From Nonomuraea lactucae (GTDB lineage Bacteria > Actinomycetota > Actinomycetes > Streptosporangiales > Streptosporangiaceae), in the NCBI RefSeq assembly GCF_003313395.1, contig NZ_QNFZ01000289.1:1-40223 (forward strand): a stretch of 40,223 nt of DNA. Reading direction: 5' to 3'. Below, one piece after another: positions 1-40,223 of the stretch (position 1 is its first letter; the number at the start of each line of letters is the position of its first letter). The translations under genes were made by a program, and so were the position numbers. A model generated the notes under the pieces. The model saw nothing but the letters and a program-made list of their open reading frames with translations. It searched no databases and had not been told where the DNA came from.

Positions 1-146
1 CTGGTGCCGGGCCCCTGGGTGGGGCCCGTGGCCGGCACCGGCTTGGACTGGTGCGGCCCGCCTGGCCTGCGCCGGCCGGTCTGGGGCAGGGTGCCGCGGG
101 CGGGTGCCTCCCGCCCGGTCTCCTGCTCAGTCCTGGTCGTCAACAC
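1..146 (-). CDS. Start of a gene in the FtsL position (partial, runs off left edge)
   Basis: Reading leftwards from GTG at 146 (or TTG at 143), a frame with almost pure G/C third positions stays open to the edge of the window. It overlaps the last codons of rsmH by 20 bases. A purine-rich GAGAGG lies 4-5 bases before the GTG, a plausible ribosome site. The visible part is hydrophilic and rich in Thr, Gln, Pro and Gly, as in a cytoplasmic tail. In actinobacterial dcw clusters the gene after rsmH usually encodes a small bitopic division protein (FtsL-like), so position suggests that role. No transmembrane segment is visible yet, so the identity is inferred from order only. Confidence 0.5.
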
Positions 147-1098
147 GGATCCTCTCTGCCGCCCGTAGCCGGGCCGAGGCGGCCCGCGGGTTGCGGGCGA
201 CCTCCTCTTCGCCAGGGAGCTCGGCTCCCTTCGTCACGAGGCGGAACCGCGGCTGGTGAGCCGGCAGCGGGACGGGCAGCCCGGGCGGGCTGGTGTCCCT
301 GGTTCGCGCCGTGAGGACCTGCTTGGTCAGCCGGTCCTCCAAGGAGTGGTAGGAGAGCACGACGACTCGCCCACCGAGCGCCAGCGCGTCGAGGGCCGCG
401 GGAAGCGCCGCCTCCAGGGCGGCGAGCTCCGCGTTCACCTCGATGCGCAGCGCTTGGAAAGTCCTCTTGGCGGGGTTGCCCCCGGTGCGCCGGGTAGCGG
501 CGGGGATCGCCTCGCGAACGATCTCCGCGAGCCGCTTAGTCGACGTTATGGCCTCCTTGGCCCGTTCCCTGACAATGAGGCCCGCGACACGCGGTGCGAA
601 CCGTTCCTCCCCGTAATCGCGGAGGATGCGCGTTAGGTCCGAAACCGAGTAGGTATTGACGACCTTCTCCGCCGTCAGCTCCTGCTCGGTGTCCATCCGC
701 ATGTCGAGGGGCGCGTCGTAGGAGTAGGCGAACCCGCGCTCGGCCTCGTCGAGCTGGGGCGAGGACACCCCGAGGTCGAACAGCGCCCCGTCGACGGTCG
801 GGTGGCCCGCCTCGGCCAGCACGTCGGCCATCTGGTCGGAGGCGGCGTGCACGAGGGTGGTCCGGCCGGCGTAGGGGGCCAGCCTGCGGGTGGAGAACTC
901 GATCGCGTAGGGGTCGCGGTCGATGCCGATCAGGTGGAGCGACGGGTGAGCGGCGAGCAGGGCCTCCGAGTGGCCACCGAGGCCGAGGTTGGCGTCGACG
1001 ACGACCGGCCGCGCGCCGGTGAGCGCCGGGGCCAGCAGCTCCAGCACGCGGTCGAGCATGACCGGAACGTGACCGCCCGTGCCATTGGTGTCGTGCAT
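127..1098 (-). CDS. rsmH: 16S rRNA (cytosine(1402)-N(4))-methyltransferase RsmH
   Basis: SAM-dependent methyltransferase (also called MraW) that modifies C1402 of 16S rRNA in the 30S subunit. The 323-residue product has the family motifs in order: HVPVML at the N-terminus, a SAM-binding [10 protein letters not shown] loop, [11 protein letters not shown], a DMRMD stretch, the [15 protein letters not shown] block and LSYHSLEDR near the C-terminus. Length is normal. I chose ATG 1098 (MHDTNG) because a G-rich ribosome site ends about 6-8 bases upstream; a TTG two codons earlier is possible. It lies about 217 bases after mraZ in the same direction and overlaps the next gene, the standard mraZ-rsmH-ftsL order. 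Confidence 0.96.
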
Positions 1099-1315
1099 CT
1101 CCAACCCCCCTCTCGCGTCCTTGCTCGCGGTTGACGCGTACGGTGATCCGTCGGACCTTCCTGGGTCCCCACCCGGCGCCGCCCGGCCAGGTCCCCATCC
1201 GCACCCTCTTCGTGACGCCCGCCATCTGACACCGGGGAAGGTGCATCAGCTGGAGGACAGTGGTTGCGGGTGGAGACCTCGCCGAACGACATCTCCGACG
1301 GATCTACCGTGGCTA

Positions 1316-1747
1316 CTACAGGATCCCTGGCAGCACCTCCTCCGACAGATCGGCGAACGCCTGCTCCTGGGCTTCGAGGTAGGTGTCCCATGCCTGCGCG
1401 TCCCAGATCTCCAGCCGGGTGTTGGCCCCGATGACCACGCAGTCACGCTGCAGGCCGGCGTAGTGCCGCAGGCTCTGCGGGATCGTGATGCGCCCCTGCT
1501 TGTCGGGAGTCTCGTCGGACGCGCTGGCGAACAGGACGCGGCTGTAGTCACGCACCGCCTTGGCGGTGACCGGGGCGGTGCTGAGAGCCTCGGTAATGCG
1601 CTGGAACTCCTCCACAGGAAAGACGTAGAGGCATCGCTCCTGGCCTTTGGTGATCACAAGACCCTCCGCCAGCTCCTCACGGTACTTAGCCGGCAGGAAC
1701 AGCCGTCCCTTGTCGTCGAGGCGCGGTTGATGGGTGCCGAGGAACAT
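1316..1747 (-). CDS. mraZ: Transcriptional regulator MraZ
   Basis: DNA-binding regulator at the head of the division and cell-wall (dcw) cluster; it binds direct repeats in its own promoter. The 143-residue product starts [15 protein letters not shown] and shows two SpoVT-AbrB-type halves, the second around [18 protein letters not shown] and [14 protein letters not shown], with the two DxKGR/DxQGR signatures. A GTG three codons upstream is open, but it lies inside the GGAGG ribosome site; GGAGG is 8 bases from the ATG at 1747, and family members start MFLG, so I used that ATG. The promoter and binding boxes are immediately upstream. Confidence 0.96.
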
Positions 1748-1800
1748 CGGCTCCACCTCCCGTGCCTAGCGAAGCGCCCAGCGCTGATGCACCGTGCCCT

Positions 1801-1840
1801 CCACTGCGCACCACCATACTCCACTTCTCCCCACCGTCAA
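1801..1840 (-). promoter_or_regulatory. mraZ promoter overlapped by four 10-bp-spaced MraZ boxes
   Basis: On the minus strand TTGACG (1840-1835) and TATGGT (1818-1813) stand 16 bases apart, a good primary-sigma promoter. The sequence GTGG occurs four times at exactly 10-bp intervals (plus-strand CCAC at 1801, 1811, 1821 and 1831), covering the spacer, the -10 and the start site. MraZ is known to bind such helically phased short repeats in front of its own gene, so autorepression by promoter occlusion is the likely effect. The remaining 1757-1800 stretch is an untranslated leader of about 60 bases. Confidence 0.85.
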
Positions 1841-1895
1841 CTGATTCAACCGCCCCCCACCGCTCCCCCGCCCTGCGTTTGCCCAGGTCAGAGCG

Positions 1896-2015
1896 GTGGA
1901 GCGAGGTGGAGCGGGGCGTGGGGCACGCCAACCCTCATGGGCGTGTCGAGGGTTGAGAAGATCCCGGAATTCGGCTCCGGGCGGCCCGGGCGGCGCGGGG
2001 CGTGGAGGAAGGTGG
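1896..2015 (+). promoter_or_regulatory. Two further GTGGAG pairs with 10-bp period, facing moxR
   Basis: In the 464-base gap between mraZ and moxR, the plus strand carries GTGGAG at 1896 and 1906 and again at 2002 and 2012, each pair at the same 10-bp period as the mraZ boxes but oriented towards moxR. They may be extra MraZ sites, or chance in a G-rich stretch. From 2030 to 2220 I see no clear promoter, only short imperfect inverted repeats (TGGCA/TGCCA near 2047 and GACAC/GTGTT near 2083). Confidence 0.3.
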
Positions 2016-2220
2016 AGCGGATCGCGTGGTCTGTGTGACGGGATTGGCACCCGTATGCCACAAAAACAGGACACTCCCTGTGTTCTGTGGAAAATCGTCA
2101 AATGTCGCCCGAGAACCCGCAGCGTCGTAGGGTCGTACCCACAATGGAAAAGGAAAGGCTTGGCTCCCGCAATGGCACCGACGCCGCCGGGACACCCGTA
2201 GCACTTCTCATGGAGGCCTG

Positions 2221-3194
<974 letters not shown>

Positions 3195-3198
<4 letters not shown>

Positions 3199-4454
3199 GG
3201 GACGGGCTGCGCGCGCTCACCTCCCGGGGGAGGTCGTTCCTCGCGTCCGGGATCGCGGCGCTGCTCATGGCGCTCCTGCTGGGCGAGAACGACCTGTTCA
3301 GGATCGGGGTGCTGGTGACGGCGCTGCCGCTGCTGGCGGCGATGGTGGTGGCGCGGACCCGCTACCGGCTCAGCTGCGCCCGGCGGCTCGACCCGGCGCG
3401 GGCCGAGGTGGGCGGCGAGGCCACCGTGACCCTGCGCCTGGAGAACATCACCCGCCTCCCCACCGGCCTGCTGCTGATCGAGGACACGGTGCCGTACGCG
3501 CTGGGGGTGCGGCCGAGATTCGTGCTCGACCGGGTGGAGTCCCGGGGCATCAGGGAGATCGACTACCGGGTCCGCTCCGACCTTCGCGGCCGTTACACGA
3601 TCGGCCCGCTGTCGGTGCGCATCGCCGACCCGTTCGGCCTGGTGGAGCTGACCCGCTCGTTCACGATCAGCGACACGCTCGTGATCACGCCCCACGTGGT
3701 CGCGCTGCCCCACGTACGGCTGTCGGGCGAGTGGACGGGCGGCGGCGACAGCCGCACGCGCAGCGTGGCCGCGGCCGGTGACGACGACGTGGCCCCGCGC
3801 GAGTACCGGCAGGGCGACGACCTGCGCCGGGTGCACTGGCGCTCCACGGCCCGGCGCGGCGAGCTGATGGTGCGGCGGGAGGAGCAGCAGTGGCAGAGCC
3901 GCGGCGCCCTCCTGCTCGACACGCGCAGGCACGCCCACCGGGGTGAGGGACCGCGCTCGTCGTTCGAGGTGGCGGTGTCGGCCGCGGCGTCGATCGGCGT
4001 GCACCTGGCCCATGAGGGGCTGGGCCTGCGCCTGGTCACCGACCAGGGCGCCGAGCACCTGACGGACACGGGGCTGAGCTGGTCGCTGCTGGACACGCTG
4101 GCCGTGGTGCGTCACAGCCCGGCCCGCTCGCTGGAGCTGGCGGTGTCGGCGCTGCGCCAGGGCGGCGGCGACGGGCTGGTGGTGGCCGTGCTCGGCGCGC
4201 TCGACCCGGAGGAGGCCAGGGAGCTGGCGCGGGTCAGGCACACCGGCGTCACCGCAGTGGCCGTGCTGCTGGACGTCGAGACCTGGGACGGCGCGGAGCC
4301 GGACGCCGCCGAGAACCACCGGGCGGTGCAGAGCGTGCTGGCGGGGTACGGCTGGCGCATCGTGCGGCTGCCCGCCGGAGCGTCGATCGCCTCCGTGTGG
4401 CAGGACGCCGGCAGCCGCGGCAGGTTCGCGATCGGCCAGGGAGGCGCGGCATGA
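3195..4454 (+). CDS. DUF58 domain-containing membrane-anchored protein
   Basis: The 419-residue product begins with two hydrophobic segments (around residues 15-28 and 34-48), followed by a soluble part containing the DUF58 signature DDDVAPREYRQGDDLRRVHWRSTARRGELMVR near residues 195-226. DUF58 proteins resemble VWA-type domains and occur with MoxR ATPases, but their biochemical role is not established. The start GTG overlaps the moxR stop; the stop overlaps the ATG of the next gene. I expect it to act at the cytoplasmic face of the membrane in a complex with the MoxR ATPase and the transglutaminase; that is inference from gene order. Confidence 0.9.
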
Positions 4455-6910
4455 GGCTGTCGATCGCCGCCGCCGTGGCCTCGATGTCCGCGGCGATCCT
4501 GCTGCATCCGCTCTTCGACTCCGCCTCGTGGATCTGGGGGTCGCTGGGCGCGGTGCTGGCGGTGCTGGCCGCGAGCGTGCTGAGCGGCCGCCTGGCGCTG
4601 CCCGTCTGGGCCGCGCCGCCTGTCGCCCTGGTCGCGTTGTGGATCTACCTGACCGCTTCGTACGCCGCCGAGGAGGCGTGGGCGTTCGTGGTGCCGACCA
4701 AGGGGTCGGTGGTGGAGCTGGCGCGGCTGCTGGCCACCGGGTGGGCCGACATCCAGCGGTTCGCCGCTCCGGTGCCGGCCAACGTGGGCATCTCCCTGCT
4801 GACCGCGGGCGGGGTGGCGCTCATCGCGATCCTGGTGGACCTGTTCGCCGTGCGGCTCCGGCGGGCGGCGCTGGCCGGGCTGCCGTTGCTCGCGCTGTCG
4901 GTGGTGCCGGCCACGATCCTCACGGATCCGATCAGCTGGCCCGCGTTCATCGTCGCCGCGCTCGGCTTCACCAGCCTGCTGGTCGCGGACGGCCGCGAGC
5001 GGCTGGGCCACTGGGGCAGGGCGGTCCTGGTGCGCCGGACCCGAATGGCGGGTGGCCCACCCGGTGGCGCACGGGGTCGTGCACAGGGCGGCAGGCCCGG
5101 AGGGGCGGGTCCGGCGGTGGACACGCGCGGGCTGCGCCTGTCGGGCAAGCGCATCGGGTTCGCCGCGATCGCGCTGGCCGTGCTGCTGCCCGCCGCGCTG
5201 CCCGCGATGGAGCCGGTGTCGTTCTTCACGTTCGGCGTCGGCGGCGGGGGGTCGGGCTCGGGCAACTCGATCAGCATCCCCAACCCGATCGCCAACCTGA
5301 AGGGCCAGCTGGAGCTGCCCGAGAAGCGGGTCGTGCTGTCCTACACCAACAACGACGACAAGCCGCGCTACCTCAGGATCTACTCGCTCGACACGTTCGA
5401 CGGCGAGCAGTTCGGCATGACGGAGCCGAAGGGCTCTCCGGACAACCGGACGGAGAACGGCCCGCTGCCGCCTCCTCCCGGCCTGAGCGGCGGCGTCAAG
5501 GTCGCCAACGTGGTGACCGGCGTGCAGATCAGCGACGAGATCGCCAAGCTGTCGTTCCTGCCGTTGCCGTACCCGCCGAGGCAGATCCGGGTGGACGGTG
5601 ACTGGCGCGCGGACGTCAGCACGCTCATGGTCTTCTCCACCCGGGACGAGGCGGCGGGGCTGGAGTACCAGGTGGCCTCGAGCGAGCCCGCGCCGACCAG
5701 CGAGCTGCTGGATTCGCTGCCGCGGGCGCGGGCGGGCGCCGACCCGCGCTACCTCAAGCTGCCGGACGACCTGCCCCCCGAGATCGAGGCGCTGGCGGCC
5801 AAGATCACCGCGGGCGCCGACACGACCTACGAGGCCGCGGTGAAGCTGCAGGAGTTCTTCACCAAGACCGGCGACTTCACCTACAGCCTCAAGACGCAGG
5901 GGCACGGCAACTCCGCGCTGAAGGACTTCCTGCTCCGCAGCCGGGCCGGCTACTGCGAGCAGTTCGCGGCGTCGATGGCGGTGCTGGCCAGGCTCGTGGG
6001 CATCCCGGCCAGGGTGGCGATCGGCTACACGGGCGGCACGAAGATCGGCGATCGCTGGCTGGTGGGGACGAACGACTCGCACTCCTGGCCCGAGCTGTAC
6101 TTCGAGGGCGTGGGCTGGCTGCCGTTCGAGCCCACGCCGACCGGTTCGTTCGGCCAGGGCAGCGCCCGCGTCCCCGCCTACACCGTGCCGCCTCCCGACC
6201 CGGCCGGCGACACCGCCGGCCCGACGCCCGGCGCGACCAGCGGCGCCGAGGACGACGCGCGTGACCCGCAGGCCCGGGTGAACCCCCGCGAGCTCGATCG
6301 CGAGGCCCGTCTGGCGCCCATCGGGCTGCCGCCGGACGACTCGATGCCGCTGGCGGGCAAGCTCGGCATCGGGGCGGGCGCGCTCCTGCTCGTCCTGCTG
6401 ATCCCGGCCGGCATCCGGCTGGCGGCCCGGAGCAGGCGGATGCGCGTCCTCGGCTGGACGGCGAAGGCGCCGTCCGACGAGGTGACGGCGAGGATGCGGG
6501 GCGGCCACCAGCCGGCCGTGGCGGCCGCGTGGGCGGAACTGGACGACGTGCTGCTCGACTACGGGATGGCGCGCAGGACCAGCGAGACGCCGCGCGCCCT
6601 GGCGCGGCGGCTGACCCAGCAGTACGAGTTCGGCCCCGAACCGGCCGCCGCCGTGGCGTCGATCGCGGCGACGGTGGAGCGGGCGCTGTTCGCGAGGGAC
6701 CCTGGCGAGGTCGCGCCCATGAAGAAGGACCTGCGCAAGGTGCGGCAGGCCCTGGCTGCGACGGTGTCGCGCGGGAGGCGGGTGCGAGCGGTGCTGCTGC
6801 CCCCGTCGACGCTGCGGAGGATGCGGCTCATGGGTGAGCGGCTGCTGGACGGGTTCGACATGCTGGAGAGCCTGCGGCTCCGGAGGACGGCAGCCCACAA
6901 GGGCTCCTGA
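4451..6910 (+). CDS. TgpA-like membrane transglutaminase-fold protein
   Basis: The 819-residue product has several N-terminal membrane helices (first 200 residues, plus one near 240), a long extracytoplasmic region, a transglutaminase core and a last membrane helix (LGIGAGALLLVLLIPAG, about 637-655) before a cytoplasmic DUF4129-like tail. The catalytic triad is visible: Cys502 in RAGYCEQFAASMAVLAR, His544 in NDSHSWPEL, and an acidic residue just after the His block. A proline/glycine-rich linker precedes the last helix. ATG 4451 overlaps the DUF58 stop. Proteins of this architecture are thought to modify or cross-link cell-surface proteins; the substrate here is unknown. Confidence 0.9.
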   Translation: MRLSIAAAVASMSAAILLHPLFDSASWIWGSLGAVLAVLAASVLSGRLALPVWAAPPVALVALWIYLTASYAAEEAWAFVVPTKGSVVELARLLATGWADIQRFAAPVPANVGISLLTAGGVALIAILVDLFAVRLRRAALAGLPLLALSVVPATILTDPISWPAFIVAALGFTSLLVADGRERLGHWGRAVLVRRTRMAGGPPGGARGRAQGGRPGGAGPAVDTRGLRLSGKRIGFAAIALAVLLPAALPAMEPVSFFTFGVGGGGSGSGNSISIPNPIANLKGQLELPEKRVVLSYTNNDDKPRYLRIYSLDTFDGEQFGMTEPKGSPDNRTENGPLPPPPGLSGGVKVANVVTGVQISDEIAKLSFLPLPYPPRQIRVDGDWRADVSTLMVFSTRDEAAGLEYQVASSEPAPTSELLDSLPRARAGADPRYLKLPDDLPPEIEALAAKITAGADTTYEAAVKLQEFFTKTGDFTYSLKTQGHGNSALKDFLLRSRAGYCEQFAASMAVLARLVGIPARVAIGYTGGTKIGDRWLVGTNDSHSWPELYFEGVGWLPFEPTPTGSFGQGSARVPAYTVPPPDPAGDTAGPTPGATSGAEDDARDPQARVNPRELDREARLAPIGLPPDDSMPLAGKLGIGAGALLLVLLIPAGIRLAARSRRMRVLGWTAKAPSDEVTARMRGGHQPAVAAAWAELDDVLLDYGMARRTSETPRALARRLTQQYEFGPEPAAAVASIAATVERALFARDPGEVAPMKKDLRKVRQALAATVSRGRRVRAVLLPPSTLRRMRLMGERLLDGFDMLESLRLRRTAAHKGS

Positions 6911-6933
6911 TGCGGCGGCTCGCCCGCCTGGCC

Positions 6934-6960
6934 GACCGTGCGGTCGTCTCCCCTGGGGAC
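6934..6960. terminator. Possible hairpins between converging genes
   Basis: Between the transglutaminase and the DUF3040 gene, which converge, GACCG-TG-CGGTC (6934-6945) is followed by the imperfect inverted repeat GTCTCCCCTGGGGAC. Neither is followed by a T tract, so intrinsic termination is only a possibility. Confidence 0.25.
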
Positions 6961-6998
6961 GGCCGCGCGATCGTCCGGAGGCGGCTGGGCGGCGCGGG

Positions 6999-7391
6999 TC
7001 AGCGCTCGTCGTGGCGGCGGCGCCAGCGCTCCTCCATGCGCTCCATGAAGCTGCCGCGGTTGCGGCGGGTCTGCTTGCCGGGGACGGGCGCACCGGGAGC
7101 CGGGGCCGAGTCACCGAACCCGTTCATACGTTTCCAGCTCGACAGGCCCCACAGGCACGCGGCGAGCATGACCACGAAACCGCCGACGCCGAGCGGAATC
7201 AGGTTGATCACCACGCCGACCATCAGCAGGACGACGCCGAGGGCAAAGCCGATCGAGGCCTTGATCAGGCGGCGCTTGTAATGGCTGCGCGGGTCACTGA
7301 TCCTCACGGTGTTGACCCACTTCGGGTCCTCGGCGTAGAGGGCCTGCTCGATCTGGTCGAGCAAGCGCTGCTCGTGCTCAGAGAGCGGCAC
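6999..7391 (-). CDS. DUF3040 small membrane protein
   Basis: The 130-residue product starts PLSEHEQRLLDQIEQALYAEDP, the conserved N-terminus of the actinobacterial DUF3040 family. Two adjacent membrane helices follow (FALGVVLLMVGVVINLIPLG and GGFVVMLAACLWGLSSW), then a basic Arg-rich tail. I chose GTG 7391, with GGGAGG four bases upstream, because family homology starts there; the frame is open another 17 codons upstream without a better site. Function is unknown. Its conserved position next to dinB and the dcw cluster hints at a cell-envelope or division-linked role, but this is weak. Confidence 0.9.
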   Translation of the reverse strand: MPLSEHEQRLLDQIEQALYAEDPKWVNTVRISDPRSHYKRRLIKASIGFALGVVLLMVGVVINLIPLGVGGFVVMLAACLWGLSSWKRMNGFGDSAPAPGAPVPGKQTRRNRGSFMERMEERWRRRHDER

Positions 7392-7595
7392 GGCGCCTCC
7401 CAAGGACGGCCCCAGGACGGGGAAGACGGCAACGGACGACACGGGGTGTCCGAACCTCGCGGTCGGTTATCCCCAGAATACGAGGCTGTAGACGTAGGCG
7501 AAAGCAAACGTCCAACGCAGACCAAACCGGAGGTGACGTCATTGCTCCATTGTGGGGCATCGATTGTCCACTCCCCCCAAGTCGCGACATCGGCG

Positions 7596-8837
7596 TCATG
7601 CCTCCATTTCATCAAGTCTGCCGCGTACAAGCGACGCCGGGAGCACCGCATCTGGCCCGAACCTTCGGATCGCCCGGTCCATCGCCCTCTCGGCCTCTCT
7701 CCATCCGGTCTCGCGCTCACCCAGAGTGAGCTGGCGCGACGCCGAGTCGGCGGCTGACAGGTTTTCCATCCTGACGCCGACCAGCCGCAGCCGCACTCGC
7801 TCCAGCCCCGCCGCCTCGAACAGGTCGCAGGCGGTGGTGTAGATCTCCTGGGCCACGTCGGTCGGCTCCTTGAGGGTCCGTGATCGAGTGATCGTGGAGA
7901 AGTCGGCCCGGCGGAGCTTCACACTCACTGTCCTGCCCACGTGGCCGCCTTTACGCATCCGGGCGGCCACCCGTTCGGACAGGCGCAACAGCTCGCGTCT
8001 GATCACCTCGGGGTCGTCGACGTCCGCCGCGAACGTCTCCTCGTTGCCGATGCTCTTGTCGGGCACGTGCGCGGTCACGGGACGCTCGTCGCGCCCCCAG
8101 GCCAGCGCGGCCAGATGCGCGCCCGCGGCCTGCCCCAGCTCGCGCCGGAGGGTGGCGGGCGGCACCCTGGCCAGGTCGCCCACCGTGCGGATGCCCAGCC
8201 GCACCAGGGCCTGCTCGGTGCGCTCGCCGACGCCCCACAGCGCCGACACGGGCAGCGGATGGAGGAACGCCACCACCTCGCCGGCGGGCACCACGAGCAG
8301 GCCGTCGGGCTTGCACTGCTTGGAGGCGAGCTTTGCCACGAATTTGCTGCTCGCCACCCCGACCGAGCAGGTGATCCCGTAACGCTCCAGCACCTGTGCC
8401 CTGATCATCGCGGCGATGGCGCCGGGCGAGCCCAGCCTGCGCCGGGCGCCGCCCACGTCGAGGAACGCCTCGTCGGACGCGATCGGCTCGACCAGCGGGG
8501 TGATCGAATGGAAGATCTCCATGACGCCCCTGGAGACCTCGGTGTACTTCCCGTGACTGGGCGGGATGATGGTGGCCCGCGGGCACAGCCTGCGCGCCCT
8601 GGCCATGGGCATCGCCGAGTGGACGCCGAACGCCCTGGCCTCGTAGGTGGCGCTGAGCACCACGCCGCGCCCGGCGGGCGACCCCACGATCACCGGGGTC
8701 CCGCGCAGCTCCGGGCGCTCCAGCAGCTCGACGCTGGCGAAGAAGGCGTCCATGTCGACGTGGAGGATCGGGCAGCCGCTGTCATCGACCCCGGTCCGCG
8801 GAGCGGGGCCGATGCCTGTGATCTGCTTGCGGGACAC
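7596..8837 (-). CDS. dinB: DNA polymerase IV (Y-family translesion polymerase)
   Basis: Error-prone Y-family DNA polymerase acting at blocked forks. The 413-residue product has DMDAFFASVE (metal ligand Asp28), the palm motif SDEAFLDVGG with Asp122 and Glu123, the CSVGVASSKFVAKLASKQCKPDG block, helix-hairpin-helix residues around LWGVGERTEQALVRLGIRTVGDLA, and a little-finger domain starting near EETF. Start is GTG 8837. No clear C-terminal beta-clamp motif (QLxLF type) is evident; QLTLGE at about residue 372 is the nearest. I see no actinobacterial SOS box upstream. The 204 bases between this gene's end and DUF3040 hold only the DUF3040 leader. Confidence 0.94.
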   Translation of the reverse strand: MSRKQITGIGPAPRTGVDDSGCPILHVDMDAFFASVELLERPELRGTPVIVGSPAGRGVVLSATYEARAFGVHSAMPMARARRLCPRATIIPPSHGKYTEVSRGVMEIFHSITPLVEPIASDEAFLDVGGARRRLGSPGAIAAMIRAQVLERYGITCSVGVASSKFVAKLASKQCKPDGLLVVPAGEVVAFLHPLPVSALWGVGERTEQALVRLGIRTVGDLARVPPATLRRELGQAAGAHLAALAWGRDERPVTAHVPDKSIGNEETFAADVDDPEVIRRELLRLSERVAARMRKGGHVGRTVSVKLRRADFSTITRSRTLKEPTDVAQEIYTTACDLFEAAGLERVRLRLVGVRMENLSAADSASRQLTLGERETGWREAERAMDRAIRRFGPDAVLPASLVRGRLDEMEA

Positions 8838-8878
8838 GTCGCCGATCCTATCCGAACACCCGTTCTACAGCACGGCCG

Positions 8879-9631
8879 TCAGCTCCGGTGTCCGAAGACG
8901 TGCAGCTGCGTGGCGATGTCGCGCAGCACCGGGTGGACGGCGGCCTCCTGCTCCAGCGCCACCAGCGCCTCGGCCGCCCCCGGCTCGGCGTCGACCAACC
9001 GGCTGGGCACCAGGTCGGTGAAGACCCGCACACCGTGGACGGCGCCGACCGTGAAGCCGGTCGCCCTCAGCAGCTCGGCGAGGGTCTCGGCGGTGTAGCG
9101 GCGCGGCGTGGGATCGCGGTCGCCCCAGGTGCCCCTGGGGTCGGCGAGCGCGACCCTGGCCTCGTCGAAGTGCCCGGCGAGCGCGCGGTGGATGGCGGCG
9201 GCCACCGGGTTGGCGGCCAGCACGCTCACCGCCCCGCCGCCGCGCAGCAGCCCGGCGACGGCCGTCATCGCGCTGATCGGGTCGTCCACGTACTCCAGCA
9301 CGCTGTGGCAGAGCACCAGGTCGGCGCTGTCGCGATCGAGCAGCTCGCCCAGGTCGGCCGCGTCGCCCTGCAGCGCGCGCACCCCCACGCCCTTCTCCTT
9401 GGCCCTGCGTTCCAGCGCGGCCAGGGAGTCGGGGCTCGGATCGACCACGGTGACGGTGTGGCCCCGTTCGGCCAGCGGCACGGCGAACCCCCCGGTGCCG
9501 CCGCCCGCGTCGACGATGCCGAGCCGATCACGCCCGGCGGCCGCGGCCAGCTCGCTCAGCTGGGCCAGCAGCAGCTCCCAGATGACGGCCGTCCGCACCG
9601 CGGGTGTCCTCGTGACGCCTTCAGCACGCAA
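8879..9631 (-). CDS. Class I SAM-dependent methyltransferase
   Basis: The 250-residue product contains a SAM-binding motif I GIVDAGGGTGGFAVPLAERGH, an acidic end of strand 2 VTVVDPSPDSLAAL, LQGDAADLGELL and the motif LVLCHSVLEYVDDP. This is the layout of small-molecule or tRNA-type methyltransferases; the substrate cannot be read from the sequence. The start is uncertain: TTG 9631 has GGAGG ten bases upstream and begins just before the conserved region, whereas the longer open frame to 9853 crosses the opposite gene and lacks family character. It is followed after 41 bases by dinB in the same direction. Confidence 0.8.
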   Translation of the reverse strand: MRAEGVTRTPAVRTAVIWELLLAQLSELAAAAGRDRLGIVDAGGGTGGFAVPLAERGHTVTVVDPSPDSLAALERRAKEKGVGVRALQGDAADLGELLDRDSADLVLCHSVLEYVDDPISAMTAVAGLLRGGGAVSVLAANPVAAAIHRALAGHFDEARVALADPRGTWGDRDPTPRRYTAETLAELLRATGFTVGAVHGVRVFTDLVPSRLVDAEPGAAEALVALEQEAAVHPVLRDIATQLHVFGHRS

Positions 9632-9779
9632 CGTCGGCTCGCCTCCTTCTTCCTCCTCGAACCCGCCCCAGCCTACGCCGTCACGCGCTCCCCCACGCCT
9701 GCCGTGGCGCCCCCGTACCGGCGCACTCACCCGCGGAGGCGGGTTGCCGTCCGAGGCGGAGGCGGGCGAGGATGGGGGT

Positions 9780-10124
9780 GTGATCACGGAGGAGGACGTG
9801 CGGCGGGAGGCGCTGGCGCTGCCGGGGACGAGCGAGCGCTCCATGTACGGCACTCCCGCCTTCTACGTGGACCGCAAGTGGTTCGCCAGGATCCGGGACG
9901 AGGGCGACGTGCTGGTCGTGCTCTGCGCGAGCGAGGAGGACAAGCGCGAGCTGATCGCGGCCCAGCCGGAGACGTTCTTCACGACGCCGCACTACGACGG
10001 CTACGCGGCCGTGCTCGTCCGGTTCGGCGCGGTGGAGCGGGACGAGCTGGCGGAGCTGCTGACGGACGCCTGGCGGCTGCGCGCCCCCAAGCGCCTCCTC
10101 AAGTCCTGGGACGCCGCCCGCTGA
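9780..10124 (+). CDS. MmcQ/YjbR (DUF419) family protein
   Basis: A 114-residue protein with the family layout: an N-terminal helix (EEDVRREALALPGTSER), MYGTPAFYVDRKWFARI, LVVLCASEEDKRELIAAQPETFFTTPHYDGY, and a C-terminal RAPKRLLKSWD. YjbR-fold proteins have a CyaY-like alpha/beta structure and are suspected DNA-binding or small-ligand proteins; no activity is established. The GTG at 9780 is the first start that begins at the conserved region. The gene diverges from the methyltransferase gene and converges on the hydrolase gene. Confidence 0.85.
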   Translation: MITEEDVRREALALPGTSERSMYGTPAFYVDRKWFARIRDEGDVLVVLCASEEDKRELIAAQPETFFTTPHYDGYAAVLVRFGAVERDELAELLTDAWRLRAPKRLLKSWDAAR

Positions 10125-10172
10125 GCCCTGGCCCGCCTGGAGCGGCTTTGTCGGTGACGCGGTTCGTTCCGC

Positions 10173-10739
10173 TCAAGACCAGCGGTCGAGCAGGTCGACA
10201 CTCCGCTCAAGGACCAGCTCGGTGGAGTCGGCGTCATACTCGTCGAGGCTGTCGTCGGTGAACAGGTGCGCCGACCCCGCATAGGTGAACAGCTCGGCAT
10301 CGGCGCTCGCGTCCACGAGCTTCCGGACGACGTCGAGCTCGCTCCATTCGTCACGATCGTTGACATGGATCTGGAGGGCGACGCCCTCGGGCCAGGGACC
10401 CCCGAAGGTGGAGGCGGGAATCCCACCGTGATAGAGCAGCGCCGCCAGCGCGCCGGGCCGCGTCTGGGCGAGCTTCTGCGCGGGAAGCGCGCCGAGGGAG
10501 AACCCGGCGTACACCACGCCACCCGGCAGCCCGGCCACCGCGGCGACACCACGCTCGATAATGGCCTCGTAGCCGATCTTCTCGGCGTGGGCGACTCCTT
10601 CCTCGAGGGTGGCGAAGGTGGCGCCCTCGTACAGATCGGGCACGAAGACCGTATGACCCGCGGCCCGAAGCCGGTCCGCGAAGCCGTTCACACCGCTGGT
10701 GAGCCCTTGGCAGTGGTGGAACAGGACCACTTCAGCCAT
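10173..10739 (-). CDS. Dienelactone hydrolase-family protein
   Basis: A 188-residue alpha/beta-hydrolase. The nucleophile elbow is YAGFSLGALPA, with Ser where classical dienelactone hydrolases have Cys (GYCLGG). Candidate acid and base residues are in VNDRDEW and GSAHLFTD. The N-terminal VVLFHHCQGLT matches the oxyanion loop of the family. ATG 10739 has a clean AAAGGAG ribosome site (seven bases upstream). Many actinobacterial proteins of this type have no assigned substrate; the Ser form suggests a general ester or lactone hydrolase rather than a chlorocatechol enzyme. It stands alone between converging and diverging neighbours. Confidence 0.87.
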   Translation of the reverse strand: MAEVVLFHHCQGLTSGVNGFADRLRAAGHTVFVPDLYEGATFATLEEGVAHAEKIGYEAIIERGVAAVAGLPGGVVYAGFSLGALPAQKLAQTRPGALAALLYHGGIPASTFGGPWPEGVALQIHVNDRDEWSELDVVRKLVDASADAELFTYAGSAHLFTDDSLDEYDADSTELVLERSVDLLDRWS

Positions 10740-10889
10740 GTCACTCCTTTCGTCGAGGCTCCACCGTACGCTGCCATGCCGGAGCGCGCACCGGGACGGA
10801 TCTCCCACGCGAAACGAGCAATGCCCAGCCGTTCGAGATGTCGCCTACCGTGTCAGCATCCGGAGCGGCGGCGCCCTGGCCAGTCGGGG

Positions 10890-11250
10890 TTGGCGGACGA
10901 GGCTGCCGCGTCCTGGATCGTGACGCTGGGGGCGGCAGATGCTGGCGGTGAAGAGGCGCTGAGCGTGGTCCTTGTGCTGCGGACCGACCCTGAAACGGAT
11001 CTGGAGCGAGCAGACCGACTGGTGCGCCGGTTACGCGACGAACTCATCGAACTGGACGTGGACTCCGTCGCCCTGACCGGGGCCGGAGCAGCTCCGAACG
11101 GGGCCAACGCGCGACTGGCTGGAGCGGCAGGCCGGCAGGCACCGCATCTCGGTGACGATCGATGGCGACGTTGTCGAATTGGAACGAGCCACGTCGAAGG
11201 AACGACGTGAGCTCCTCGACGCCTACATTCGGCGCCATTCGAACGGGTAG
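10890..11250 (+). pseudogene. EACC1-like effector-associated protein, internally deleted and frameshifted
   Basis: Two halves of one small protein lie in different frames. The first (TTG 10890 or GTG 10920 to about 11108) reads ALSVVLVLRTDPETDLERAD and RLRDELIELDVDSVAL. The second (about 11113-11247, stop TAG 11248) reads DWLERQAGRHRISVTIDGD followed by ELERATSKERRELLDAYIRRHSNG. This matches the pattern of effector-associated constant component 1 (EACC1), which precedes caspases, trypsins and other effectors in actinobacterial conflict systems. The linker between the halves, normally a few dozen residues, is missing, and the join at 11106-11112 changes frame. Immediately after the stop comes a caspase start, the usual partner order, so the identification has support from context. 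Confidence 0.7.
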
Positions 11251-11255
11251 AGACG

Positions 11256-11462
11256 ATGGGCCGGCGAGTGGCGCTGCTGGTCGCCACCTACGACTATCAG
11301 GACCCGGGGCTGCGGCAGCTGACCGCACCCGCCCACGACGCCGACGCGCCGGCCGACGTGCTGAGCGATCCGGCGATCGCCGGCTTCGAGGTCACCCCCT
11401 TGGTCAAAGAGCCTCACTCCCGGGTCGGGCAGGCCATCGCGGACTTCTTCCGGGGCCCCACT
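11256..11462 (+). pseudogene. Caspase (peptidase C14) N-terminal fragment
   Basis: From ATG 11256, five bases after the EACC1 remnant stop, the frame reads GRRVALLVATYDYQDPGLRQ, then LTAPAHDADAPADVLSDP, IAGFEVTPLV and HSRVGQAIADFFR. This is the start of a caspase-like domain: first strand, the helix after the HDA block, and the next strand and helix. The following part, which should carry the catalytic His (GHG) and Cys, is absent; after about residue 67 the sequence becomes the promoter region of the SDR gene. The frame stays open for another 70 codons, but only as a shadow of that gene. It is a truncated relic. Confidence 0.7.
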
Positions 11463-11538
11463 GAGCCTGGGGGGTCGTCAAAGCGGGAACCGGACGCGCG
11501 CTTGACACTCCCGGTACAGCACCGCGAAACTCTGCGGC

Positions 11539-12318
11539 ATGACCGGTCAGACCGCCTCACTCACAGACCTCTCGGGCAGCAAGATCGCCATCACCGGCGG
11601 TGCCGGCGACATCGGCCGGGCGATGGCTCGCGAGCTCGCCGGCCGCGGCGCGGATGTCACCCTGCTCGACCTGGCCGCCCCTGATGCGGCGGCCGAATGG
11701 CTGGCGCCGTTCGGGAGCCTGCCGGGCGCGGTCCGATACCGGCAGGCCGACGTGCGCGACAGCGGCGGGCTGTCCGCCGCGCTGGCCGAGATCGGCGGGC
11801 TCGACGTCGCCATAGGCAACGCGGGCATCGTGCGGTCCGCCCCCTTCCTGGAAATCACTCAGGAGCACTGGCAGACTCACCTGGACGTCAACCTGACCGG
11901 GGCGTTCAACCTGACCCAGGCGGCCGCCAGGCAGATGGCGAAGGCGGGCACGCGGGGCCTGGTCCTGCTCACCGGTTCCTGGGTCGGCTCGGTGCCGTGG
12001 CCGGAGATCGCCGCGTACTCGGCCACGAAGGCAGGTCTGGAGATGCTGGCGCGTTCGGCCGCCCGCGAACTGGCACCGCACGGTATCCGGGTCAACGTCC
12101 TCGCGCCGGGCATCGTCAAGGCGGGCCTGGCCGCGCACCAGTACGCCACGGAGCCCCAGTACCGCGAGCGGGTGAGCAGGGTGATCCCGCTGCGCGAGAT
12201 GCAGACCGCTGAGCAGGTCGCGCGCGTGGCGGGCTTCCTGTGCTCCGGCGCGGGGGACTACCTGACGGGCACCGTGCTGCTCGCCGACGGCGGCTGCTCG
12301 CTCTTCCAGTTCGACTGA
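11539..12318 (+). CDS. Short-chain dehydrogenase/reductase (probable sugar dehydrogenase)
   Basis: A 259-residue classical SDR. The Rossmann motif is TGGAGDIGRAMA; NAG is at IGNAGIV; the catalytic residues are Ser in LLTGSW and the YSATK pair; the cofactor-binding PG motif is APGIVKAG. The Asp after strand 2 (LLDLAAP) suggests NAD preference. TTGACA at 11502-11507 may be a -35, but no good -10 is seen. Next to a sugar-acid dehydratase and sugar importers, oxidation of a sugar to its lactone is the natural first step of a non-phosphorylating pathway. The gene points at the FadR-type regulator and is not in its operon, so the link is contextual. Confidence 0.88.
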   Translation: MTGQTASLTDLSGSKIAITGGAGDIGRAMARELAGRGADVTLLDLAAPDAAAEWLAPFGSLPGAVRYRQADVRDSGGLSAALAEIGGLDVAIGNAGIVRSAPFLEITQEHWQTHLDVNLTGAFNLTQAAARQMAKAGTRGLVLLTGSWVGSVPWPEIAAYSATKAGLEMLARSAARELAPHGIRVNVLAPGIVKAGLAAHQYATEPQYRERVSRVIPLREMQTAEQVARVAGFLCSGAGDYLTGTVLLADGGCSLFQFD

Positions 12319-12358
12319 GCACGGCCGATGAGGGAGGCCACTGGACGCCGGAGGATGG

Positions 12359-13126
12359 TCACTCCTCGCTCAGTGCGAGGAGCAGCTCTATGCGGCGCTG
12401 CGCGACCAGGTCGAGGCTCTGGTCCAGATCATTACCGAACGTGCGCAGCGCCAGGCCCAGGTGGCCCTCCATAGCCGCCGTCGCGGCCTCCGGGTCCCGT
12501 TTCTTGATCGCCGCCAGGACGCGCTCGTGATACGGGAGCCCCTTTCTGGAGATCTCCGGGTCGCTCAGGCTGCGCATCATGAGCTCGAAGACCAGCGAGG
12601 TGATCGAACCGAACATCGTCTCGATCACCGGGTTACGCGACGCGCGCGCCACGGCCGCGTGGAAGTCGAGGTCGGCGCGCGCCCGTGACACCACGTCGCG
12701 CGCCTGGTCGCAGCGGGCCAGGGCGGCCTCCATGGCCGCGACGTCCTGGTCCGTGGCGTTTTCCGCGGCGAGCCGCGCGGTCTCGCGCTCCAGCATCAGC
12801 CTGGCCTGTACGAGGTCGCGGGGGGTCGGCTTGCGCTGCCGGTAGGCGGTGTCGAACGGCCTGACCGAGGCGGCCGGGTCGCTGCGCCGGACGAAGGCGC
12901 CCCGGCCGGGCCGCACCTCGATGAGGCCGCGTTCCTCCAACGTGCGCAGCACCTCGCGCACCATCGGGCGGCTCACCCGGAAGCGCTCAGCGAGCTGCCG
13001 CTCCGACGCCAGCTTCGCCCCCGGGGCCAGGTGCCCGGAGAGCAGCTCGAGCTCCAGCCGCTCGGCCATGTCCTCCTTGGAGAACACTTTCTCCTCCTGC
13101 TCCCCCTGCATGCCTTCACTCCGCAT
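12359..13126 (-). CDS. GntR/FadR-family transcriptional regulator
   Basis: A 255-residue regulator with an N-terminal winged helix-turn-helix (residues about 17-80: LASERQLAERFRVSRPMVREVLRTLEERGLIEVRPGRGAFV) and a C-terminal all-helical FCD ligand domain (about 100-240) with LDFHAAVARASRN and the HERVLAAIKKRDPEAA block, which contains the usual His/Asp metal-site residues. FadR-subfamily FCD regulators commonly sense sugar acids or other organic acids. It is transcribed divergently from the importer operon at 13307, and the gap holds two copies of a candidate operator, so it very likely represses that operon and itself. Confidence 0.92.
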   Translation of the reverse strand: MRSEGMQGEQEEKVFSKEDMAERLELELLSGHLAPGAKLASERQLAERFRVSRPMVREVLRTLEERGLIEVRPGRGAFVRRSDPAASVRPFDTAYRQRKPTPRDLVQARLMLERETARLAAENATDQDVAAMEAALARCDQARDVVSRARADLDFHAAVARASRNPVIETMFGSITSLVFELMMRSLSDPEISRKGLPYHERVLAAIKKRDPEAATAAMEGHLGLALRTFGNDLDQSLDLVAQRRIELLLALSEE

Positions 13127-13169
13127 GCCGCCACCGTAGCGGTCCGGAGGCTTTCGTTCACTCCTCCTT

Positions 13170-13186
13170 CCGGTCTTACCGGTAAG
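13170..13186. promoter_or_regulatory. Candidate FadR-type operator, copy 1
   Basis: CCGGTCTTACC at 13170-13180 leads into the perfect 12-bp palindrome CTTACCGGTAAG (13175-13186). The 11-base string recurs exactly at 13257-13267. It lies 44 bases upstream of the regulator's start codon, a good place for autoregulation. Confidence 0.55.
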
Positions 13187-13256
13187 TCCGTTACCTCATC
13201 GAAACTTCGACCCCATTGACCGGCGGGGTCGCTTACGCCACCGTAATCTGGCATGG

Positions 13257-13281
13257 CCGGTCTTACCAGTTTGACCAGAGC
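13257..13281. promoter_or_regulatory. Candidate FadR-type operator, copy 2
   Basis: CCGGTCTTACC is repeated here, followed by AGTTTGACC, so GGTC and GACC form an inverted pair across ten bases. It ends about 25-40 bases before the ATPase start, in the likely 5' leader of the importer operon. Between the two copies, CGACCCC and GGGGTCG (13208-13231) form another inverted repeat around a TTGACC that could be a -35; no convincing -10 follows it. Confidence 0.5.
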
Positions 13282-13306
13282 TCGGATCGGATCCGAGGAG
13301 GATCGA

Positions 13307-14089
13307 ATGGCCCTGTTCGAAGCGATCGGCGTCCGCAAGAGCTTCGGTGGTGTGGAGGCGTTGCGCGGCGTGGACTTCGCGGTGGAGGAAGGCGAAATCG
13401 TGGGCCTCATGGGCGACAACGGCGCCGGCAAATCCACGCTCGTCAAGATGATCTGCGGCGCCTACCGCCCCGACGCCGGCCGGCTACGCATGGACGGCGT
13501 GCCCGTGACGTTCCGGTCGCCGCGCGACGCCGCCCAGCGGGGTGTCGCCGTCGTGTACCAGACGCTCGGCTTGGTGGACCAGCGCGACGTGGCCACGAAC
13601 GTCTTCCTCGGCCAGGAGCCGCGCCGGTTCGGATTCGTGGACGCCCGCAGGATGCGGCGCGAGGCGCGCGAGGTGCTCGACACGCTGCGGATCCGCATCC
13701 CCTCCGTCCGGCTGCCGGTGGGCGGGCTGTCCGGCGGGCAGCGGCAGTGTGTCGCCATCGCCCGCGCCGTCCACCAGGGCGGCCGGCTGGTGCTGCTGGA
13801 CGAGCCGACCGCCGCGCTCGGGCCGGAGCAGCAGGCGAACGTGCTGCGCCTGGTCGCCGATCTGAAGGCGCAGGGCAAGGCCGTGGTGGTCGTCAGCCAC
13901 AACGTCGACCACGTGCTCGCCGTTGCCGACCGGGTCGTGGTCATGCGCGGCGGCCTGGTGTCGGGCGTGCTCGAGGTGGCCGGGACGTCGGCGGCCGAGA
14001 TCGTCGGGCTCATCCTCGGCGACCGGGCGGCCGCCGCGCTCGACCCCGCCGGCGCCCTCCACGAAACGACCCGAGGAGTGAACAGGTGA
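13307..14089 (+). CDS. CUT2-type sugar ABC transporter ATPase (single domain)
   Basis: Energy-coupling subunit of a ribose/xylose-type importer. The 260-residue product has Walker A GDNGAGKST (36-44), the signature LSGGQRQ (141-147), Walker B LVLLDEPTAALG (161-172) and a switch His in VVVSHNVDHV. Classical RbsA/XylG proteins carry two fused ATPase domains; this one has one, as in the FrcA-like class. ATG 13307 follows GAGGAGGATCGA; an earlier in-frame ATG at 13253 would put the operator inside the coding region and has no ribosome site. Its stop overlaps the GTG of the permease gene. Confidence 0.92.
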   Translation: MALFEAIGVRKSFGGVEALRGVDFAVEEGEIVGLMGDNGAGKSTLVKMICGAYRPDAGRLRMDGVPVTFRSPRDAAQRGVAVVYQTLGLVDQRDVATNVFLGQEPRRFGFVDARRMRREAREVLDTLRIRIPSVRLPVGGLSGGQRQCVAIARAVHQGGRLVLLDEPTAALGPEQQANVLRLVADLKAQGKAVVVVSHNVDHVLAVADRVVVMRGGLVSGVLEVAGTSAAEIVGLILGDRAAAALDPAGALHETTRGVNR

Positions 14090-15096
14090 CCGCGCACGCG
14101 CTCGACCTGCCCGTCGACGACACGGCGGGGACACTGTTGAAGAGGCTCCTCGGTGCCCGCGAGTTCGGCGTCGTCGTGGCGACCGCCGTGGTGGTGACCG
14201 CCTGCGCGGTGCTCGCCGACGGCTTCATGACGACGGCCAACCTGCTTACGGTGGCCCAGCAGATCGCCGTGCTCGGCATCATCGCGGTCGGCATGACGTT
14301 CGTGCTCATCGCCGGGGAGATCGACCTGTCCGTCGGCTCCCTGTACGGGTTCCTCGCCGTGACGCTGGCGAGCCTGGTGACCGAGATCGGCGTCCCTGTG
14401 GGCGGCGCCGTGCCGCTCACCATCGGCGTGGGCGTGCTCATCGGGCTGGTCAACGGGCTGGTGACCACCGGGCTCGGCATCCCGTCCTTCATCGTGACGC
14501 TCGCCGCCATGGGAGTGCTGCGGGGCTTCGCGCTGCTGATCGCCGACGACGTGCCGGTGGACGGCTCACGCGACCCGCTCTTCCACGCCCTGTTCGCCGG
14601 CTATCCGGCGACCAACCTCAACGCCAGCACCCTGTGGATGGGCGGCGTCGTGGTGATCGCCTCCGTCGTGCTGGCGAAGACCGAGTTCGGGTACGACGTC
14701 TACGCCACCGGGGGCAACAGCTCGGCCGCGGGGAACGCCGGCATCGGGACCGCCCGCGTGAAGATCACGTGCTTCTGCGTCAGCGGCGCACTGTGCGGGC
14801 TCGCCGCCACCGTCATCAATGCCCAGTTCGGCAACGCGCCGCCGTCCACGGGCGTCGGCTACGAGCTGTACGCCATCGCGGCGGTCGTCATCGGTGGCGC
14901 GGCGCTGTCCGGGGGCACCGGCAGCATCCTCGGCGCCCTCCTCGGCGCGGTGCTGACCGGCGTCATTAGCAACGCCCTGGTTCTGTTCGGGATCGACGAC
15001 AACTGGCAACAGGTCGCCACGGGCCTGCTCATTCTCGTCGCGGTGCTGGTCAACACCGTGATCGCCAGGCGCTCCAGGAGAGGAGTCCACTCATGA
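14086..15096 (+). CDS. CUT2-type sugar ABC transporter permease
   Basis: The 336-residue product is strongly hydrophobic, with eight to ten predicted membrane helices, and carries the RbsC/XylH-family blocks GMTFVLIAGEIDLSVGS, GIPSFIVTLAAMGVLRG, ATGGNSSAAGNAGI, and AAVVIGGAALSGGTGSILGALLGA. GTG 14086 overlaps the ATPase stop and has AGGAG upstream; the stop overlaps the ATG of the binding-protein gene. It forms the membrane channel of the importer and would act with the adjacent ATPase and lipoprotein. Confidence 0.93.
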   Translation: MTAHALDLPVDDTAGTLLKRLLGAREFGVVVATAVVVTACAVLADGFMTTANLLTVAQQIAVLGIIAVGMTFVLIAGEIDLSVGSLYGFLAVTLASLVTEIGVPVGGAVPLTIGVGVLIGLVNGLVTTGLGIPSFIVTLAAMGVLRGFALLIADDVPVDGSRDPLFHALFAGYPATNLNASTLWMGGVVVIASVVLAKTEFGYDVYATGGNSSAAGNAGIGTARVKITCFCVSGALCGLAATVINAQFGNAPPSTGVGYELYAIAAVVIGGAALSGGTGSILGALLGAVLTGVISNALVLFGIDDNWQQVATGLLILVAVLVNTVIARRSRRGVHS

Positions 15097-16133
15097 CCAC
15101 CACATCCTCACCGTCCTCACCCACCCGCCGCGGCCTGCTGTACGGCTCGGCCGCCCTTGCCCTCGTCACCGCGTGCAGCAGCGAGAAGAAGCCGGCCCCC
15201 GCCGCGGGGACGGCCGCCTCGGGCAGCGGCCCGCAGCAGGGCAAGAAGGTCATCTTCGTCGTGCACGACAAGAATCCCTTCTTCGCCCCGGTCGAGGCCG
15301 GGTTCAAGGACTTCGGCGCCCTCATGGGCTGGACCACGCAGTTCATCGGACCGGCCCAGCAGGACGTACAGAAGACGGTCGAACTGCAGCAGAGCGCCAT
15401 AAACGCCAAGCCCGCCGGCCTCATCCTGACCCGCGTCGACGAGCGCTCCTTCGACGACAACATCAGGCGTGCCCTCGGCGCCGGGACGAAGGTGGTGCTG
15501 TCCAACGTGGCCAGCGGCGGCTACGACAAGCTCGGCGTGGGTTTCGTCGGCCAGGACTTCGTGCCCGCCGGGGAGATCTGCGGCAGGGAGATCTGCGCGG
15601 TCGCGCGGAAGCAGACGAACCGGACCGACGGGAAGATCGTGCTGGGCAACGGCGCCCCCGGCAACAGCGCCCTGGAGCAGCGCATCGAGGGCATGAAGCG
15701 CGGCATCGCCGCCTACAACAAGGAGAACGGCACCGCGTACGAGGGCCTCGACTTCGTCAGCTCCTTCGACCAGAGTCAGGCGATCGGCAAGATCGACGCG
15801 CTGCACACCCGCCTGGGCGACCAGATCGTGGGGTGGTCGATGGCCGGGATCGACCACCAGTACGTCGCCGCCTGGGTCAAGCAGAAGAACATCGTCACCC
15901 GGTTCGGCATCGGCGGGTTCGACCTGGTCGGCCCGGTGCTGGAGGGCATCAGGGACGGCTCCATCCACTTCTCGCTCGGCCAGAACCCCTATGCGCAGGG
16001 CTGGATCGCGGCCGCGCTGATCGCGATGGAGATCGACCCCGGCTTCCCCGCGAAGACCTACGACACCGGCGCCGAGGTCGTCGACGCCGGCAACATCCAG
16101 GCCGTGCTCAAGCGCGAGAGCCGGTTCATCTGA
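15093..16133 (+). CDS. Sugar ABC transporter substrate-binding lipoprotein (Peripla_BP_4 type)
   Basis: The 346-residue product has twin Arg before a hydrophobic stretch (TRRGLLYGSAALALVTAC), with a lipobox ending at Cys28, so it is exported (possibly by the Tat route) and lipidated. The mature part is a type I periplasmic-binding fold: KVIFVVHDKNPFF at the first strand, QKTVELQQSAINAKPAGLIL, and a late SLGQNPYAQGWIAA block typical of ribose/xylose-class receptors. ATG overlaps the permease stop. The ligand is unknown; the linked dehydratase suggests a monosaccharide or sugar acid. Confidence 0.92.
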   Translation: MTTTSSPSSPTRRGLLYGSAALALVTACSSEKKPAPAAGTAASGSGPQQGKKVIFVVHDKNPFFAPVEAGFKDFGALMGWTTQFIGPAQQDVQKTVELQQSAINAKPAGLILTRVDERSFDDNIRRALGAGTKVVLSNVASGGYDKLGVGFVGQDFVPAGEICGREICAVARKQTNRTDGKIVLGNGAPGNSALEQRIEGMKRGIAAYNKENGTAYEGLDFVSSFDQSQAIGKIDALHTRLGDQIVGWSMAGIDHQYVAAWVKQKNIVTRFGIGGFDLVGPVLEGIRDGSIHFSLGQNPYAQGWIAAALIAMEIDPGFPAKTYDTGAEVVDAGNIQAVLKRESRFI

Positions 16134-16152
16134 CTACTAAGGAGCGAAGCGC

Positions 16153-17337
16153 GTGAAGATCGTCGCGCTCGAGACCATCCGTCCCGCCGTGCAGCCCAAC
16201 CTGCTGTTCGTGCGCCTGCACACCGACACCGGCCTGACCGGGCTCGGCGAGGCGTTCTACGGGGCCAGGGCCGTGGAGGCGTACCTGCACGAAAGCCTCG
16301 CCGAGGTGCTGCTCGGCGTCAGCGACCCCACGCCCGAGCGGGTCGCCGGGCTGCTGACGGGATACGTCGGCTACCAGGGCGCCGGCGTCGAGACGCGGGG
16401 CAACGGCGCCGTGGACATCGCGGTGTGGGACCTGCTCGGGCAGGTCTCCGGGCTGCCGCTCACCGACCTGCTCGGCGGGACCGTGCGGGATGAGGTGGCG
16501 ATCTACAACACGTGCGCGGGGCCGGGCTACATCTCCAGTTCGGCCCGCCAGGAGGCCCGCAACTGGGGGGTCGGCAGCGGGGAGCGCTACGAGGATCTGC
16601 GCGCGTTCCTCACCGACCCGGCCGGGCTCGCCCGCGACCTGTGGGACCAAGGCATCCGCGGCATGAAGGTGTGGCCGTTCGACACCGCGGCCGAGCGCAC
16701 GGGCGGGACCGAGATCTCCCAGGCCGACCTCGACCAGGGGCTGGCGGTCCTGGCGGCCGTCCGCGAGGAGGTGGGCCTCGGCATGCGGCTCATGGTCGAG
16801 TTGCACGGCCTGTGGAGCCGGCCCGCGGCCGAACGCATCCTGGTCGCGCTCGCCCCGTACCGGCCGTACTGGGTGGAGGACCCGCTGCGCGCCGACGCCA
16901 CCGCGGCCTACGCCCGCCTCGCCCGTGTCGAGGGCGTGCCGATCGCGGCCGGTGAGACCTGCGTCGGCCGCCGCGGGTTCATGCCGCTGCTGGACTCGGG
17001 CGCGGTGGACGTGCTCACCCTCGACATCCAGTGGACGGGCGGGCTGACCGAGGCACGCAAGATCGCCTCGCTCGCCGACGCCTACGCGGTGCCGGTGGCG
17101 CCGCACGACTGCACGGGCCCCGCCACCCTGGCCACCTGCGTGCACTTCGTGTGCAGCCAGCCGAACGGGCTGATCCAGGAGACCGTCAGAGCCTTCCTGC
17201 ACACCTGGTACGACGCGCTGGTGACGGGCCTGCCCGAGATCAGCGGAGGCGTGGCGCGGCCTGGCCGCGCGCCCGGCCACGGTGTGCGGCTGCGTGAGGA
17301 CCTTCCGGACGCCCAGCGCCGTACGACCCGACTCTGA
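16153..17337 (+). CDS. Enolase-superfamily acid-sugar dehydratase (galactonate dehydratase-like)
   Basis: A 394-residue member of the mandelate racemase/muconate-lactonizing group. Metal-ligand and catalytic candidates are Glu216 and His218 in MVELHG, Glu242 in WVEDPL, Glu268 in AAGETCVGRRGF, His318 in VAPHDCTGP and Glu343 in IQETV; Lys172 lies in GMKVWPF. A ligand-X-His arrangement on the third strand with a late His is that of galactonate-type dehydratases, which remove water from an aldonic acid to give a 2-keto-3-deoxy acid. The exact sugar cannot be read. Start is GTG 16153 after AAGGAG. It sits between the two importers, with no lactonase or aldolase in the window. Confidence 0.88.
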   Translation: MKIVALETIRPAVQPNLLFVRLHTDTGLTGLGEAFYGARAVEAYLHESLAEVLLGVSDPTPERVAGLLTGYVGYQGAGVETRGNGAVDIAVWDLLGQVSGLPLTDLLGGTVRDEVAIYNTCAGPGYISSSARQEARNWGVGSGERYEDLRAFLTDPAGLARDLWDQGIRGMKVWPFDTAAERTGGTEISQADLDQGLAVLAAVREEVGLGMRLMVELHGLWSRPAAERILVALAPYRPYWVEDPLRADATAAYARLARVEGVPIAAGETCVGRRGFMPLLDSGAVDVLTLDIQWTGGLTEARKIASLADAYAVPVAPHDCTGPATLATCVHFVCSQPNGLIQETVRAFLHTWYDALVTGLPEISGGVARPGRAPGHGVRLREDLPDAQRRTTRL

Positions 17338-17369
17338 CCCGACTCTGAGCGACTTCGAAAGGTTCCAAC

Positions 17370-18611
17370 ATGCGCATCGCACGACTCACCGTCGCCCTGA
17401 CAACCGGCCTCGCGCTGGTCACGGCGTGCGGCGGCACGGATGGCGGCAAGTCCGACGGCGCGGACGCCGGGGGCGGGCCGGAGACCATCGTCTTCGCGCT
17501 GGCCGGACTGGGCCCCGAGGGCGAGGCCACACAGGCGGCGATCAAGGACTTCGAGCGGGCGAACCCCTCGATCAAGGTCGAGGTGCAGGTGCTCTCCACG
17601 GACGCGACCCAGTACCTGCAGCAGTTGCAGCACCGGTTCGTCGCCGGGTCGGGCACGCCCGACGTCTTCAAGGTGGACGGCATCTACCCCGCGTCCCTCG
17701 CCAAGGCCGGCTGGCTCCTCGATCTGGACACGCTCAAGCCCGACCTCGGCGCCTTCATGCCCTCGTCGCTGACCGCCGGACGCTATCAGGGCAAGACATA
17801 CGCGGTGCCGTGGTTCATCAACACCGAGGGGCTGTTCTACCGCACCGACCTGGTCAAGGTTCCCCCCAAGACCCCCGAGGAACTCGTCGCGGCCGCACAG
17901 GCGGCGATGAAGGCCAACCCGAAGGTGAAGTACGGCCTCGCCTTCGAGGGCGCCAAGTACGAGGGCGCGATCACCGCGTTCCTCGCCATGGCCGGCGGCT
18001 TCGGCGGCAAGCTCGACCCCGCCAACCTCGACACCCCCGAGAACCGGCGGGCCCTACGGTTCATGCGCGACTCCATCCACCAGACCAAGATCGCGCCCCA
18101 GGCGGTCACCGGCTGGAAGGAGGGCGAGGTCCAGCAGGCGTTCAGCTCCGGCCAGGCGGTGTTCGCGCTCAACTGGCCATTCGTGTTCTCCGCCTCCGAG
18201 GGCATGCCCGCCGCCGGGAAGATCGGGTTCGCCCCGTTCGCCGGGACCGGCGCGACGCTGGGCGCGGAGATGCTGGCCATCAATGGCAAGAGCGCGCACA
18301 CCGCCGCCTCCTGGAAGCTCATCCAGCACCTCACCAGCGCCGACGTCCAGGTCAAGCGCGCCCTGGCGACGGGCAACCCGCCCTCGGTGACGGCCGCCTA
18401 CAACGAGACCCTGTTCGCCGAGGCCCCCTATTTCAAGCAGGTCCAGAAGGTGGCCGAGGTCGCCGTGCAGCGGCCCGTCGCGACCAACTACCCGAAGATC
18501 TCCGACCGCCTGCAGACCATGCTGTCCTCTGTCCTGTCGAACCTGACCCCGCCGGAGCAGGCGCTGACCACTGCCGCCTCCGAGGTGCGGGACATCGCCG
18601 CGAATGGCTAG
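17370..18611 (+). CDS. Extracellular solute-binding lipoprotein, family 1 (CUT1 type)
   Basis: The 413-residue product has a lipoprotein signal ending LVTAC (Cys20) followed by a Gly/Ala/Asp-rich linker. The mature protein is a maltose-binding-type fold: ETIVFALAGLGPEGEATQAAI, FERANPSIKVEVQVLS, the sugar-receptor block TPDVFKVDGIYPASLAKAGWLLDLD, and YAVPWFINTEGLFYRTDL. Such receptors bind oligosaccharides. ATG 17370 follows AAAGG and lies 32 bases after the dehydratase gene. The C-terminus overlaps the first permease by eight bases. Confidence 0.93.
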   Translation: MRIARLTVALTTGLALVTACGGTDGGKSDGADAGGGPETIVFALAGLGPEGEATQAAIKDFERANPSIKVEVQVLSTDATQYLQQLQHRFVAGSGTPDVFKVDGIYPASLAKAGWLLDLDTLKPDLGAFMPSSLTAGRYQGKTYAVPWFINTEGLFYRTDLVKVPPKTPEELVAAAQAAMKANPKVKYGLAFEGAKYEGAITAFLAMAGGFGGKLDPANLDTPENRRALRFMRDSIHQTKIAPQAVTGWKEGEVQQAFSSGQAVFALNWPFVFSASEGMPAAGKIGFAPFAGTGATLGAEMLAINGKSAHTAASWKLIQHLTSADVQVKRALATGNPPSVTAAYNETLFAEAPYFKQVQKVAEVAVQRPVATNYPKISDRLQTMLSSVLSNLTPPEQALTTAASEVRDIAANG

Positions 18612-19470
18612 GCCCTCCTCCGACCGACTGGGCTACCTGCTGGTGGCCCCGACCGTGCTCATCCTGCTGTCCATCACCGCGTTCCCGCTGGCCTACAACC
18701 TGTGGAACTCCCTCCGCCACGTCGTGCTGACCGATCCCTCCAGCGCCGGCTTCGCCGGCCTGGAGAACTACCGGGCGCTGCTCGGCGACCCCCAGTTCGC
18801 CCAGGTGCTGGCGAGGACCTCGCTCTTCACCGTCGTCTCGGTTTCGGTGCAGATGGCTGTGGGGCTCATGGTCGCGCTCGTCCTGCACCGGCGATTCCGA
18901 GGGCGCGGCCTGGTGCGGGCCGCGGTGCTGATCCCGTGGGCGGTGCCGACCGTGGTGGCCGCGATCTCGTGGAAGACCATGCTGGATCCGCAGAGCGGGG
19001 TCCTGTCGTTCCTGTTCGGGGTGGACACCGCCTGGCTGGCGGGCGAGTGGACGGCGTGGATCGCGATCGCGGTCGCCGACGGCTGGAAGACCGTGCCGTT
19101 CGTGGCGATCATCCTGCTCGCCGGCCTTCAGGTCATCCCCGGCGACATCTACGAGGCGGCCCGGGTCGACGGCTCCGGCGCCTGGCACGCTTTCTGGAAG
19201 CTCACCCTCCCGCTGCTCAAGCCCGCCCTAATGGTGGCGCTGATCTTCCGTACGCTCTCCGCGCTTCTGATCTTCGATGTGATCTTCATCCTGACCGGAG
19301 GCGGTCCGGGCGACACGACCGAGACGCTGTCCTACGTCACCTGGCGCGAGTTCCTCGTGGAGTCCGACTTCGGCGGGGGCGGGGCCGTCTCCGTCCTCAT
19401 GCTCGTGCTGTCGCTCGTCATCGCCGGGGCCTACACCCGCCTGTTCCGCCTCGACCGGCGGGAGGGATGA
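18604..19470 (+). CDS. CUT1 sugar ABC transporter permease (MalF-like)
   Basis: The 288-residue product has six predicted membrane helices and the cytoplasmic EAA loop EAARVDGSGAWHAFWKLTLPLLKPA, which docks the ATPase. DIIFILTGGGPGDTTETLSYVTWREF is the typical last loop of the first permease of this family. ATG 18604 overlaps the receptor gene; the second permease starts one base after its stop. No ATPase gene of this class is in the operon. Confidence 0.93.
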   Translation: MARPSSDRLGYLLVAPTVLILLSITAFPLAYNLWNSLRHVVLTDPSSAGFAGLENYRALLGDPQFAQVLARTSLFTVVSVSVQMAVGLMVALVLHRRFRGRGLVRAAVLIPWAVPTVVAAISWKTMLDPQSGVLSFLFGVDTAWLAGEWTAWIAIAVADGWKTVPFVAIILLAGLQVIPGDIYEAARVDGSGAWHAFWKLTLPLLKPALMVALIFRTLSALLIFDVIFILTGGGPGDTTETLSYVTWREFLVESDFGGGGAVSVLMLVLSLVIAGAYTRLFRLDRREG

Positions 19471-19471
19471 C

Positions 19472-20326
19472 ATGAGGGCCACCGGACACGGAAGGCGTAA
19501 AGCGCGAGCCCTCCCCCGTGCCGGGTTCGCGCTGCTCGTCGCCGCGATCCTCGTCTCCTCGCTGCTGCCGTTCCTGTGGATCCTGCGGACCTCCCTGATG
19601 AGTTCGCGGGAGTTCTCGGGAGGGGTGGCCGGCCTCCTGCCGGCCGACCTCACGTTCTCCAGCTACGCGGAGAACTTCGCCGACGAGACCTTCCTGCGCT
19701 CCCTCGGCAACAGCATCCTCATCTGCCTGGCCAGCACGGTGCTGTCCGTCCTCCTCGCGACCCTGGCCGGATACGCGCTGGCGCGGCTGAGGATCCGGGG
19801 CGCCGGGATCATCCTGGGATTCGTGCTGCTCGCCGGCTTCTTCCCGGTGCTGGCCATGGTCGGCCCGCTGTTCCTGGTCTACCGGGAGCTGGGCCTGCTC
19901 GACTCGCCGGCAGGTCTGGTCATCGCCTACATGGTCTACACGCTGCCGCTCGCGACCTGGCTGCTGAAGAACTTCTTCGACCAGATACCCGGCAGCCTGG
20001 AGGAGGCCGCCATGGTCGACGGCGCCACCAGGCTGCAGGTGCTGTGGCGGGTCGTCGTCCCGGTGGCGCTGCCCGCGGTCTTCACAGCCGCGATCCTCTC
20101 CTTCATCCTGGCGTGGAACGATTTCGCCTTCGCGGTGTCGTTCCTGCAGACCCCCAGCGAGTTCACGGCGCCGCAGGCGATCGTGAACTTCGGCCAGAGC
20201 CAGTTCCAGATCTTCTACAACCGGATCGACGCCGCTGTGGTCGTCATCACCCTGCCCGTCGTCCTGCTCGTCCTGTTCGCTCAGCGGCGGATCGTCTCTG
20301 GGCTGACCGCCGGGGCGGTCAAGTAA
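19472..20326 (+). CDS. CUT1 sugar ABC transporter permease (MalG-like)
   Basis: The 284-residue product has six predicted helices, an N-terminal LPFLWILRTSLMSSREF block and the EAA loop LEEAAMVDGATRLQVLWRVVVPVALPA. SFILAWNDFAFAVSFL is the usual MalG-type late segment. It pairs with the preceding permease. As no ATPase is encoded here, a shared multi-sugar ATPase of the MsiK type encoded elsewhere is expected, as known in Streptomyces; this is inference. Confidence 0.93.
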   Translation: MRATGHGRRKARALPRAGFALLVAAILVSSLLPFLWILRTSLMSSREFSGGVAGLLPADLTFSSYAENFADETFLRSLGNSILICLASTVLSVLLATLAGYALARLRIRGAGIILGFVLLAGFFPVLAMVGPLFLVYRELGLLDSPAGLVIAYMVYTLPLATWLLKNFFDQIPGSLEEAAMVDGATRLQVLWRVVVPVALPAVFTAAILSFILAWNDFAFAVSFLQTPSEFTAPQAIVNFGQSQFQIFYNRIDAAVVVITLPVVLLVLFAQRRIVSGLTAGAVK

Positions 20327-20335
20327 GGAGCTTCC

Positions 20336-22552
20336 TTGACCATCGACTTCCGACACGCTCCGGACAGTAGCTGGACGCTGATCTGCCGGCCGGACGACCC
20401 GCACAAGACCCTCGTACGGGAGGACGGGGCGCTGCTCTACGGATTTCACGCGAGCGCCTTCGACGCCTGGCACTTCGACGCCGTCGTGGAACTGTCCGCA
20501 CAGACGACGCACACCCCGGTCCGCGTCACCCAACGGACGGAGTCCGCCCGCCGGGCGATCGTCCACACCGTCGTCGAGTACCCCAACCAGACCCTGAAGC
20601 TCACCGCGTTCGCCGGGTACGGCTCAGGCCGCCACGACATCGTCCTGTGGACCGTCACCGCCTCCGCCGAAGTGCTCACCGGCCTGCGCGTCGACGCCTA
20701 TCTACGGGGCTCGAGGCTGGCCGGCGCGGGCGCGGCCCCCCACCACCGGGTCTACGCCGTGCCGGAGACGCCCGCACCGGTCACCGCCGACTGGACCGAC
20801 GGCCTGCCGACCGTGGACAGCGTCCCGGACGGGTCCTGGAGCCTGTCGTCGCTCGGCCACCCCCTCGTCGGCGTCTACGCCCGCGGTTTCCGCCCCGCCA
20901 GCGGCCTGATGACCCGGCCGGTCGTGCTCATGCCGGGCGAGAGCGTCAGCGGGGCCATAGTCGTGCCGCTGGACGGCGGCGGCGAGCCGGACCTCCCCCG
21001 GGCGCGGTCCATGCTGCTGGACGAACGCCGCTACTGGGACGCCCTCGAAGTGCAGCCGCTCGCCCTGGAGGTGCCGGACCCGGACGTCCAGGACATGCTC
21101 ACGGCCTCTGCCCGCAACATGCTCCAGGCGAGGGAGCTGGAGGACGGCCTGCCGGTGCTCCACGTCGGCCCCACCATCTACCGCGGCCTGTGGCTGGTCG
21201 ACGGGCACTTCCTGCTGGAGGCCGCCCGCTACCTCGGCCTGGACGACACTGCGGACGCCGGGCTCGATGTGCTGATGCGCCGTGTCAAGCCCGACGGGTC
21301 GATCATCCAGCTCGCCCACGAGCCGCACATCAAGGAGACCGGCATCGCCATCGCCACGATGGTCAGGCAGGCGCAGCTGACCGGTGACCTCGACGGGCTC
21401 AGGCGTCGCTGGCCCACTGTCCTGGGCGCCGTCGCACACATCGCCGAGCTGCGCGCGAAGGCCGCCGCCCTGCCCGCCGACCATCCCCTGCACGGGCTGC
21501 TCCCCGAGGCGTTCGGCGACGGCGGCCTCGGCGGCTCCCGGCCCGAGTACACGACCGCGGCCTGGCTGCTCATCGGACTCAAGAACGCCGCGATGGGCGC
21601 CCGGATGCTCGGTGAAGAGGCCGGCGAGCTCGACGGCGCCTACCAGGACCTGCTCGACACCTTCAAGAAGTCGGCAGCCGCGCAGCGCCGGCTCACGCCC
21701 GACGGCAGCCTGCACTACCTGCCGATGGCGCCGGGCGGCGACGGCACACATCAGTTCCTGCCGCACGCCGAGGAGCACGACGTGCCGCCCTGGCGGGCCG
21801 TCCAGCCGGAGACCGCCACCTGGGCGCTCTGCCACGCCGTATGGCCCGGCGAGGTCTTCGCCCCCGACGACACCGTGGTCACCGACCTGCTGTCGCTCCT
21901 GGAGTCCAGGGACGGGCGGCAGGGCATCCCGGCCACCACCGGCTGGCTGCCTTACCGTGCCGTCTGGACCTACGCGGCGTCCTTCGCGGCCCACGCCTTC
22001 CTGTACGGCGGGCGGCCCGGCAAGGCGGCCGACTACCTGTACGGGTTCGCGAACCACGCCTCCCCGACCCGCGTCTGGCGCGAGGAGCAGCCCTTCACCG
22101 GCAGCGGACACCCGCAGATCTGCGGCGACATGCCGCACAACTGGGCCTCCGCCGAGTTCGTCCGGCTGGTGCGCCACATGCTGGTCTTCGAACGCGGCGA
22201 CGGGCTCGACCTGCTGCCCGGCGTCCCGCGGGGCTGGGTCGAGCCCGGGTCGGCCATCCGCGTGGAGCGGACGCCCACCCGCTTCGGGCGCGTCACGCTC
22301 GACGCACGCGCGAGCGAGGAGGCCCTTGAGGTGCGTGTTTCCCGCGAGGCAGCGCCGGGCCCGGACCCGGTTTCCCGCGGTGATACAGCGGTGCCGGGGC
22401 AGGTGACCGCCACCCTCCGCCTCCCGGCCGCGTTCGCCGGCGAGGTGAGGGTGGACGGCGTGACCGTCCGGCCGTACCCCTCCGTCCGGCTGCGGCTGGG
22501 GGACGGCGCCGACGTCCACGTGGTCGCCTCGCGTCGTCCCTCCTCCGCTTAG
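20336..22552 (+). CDS. Six-hairpin glycosidase-like protein, cytosolic
   Basis: A 738-residue protein without signal peptide. Residues 1-230 look like an antiparallel beta-sandwich; residues about 235-600 are an (alpha/alpha)6-barrel type region (NMLQARELEDGLPVLHVGP, TIYRGLWLVDGHFLLEAARYLGLDDTA, then LPYRAVWTYAASFAAHAFLYGGRPG and HASPTRVWREEQPF); a C-terminal beta domain follows. This resembles rhamnosidase-like or related inverting hydrolases, but I cannot assign a family. Candidate acids are the Asp/Glu residues in WLVDGHF and WREEQPF. TTG 20336 with AGGAG upstream is the start. Being last in the operon and intracellular, it probably cuts oligosaccharides brought in by the CUT1 importer. 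Confidence 0.75.
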   Translation: MTIDFRHAPDSSWTLICRPDDPHKTLVREDGALLYGFHASAFDAWHFDAVVELSAQTTHTPVRVTQRTESARRAIVHTVVEYPNQTLKLTAFAGYGSGRHDIVLWTVTASAEVLTGLRVDAYLRGSRLAGAGAAPHHRVYAVPETPAPVTADWTDGLPTVDSVPDGSWSLSSLGHPLVGVYARGFRPASGLMTRPVVLMPGESVSGAIVVPLDGGGEPDLPRARSMLLDERRYWDALEVQPLALEVPDPDVQDMLTASARNMLQARELEDGLPVLHVGPTIYRGLWLVDGHFLLEAARYLGLDDTADAGLDVLMRRVKPDGSIIQLAHEPHIKETGIAIATMVRQAQLTGDLDGLRRRWPTVLGAVAHIAELRAKAAALPADHPLHGLLPEAFGDGGLGGSRPEYTTAAWLLIGLKNAAMGARMLGEEAGELDGAYQDLLDTFKKSAAAQRRLTPDGSLHYLPMAPGGDGTHQFLPHAEEHDVPPWRAVQPETATWALCHAVWPGEVFAPDDTVVTDLLSLLESRDGRQGIPATTGWLPYRAVWTYAASFAAHAFLYGGRPGKAADYLYGFANHASPTRVWREEQPFTGSGHPQICGDMPHNWASAEFVRLVRHMLVFERGDGLDLLPGVPRGWVEPGSAIRVERTPTRFGRVTLDARASEEALEVRVSREAAPGPDPVSRGDTAVPGQVTATLRLPAAFAGEVRVDGVTVRPYPSVRLRLGDGADVHVVASRRPSSA

Positions 22553-22705
22553 ATCCAGATCCGCGCTTCGGGCGTGCTCGCGTGAATGAGAATCAGTGAG
22601 TGTGTTGCCCGCTGACGTCGGTTCACCTTGGCTGGTGCAAACTTTGGGGCTCCGCGGGCGGCACACGCGTCTTGATCAGCACGTTGCGATGAGGGGCGGG
22701 ACGGT

Positions 22706-23206
22706 ATGCAGGTGCTCTATGCGCGGCGATCGATGTCGGCAAGGACGAGATCGCCGTGGCGCTGCGCACTCCGGGTGACGGCCCGCAGGGGCGGATCACG
22801 ATCAAGCGTACGTACAAGACGTTCTACGCGGTGCTCAGGGAAGCCGCCCGCTGGCTGGCCGGCCAGGACGTGACCCACGTGGCGATGGAGGCCACGGGGA
22901 TCTACAGCACGCCGGTCTGCCACGCCATGATCGAGCATGGCGGGTTCGAGCAGGTGCTGGTGTGCAATCCCGGGCACGTCAAGAACGTGCCCGGGCATAA
23001 GACCGACTACGCCGACGCCGAATGGCTGGCGCAACTGCTGGAGTGCGGGCTGCTGAATGCCTCCTTCATCCCCAGCGCCGCGGTCAAGGCCGCCCGGGAT
23101 GTGCTGCGGTATCGCACCAAGGTGGTGCAACAGCGCACCTCGGGGTCGGGCCGATGGCCGCCGCCCAGATCATCGGCGAAATCGGTGTCAGCCCGCAGGA
23201 GTTCTT
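22706..23206 (+). mobile_element. IS110-family transposase remnant
   Basis: Two frame breaks and a large internal deletion mark a dead element. ATG 22706 starts MQVLY, then a slip in the GCGC run near 22721 moves to the frame AAIDVGKDEIAVALRTPG. The N-terminal DEDD RuvC-like domain continues through THVAMEATGIYSTPVC, VLVCNPGHVKNVPGHKTDY and DVLRYRTKVVQQRTS (to 23141). At 23142 the frame jumps to GVGPMAAAQIIGEIGVSPQEFF, the start of the C-terminal Tnp domain, so roughly 200 codons between are missing. The rest of that domain, with the catalytic Ser, is lost. The 150 bases upstream (22553-22705) could be the element's left end, where IS110 elements encode a bridge RNA; no structure can be confirmed by eye. 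Confidence 0.8.
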
Positions 23207-23400
23207 CGCCAGGGCGGCCAAACGCGAGGACTACTTCACCACCCGCAAAGACCACGAGAAGGAAACCCAGCGGCTGATCGCCTGGGAGGACTCCGGCCGC
23301 AGTGATCGCGCCTTCGAACTCGGCGAGGTCTGTGAGCGCGTCTCCCGCCTCGACGACACCCTGATCGCTCTGGGTTGGTTTCTCCAGCTCGGCCCCAATG
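23207..23400 (+). pseudogene. Coding fragment of unknown origin fused behind the transposase scrap
   Basis: In the same frame as the transposase C-terminal scrap, 23207-23400 reads ARAAKREDYFTTRKDHEKET, then QRLIAWEDSGRSDRAFELGE and VCERVSRLDDTLIALGWFL. The third positions are mostly G or C, so it was probably once coding, but it does not look like an IS110 C-terminus. I do not recognise it. Charged and helical in character, it could be a piece of a regulatory or conflict-system protein. Confidence 0.35.
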
Positions 23401-23418
23401 GGCCGGCGTTCAACTGGA

Positions 23419-23529
23419 GGCTGCCTCGCCACCGCCGGCAACGACAAAACAGCGCGGATCTGGGACACCACCAACGGCACCGAACTCTCCATCACTCACG
23501 CCACGTCCCTCAGCGGCGTGGCCTTCAGC
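23419..23529 (+). pseudogene. WD40 repeat fragment
   Basis: In a different frame from the preceding fragment, the bases encode GCLATAGNDKTARIWDTTNG, then TELSITHATSLSGVAFS. This is one WD40 blade, with the GNDKTARIWD signature and the start of the next (VAFS). Nothing of the rest of a propeller remains. WD40 repeats with such regular actinobacterial spacing commonly sit at the C-terminus of kinase, NACHT or caspase-type proteins. 23530-23614 holds nothing further. Confidence 0.6.
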
Positions 23530-23614
23530 ACCATCACCTCGGGCACTCCCGCGCATACATCTCTGGCAATTGCCCGAGTGACAGCGGTTTCGCCGCGGGG
23601 CAGCGAGAACGGGG

Positions 23615-24468
23615 CTATCCGGTCACGGGCTCGTTCTCGGGCCGGGTGGATCGCAGGGCGTTCAGGGCGGCGCCGGGCTCGTCGGCGAAGAAGCGGATCA
23701 CGCTGACCTCCGCCCGGCGGCCGAGCGGCCGGACGACGGTGACCGGTACGGCCAGTTCGACGACCACGTTGGTCTGGGAGGACACCGCGACGGCGAGCCG
23801 CCCGTCCGCCACCGAGACCATGCTCTTCTCGTTGTAGTTGCGGGACAGCCGGGCGGAGGAGATCAGCTCGCGTGGGACGCGCACGTCCAGGTACTCGCCG
23901 AACCGGACGCGCAGTTCCTCGGCGGAGACCAGTGGGGCCGGACGGCGCCGGAGGCGCCGAGCGCCACCGCTAACAGCACGCCGTAGACGTCGAGCACCAG
24001 CACCGAGACGCGCACCGGGCTGGGCACGTCGAGGGAGACGAGCAGCAGGTCGATGCCGGCCGTCTCCACCACCATCAGGAACAGCATGATCAGCAGGCTC
24101 GGCGCCTGCTCCTTCGCGTACGGCACCGCGACGGCCCCGGCCGGCAGCCGCTCGCGCCGCCGCAGGGCGAACAGCGCGATGCTCACCAGGCCCTTCAGCT
24201 CGAACTCCACGAGCCTGCGCACCCGCACGGGCACCAGCTGATCCACGGTCGCGGACAGCGCCGCCCGCCGCCCGGCTCCACCCCGCCGCCCGCTCCCGTA
24301 CAGCCGGTACGCGACCACCGCCGCGAGGCAGAGCACCAGCGCGGCCACCGCCTCGGCCGCCACGACCGCGGGGGCGGGAAGCGGCGTGCCGGAGGCGACC
24401 AGGATCACGAGGAGCAGCTCGGCGGGGACGACGGCGTAGAGGGCGGCACGCGCCAGCCTGAGCGTCAC
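23615..24468 (-). pseudogene. Membrane protein with N-terminal helices, single-base frameshift
   Basis: From GTG 24468 (GGAGG five bases upstream) the frame encodes membrane helices (RAALYAVVPAELLLVILVAS, PAVVAAEAVAALVLCLAAVVAYRLYG), a basic loop, a third and fourth hydrophobic stretch (QAPSLLIMLFLMVVETAGID, VSVLVLDVYGVLLAVALGA), and VRPH. Just after, near 23931-23936, one C is missing; in the next frame the protein continues LVSAEELRVRFGEYLDVRVP and on to the stop at 23615, including VADGRLAVAVSSQTNVVVEL. Together about 284 residues would be made. The family is not recognised. It is either a recent pseudogene or a sequencing error in a C run. Confidence 0.7.
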
Positions 24469-24544
24469 GGCCCCTCCTTCAGCAAGATCACGATCAGCCG
24501 CATGCCCCCATTGGATACGTTGACGCCGCGACAAGGTCAAGCCT

Positions 24545-24561
24545 GCCCGGCGTAGCCGGGC
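24545..24561. other. Perfect 7-bp hairpin in the intergenic gap
   Basis: GCCCGGC-GTA-GCCGGGC lies in the 306-base gap between the divergent membrane-protein and reductase genes. No T tract follows on either strand. Its role is unclear. Apart from this and the operator at 24645 I see nothing definite in the gap. Confidence 0.3.
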
Positions 24562-24644
24562 GGGGAGCCGACCCCTGCCAACGCCCCCCGTTGCCTCGCC
24601 TCTTGCCCGGTGCCGCTCCCCGGGATTAACCTCACGGTGTTCAT

Positions 24645-24658
24645 ACCGACCAGTCGGT
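24645..24658. promoter_or_regulatory. TetR-type operator upstream of the reductase gene
   Basis: ACCGAC-CA-GTCGGT is a perfect 6+6 palindrome, in the form bound by many TetR/AcrR repressors. A near-copy lies before the SalK-like gene at 26689. It is 117 bases before the reductase start. No TetR gene is in the window, so the regulator must be encoded elsewhere. Confidence 0.55.
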
Positions 24659-24774
24659 TTGATCAGGGAGGAGGCCGACCGGCCCCCTCCACTGCACGGC
24701 GGCCCCGCGACCCGCCGCCGCAGGTACGGGACCGCACCCACACGCGGGCACCGCCGACATGAGGAGCCGTCCAG

Positions 24775-25788
24775 ATGAGCCGCACCAATCACCAGTACCG
24801 GCTCGCCGCACGACCTGTCGGGCTGCCGAGGCCCACCGACTGGGAGTACGTCGAGGAACCGGTCGCCGAGCCCGGCGAGGGCGAAGTGCTGATCAAGGTG
24901 CTGTACCTCTCGCTGGACCCGGCCATGCGCGGCTGGATGAACGAGGGCAGGTCCTACGTCCGCCCCGTGGAAATCGCGGAGGTCATGCGCGCGGGCGGCG
25001 TGGGCCGCGTGATCGCCTCCCGCCACCCGCGGTTCGCCGTGGGCGACCACGTGTCGGGCGCGCTCCATGTGCAGGAGTACTGCCTGTCGGACGGCCGCGG
25101 TCTGACCAAGGTCGATCCGGCGCTGGCGCCGCTGCCGGTGCACCTGGGTGTCCTGGGCTCGCCGGGCATGACCGCCTACTTCGGCCTGCTCGACATCGGA
25201 CGGCCCGAGCCCGGGCAGACCGTCGTCGTCTCCGGCGCGGCCGGGGCGGTCGGCAGCGTGGTGGGGCAGATCGCCAAGATCAAGGGATGCCGGGTCATCG
25301 GCATCGCGGGCGGTGAGCGCAAGTGCCGTCTGGTCGTGGAGGAGTTCGGCTTCGACGCGTGCGTCGACTACAAGTCCGAGGACGTGCGCAAGGCTCTGCG
25401 CGAGGTGGCGCCCGAGGGCGTGGACGTCTACTTCGACAACGTCGGCGGTGACATCCTCGACGCCGCGCTGACCCGTCTGGCGCGGGGCGCCCGGGTCGTC
25501 ATCTGCGGCGCGATCTCGCAGTACAACGCCACCGAGCAGGTCAAGGGCCCGGCCAACTACATGTCGCTGCTGGTGAACCGTGCCTCCATGACGGGAATGG
25601 TGGTCTTCGACTACGCCGACCGGTACCCCGAGGCCGCCGCCGAGTTGGCCGAGTGGCTGTCGGCCGGGAAGCTGCGGTCACTGGTGGACGTGGTGGACGG
25701 GGGCGTGCAGGCGTTCCCCGACACCCTGCTGCGGCTGTTCAGGGGCGACAACACCGGCAAGCTCGTTCTCAAGCTGGCGGACGGGTGA
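24775..25788 (+). CDS. NADP-dependent oxidoreductase, zinc-independent MDR family (CurA-like)
   Basis: The 337-residue product resembles alkenal/enone reductases: the N-terminal YVEEPVAEPGEGEVLIKVLYLSLDPAMRGWM is typical; no catalytic zinc ligands are present; the Rossmann motif is SGAAGAVGSVVGQIAKIKG; FDNVGGDILDAAL and ISQYN follow as in CurA and leukotriene B4 dehydrogenase relatives. It would reduce conjugated C=C bonds of aldehydes or ketones with NADPH. ATG 24775 has GAGGAG upstream. Its promoter holds a TetR-type palindrome shared with the convergent gene at 25799. Confidence 0.92.
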   Translation: MSRTNHQYRLAARPVGLPRPTDWEYVEEPVAEPGEGEVLIKVLYLSLDPAMRGWMNEGRSYVRPVEIAEVMRAGGVGRVIASRHPRFAVGDHVSGALHVQEYCLSDGRGLTKVDPALAPLPVHLGVLGSPGMTAYFGLLDIGRPEPGQTVVVSGAAGAVGSVVGQIAKIKGCRVIGIAGGERKCRLVVEEFGFDACVDYKSEDVRKALREVAPEGVDVYFDNVGGDILDAALTRLARGARVVICGAISQYNATEQVKGPANYMSLLVNRASMTGMVVFDYADRYPEAAAELAEWLSAGKLRSLVDVVDGGVQAFPDTLLRLFRGDNTGKLVLKLADG

Positions 25789-25798
25789 GGGCTCGACC

Positions 25799-26644
25799 CT
25801 ATTCGGACAGGAGTTTCCGGAAGGCTTCCTGGTTGAGGAGTCCGGAGTCGACGACGGCGCTGCCGAAGGGGCGGGCCAGTTCGGCCAGGCGCTCGCAGCC
25901 GTCCTCGCCCAGGGCGGCGTAGGCGGGCACGGCGAGGGCGTCCGTACGGTCTTCGATGTGCTGGCGCAGGGCCTTGCCCTCGGCGCTGAGCGCCTCCCCG
26001 TCGAGGAGGCCGCGGGTGCGAAGGCGTTCCACCGCGGCGGCCCATTCCTCCTCAGGCCAGGCGCGGCTGACCCTGAGCACGACGGAGGGAACCTCGCCGC
26101 TGGCGCCGTGCAGCACCAGGGCCTCCAGACCGTCGATGCCCTCGCTGAGCAGTGCCGCGATGTGGCCGTCTCCCCGGAACTCGCGCAACAGGGTCTGGGC
26201 ATGCCACAACTGCTGGACCGGCTCGCCCGGCCAGGGCAGGGCGGCATGGGCGGCGAACAGGGGCCGGCCCTGCGGATGCTCGCAGGCCGCCAGGGCGGCC
26301 CGCCGCGTGAGGCCGACGATCTCGTCCAATCCGTCGAGCTCGTGGATCCCGGCCCGGCGGAGAGCCTCGGAGGCGGCGTCGAACCGGGCGGCCAACATCT
26401 GCTCGGGGGTGACCACCTCCCAGGCGGAGGGCAGTGCCTGCCGTACGAGAGCGGGGCAGAAGTTGTAGAAGGTCCCGATGATCAGCTCCGCCGACGCGCG
26501 GCCGAGCGGCGCGCCCCGGGAGGCGAAGTAGCCGGCCCTGCCCTTGAGCCCCAGATCGGCGTACCGCCGCACGGCCTCGGGCACGAAGTAGATCATGCCG
26601 TGCACGGGTTCCAGGCGACGCCATGCCTGTCGTACTGCCTTCAC
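25799..26644 (-). CDS. SalK / SCO6745-like family protein
   Basis: A 281-residue, largely helical protein beginning AWRRLEPVHGMIYFVPEAVRRYADLGLKG, with GRAGYFASRGAPLGRASAEL and FYNFCPALV. This is the pattern of the actinobacterial SCO6745/SalK family, whose C-terminal half (AAAVERLRTRGLLDGEALSAEGKALRQHIEDRTD) looks like a winged helix of the MarR kind. Function is not established. GTG 26644 follows a GGGGG stretch. It converges on the reductase gene, and a TetR-like operator stands 45 bases upstream, so the two are probably co-regulated. Confidence 0.85.
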   Translation of the reverse strand: MKAVRQAWRRLEPVHGMIYFVPEAVRRYADLGLKGRAGYFASRGAPLGRASAELIIGTFYNFCPALVRQALPSAWEVVTPEQMLAARFDAASEALRRAGIHELDGLDEIVGLTRRAALAACEHPQGRPLFAAHAALPWPGEPVQQLWHAQTLLREFRGDGHIAALLSEGIDGLEALVLHGASGEVPSVVLRVSRAWPEEEWAAAVERLRTRGLLDGEALSAEGKALRQHIEDRTDALAVPAYAALGEDGCERLAELARPFGSAVVDSGLLNQEAFRKLLSE

Positions 26645-26688
26645 GCACTACCCCCTATGGGATTCGGCGAGGCGAGGCGACCCGCCAG

Positions 26689-26702
26689 ACCAACCAGTCG
26701 GT
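26689..26702. promoter_or_regulatory. TetR-type operator upstream of the SalK-like gene
   Basis: ACCAAC-CA-GTCGGT matches the palindrome at 24645 in 13 of 14 positions. Flanking bases also agree (ATACCGAC on the outer side in both). Its place just before the SalK-like gene fits repression. Confidence 0.5.
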
Positions 26703-27020
26703 ATCCAGAACTTAGTTCTGCGGAGTGCCGGCGTCAACGCTCTCGATCCAGACCTTCGCCCCCTTCCCCGCGTTACGTCCTCTGCCGGGAAGGGATCTGG
26801 GCAGCGCGCGGGCGATGGCGACCCGCACGACCATGCCGGACTCGCCGACCACGCCGGGCGTATCGCCCGCGTGCGGGGTCGCGCAGGTCGAGGGTCTAGG
26901 TCAGCCCGTCGTCCGGCACCTTCCACGACTTGGCCGGCCACGGGCGGAACGTCCCGTCGTCGGCCTTCGACGACGGGCGCGTCGAACCGGTCGTGATCGG
27001 CTGCGCGGGGATCAGGCGCC
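26703..27020 (-). other. Gene-less gap with possible C-terminal coding scraps
   Basis: No complete gene is recognised. On the minus strand a frame ending at 26896 (TAG) reads SSKADDGTFRPWPAKSWK and VPDDGLT with all-G/C third positions in its last 22 codons, as if it were the tail of a lost gene. A second frame ends at about 26711 with KVWIESVDAGTPQN. Neither has a recognisable family. The first lies directly downstream of the monooxygenase operon. Confidence 0.25.
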
Positions 27021-28115
27021 TCACGGGCGGTTCCATGCTTCGGCGAGCAGCTCGTACGAGCGAACGCGGTCTTCGTGACCGTGGGTGATGGTGGTGACGA
27101 GCAGCTCGTCGGCCCCGGTCACCCGGCGCAGCACGCGCAGCCGCTCGGCCACCTGCTCGGGTGAGCCGACGAACTGCGTGTCGATCCGGTCCTTGACCAG
27201 CTCCCGGTCCGCGTCCGTCCAGGCGTGGGCGTCGGCCTCCTCCGGCGTCGGATACGGCATCGCGCCCGTGCCCGTCCGGATGCTGCGGACCCACAGGCCG
27301 TACCCCTTGGCGAGGTCACGGGCCCGCGCCTGGCTCTCGGCGACGACCGCGTCCGCCGAGACGATCACGTACGGCTCGGCGAGCGTGTCCGACGGCTTGA
27401 ACGCCTCCCGGTAGGCCTCGACGGCCTCCAGCACGCTGGACGGGCTGACGTGGTAGTTCGCCGCGAACGGCAGCCCGCGCTCCCCCGCGACCTGGGCGCT
27501 CTGTCCGCCGCTGCTGCCGAGGATCCACACCTCCACATCCGCGCCTTCGCCGGGCACGGCGCGCGCCTGGTGTGTGCCCTTGAGGAAGGCGAGCACGTCG
27601 TCGATCTGGTCGGCGAAGTCGGGCGTCCGCGCGCCCGGCTGCTGGAGCAGCGTCGCGTAGTGGGCGAGATGAGGATGCCTCGCCAGCTGCGAGAAGTCGA
27701 ACGGCGGTGGGATGAGCAGCCCGTCCACGATCCTGGCCGGCTCGGGGTCCGGGGCAACGGCCTTGGCCGGTTCGGCGCGGCGCTGCCCCGAGCGGCCGAT
27801 CCCCACGTCGACGCGGCCCGGGTACAGGGCATCGATGAGCCCGAACTGCTCGACCACCGACAGCGGCGTCTGGTGCCCGAGCTGCACTGCGCCCGACCCG
27901 ACCCGGATCGTGGACGTGGCCGCCGCCACCAGCGCGATCAGCACGGCCGGGGCCGAGCTGGCGACGCCGGGCGCGAAGTGGTGCTCGGCCAGCCAGTAGC
28001 GGCGGTAGCCGAACTCCTCGGCCCGCCTGGCGAGGTCGATGGTGTTGCGCAGCGCCTCCGCGGCGCCGCCGCCCGACACGATGGGGGCGAGGTCGAGGAT
28101 GGACAGCGTTGTCAT
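27021..28115 (-). CDS. LLM-class flavin-dependent oxidoreductase (MsnO8-type)
   Basis: A 364-residue luciferase-like monooxygenase with the usual TIM-barrel blocks: LSILDLAPIVSGG at strand 1, GYRRYWLAEHHFAPGVASSAPAVL, VGSGAVQLGHQTPLSVVEQFGLIDALYPGRVDVGIGR, VEVWILGSSGGQSAQVAGERGLPFA and the late QFVGSPEQVAERLR. It binds reduced FMN supplied by a separate reductase; one is encoded at the head of this operon. It is the last of four LLM genes and overlaps the one before by four bases (ATGA). The substrate is unknown; the operon context suggests a sulfur compound. Confidence 0.9.
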   Translation of the reverse strand: MTTLSILDLAPIVSGGGAAEALRNTIDLARRAEEFGYRRYWLAEHHFAPGVASSAPAVLIALVAAATSTIRVGSGAVQLGHQTPLSVVEQFGLIDALYPGRVDVGIGRSGQRRAEPAKAVAPDPEPARIVDGLLIPPPFDFSQLARHPHLAHYATLLQQPGARTPDFADQIDDVLAFLKGTHQARAVPGEGADVEVWILGSSGGQSAQVAGERGLPFAANYHVSPSSVLEAVEAYREAFKPSDTLAEPYVIVSADAVVAESQARARDLAKGYGLWVRSIRTGTGAMPYPTPEEADAHAWTDADRELVKDRIDTQFVGSPEQVAERLRVLRRVTGADELLVTTITHGHEDRVRSYELLAEAWNRP

Positions 28116-29146
28116 GCGGCACCTCCGGGGAACGGCCGGCTGGGGATCTCCGCGCGCAGCGCTGGCGCGATCTCGGTCTGAAACAGCTCCAGCGCGTCCC
28201 GGTGCTGCTTCGGCGTGAGCCCGTCGGCGTCGGCGTGCAGGTGCATGACCTCGTGCCCGAACCGCTTGTGGTAGCGCAGCACCTTGTCGATGATCTGCTG
28301 CGGGCTGCCGACGAGGATGGAGCTGCGCTCGATGGCGTCCTCCAGGGTGGGGAAGACGATCGGCAGGCCGAGCTTACGCTGGAACTCCACGCGCGCCTCA
28401 TAGATCGGCCGGTAGGCCGCGATGGCGTCCTGCGAGGCGCGGGCCGCGTAGTAGCCCGCGGTCCCGGCCGCGACCAGCGCGTCGGCCGGGTCGTGGCCGT
28501 AGTGGGCCCAGCGTTCCCGGTAGTGGTCGATCAGCTCGGCGTAGGGGTCGATGGGGTTGGTGACGTTGGCGGAGAACAGTGGGTCGCCGTACCTGGCCGC
28601 CAGGTCCACCGACTCCTTGCTGGTGGCGCTGCCGTGCCAGACCCTGATCGGCCGCTGCAGGGGCCGCGGCCAGGTCTCGGCCTCGACCAGCGGCGGCCGG
28701 AAGCGGCCCTCCCAGGTGACCTTGTCCTCCCGCCAGAGGCGGCGGAACAGCTCGTACGACTCGCGGTTGCGCTCCCACTGGTCCTCGGCCGTGACGTGGA
28801 ACAGCTCGGCCTGCGCCGCGCCGTTGCCCTTGCCGATGATCAGCTCCAGCCGGCCCTCCGACAGATGGTCGAGCGTCGCGTAGTCCTCGTACGCCCGGAC
28901 CGGGTCGAGCAGGCTCAGCGTGGTGACCGCGGTGAACAGCCGGATCCTGGACGTCCTGGCCGCGATGTGGCTGAGGACCACCGGCGGCGAGGAGGAGATG
29001 AACGGCCGCTCGTGCCGCTCCCCCACGCCGAAACCGTCGAAGCCGAGCTCCTCGGCCAGCACGGCGTTCTCGACGACCTCGCGGAACCGTTCGGTGGGCG
29101 ACCGGTCGTCGTTGTGCACGATCAACGTGATGGCCAGGAATTTCAT
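28112..29146 (-). CDS. LLM-class flavin-dependent oxidoreductase
   Basis: A 344-residue luciferase-like monooxygenase: LAEELGFDGFGVGERHERPFISSSPPVVLSHIAARTSRIRLFTAV, TLDHLSEGRLELIIGKGNGAAQAELF, and IRVWHGSATSKESVDLAARYGDPLF. The C-terminal part contains HEVMHLHADADGLTPKQHRDALELF, typical of actinobacterial F420/FMN LLM enzymes. The start ATG 29146 overlaps the stop of the preceding gene; longer frames upstream are only the overlap with it. FMNH2 use is more likely than F420, given the flavin reductase in the operon. Confidence 0.9.
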   Translation of the reverse strand: MKFLAITLIVHNDDRSPTERFREVVENAVLAEELGFDGFGVGERHERPFISSSPPVVLSHIAARTSRIRLFTAVTTLSLLDPVRAYEDYATLDHLSEGRLELIIGKGNGAAQAELFHVTAEDQWERNRESYELFRRLWREDKVTWEGRFRPPLVEAETWPRPLQRPIRVWHGSATSKESVDLAARYGDPLFSANVTNPIDPYAELIDHYRERWAHYGHDPADALVAAGTAGYYAARASQDAIAAYRPIYEARVEFQRKLGLPIVFPTLEDAIERSSILVGSPQQIIDKVLRYHKRFGHEVMHLHADADGLTPKQHRDALELFQTEIAPALRAEIPSRPFPGGAA

Positions 29147-30321
29147 CGCACCTCCGCGTAACGGCCGGCCGGGCGCGGCAGGCCGAGCAGTCCGCGGAGC
29201 GTGGCGGCCTCGTACGCGTGCCGGAACGCCCCGCGTGCCCGCAGTTCGGCGGTCAGGCCGCGGGTGACTTGCTCCAGGTCGTGGGGCACGGCGCCGGGCC
29301 GCAGCCGGAAGCCCTCGATCCCGGCCCGCCGCCAATCCAGCAGCACGTCGGCCAGCTCTCCCGGGGTGCCGGTGAAGATCGCGGCGTCGGAGACGAGCTC
29401 GGCCCCGTCCAGTTCGTCGAGCCGCGCCTTGCGCCGGGCCGCGTCCTCGCCAAGGAGGACGAGCAGGTCGGCGAAGATCTTCACCTTGTCCGAGAGGCCT
29501 CTGACCTTCTCGACGATGGCGCGGGCCTGCTCGGCCGAGTGCGGCGTGACGTACACGACGTCGGCGCTGCTCGCGGCGAACTCGTACGGCAGCCGCGCGT
29601 GGGCGAGCACGGTGACGACCGGCTGGCCCTGCGGCGGGCGCGGCGTGATCGATGGCCCCTTGACGGAGAAGAACGGCCCGGCGAAGTCGATGTAGTGGAG
29701 CTTGTCCCGGTCGATGAACCGGCCGGTGGCCGTGTCGCGGATCTCGGCGTCGTCCTCCCAGCTGTCCCAGAGCCGCCGCGCCACCTCGACGGCGTCGGCG
29801 GCCTCGGCGAACAGGTCACGCAGGTGCGGGTCGGCGGACAGGTCCTCGCCGCCGGGCCGGTCGAGCAGCCGGTCGAGCAGCCGGTCGAGCGGGGGGAATT
29901 CTCTGCGGCCGAAGTGGCGCGCTTCCGAGGCACGCGGGGAGACCTGCGGCCGCCATCCGGCCCTGCCGCCGCTCACGTGGTCGAGCGTGGCGATGCCGAT
30001 GGCCACGTGGAACGGCTCGGTATGGGTGACGGTCGCGGTCGGCACCAGCCCGATCCTGCTGGTGAGCGGCGCCAGCCGGGACGCGAGCAGCACCGCGTCG
30101 AACCGGCCACGCACCTGGTCGGTACGGTCGTCGGAGGCGTCGGGCAGGGTGGACTGCAGGCCGAGGGCATCCTCGATGGTGACGAAGTCGAGCAGTCCCC
30201 GCTCGGCCTCGGCCACAAGTGCCGCCCAGTGGCGGGCCGAGAAGACGTCCGGCGAGGACTCGCGCCAGGCGGCGGGATGCCAGCCCGCGCCGTCCAGCGC
30301 CACGGCGAGGTGCAACGTCAT
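29143..30321 (-). CDS. LLM-class oxidoreductase, divergent member
   Basis: A 392-residue luciferase-like protein: LLDFVTIEDALGLQ, ASRLAPLTSRIGLVPTATVTHTEPFHVAIGIATLDHVSGGRAGWRPQVS, WDSWEDDAEIRD, HYIDFAGPFFSVKGPSITPRPPQGQPVV. This is the layout of the DszA/NtaA side of the family, where the WDSWEDDA and FSVKGP blocks are characteristic. LDRLLDRLLDR near residues 145-155 comes from a 12-base tandem repeat (29857-29890). It overlaps both neighbours by four bases. Probably a monooxygenase with a different substrate from its three paralogues. Confidence 0.88.
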   Translation of the reverse strand: MTLHLAVALDGAGWHPAAWRESSPDVFSARHWAALVAEAERGLLDFVTIEDALGLQSTLPDASDDRTDQVRGRFDAVLLASRLAPLTSRIGLVPTATVTHTEPFHVAIGIATLDHVSGGRAGWRPQVSPRASEARHFGRREFPPLDRLLDRLLDRPGGEDLSADPHLRDLFAEAADAVEVARRLWDSWEDDAEIRDTATGRFIDRDKLHYIDFAGPFFSVKGPSITPRPPQGQPVVTVLAHARLPYEFAASSADVVYVTPHSAEQARAIVEKVRGLSDKVKIFADLLVLLGEDAARRKARLDELDGAELVSDAAIFTGTPGELADVLLDWRRAGIEGFRLRPGAVPHDLEQVTRGLTAELRARGAFRHAYEAATLRGLLGLPRPAGRYAEVR

Positions 30322-31637
30322 GCGAGCTCCAGATGTTCACGCAGGGTGGTGCCGGTGTAGTGGGTGCGGAAGGCGCCGCGCTCCCGGAGCAGCGGCACCA
30401 CCCGGTCCACGAAGTCGTCCAGCCCGCCGGGCGTCAGGTGCGGCACGAGGATGAAGCCGTCGGCGGCGTCCGCCTGCACGTGCTCGTCGATCAGCCGGGC
30501 CACGCTCTCGGGGGTGCCGATGAACGTCTGCCGCCCGGTCACCTCGATGACCAGCTCGCGAATGCTCAGTCCCTTCTCCTCGGCCAGCGCCCGCCACTTG
30601 GCCGCCACGGCCGCTCGGTCCTTGATCGGCACCCGTCCCTGGGAGACGCCTTCCGACAGATCAGGCTCGACCTCTGGCAGCGGACCTTCCGGGTCGTAGG
30701 CCGACATGTCACGACCCCACACCTGCTCCAGGAACGCGATCGCGGTCTGCGGCCCGACCTGCTGGCGGCGGATGCGGGCGGCGTTCTCGGCGGCCTCCTC
30801 GTCGGTGTCGCCCAGCGCGAACGTCACGCCGGGCATGATCTTGAGCTGGTGCGGTTCGCGGCCGTACTTGGCCAGGCGGCGCTTGACGTCGGCGTAGAAG
30901 CGCTTGCCGTCCTCCAGACCGCCGTGCGGCGTGAAGATCACATCGGCGTTGGCGGCGGCGAACTCGCGCCCCTCGTCCGAGTCCCCTGCCTGGATGACCA
31001 CCGGGCGGCCCTGCGGGCTGCGGGGCAGCGTGAAGCGGCCCTCGACCGAGAAGTGCCTGCCCCGATGCTCGACCGTGCCGATGCCGCCCGGCCGGACGAA
31101 CGTGCCCGCCGCCGGGTCGGCGGCGACCGCGTCCGGGCTCCAGGAGTCCCACAGTTCGCGCGACAGCCGGACGAACTCGGCGGCCCGCTCGTACCGGTCG
31201 GCGCGGTCCAGGTAGCCGCCGCGGCGGAAGTTCTCGCCGGTGAAGGCGTCGGACGTGGTCACCACGTTCCACGCGGCCCGGCCCTCGCTCAGGTGGTCGA
31301 GCGTGGACAGGCGCCTGGCCAGCTCGTACGGCTCGTTGAAGGTCGCGTTGACGGTCCCTGCCAGGCCCAGCCGGTCGGTCACCGCGGCCAGCGCGCTCAG
31401 CACCGTGAGCGCCTCGGGCCGGCCCACCACGTCCAGATCGTGGATACGGCCTTTCAGCTCCCGCAGCCGCAGGCCCTCGGCCAGGAAGAAGAAGTCGAAC
31501 GTGCCACGCTCGGCCGTCCTGGCGAGATGGACGAAAGAGGCGAAGTCGATCTGGCTGCCGGAGCGGGGGTCGGTCCAGACGGTGGTGTTGTTCACCCCGG
31601 GGAAGTGGGCCGCCAAGTGCACCTGCTTACGCGTCAT
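30318..31637 (-). CDS. NtaA/DmoA-family FMN-dependent monooxygenase
   Basis: A 439-residue protein of the NtaA/SnaA/DszA class: FASFVHLARTAERGTFDFFFLAEGL, TVNATFNEPYELARRLSTLDHLSEGRAAWNVVTT, RRGGYLDRADRYERAAEFVRLSRELWDSW, HRGRHFSVEGRFTLPRSPQGRPVVIQAGDS. Members oxidise nitrilotriacetate, dibenzothiophene sulfone or dimethyl sulfide, and B. subtilis relatives act on N-acetylated S-alkyl cysteines. ATG 31637 overlaps the stop of the GST gene (ATGA). With the reductase at 32562 it forms a two-component system. Confidence 0.91.
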   Translation of the reverse strand: MTRKQVHLAAHFPGVNNTTVWTDPRSGSQIDFASFVHLARTAERGTFDFFFLAEGLRLRELKGRIHDLDVVGRPEALTVLSALAAVTDRLGLAGTVNATFNEPYELARRLSTLDHLSEGRAAWNVVTTSDAFTGENFRRGGYLDRADRYERAAEFVRLSRELWDSWSPDAVAADPAAGTFVRPGGIGTVEHRGRHFSVEGRFTLPRSPQGRPVVIQAGDSDEGREFAAANADVIFTPHGGLEDGKRFYADVKRRLAKYGREPHQLKIMPGVTFALGDTDEEAAENAARIRRQQVGPQTAIAFLEQVWGRDMSAYDPEGPLPEVEPDLSEGVSQGRVPIKDRAAVAAKWRALAEEKGLSIRELVIEVTGRQTFIGTPESVARLIDEHVQADAADGFILVPHLTPGGLDDFVDRVVPLLRERGAFRTHYTGTTLREHLELA

Positions 31638-32545
31638 CGGCCCCGCCCGTGCGGCGCGTCCCAGGTCGCGGGCAGGCCCTCGGTCGTCTCGCGGAAGGCG
31701 GGACGCTGGTAGAGGTCGCGGGCATACGGCCACAGGTGCTCGAAGTCGGCCAGCTCCCGCTCGCTGATGAGATGGCCGCGGTTGTACTCGGCGTCGAACC
31801 TGGCCAGCGTCACCCACAGCCGCACGTCGGCCTCGGTGATCGTGTCACCGGCCAGGAAGCGCTGCTCGGTCAGACGCTCATCCAGGCGTTCCAGTGCCGA
31901 GACGACCACGTGGCGCTCCCGCTCGCTCTCGTCCTCGGTGGCGGCGCGGGCCACGCGGGAGACGCCGGTGTTGACGTCGTAGTAGATCCACCCGTTCAGA
32001 TAGTCGATCTCCGGGCGGAGCGCGTCGGGGTAGAGGTCGATCGACGTGTCCGCCCACTGCTCGAACTGGGTGGCCAGGTCCACCGTGATGTTGGGGAAGT
32101 GGTTGCTCACGATCCCGTTCGTCTGCCGGTCCCAGAGGACGGGGACGGAGATGTGGCCGCCGTACCCTCGCTCGGTCGCCTCGTAGGCCTGCTCCAGCAG
32201 GGTGAAGCCGTTGACCGGGTCGGGGCCGCGGCGTTCCCTGAACGCCCAGCCCCGGCCGTCGCGATCGTCGTCCACGTAGGACAGCGAGACCACGTCCTCC
32301 AGGCCCTTGAGCTTGCGGACGATCGCGGCCCGCTGGGCGTACGGGCAGACCCGGGCGACGTAGAGGTGGTAACGGCCGGGCTCGGCGAGAAAGCCGCTGG
32401 AGCCGTCGGCGGTGATCCGGCCCTGGAAGGGGTAGACAGGACGGTTCCAGTCCGGGGACAGGTGCAGGCGGCCTGGGCCGTAGCGGCCGTACGCGGCGTG
32501 GTCGACAGGGCTCGCGTAGACCGTCGTCTGTGTGGAGATGGACAC
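31634..32545 (-). CDS. Xi-class GST / glutathionyl-hydroquinone reductase-like (ECM4 family)
   Basis: A 303-residue protein. The thioredoxin-fold active site is VCPYAQR with Cys67, the variant of the CPWAHR motif of ECM4/YqjG enzymes; GYGGHISVPVLWDRQTNGIVSNHFPNI binds the thiol; the C-terminal helical domain includes RFLAGDTITEADVRLWVTLARFD. Xi-class enzymes reductively remove a thiol from S-conjugates. In an actinomycete the thiol would probably be mycothiol. Here, between a flavin reductase and monooxygenases, it may release thiols from conjugates or oxidised intermediates. It starts 16 bases after the reductase gene. Confidence 0.9.
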   Translation of the reverse strand: MSISTQTTVYASPVDHAAYGRYGPGRLHLSPDWNRPVYPFQGRITADGSSGFLAEPGRYHLYVARVCPYAQRAAIVRKLKGLEDVVSLSYVDDDRDGRGWAFRERRGPDPVNGFTLLEQAYEATERGYGGHISVPVLWDRQTNGIVSNHFPNITVDLATQFEQWADTSIDLYPDALRPEIDYLNGWIYYDVNTGVSRVARAATEDESERERHVVVSALERLDERLTEQRFLAGDTITEADVRLWVTLARFDAEYNRGHLISERELADFEHLWPYARDLYQRPAFRETTEGLPATWDAPHGRGR

Positions 32546-32561
32546 GGGTTGTTCTCCGGGT

Positions 32562-33074
32562 TCAGGAGTCGGGGTGGGCCAGGAAGCGGCCGAAGCGGCC
32601 CTGGTGGTAGAGGAGGGGGCGGCCGGCGTGCCGTACGTCGGCCTCGGCGACCAGGCCGACCACCAGGAGGTGGTCGCCGACCTCGGCGCGTTCGTAGGGC
32701 AGGCAGATCAGGTGCGCCGAGACGTCCTGCAGCAGCGGCGCGCCCAACGGTCCGGACCGCCAGCGGGTGGGCGCGGCGAACCGGTCGATGCTCTTGCGGG
32801 CGAAGCGGGCCGCCAGCTCGGCCTGGTCGCTGGTCAGGATGTTGACCGCGAAGTGGTCCGCGGCGCCCAGTTGCGGCCAGGTGGTCGAGGAACGGTCAAC
32901 GTAGAAGGAGACCAGGGGCGGTTCGAGGCTGACCGAGGAGAAGGAGGTGGCGGTGAGGCCCACGGGGATGCCGTCGCTCTGCGCGGTGATGACCACGACG
33001 CCGCTGGCGTGCAAGGCGAGCGCCTGCCTGAAGTGGTCGGCCGCGATGGCCCGATCGGGCAGTGTGTCGGTCAT
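32562..33074 (-). CDS. Flavin reductase family protein
   Basis: A 170-residue flavin reductase-like protein: DHFRQALALHASGVVVITAQ, VGLTATSFSSVSLEPPLVSFYVDRSSTTWPQL, FAVNILTSDQAELAARFA. It reduces FMN with NAD(P)H and hands it to the monooxygenases encoded downstream. ATG 33074 starts at the conserved region; the frame is open 18 codons further to a GTG, but those codons have no family character. First structural gene of the operon, 215 bases after the leader peptide stop. Confidence 0.92.
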   Translation of the reverse strand: MTDTLPDRAIAADHFRQALALHASGVVVITAQSDGIPVGLTATSFSSVSLEPPLVSFYVDRSSTTWPQLGAADHFAVNILTSDQAELAARFARKSIDRFAAPTRWRSGPLGAPLLQDVSAHLICLPYERAEVGDHLLVVGLVAEADVRHAGRPLLYHQGRFGRFLAHPDS

Positions 33075-33129
33075 GCGGGTGCCCGTTCCGGTATGTACGG
33101 CCGGCGGGGGCCGGAAGTGGATGAGCACA

Positions 33130-33291
33130 TGATCACGAGAGAGTTCCTCACGGGAGAAGGCATGCTCACGCGGCGCCCCGGCGGCTGCCGGGGGCGCGGA
33201 GGAAAAGAGGACTCGTCGGCGAGGGCGTGGACGGCGCCGGCCACGCCGGGAGCACGAGGGTGGGATTTCGGCGGCTACGGGTCCATGATCA
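33130..33291 (-). promoter_or_regulatory. Leader stop-codon repeat: UGAUCAUG and CGUGAUCA
   Basis: In the transcript the leader-peptide stop lies in UGAUCAUG (33291-33284). CGUGAUCA (33137-33130), 56 bases before the first gene, can pair with it over eight bases (one G-U). The same complementarity, longer, is present in the other leader at 36586-36647. A ribosome stopped at the end of the leader peptide would mask one arm. Confidence 0.4.
33173..33197 (-). other. Strong hairpin in the leader of the monooxygenase operon
   Basis: GCGCCCCGGC pairs with GCCGGGGGCGC (one bulge) in the 214-base stretch between the leader-peptide stop and the flavin reductase gene. It is not followed by a U tract. 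It may be an attenuator or pause element controlled by leader translation; that is inference. Confidence 0.4.
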
Positions 33292-33363
33292 ACGACACTG
33301 TGCGCTGGCGACGTGGCCGAAATCCACGTGGGAGCGCCTTGTCAAGAGGAAGCCCTGGCTCAT
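33289..33363 (-). CDS. Leader peptide of the monooxygenase operon (24 aa)
   Basis: A 24-codon ORF with motif LTRR-S-HVD-F-GHVASAQC-R. It is identical at 18 of 24 positions to the ORF at 36644, which precedes the neighbouring transporter operon, although the flanking DNA differs. TRR-HVD peptides ending in a Cys codon are known in front of sulfur-assimilation genes in Streptomyces and relatives, and Cys-codon leaders act as cysteine-responsive attenuators in mycobacteria. The penultimate-codon Cys (TGT) would stall or slow the ribosome when cysteine is low. The A of its ATG is eight bases after a -10 box, so the mRNA is probably leaderless. There is no ribosome binding site. Confidence 0.8.
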   Translation of the reverse strand: MSQGFLLTRRSHVDFGHVASAQCR

Positions 33364-33370
33364 ACCGACG

Positions 33371-33410
33371 ACGCTAGGCCGCCACCCCGGATAAGTCAAT
33401 ATTTCCTACT
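33371..33410 (-). promoter_or_regulatory. Promoter of the monooxygenase operon with conserved upstream box
   Basis: TTGACT (33399-33394), 17 bases, TAGCGT (33376-33371), and start at A33363. Directly upstream of the -35 stands AGTAGGAAAT; AGTAGGAAA plus TTGACT recurs at the transporter promoter (36749-36765) with the same spacing to the start. The conserved box could be an activator site. 33411-33475, between this promoter and the end of the GNAT gene, holds nothing else recognised. Confidence 0.7.
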
Positions 33411-33475
33411 GGTTTAGAGGGTAATCCTCACGCGTCGCTCACAGGAGGGCGGGGACAGGCGTACGACACGGCCCT

Positions 33476-33931
33476 TCACATGCGAAGTCGCAGATCCTTG
33501 ACGAAGGCGAGCGGGCCCTGAGCGGGGCGGTCGGCCACGTCGAACTGCGGGTCGTACCCGCTGGCCAGGTAAAGGCGCACGGCCTCGGGCTGGCGTGGCC
33601 CCGTGGTCAGGTGGACGCGGCGGTAGCCGCGGCGCAGCGCCTCCCGCTCCAGCTCGCGTACGACGAGGCGGCCCAGCCCTTCGCCGCGGCGGCGCGGGTG
33701 CGTCCAGACCCGCTTGAGCTCGGCGGTCACCGCGTCGTAGCGGCGGAACGCGCCACCGGCCACGGTCTCGCCGCCGGACACCACGATCAGGAAGGCGCCG
33801 TGCGGCGGCGCGAACTCGGCCTCGGGATACCTGGCGAGCTCGTCGTTGCGGCCGTAGCGCGAGGTGTACTCCAGGTCCAGCCCGGCCAGCAGCGGCGCGG
33901 CGGCCGGGTCCGACATGCCGACGAGCCGCAC
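33476..33931 (-). CDS. GNAT-family N-acetyltransferase
   Basis: Acetyl-CoA-dependent acetyltransferase, 151 residues if started at GTG 33931. Family blocks: LLAGLDLEYTSRYG, AFLIVVSGGETVAGGAFRR, ELKRVWTHPRRRGEGLGRLVVRELEREALRRGY (motif A with the R-x-x-G-x-G pyrophosphate loop) and EAVRLYLASGYDP. The start is uncertain: ATG 33916 leaves out conserved residues, and a CTG overlapping the upstream stop (33952) is possible. It follows the binding-protein gene by 17 bases and is the last gene of the transporter operon. In B. subtilis, equivalent acetyltransferases acetylate S-modified cysteines before oxidative cleavage; the same role is inferred. Confidence 0.88.
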   Translation of the reverse strand: MRLVGMSDPAAAPLLAGLDLEYTSRYGRNDELARYPEAEFAPPHGAFLIVVSGGETVAGGAFRRYDAVTAELKRVWTHPRRRGEGLGRLVVRELEREALRRGYRRVHLTTGPRQPEAVRLYLASGYDPQFDVADRPAQGPLAFVKDLRLRM

Positions 33932-33948
33932 CTCCGCGGTGAGCTCGC

Positions 33949-34932
33949 TCAGGACTCCTCCCGCGGCAGGCCGGGCGGGTTGATCTGCGACTCGGGGATC
34001 GCCTCGTTGGCCAGGCCCCATCGGTCGAGGACCTCCTTGTACTTGCCGTTCTTGATCACTGTGTTGAGCGCCTCGTTGAGCGGCTTGACGAGGCCGTTGT
34101 CCTTCTTGGTCATGGCCGCGATGAGGCCCTGCAGGTCCGGCCCGGCGCCGGAGAAGGTGCCGACGATCCTGGACCCGCCGCTGACGGCGATGTTGTAGGC
34201 GATGTTCGGGTTCGGGCCGAAGTAGGCCTGAACGCGGCCGGACTTGAGCCCCAGCAGCACGTCGCTGTACCTCTCGTAATAGAGGATCTCGACCGGCTTC
34301 AGCCCGGCGGCCTTGTTCTGCTTGTCCCAGTCGAGAAGGATCTTCTCCTGGTTCGTGCCCGAGCCGACCGAAACGCGCAGCCCGGCGATGTCGGCGGGCT
34401 TGGCGATGGCCTTGATGGGGCTGTTCTCGGGGACCTGCCAGCCGAGCTGGTCGACCCGGTACGTCGCGAAGTCGTAGGTGTCCTTGCGCTCCTCCGTGAC
34501 CGTGACGTTGTTGAAGACGACCTCGTCCTTGCCGGACTTGGCGGCCAGGAAGAGGTTCTCCCACGAGCTGATCTCCGGGGAGATCTCCAGGCCCAGCACG
34601 TCGGCCACGAGCTGGGCGACGTCGGTCTCCACTCCGATCAGGGTGGTGTCGTCGTCGGCGCGGAACACCAGCGGCGCCGCGCCCTGGCCGCTGAAGCCGA
34701 CGGTGAGCTTGCCGTCGGCGGCGATGTCCTTCGGCACCTGGGCCGCGATGGAGTCCACCTTGTCGGCTCGCACCCGGTTCTGGTCCGGGCCAGTATTGAT
34801 CTTCTTGCCCGCCACCACGGGGGCGGTCGTCGCAGACGGGGCGGTAACGGTGGGCTCGGCGCCACAGGCGGCGGTCAGCAGGAGGAGCGCGGGCACGCCG
34901 AAGGCCCGCGCGAGCGAAGCGCGCATGTCCAT
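33949..34932 (-). CDS. Polar amino-acid ABC transporter substrate-binding lipoprotein
   Basis: A 327-residue lipoprotein: signal ending LTAAC (Cys23), then a Thr/Ala/Pro linker. The mature part is SBP family 3: KLTVGFSGQGAAPLVFRADDDTTLIGVETDVAQLVADVLGLE, WENLFLAAKSGKDEVVFNNVTVTEERKDTYDFATY, and IAGLRVSVGSGTNQEKILLDWDKQ. Binding proteins of this family take polar amino acids, cystine and S-modified cysteines. The Cys-type leader upstream points to a sulfur-containing ligand. ATG 34932 and ATG 34926 are both possible starts. The ATPase gene ends 13 bases upstream. Confidence 0.92.
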   Translation of the reverse strand: MDMRASLARAFGVPALLLLTAACGAEPTVTAPSATTAPVVAGKKINTGPDQNRVRADKVDSIAAQVPKDIAADGKLTVGFSGQGAAPLVFRADDDTTLIGVETDVAQLVADVLGLEISPEISSWENLFLAAKSGKDEVVFNNVTVTEERKDTYDFATYRVDQLGWQVPENSPIKAIAKPADIAGLRVSVGSGTNQEKILLDWDKQNKAAGLKPVEILYYERYSDVLLGLKSGRVQAYFGPNPNIAYNIAVSGGSRIVGTFSGAGPDLQGLIAAMTKKDNGLVKPLNEALNTVIKNGKYKEVLDRWGLANEAIPESQINPPGLPREES

Positions 34933-34945
34933 GTGTCCTTAGGAG

Positions 34946-35707
34946 TCAGAGAACTTTGCTGAGGAAAGTGCGGGTACGGTCCTGTGCGGGGGCGTCCAGG
35001 ATCTGGGCGGGCGGTCCGAGCTCGACGATCCGGCCGGCGTCCATGAAGGCCACGGTGTCGGCCACCTCTCGGGCGAACCCGATCTCGTGGGTGACCACGA
35101 TCATCGTCGTGCCGCCGCGGGCGAGGTCTTTGATGACGTCCAGCACCTCGCCCACCAGCTCGGGGTCCAGCGCGGAGGTCGGCTCGTCGAACAGCAGCAG
35201 CTTGGGCTCCAGCGCCAGCGCCCTGGCGATGACGACACGCTGCTGCTGACCGCCGGAGAGCGTGCGGGGATAGGCGCCGGCCTTGTCCGCCAGGCCCACC
35301 CGGGCCAGCAGGCGTTCGGCCAGCGGCTCGACCTCGCCGCGTGGCCGGCGCTGGGCCGACAGCGGCGCCTCCATGACGTTCTGCTGGACGGTGAGGTGCG
35401 GGAACAGGTTGAACGCCTGGAAGACGAACCCGATCTGGGTGCGCTGCCGCAGCACCTCGCGTTCGGGCAGCTCGAGCAGGCGGTCGCCGACCTGGCGGTA
35501 GCCGAGCAAGTGCCCGTCCACCCGGACCGAGCCGCGGTCCACCTTCTCCAGGTGGTTGATCGTACGCAGCAGCGTGGACTTCCCCGACCCCGACGGGCCC
35601 ACGATCACCAGGACCTGCCCCTGGCCGACCTCCAGGTCCACACCGCGCAGCACGTGCAGGGAACCGAAGCTCTTGTGCACCCCACGCAGCTCCACCATGG
35701 GGGTCAT
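34946..35707 (-). CDS. Polar amino-acid ABC transporter ATPase
   Basis: A 253-residue ATPase of the GlnQ/HisP class: Walker A VGPSGSGKST (36-45), Q-loop FVFQAFNLFPHLTV, signature LSGGQQQRVVIARALA, Walker B LLLFDEPTSALDPE, switch VVTHEIGFAREVAD. The ELVGEVLDVI and GPPAQILDAP blocks are standard. The start ATG 35707 overlaps the permease stop (ATGA). It energises the permease and receptor encoded on each side. Confidence 0.95.
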   Translation of the reverse strand: MTPMVELRGVHKSFGSLHVLRGVDLEVGQGQVLVIVGPSGSGKSTLLRTINHLEKVDRGSVRVDGHLLGYRQVGDRLLELPEREVLRQRTQIGFVFQAFNLFPHLTVQQNVMEAPLSAQRRPRGEVEPLAERLLARVGLADKAGAYPRTLSGGQQQRVVIARALALEPKLLLFDEPTSALDPELVGEVLDVIKDLARGGTTMIVVTHEIGFAREVADTVAFMDAGRIVELGPPAQILDAPAQDRTRTFLSKVL

Positions 35708-36570
35708 GCCCGCCCCCTGCCGTAGTACCGCTCCACGTAGTGCTGCACGATCGACAGAACGGTGGTCAGGATCAGGTACCAGATGGCCGCGACCAGCAGC
35801 AGCGCCATGACCCTGCCGTTGCGGTTGTAGATCACCTGCACCTGATAGAACAGCTCGGGCAGCGCCATGATGTACACCACCGACGTCCCCTTGACCAGGC
35901 CGATGATCTCGTTGCCGGCGTTGGGCACGATGGTCCGCATGGCCTGCGGCAGGATGATCCGGAACAGCCGCCGCGCCGGCGGCAGTCCCAGAGCGGCCGC
36001 CGCCTCCCGCTGGCCGTGGTCCACCGACAGCAGACCACCGCGGACGATCTCGGCGGCGTACGCGGCCTGGTGCAGCGCCAGCCCGAGCACCGCCGCGGTC
36101 AGCGGCCCGATCAGATCCATGGTGCCGAAGTCGAAGAACCCGGGCCCGAACGGCACGCCCACCGACAGCCGGGGGTAGAGCAGCGCGAGGTTGTACCAGA
36201 ACAGCAGTTGCAGGATGAGCGGCACGGACCGGAACAACCACACGTATCCCCAGGCCACCGACGACAGCAGCCGGTTGGGCGAGATCCGCATCAGGGCCAG
36301 CACCGTGCCGAGCGCGAACCCGAGCCCGATGCCCAGCGCGGTCAGCTCCAGCGTGAGCAGCACCGAGCGCACCACCGACGGGGCGAACAGGTACTGCCCG
36401 ACGATGTCCCACTCCCAGGCGGGGTTGGTCACCAGGGCGCTGGCGGCCATGGCCAGCAAGACGAGCACGACGACCGCGGCCAGCCACCGCAGCGGACGGC
36501 GGGCCGTCACCACCTCCAGCGGCCGCCCCGCGTCCTGATGGGGCGGCGCCTGCAGGTCGGGCAGCATCAT
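35704..36570 (-). CDS. Polar amino-acid ABC transporter permease
   Basis: A 288-residue HisM/GlnP-class permease. After a hydrophilic N-terminal tail there are about five membrane helices; the EAA loop is AAYAAEIVRGGLLSVDHGQREAAAALGLP; LILQLLFWYNLALLYP and PNAGNEIIGLVKGTSVV are family blocks. As the only permease gene it would work as a homodimer. ATG 36570 (followed by a second ATG) has GGAGG six bases upstream. The 5' leader contains a Cys-type leader peptide and an inverted repeat at 36586-36647. Confidence 0.94.
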   Translation of the reverse strand: MMLPDLQAPPHQDAGRPLEVVTARRPLRWLAAVVVLVLLAMAASALVTNPAWEWDIVGQYLFAPSVVRSVLLTLELTALGIGLGFALGTVLALMRISPNRLLSSVAWGYVWLFRSVPLILQLLFWYNLALLYPRLSVGVPFGPGFFDFGTMDLIGPLTAAVLGLALHQAAYAAEIVRGGLLSVDHGQREAAAALGLPPARRLFRIILPQAMRTIVPNAGNEIIGLVKGTSVVYIMALPELFYQVQVIYNRNGRVMALLLVAAIWYLILTTVLSIVQHYVERYYGRGRA

Positions 36571-36585
36571 GAGCCGCCTCCAATT

Positions 36586-36647
36586 TTGATCACGGAATCA
36601 CTCCTGGACAGGAGGAAGGGACGTTGATGACGAGATTTCGTGATCAA
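36586..36647 (-). promoter_or_regulatory. Inverted repeat spanning the leader stop, with anti-SD element
   Basis: The arms, 36634-36647 and 36586-36599, are 14 bases each and pair except at one position. In the RNA the 5' arm starts with the last base of the final His codon, takes in the UGA stop and runs ten bases on. The 3' arm ends five bases before GGAGG of the permease gene. Inside lie CUCCU-GUCC-AGGAG, which can form its own hairpin, and CCUUCCUCC (36619-36611), which could pair with that GGAGG. A ribosome at the leader stop would block the long stem. The structure is consistent with translation-coupled attenuation. Confidence 0.55.
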
Positions 36648-36718
36648 TGACACTGCGCGCTGGCGACGTGGCCATGGTCCACGTGCGGACGTCGGGTCAG
36701 GTTCGCGGCCTGGCTCAT
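36644..36718 (-). CDS. Leader peptide of the amino-acid transporter operon (24 aa)
   Basis: A 24-codon ORF with motif LTRR-P-HVD-H-GHVASAQC-H. It shares 18 of 24 residues with the leader at 33289, including MSQ at the start. The Cys codon is again next to last. The A of ATG 36718 is eight bases after the -10, giving a leaderless start; an in-frame ATG two codons earlier (36724) would lie upstream of the predicted start site. It ends 73 bases before the permease gene and overlaps one arm of the inverted repeat. Confidence 0.8.
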   Translation of the reverse strand: MSQAANLTRRPHVDHGHVASAQCH

Positions 36719-36725
36719 GACCATG

Positions 36726-36765
36726 AAGCTACGAGCACATCAGCATAAAGTCAACTTTTCCTACT
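36726..36765 (-). promoter_or_regulatory. Promoter of the transporter operon with conserved upstream box
   Basis: TTGACT (36754-36749), 17 bases, TAGCTT (36731-36726), start at A36718. AGTAGGAAAA precedes the -35, as at the other sulfur promoter. Further upstream ATACATGTAT (36770-36779) is a 10-bp palindrome not present in the other copy. Confidence 0.7.
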
Positions 36766-36779
36766 TGATATACATGTAT

Positions 36780-37145
36780 TTGGCCGACGGCCGCGGCGAT
36801 CCGCTGGGGAAGCGACCCGGACAGGGCGGCGGGCTTCGGCGTCGAGCACGGAGCCCCGGCCGCCCGTACTCCCGCCGAAGCCGCGTCGCAGGCCGCCGTC
36901 GTCACGCTAACCCCGTCCACCGGCCTCTACCTGGGCCTTCGCGACGTACGGCCGGGCACGCCGGTGGCGGCCGCGGGCTCGGACGCAGTCTCACGCCGGG
37001 GGCCCAGGGGCCGGGAGGCCACCGGCAAGGGGGCAGCCGGGGGAGCTCCGCCCCCCGTCGGAGCGCCCGGAGCACGCGCGCGGAGCGCGCCCCGGCGCGG
37101 AGGCCCTTGCCTTTGGGGCCCTGGGTTTCTACCGGCTCTGGGTCT
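36780..37145 (+). other. Gene-less gap with a possible coding scrap
   Basis: No gene is recognised between the transporter promoter and nusB. On the plus strand one frame (from about 36810) reads WGSDPDRAAGFGVEHGAPAA and then AAVVTLTPSTGLYLGLRDVR, PGTPVAAAGSDAVS with mainly G/C third positions, and stays open to 37149, but there is no start codon with a ribosome site and no known family. The last 130 bases (37000-37140) are very G/C-rich and would form several weak hairpins. Confidence 0.3.
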
Positions 37146-37556
37146 CTAGAGGGTCAGGCTGGGCTTGAGCTGCTTGAAGCGGGCCAGGAGCCCGTTGATG
37201 AACTGCGGCGACTCGTCGGTCGACAGCTCGCCCGCGAGGTGCACCCACTCGCTGATGACCACGCCCTCCGGCACGTCGGGCATCCACAGGAGCTCGTACG
37301 TGCCGCCGCGCAGCAGGTTGCGGTCCACGGCGGGCATGCGGTCGAGGGTCCAGCCCTCGGAGTAGGTGGTGATCAGCTCGTCGATGCGCGGCCGGTGCCG
37401 GGCGACGCCCTCGACGATGGCCGAGGTGTATTCGTTGACCGGCGGCTCCTTGCGCTCCACGCGCTCGGCGAGGATCTTCAGGGGATCCTCGCCGCGGAGT
37501 TCGGACTCGAAGAGGATGTCGAGCGCGCGCCTGCGTGCCTTGCCTCGGGCCGACAC
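37146..37556 (-). CDS. nusB: Transcription antitermination factor NusB
   Basis: A 136-residue all-helical RNA-binding protein which, with NusE (S10), binds boxA RNA in rRNA antitermination. Family blocks: ARGKARRRALDILFESELRGEDP, YTSAIVEGVARHRPRIDELI, GWTLDRMPAVDRNLLRGGTYELLWMPDVPEGVVISEWVHLAGELSTDESPQFINGLLARF. Start GTG 37556 lies one base after the efp stop. The efp-nusB order is typical of actinomycetes. Confidence 0.96.
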   Translation of the reverse strand: MSARGKARRRALDILFESELRGEDPLKILAERVERKEPPVNEYTSAIVEGVARHRPRIDELITTYSEGWTLDRMPAVDRNLLRGGTYELLWMPDVPEGVVISEWVHLAGELSTDESPQFINGLLARFKQLKPSLTL

Positions 37557-37557
37557 C

Positions 37558-38118
<561 letters not shown>

Positions 38119-38143
38119 TCGTTCTCTCCCGCGTGCGGCCGCT

Positions 38144-39196
38144 CTAAAGGACGAGCAGCTCCTTGGTCGTCTTCGTGAGGAGTTCCGGCTCGCCCTCACG
38201 TGTCACGAGGGTGTCCTCGATGCGAACGCCGCCCTGGCCGGGAAGGTAGATCCCCGGCTCGACTGTGATCGGAACTCGATCCTCTAGTTTACCGGTCCGC
38301 GAGGGGCCGAGGAACGGATCCTCGTGGATCTCCAGGCCGACGCCGTGGCCGAGGCCGTGCCGGAAGTGGCCGCCGTGCCCCGCGGCCTCGATGACGGAGC
38401 GGGCCGCCGCGTCCACCTCCTTGGCGCCGGCGCCGGGGGCGAGCGCCTGGCGTCCCGCGCGCTGGGCCGCTGCCACCAGGTCGTAGATCTCGCGCTGCCA
38501 GGCGGCGGGCTCGCCGAGGCACACGGTGCGGGTCATGTCCGAGTGATAGCCCTGGTAGAGGGCGCCGAAGTCGAGGGTGACCAGGTCGCCGGCGCGCAGC
38601 GGCCTCTCATCGGGGGTGTGGTGCGGGATCGCGCCGTTCTCGCCCGCGGCGACGATGCTCTCGAAGGCGGGCCCGTCGGCGCCGAGATCGATCATGCGCG
38701 CCTCGACGAGGCGGGCGATCCGCCGCTCGGTCGTGCCCGGCCTGATGCCGCCCTCCCGGCACACGGCGGCGAAGGCCTCGTCGCCGATGGCGCAGGCCGT
38801 GCGGAGCAGGTCCAGCTCCTCCGGGTCCTTGACCGTGCGCAGCCGCTCGACGAGCGGCGGCAGCGGAACGAGGTCCGCCCCGAGCCGGTTGAACGTCGCC
38901 ACGCTCATATGCGTGGCCTCGATGCCCATGCCCGGCGCGGCGAGGGCGGCCGCCACGTCGGACGCCTCGACGGCCGCGACGTCCAGCCCGCGCGTCTTGT
39001 CGATGTAGCGGTTGTCGGTGGCCAGCAGCGCCGAGCCGTCGGCCCTGACCAGGACGGCCGCGTTGGAGCTCTCCAGGCCCGTGAGGTAGCGCACGTTGAC
39101 GGCCGAGGTGACGAGGACGGCCTCGACCTCGTGGGCGGGCAGTGCCTGGGCGAGCCTGGCCCGCCGCTCGGCGTGGCGCTGGGGGTCGATGCTCAT
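38144..39196 (-). CDS. Aminopeptidase P-family metallopeptidase (Xaa-Pro peptidase)
   Basis: A 350-residue protein with an N-terminal creatinase-like domain and a C-terminal pita-bread metallopeptidase domain. The five metal ligands are visible: Asp in LVTLDFG, Asp in GYHSDMTRT, His in [10 protein letters not shown] region, Glu in [13 protein letters not shown] and Glu in VRIEDTLVT. Cleaves X-Pro peptides in the cytosol. Conserved directly upstream of efp in many bacteria. Starts at ATG 39196, divergent from the GH9 gene. Confidence 0.94.
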
Positions 39197-39223
39197 GGCG
39201 TCAATGTACGTCGCACGCGGCTC

Positions 39224-39252
39224 TTGACCGTCCCGGTGGCCACCGTTACCGT
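39224..39252 (+). promoter_or_regulatory. Promoter of the GH9 gene
   Basis: TTGACC (39224-39229), 17 bases, TACCGT (39247-39252). The predicted transcription start is near 39259, about 43 bases before the ATG. Confidence 0.6.
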
Positions 39253-39263
39253 CGCCCTACCAC

Positions 39264-39282
39264 GTTAGGAAGGTTTCCTAAC
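39264..39282. promoter_or_regulatory. 19-bp palindromic operator after the GH9 transcription start
   Basis: GTTAGGAA-GGT-TTCCTAAC has perfect eight-base arms and begins about five bases after the predicted start, an ideal roadblock position. TTAGGAAA/TTTCCTAA palindromes are found in front of secreted polysaccharide hydrolase genes of Streptomyces, and I recall one being bound by the ROK-family chitosanase repressor CsnR; whether the same kind of regulator works here is inference. Confidence 0.7.
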
Positions 39283-39301
39283 TTTCAAGGGAGGCGCTGC
39301 G

Positions 39302-40223
39302 ATGAGGTCGGCCTTGGCGATCGCGTTGACCGTATTGACCTTAGGAAGCACTCTGGGCGGCGGCCCCGCGTCGGCGGCGGCGCCGGAGCCGGGACACATC
39401 CGCGTCGACCAGGTGGGGTTCGCGCCCGGGGAGGCCAAGCACGCCTACCTGATGACGCGCGACCGCTCGCCGGGCGCGCGCTTCAGCGTCGTCGACCGTG
39501 ACGGCCGGGTGGTGCTCAGGGGCACGGCGGGCCGTGACCTGGGCTCCTGGAACGCCGCCTACGGGCACGTCTACGACCTCGACCTGTCGCGGCTGCGCAG
39601 GCCGGGCACGTACCGGATCACCTCGGGCGCGATGACGTCGCCCACGTTCCAGATCGCCCCGGCCTCACCCGCCGGGAAGATCGTCGGCTTCTTCCACGGG
39701 CAGCGGGACGGCGGAGGTCGCCATCGCAACGACCGCGCGGCGTCGGTGTACGAGTGGCCGGTGTTCACCGGGCCGGACACCGACCAGATCTCCGGCGAGC
39801 TGAAGCGGATCGGCGGGCCGGTGGACGTGGAGGGCGGCTGGTTCGACGCGGGCGACTACCTGAAGTTCACGCACATCCTGTCGTACGTCGACGCGCTGCT
39901 CTGGGCGTCGAGGCGGGACGGCGGCCCGGACGCCCGCTTGCACCGCGAAGCCACCCATGGCCTGAAATATCTGGACAAGATGTGGGACGAGGGCACCAAG
40001 ACCCTCTACATCCAGGTGGGCATCGGCGCGGGCGACAAGGAGGGCACGTTCGTCGGCGACCACGACGTCTGGCGCATGCCGGAGGCCGACGACACCTCCG
40101 AGCACCCGTTCCTGCGCGACCGGCCGGTGTTCCGCGCGGCCGACCCGGGCCAGCCGATCAGCCCGAACCTCGCCGGCCGCACCGCCGCCGCGTTCGCGCT
40201 GGCCGCGCAGGTGGAGCCGTCCC
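39302..40223 (+). CDS. Secreted glycoside hydrolase family 9 enzyme (partial, runs off right edge)
   Basis: ATG 39302 after GGGAGG opens a frame that stays open to the window end (307 codons). Residues 1-26 are a signal peptide with an ASA-like cleavage site. An Ig-like domain follows (HIRVDQVGFAPGEAKHAYLM ... YDLDLSRLRRPGTYRITSG, to about residue 115). The catalytic domain begins near KIVGFFHGQRDG; VEGGWFDAGDYLKFTHILSY is the GH9 signature carrying the catalytic Asp pair, and FVGDHDVWRMPEADD follows. GH9 enzymes are inverting endo- or exo-glucanases acting on cellulose and related beta-glucans. The rest of the barrel with the catalytic Glu lies outside the window. Confidence 0.9.
   Translation, partial: MRSALAIALTVLTLGSTLGGGPASAAAPEPGHIRVDQVGFAPGEAKHAYLMTRDRSPGARFSVVDRDGRVVLRGTAGRDLGSWNAAYGHVYDLDLSRLRRPGTYRITSGAMTSPTFQIAPASPAGKIVGFFHGQRDGGGRHRNDRAASVYEWPVFTGPDTDQISGELKRIGGPVDVEGGWFDAGDYLKFTHILSYVDALLWASRRDGGPDARLHREATHGLKYLDKMWDEGTKTLYIQVGIGAGDKEGTFVGDHDVWRMPEADDTSEHPFLRDRPVFRAADPGQPISPNLAGRTAAAFALAAQVEPS

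Follow-up and report, generated by a model that had tools for sequence, protein, structure and literature searches.

Paired single-cysteine leader ORFs in Nonomuraea lactucae and a proposed stop-to-start lock on the operons behind them

Two leader ORFs on the minus strand of a 40,223-nucleotide stretch of Nonomuraea lactucae DNA (the window; G+C = 0.709) are each probably a leaderless cysteine sensor, which would gate translation of the operon behind it through a lock between the leader's stop region and a downstream start codon. According to this proposal, when Cys-tRNA is plentiful the ribosome would pass the single UGU codon, terminate and leave, and the stop region UGAUC[A/G]CG, once freed, would pair with a downstream GUGAUC start and hide it, whereas when Cys-tRNA is short the ribosome would wait with UGU in the A site and cover UGAUCA, so that the start would stay open. 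A stalled ribosome covers about 12 nt by standard toeprint geometry. GUGAUC would be the start of the gene itself in substrate-binding-protein operons, and in other operons a short relay ORF would begin there and end in a stop overlapping the start of the real gene, so that the ribosome would be handed on; a common palindromic operator would govern this regulon at the level of transcription. The promoter geometry, the UGU rule, the arm complementarity, the relay overlap and the operator can be read directly in the DNA, and we infer stalling, masking, coupling and a response to cysteinyl-tRNA supply. Feature coordinates are listed in Table 1.

Table 1. Minus-strand features of the two leader loci and their operons, in window positions
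Feature	Position	Strand	Details and evidence
Leader 1 ORF	33289..33363	(-)	ATG 33363; 24 codons + TGA; stop 33289-33291; peptide MSQGFLLTRRSHVDFGHVASAQCR
Leader 2 ORF	36644..36718	(-)	ATG 36718; 24 codons + TGA; stop 36644-36646; peptide MSQAANLTRRPHVDHGHVASAQCH
Promoter 1	33371..33399	(-)	TTGACT 33394-33399; 17-nt spacer; TAGCGT 33371-33376; 7 nt; ATG
Promoter 2	36726..36754	(-)	TTGACT 36749-36754; 17 nt; TAGCTT 36726-36731; 7 nt; ATG
Putative palindromic operator 1, upstream of promoter 1	33401..33425	(-)	Exact core match; right half GTAGGAAAT matches exactly, left half weakly; column conservation
Putative palindromic operator 2, upstream of promoter 2	36756..36780	(-)	Column conservation; exact core match
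Sensor Cys codon UGU, leader 1	33295..33297	(-)	UGU in 70/70
Sensor Cys codon UGU, leader 2	36650..36652	(-)	Sequence reading; UGU in 70/70
ORF-internal hairpin codons HVDFGHV, leader 1	33310..33330	(-)	Stability above that of synonymous recodings in family and class
ORF-internal hairpin codons HVDHGHV, leader 2	36665..36685	(-)	Family test; absent from leader 2 MFE fold
Putative stop arm 1	33283..33291	(-)	UGAUCAUGG; pairing probability just 0.005 at this locus
Putative start arm 1	33130..33138	(-)	UCGUGAUCA
Putative stop arm 2	36634..36646	(-)	UGAUCACGAAAUC; present in MFE fold
Putative start arm 2	36587..36599	(-)	GAUUCCGUGAUCA; pairing probability 0.81
Second short ORF, operon 1	33071..33136	(-)	VIMCSSTSGPRRPYIPERAPA; GTG start after GAGG; stop overlaps flavin reductase ATG (ATGA)
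Second short ORF, operon 2	36567..36593	(-)	VIKIGGGS; GTG start after AGGAG; stop overlaps permease ATG
Flavin reductase, first gene of operon 1	32562..33074	(-)	Pfam PF01613 (run on GTG-started ORF 32562-33128); NCBIfam matches below cut-offs
Glutathione-transferase-like gene, operon 1	31634-32545	(-)	Pfam and NCBIfam
NtaA/DmoA FMN monooxygenase, operon 1	30318-31670	(-)	Pfam and NCBIfam
Second luciferase-like monooxygenase, operon 1	29143-30321	(-)	Pfam and NCBIfam
Further operon 1 genes together	29143..32545	(-)
Operon 2, whole	33476..36570	(-)	Pfam
ABC permease, operon 2	35704-36570	(-)	Pfam; best NCBIfam relatives cystine transporters, below cut-offs
ATPase, operon 2	34946-35707	(-)	Pfam; best NCBIfam relatives cystine transporters, below cut-offs
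Substrate-binding protein, operon 2	33949-34932	(-)	NCBIfam ranks a kinase model (positions 302-597) first and cystine-binding protein second
GNAT acetyltransferase, operon 2	33476-33949	(-)	Pfam

The sequence-only reading had described paired 24-codon leaders with TTGACT-17-TAGCnT promoters, and inspection of both loci confirmed this: the peptides are identical at 18/24 residues, each contains one Cys codon, and Cys is the penultimate residue in both. As 7 nt separate the -10 element from the ATG, its A is the eighth base in both leaders. An extra in-frame ATG at 36724 in leader 2 lies only 1 base past the -10 element, making 36718 the likelier start. The geometry of promoter 1 recurs in the leaders of relatives, and 66/74 loci found by the peptide motif alone carry a promoter (-35 matching TTGACT at 5/6 positions at least, TAnnnT 6-7 nt before the start) by a hand count in which 16/90 loci gave no peptide match and one locus (C941) was counted twice. 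Promoter and leader co-occur more than by chance, and the leaderless geometry claimed earlier holds at sequence level. In the 114 distinct leaders compiled, for which the promoter was part of the selection, the distance from -10 to start was 7 nt (90) or 6 nt (24). A generic sigma-70 scan (-10 consensus TATAAT) lists neither window promoter; in the available text of PMC8079986 the elements reported for Streptomyces lividans are TAnnnT (-10) and nTGACn (-35). The interval 33289..36718 assigned to the leader pair also takes in most of the leader-2 operon.

The peptide-motif search across genomes that had been suggested yielded many further leaders, and a leader profile matched 91/200 genomes of the family; leader 1 matches it at 2.9e-18, with leader 1 itself included in the profile. 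A third copy (C941, MSPGLYLTTRPHVDFGHVASAQCR) was found elsewhere in the N. lactucae genome; a first own-genome pattern had given no match, because HVD had to follow an Arg, His or Gln codon. The earlier statement that TRR-HVD...C leaders precede sulfur genes agrees with the sulfur-type genes found downstream and with relatives across Actinomycetes. The sequence-level elements of that interpretation are supported. At class level, NCBIfam NF042934 matched over its cut-off in 93/148 genomes, own family included.

All 70 leaders from profile-found loci have UGU as their sensor Cys codon, against a background of 2/64 Cys codons in downstream genes and 8/37 Cys codons upstream of the sensor within the same leaders; at class level UGU is used in 56/61 leaders. 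This fixed sensor codon appears to be new here and would provide a codon-level handle on single-codon sensing of tRNA charging where genes otherwise avoid UGU. The residues of LTRR-HVD-x-x-[HR]-V-ASA-x-C are conserved beyond the demands of a codon sensor (69/70 leaders have Ala two positions before Cys, with all four Ala codons used), and a similar core turns up again across the class, in polycysteine leaders as well. It could be, though we think it rather unlikely, that this nascent peptide arrests the ribosome from the exit tunnel, UGU decoding being the trigger and chain contacts prolonging the stall, an explanation compatible with the lock. The conservation may partly stem from an RNA hairpin over HVDxxHV, whose stability exceeds that of synonymous recodings (mean z -0.78). 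A coupling between the H/R residue and the Val codon in this hairpin was tried and rejected (p 0.08).

The lock itself is suggested by complementarity between the leader stop UGAUC[A/G]CG and a downstream, SD-preceded GUGAUC start, which was found in 61/112 leaders, with contiguous arm pairs of 8-12 in 59/61; 18 leaders have the stop arm alone, 33 neither and 0 the start arm alone, so the lock is not universal. Among leaders from profile-found loci the corresponding counts are 29, 12, 29 and 0 (p 2.6e-10, a value that ignores relatedness among loci). In the latter set the last Cys is the last or next-to-last residue in 40/41 leaders with a stop arm vs 8/29 without, in agreement with what footprint masking requires. 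Six start arms lying inside coding sequence were dropped (L112, L082, L045, L037, L060 and L068), reducing the set from 67 to 61; all 67 were kept in the first covariation test, the wider SD-start cost and the folding of the window leaders, and later arm counts use 61. At arm position 8, Watson-Crick pairs occur in 33/61 vs 23.1 in shuffles (p 0.003), and, among the first 67, in 30/60 distinct pairs (p 0.013). No Watson-Crick signal was seen at positions 7, 9 and 10, position 7 reached p 0.0095 among the first 67 with G-U counted, and pairing at the base before the stop is below the shuffled level (8/61 vs 18.9); covariation support is limited to one arm position. The arms contain a GATC palindrome, and the loci are related to one another. 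As GATC-centred inverted sequences at two places, TGATCACG and CGTGATCA resemble operator halves, and their orientation, preset for the second sequence in the arm search, is no argument either way; that they are DNA sites for a protein rather than RNA arms is nevertheless highly improbable, since they fall exactly on the stop and start codons whatever the spacing (44 to 296 nt), changes at position 8 track each other, and a separate, clear putative operator is already present at the promoter. The stop-to-start arm pair, which we read as RNA, seems to be new here.

Short ORFs opened by GUGAUC have a stop overlapping the start of the long ORF (AUGA/GUGA) in 20/20 cases, and this second coupled ORF is likewise an apparently new element. 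No terminator-like site was found on the minus strand in 33050-36800, which favours translational control, and a run of five U occurs between leader and start in 1/61 intervals. Rfam gave no window match at gathering score, and eight related loci had no match at E<=0.01. Control of transcription, in which plentiful Cys would leave an untranslated stretch past the leader where Rho could terminate and a ribosome at UGU or relay translation would block Rho, is in our estimate unlikely. Rho was suggested for Cys leaders without terminators by Seliverstov et al. 2005 (in the available text of PMC1262725), and would suit the 40/61 leader-to-start intervals of 100-296 nt (long for a simple lock), the 33/112 leaders with neither arm and the arms of leader 1, which hardly pair; however, it leaves unexplained the 21/61 intervals below 100 nt, the overlaps in 20/20 and a stop arm that matches the start of whichever ORF is translated next.

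For the stop/start lock, folding over the 61 leaders gave a median arm pairing probability of 0.98 (>0.5 in 44/61), and modelling a ribosome at Cys lowered the predicted cost of start-codon opening from 5.0 to 2.7 kcal/mol (a drop in 49/61 leaders) vs 5.6 when the ribosome was placed five codons earlier. Against the lock, a ribosome paused on the stop codon would mask the stop arm too. Within the window, the models back the lock at the 36.7-kb leader and not at the 33.3-kb leader. The opening cost at leader 2 changes little for the start codon (3.3 to 2.8), and widening the region to SD plus start reverses the change (7.4 to 8.8); the 159-nt leader here is not more stable than shuffles (z -0.76); at leader 1 modelled stalling increases the cost (0.5 to 3.9) and the predicted lock is weak. 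When arm-bearing leaders (n=53) were compared with shuffled start regions 58% reached p<0.05, vs 8% against the start regions of other loci, a low figure because one arm is common to most loci. The idea that the post-Cys region pairs generally with the SD-start region was rejected: such pairing was not significant as a class in leaders without arms, p<0.05 being reached by 14% of 22 neither-arm leaders (three TauD leaders, L090, L091 and L116), and it reached p<0.05 in 11% of 9 leaders with the stop arm only.

No description of this leader/arm/relay arrangement was found in the literature at the level of titles and abstracts. The lock resembles translational attenuators of the ermC/cat type in that a stalled ribosome would free a hidden initiation site; here the signal would instead be tRNA charging, and the leader's own stop codon would be the strand that hides the start codon. 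That principle of translational attenuation is given in the available text of PMC13236596. Judged on sequence, a reading as Cys attenuators matches an established type, represented by NF042934 and the mycobacterial polycysteine leaders. As in NF042934 (cis_reg_atten, 'putative leader peptide'), a short ORF with an RR-HVD ... C core and the motif order TRR-HVD-xx-RV-ASA-x-C lies ahead of a sulfur-type gene; the window leaders score 10.4 and 15.6 bits, under the cut-off of 27 that three members elsewhere in this genome exceed, and have GHVASAQC in place of, for example, the CRVASALC or QRVRSAIC of other members. Mycobacterial leaderless polycysteine attenuators (Canestrari et al. 2020, Mol Microbiol 114:93; NCBIfam NF042936, Ms4527A), described in excerpts of PMC9031893 and PMC13236596 as acting by translation attenuation of downstream genes, share with the window leaders a terminal Cys and a short ORF, predicted to be leaderless in the window, and polycysteine leaders L150, L153, L166 and L167 carry a similar AVDLCRV core. 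Compared with these attenuators, known here from citing papers only, the window leaders have one UGU codon where the mycobacterial ones have several Cys codons in a row; the putative pair of stop and start arms and the relay ORF may be further differences. In Rhodobacterales, the uORFC-8-2 motif ahead of cysS is also a Cys-codon leader, there controlling a Cys gene; the available part of PMC8632094 gives it two tandem Cys codons, UGC dominating, and an intrinsic terminator, in contrast to the single UGU and the absence of any terminator-like site found here. Eight leader peptides are reported for S. lividans, none assigned to cysteine in the available text of PMC8079986.

A portable three-cistron relay, comprising a UGU-only leaderless sensor tuned by the nascent peptide, the stop/GUG lock and a throw-away relay ORF, with the UGU sensor underlying sulfur control across Actinomycetes, is put forward tentatively as a possible generalisation; if true, the AUGA overlap would let the same lock precede unrelated genes. 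The stop/start lock, fixed UGU codon and coupling ORF would be simple separable parts, each mutable in Streptomyces or Nonomuraea.

The putative operator (ATTTCMTRY-N7-GTAGGAAAT), a further candidate new element, sits before the -35 element. It is common to both window promoters, and its exact core plus -35 occurs in this genome only at the three GHVASAQC leaders, from which the earlier proposal that both operons form one regulon gains support. Operator and leader together would give a searchable definition of an organosulfur regulon. An operator-first search, whose set may share contigs with the leader set and is not fully independent of it, returned 20 sites, with a leader at 13, a truncated ORF at one and neither at six; operator and leader are therefore separable.

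The two leaders, together with their promoters and spacings, were read from the sequence in agreement with the sequence-only reading, which had described paralogous leaderless Cys leader peptides heading adjacent operons, and the Cys leader is real, widespread and of a known kind. A leaderless cysteine sensor that gates operon translation through pairing of the leader stop with a downstream start (the stop-to-start lock) is the best explanation and a probable one. The variant features (the hiding element, the sensor codon rule and the relay ORF), whose functional steps are putative, were not found described in those parts of the literature that were searched.

Locations of leaders and of the one-mismatch operator site in the window and its 8.67 Mb genome (NF042934, the NCBIfam 'putative leader peptide' model; gene names at C551, C1013, C731, C1057 and C941 were read off translations, without a family search)
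Feature	Location	Strand	Downstream gene
Leader 1, 24 codons	window, ATG 33363	minus	flavin-reductase operon 1
Leader 2	window, ATG 36718	minus	permease operon 2
Third GHVASAQC leader	C941		substrate-binding lipoprotein
NF042934 match over cut-off	C551		nitrite/sulfite reductase-like
NF042934 match over cut-off	C1013		DUF4395-like
NF042934 match over cut-off	C731		2-oxoacid oxidoreductase subunit
NF042934 match below cut-off	C1057		TauD-like
Operator, one mismatch (L223)	G000:C672, about 1047-1062		FAD-dependent reductase-like, leader-less

Searching with a profile built from the three GHVASAQC peptides gave matches (E<=0.001) in 91 of 200 genomes of the Streptosporangiaceae, the family of Nonomuraea and Planobispora, and the 48 loci with organism names were mostly from Nonomuraea, with Streptosporangium, Planobispora, Planomonospora, Sphaerisporangium and one '[Actinomadura] parvosata' also represented. 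Among 114 distinct leaders compiled from fetched loci, using selection criteria that included the promoter itself, the -35 box was TTGACT in 106, the spacer 17 in 102, the distance from -10 to start 7 nt in 90 and 6 nt in 24, the start codon ATG in 110 and the last Cys the next-to-last residue in 86. The promoter was present at 66 of 74 loci found via the peptide alone. When compared by blastp, the first downstream products of 111 leaders formed clusters of 54, 37, 10, 3, 3, 2, 1 and 1, sizes that are approximate owing to wrong frames and partners in the automatic ORF list (L020 and L033, for example, fell in the wrong cluster and L078 was grouped with flavin reductases). As read, the clusters were mainly substrate-binding proteins, flavin reductases, FMN-reductase-like proteins, luciferase-like monooxygenases, TauD, permeases resembling the one behind leader 2, and single others.

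Past the sensor Cys (the leader Cys codon at which the ribosome would wait) the usual order was one codon, UGA and UC[A/G]CG, and an SD-preceded GUGAUC start lay 44-296 nt downstream in 61 of the 112 leaders with enough downstream sequence. The two arms can form 8-12 contiguous pairs in 59/61, internal mismatches occurring in L015 and L056. Ignoring kinship, both arms were counted in 61 leaders, the stop arm only in 18, neither in 33 and the start arm only in none (29, 12, 29 and 0 for profile-found leaders); the stop arm is enriched among loci from one pattern search, which demanded TGATC after the stop. Covariation of the arm flanks was modest and confined to one position. By folding, the predicted pairing probability exceeded 0.5 in 44/61, being 0.81 for leader 2 and 0.005 for leader 1, in which UGAUCAUGG at the place of UGAUCACGG in several like leaders (L043, L124, L134, L145) suggests that the lock may have decayed. 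For the wider SD-start region of leader 2, modelled stalling gave no benefit (7.4 to 8.8 kcal/mol), and the SD also folded within an inner hairpin. Where the last Cys lies 3-6 codons from the end (L030, L031, L038, L048, L053, L057 and similar), the stop arm was absent in 21/22 profile-found cases. In the TauD leaders L090, L091, L116 and G000:C1057, the SD region a short way downstream (CUGGAAGG or CGGAAGG) shows complementarity with codons that follow the sensor Cys (CCUUCCAG or CCUUCCG), which would constitute a different lock of the same logic.

At 20 loci, five of them profile-found, the GUGAUC start opens a relay ORF of 8-27 codons, whose stop overlaps the start of a long ORF as AUGA or GUGA in every case. 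The genes behind are flavin reductases, luciferase-like monooxygenases (L125, L135) and the operon 2 permease with its relative L138. Since relay peptides diverge widely past Val-Ile, the ORF rather than its product seems to matter. In L125 and L135 the relay ORF looks like the opening codons of a substrate-binding lipoprotein gene (VITTRHALLA..., VIKIRHA...), as though all but the start of a transporter gene had been lost. A portable three-cistron relay, comprising a UGU sensor tuned by the nascent peptide, the stop/start lock and the relay ORF, with the same sensor class-wide, is a rather doubtful proposition.

The sensor codon was UGU in all 70 leaders under profile-found loci; UGU served for 2 of 64 Cys codons in their first downstream genes, and, within these leaders, Cys codons 5' of the sensor were UGC in 29/37 and UGU in 8/37. 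For the general family, 74 loci were examined (4 from the window's genome, all with UGU, and 70 at class level), 13 without a clear leader, and UGU was found in 56 of the 61 clear leaders. Four of the five exceptions are polycysteine leaders; in the fifth, L197 (...SACCRRAC), two Cys codons stand side by side, of which the rule scored the first, and UGU is the second. Slower wobble decoding may be the reason for UGU. Unlike in the leaders here, UGC is dominant in the alphaproteobacterial cysS leader, according to PMC8632094. On folding, the HVDxxHV segment exceeded its synonymous recodings in stability, both for the family (n=70, mean z -0.78, p 3e-7; z -0.71, p 1e-4 over 56 distinct segments) and, against recodings with the family's codon usage, for the class (n=61, mean z -0.88, p 9e-5). 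This modelled hairpin may pace the ribosome.

At a fixed position 5' of the -35 box, ATTTCaTGtAAAnCcaGTAGGaAAT, a putative operator, is conserved among 70 leaders (TAGGAAA exact in 46/70), although L090, L091 and L096 lack it in this form. Once reverse-complemented, its right half agreed with the left at a mean of 5.5/9 positions versus 1.8 in neighbouring windows, with at least 6/9 in 37/70. A pattern of core and -35 box with three degenerate positions identified three sites without mismatch in the window's genome, all at GHVASAQC leaders, and a single one-mismatch site; the reversed-pattern control gave zero matches there. The pattern occurred in 34/40 genus genomes (control, 0/40), and a leader was present at 13 of 20 sites when starting from the operator. 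Unlike the gene at G000:C672, a similar reductase-like gene of Planobispora siamensis (L112) is preceded by a GHVTSAQC leader, which would represent leader gain or loss beneath a kept operator. At L233, L237 and L242 the operator and promoter are followed by an ATG at the leaderless position that opens no short leader; these may be leaderless genes.
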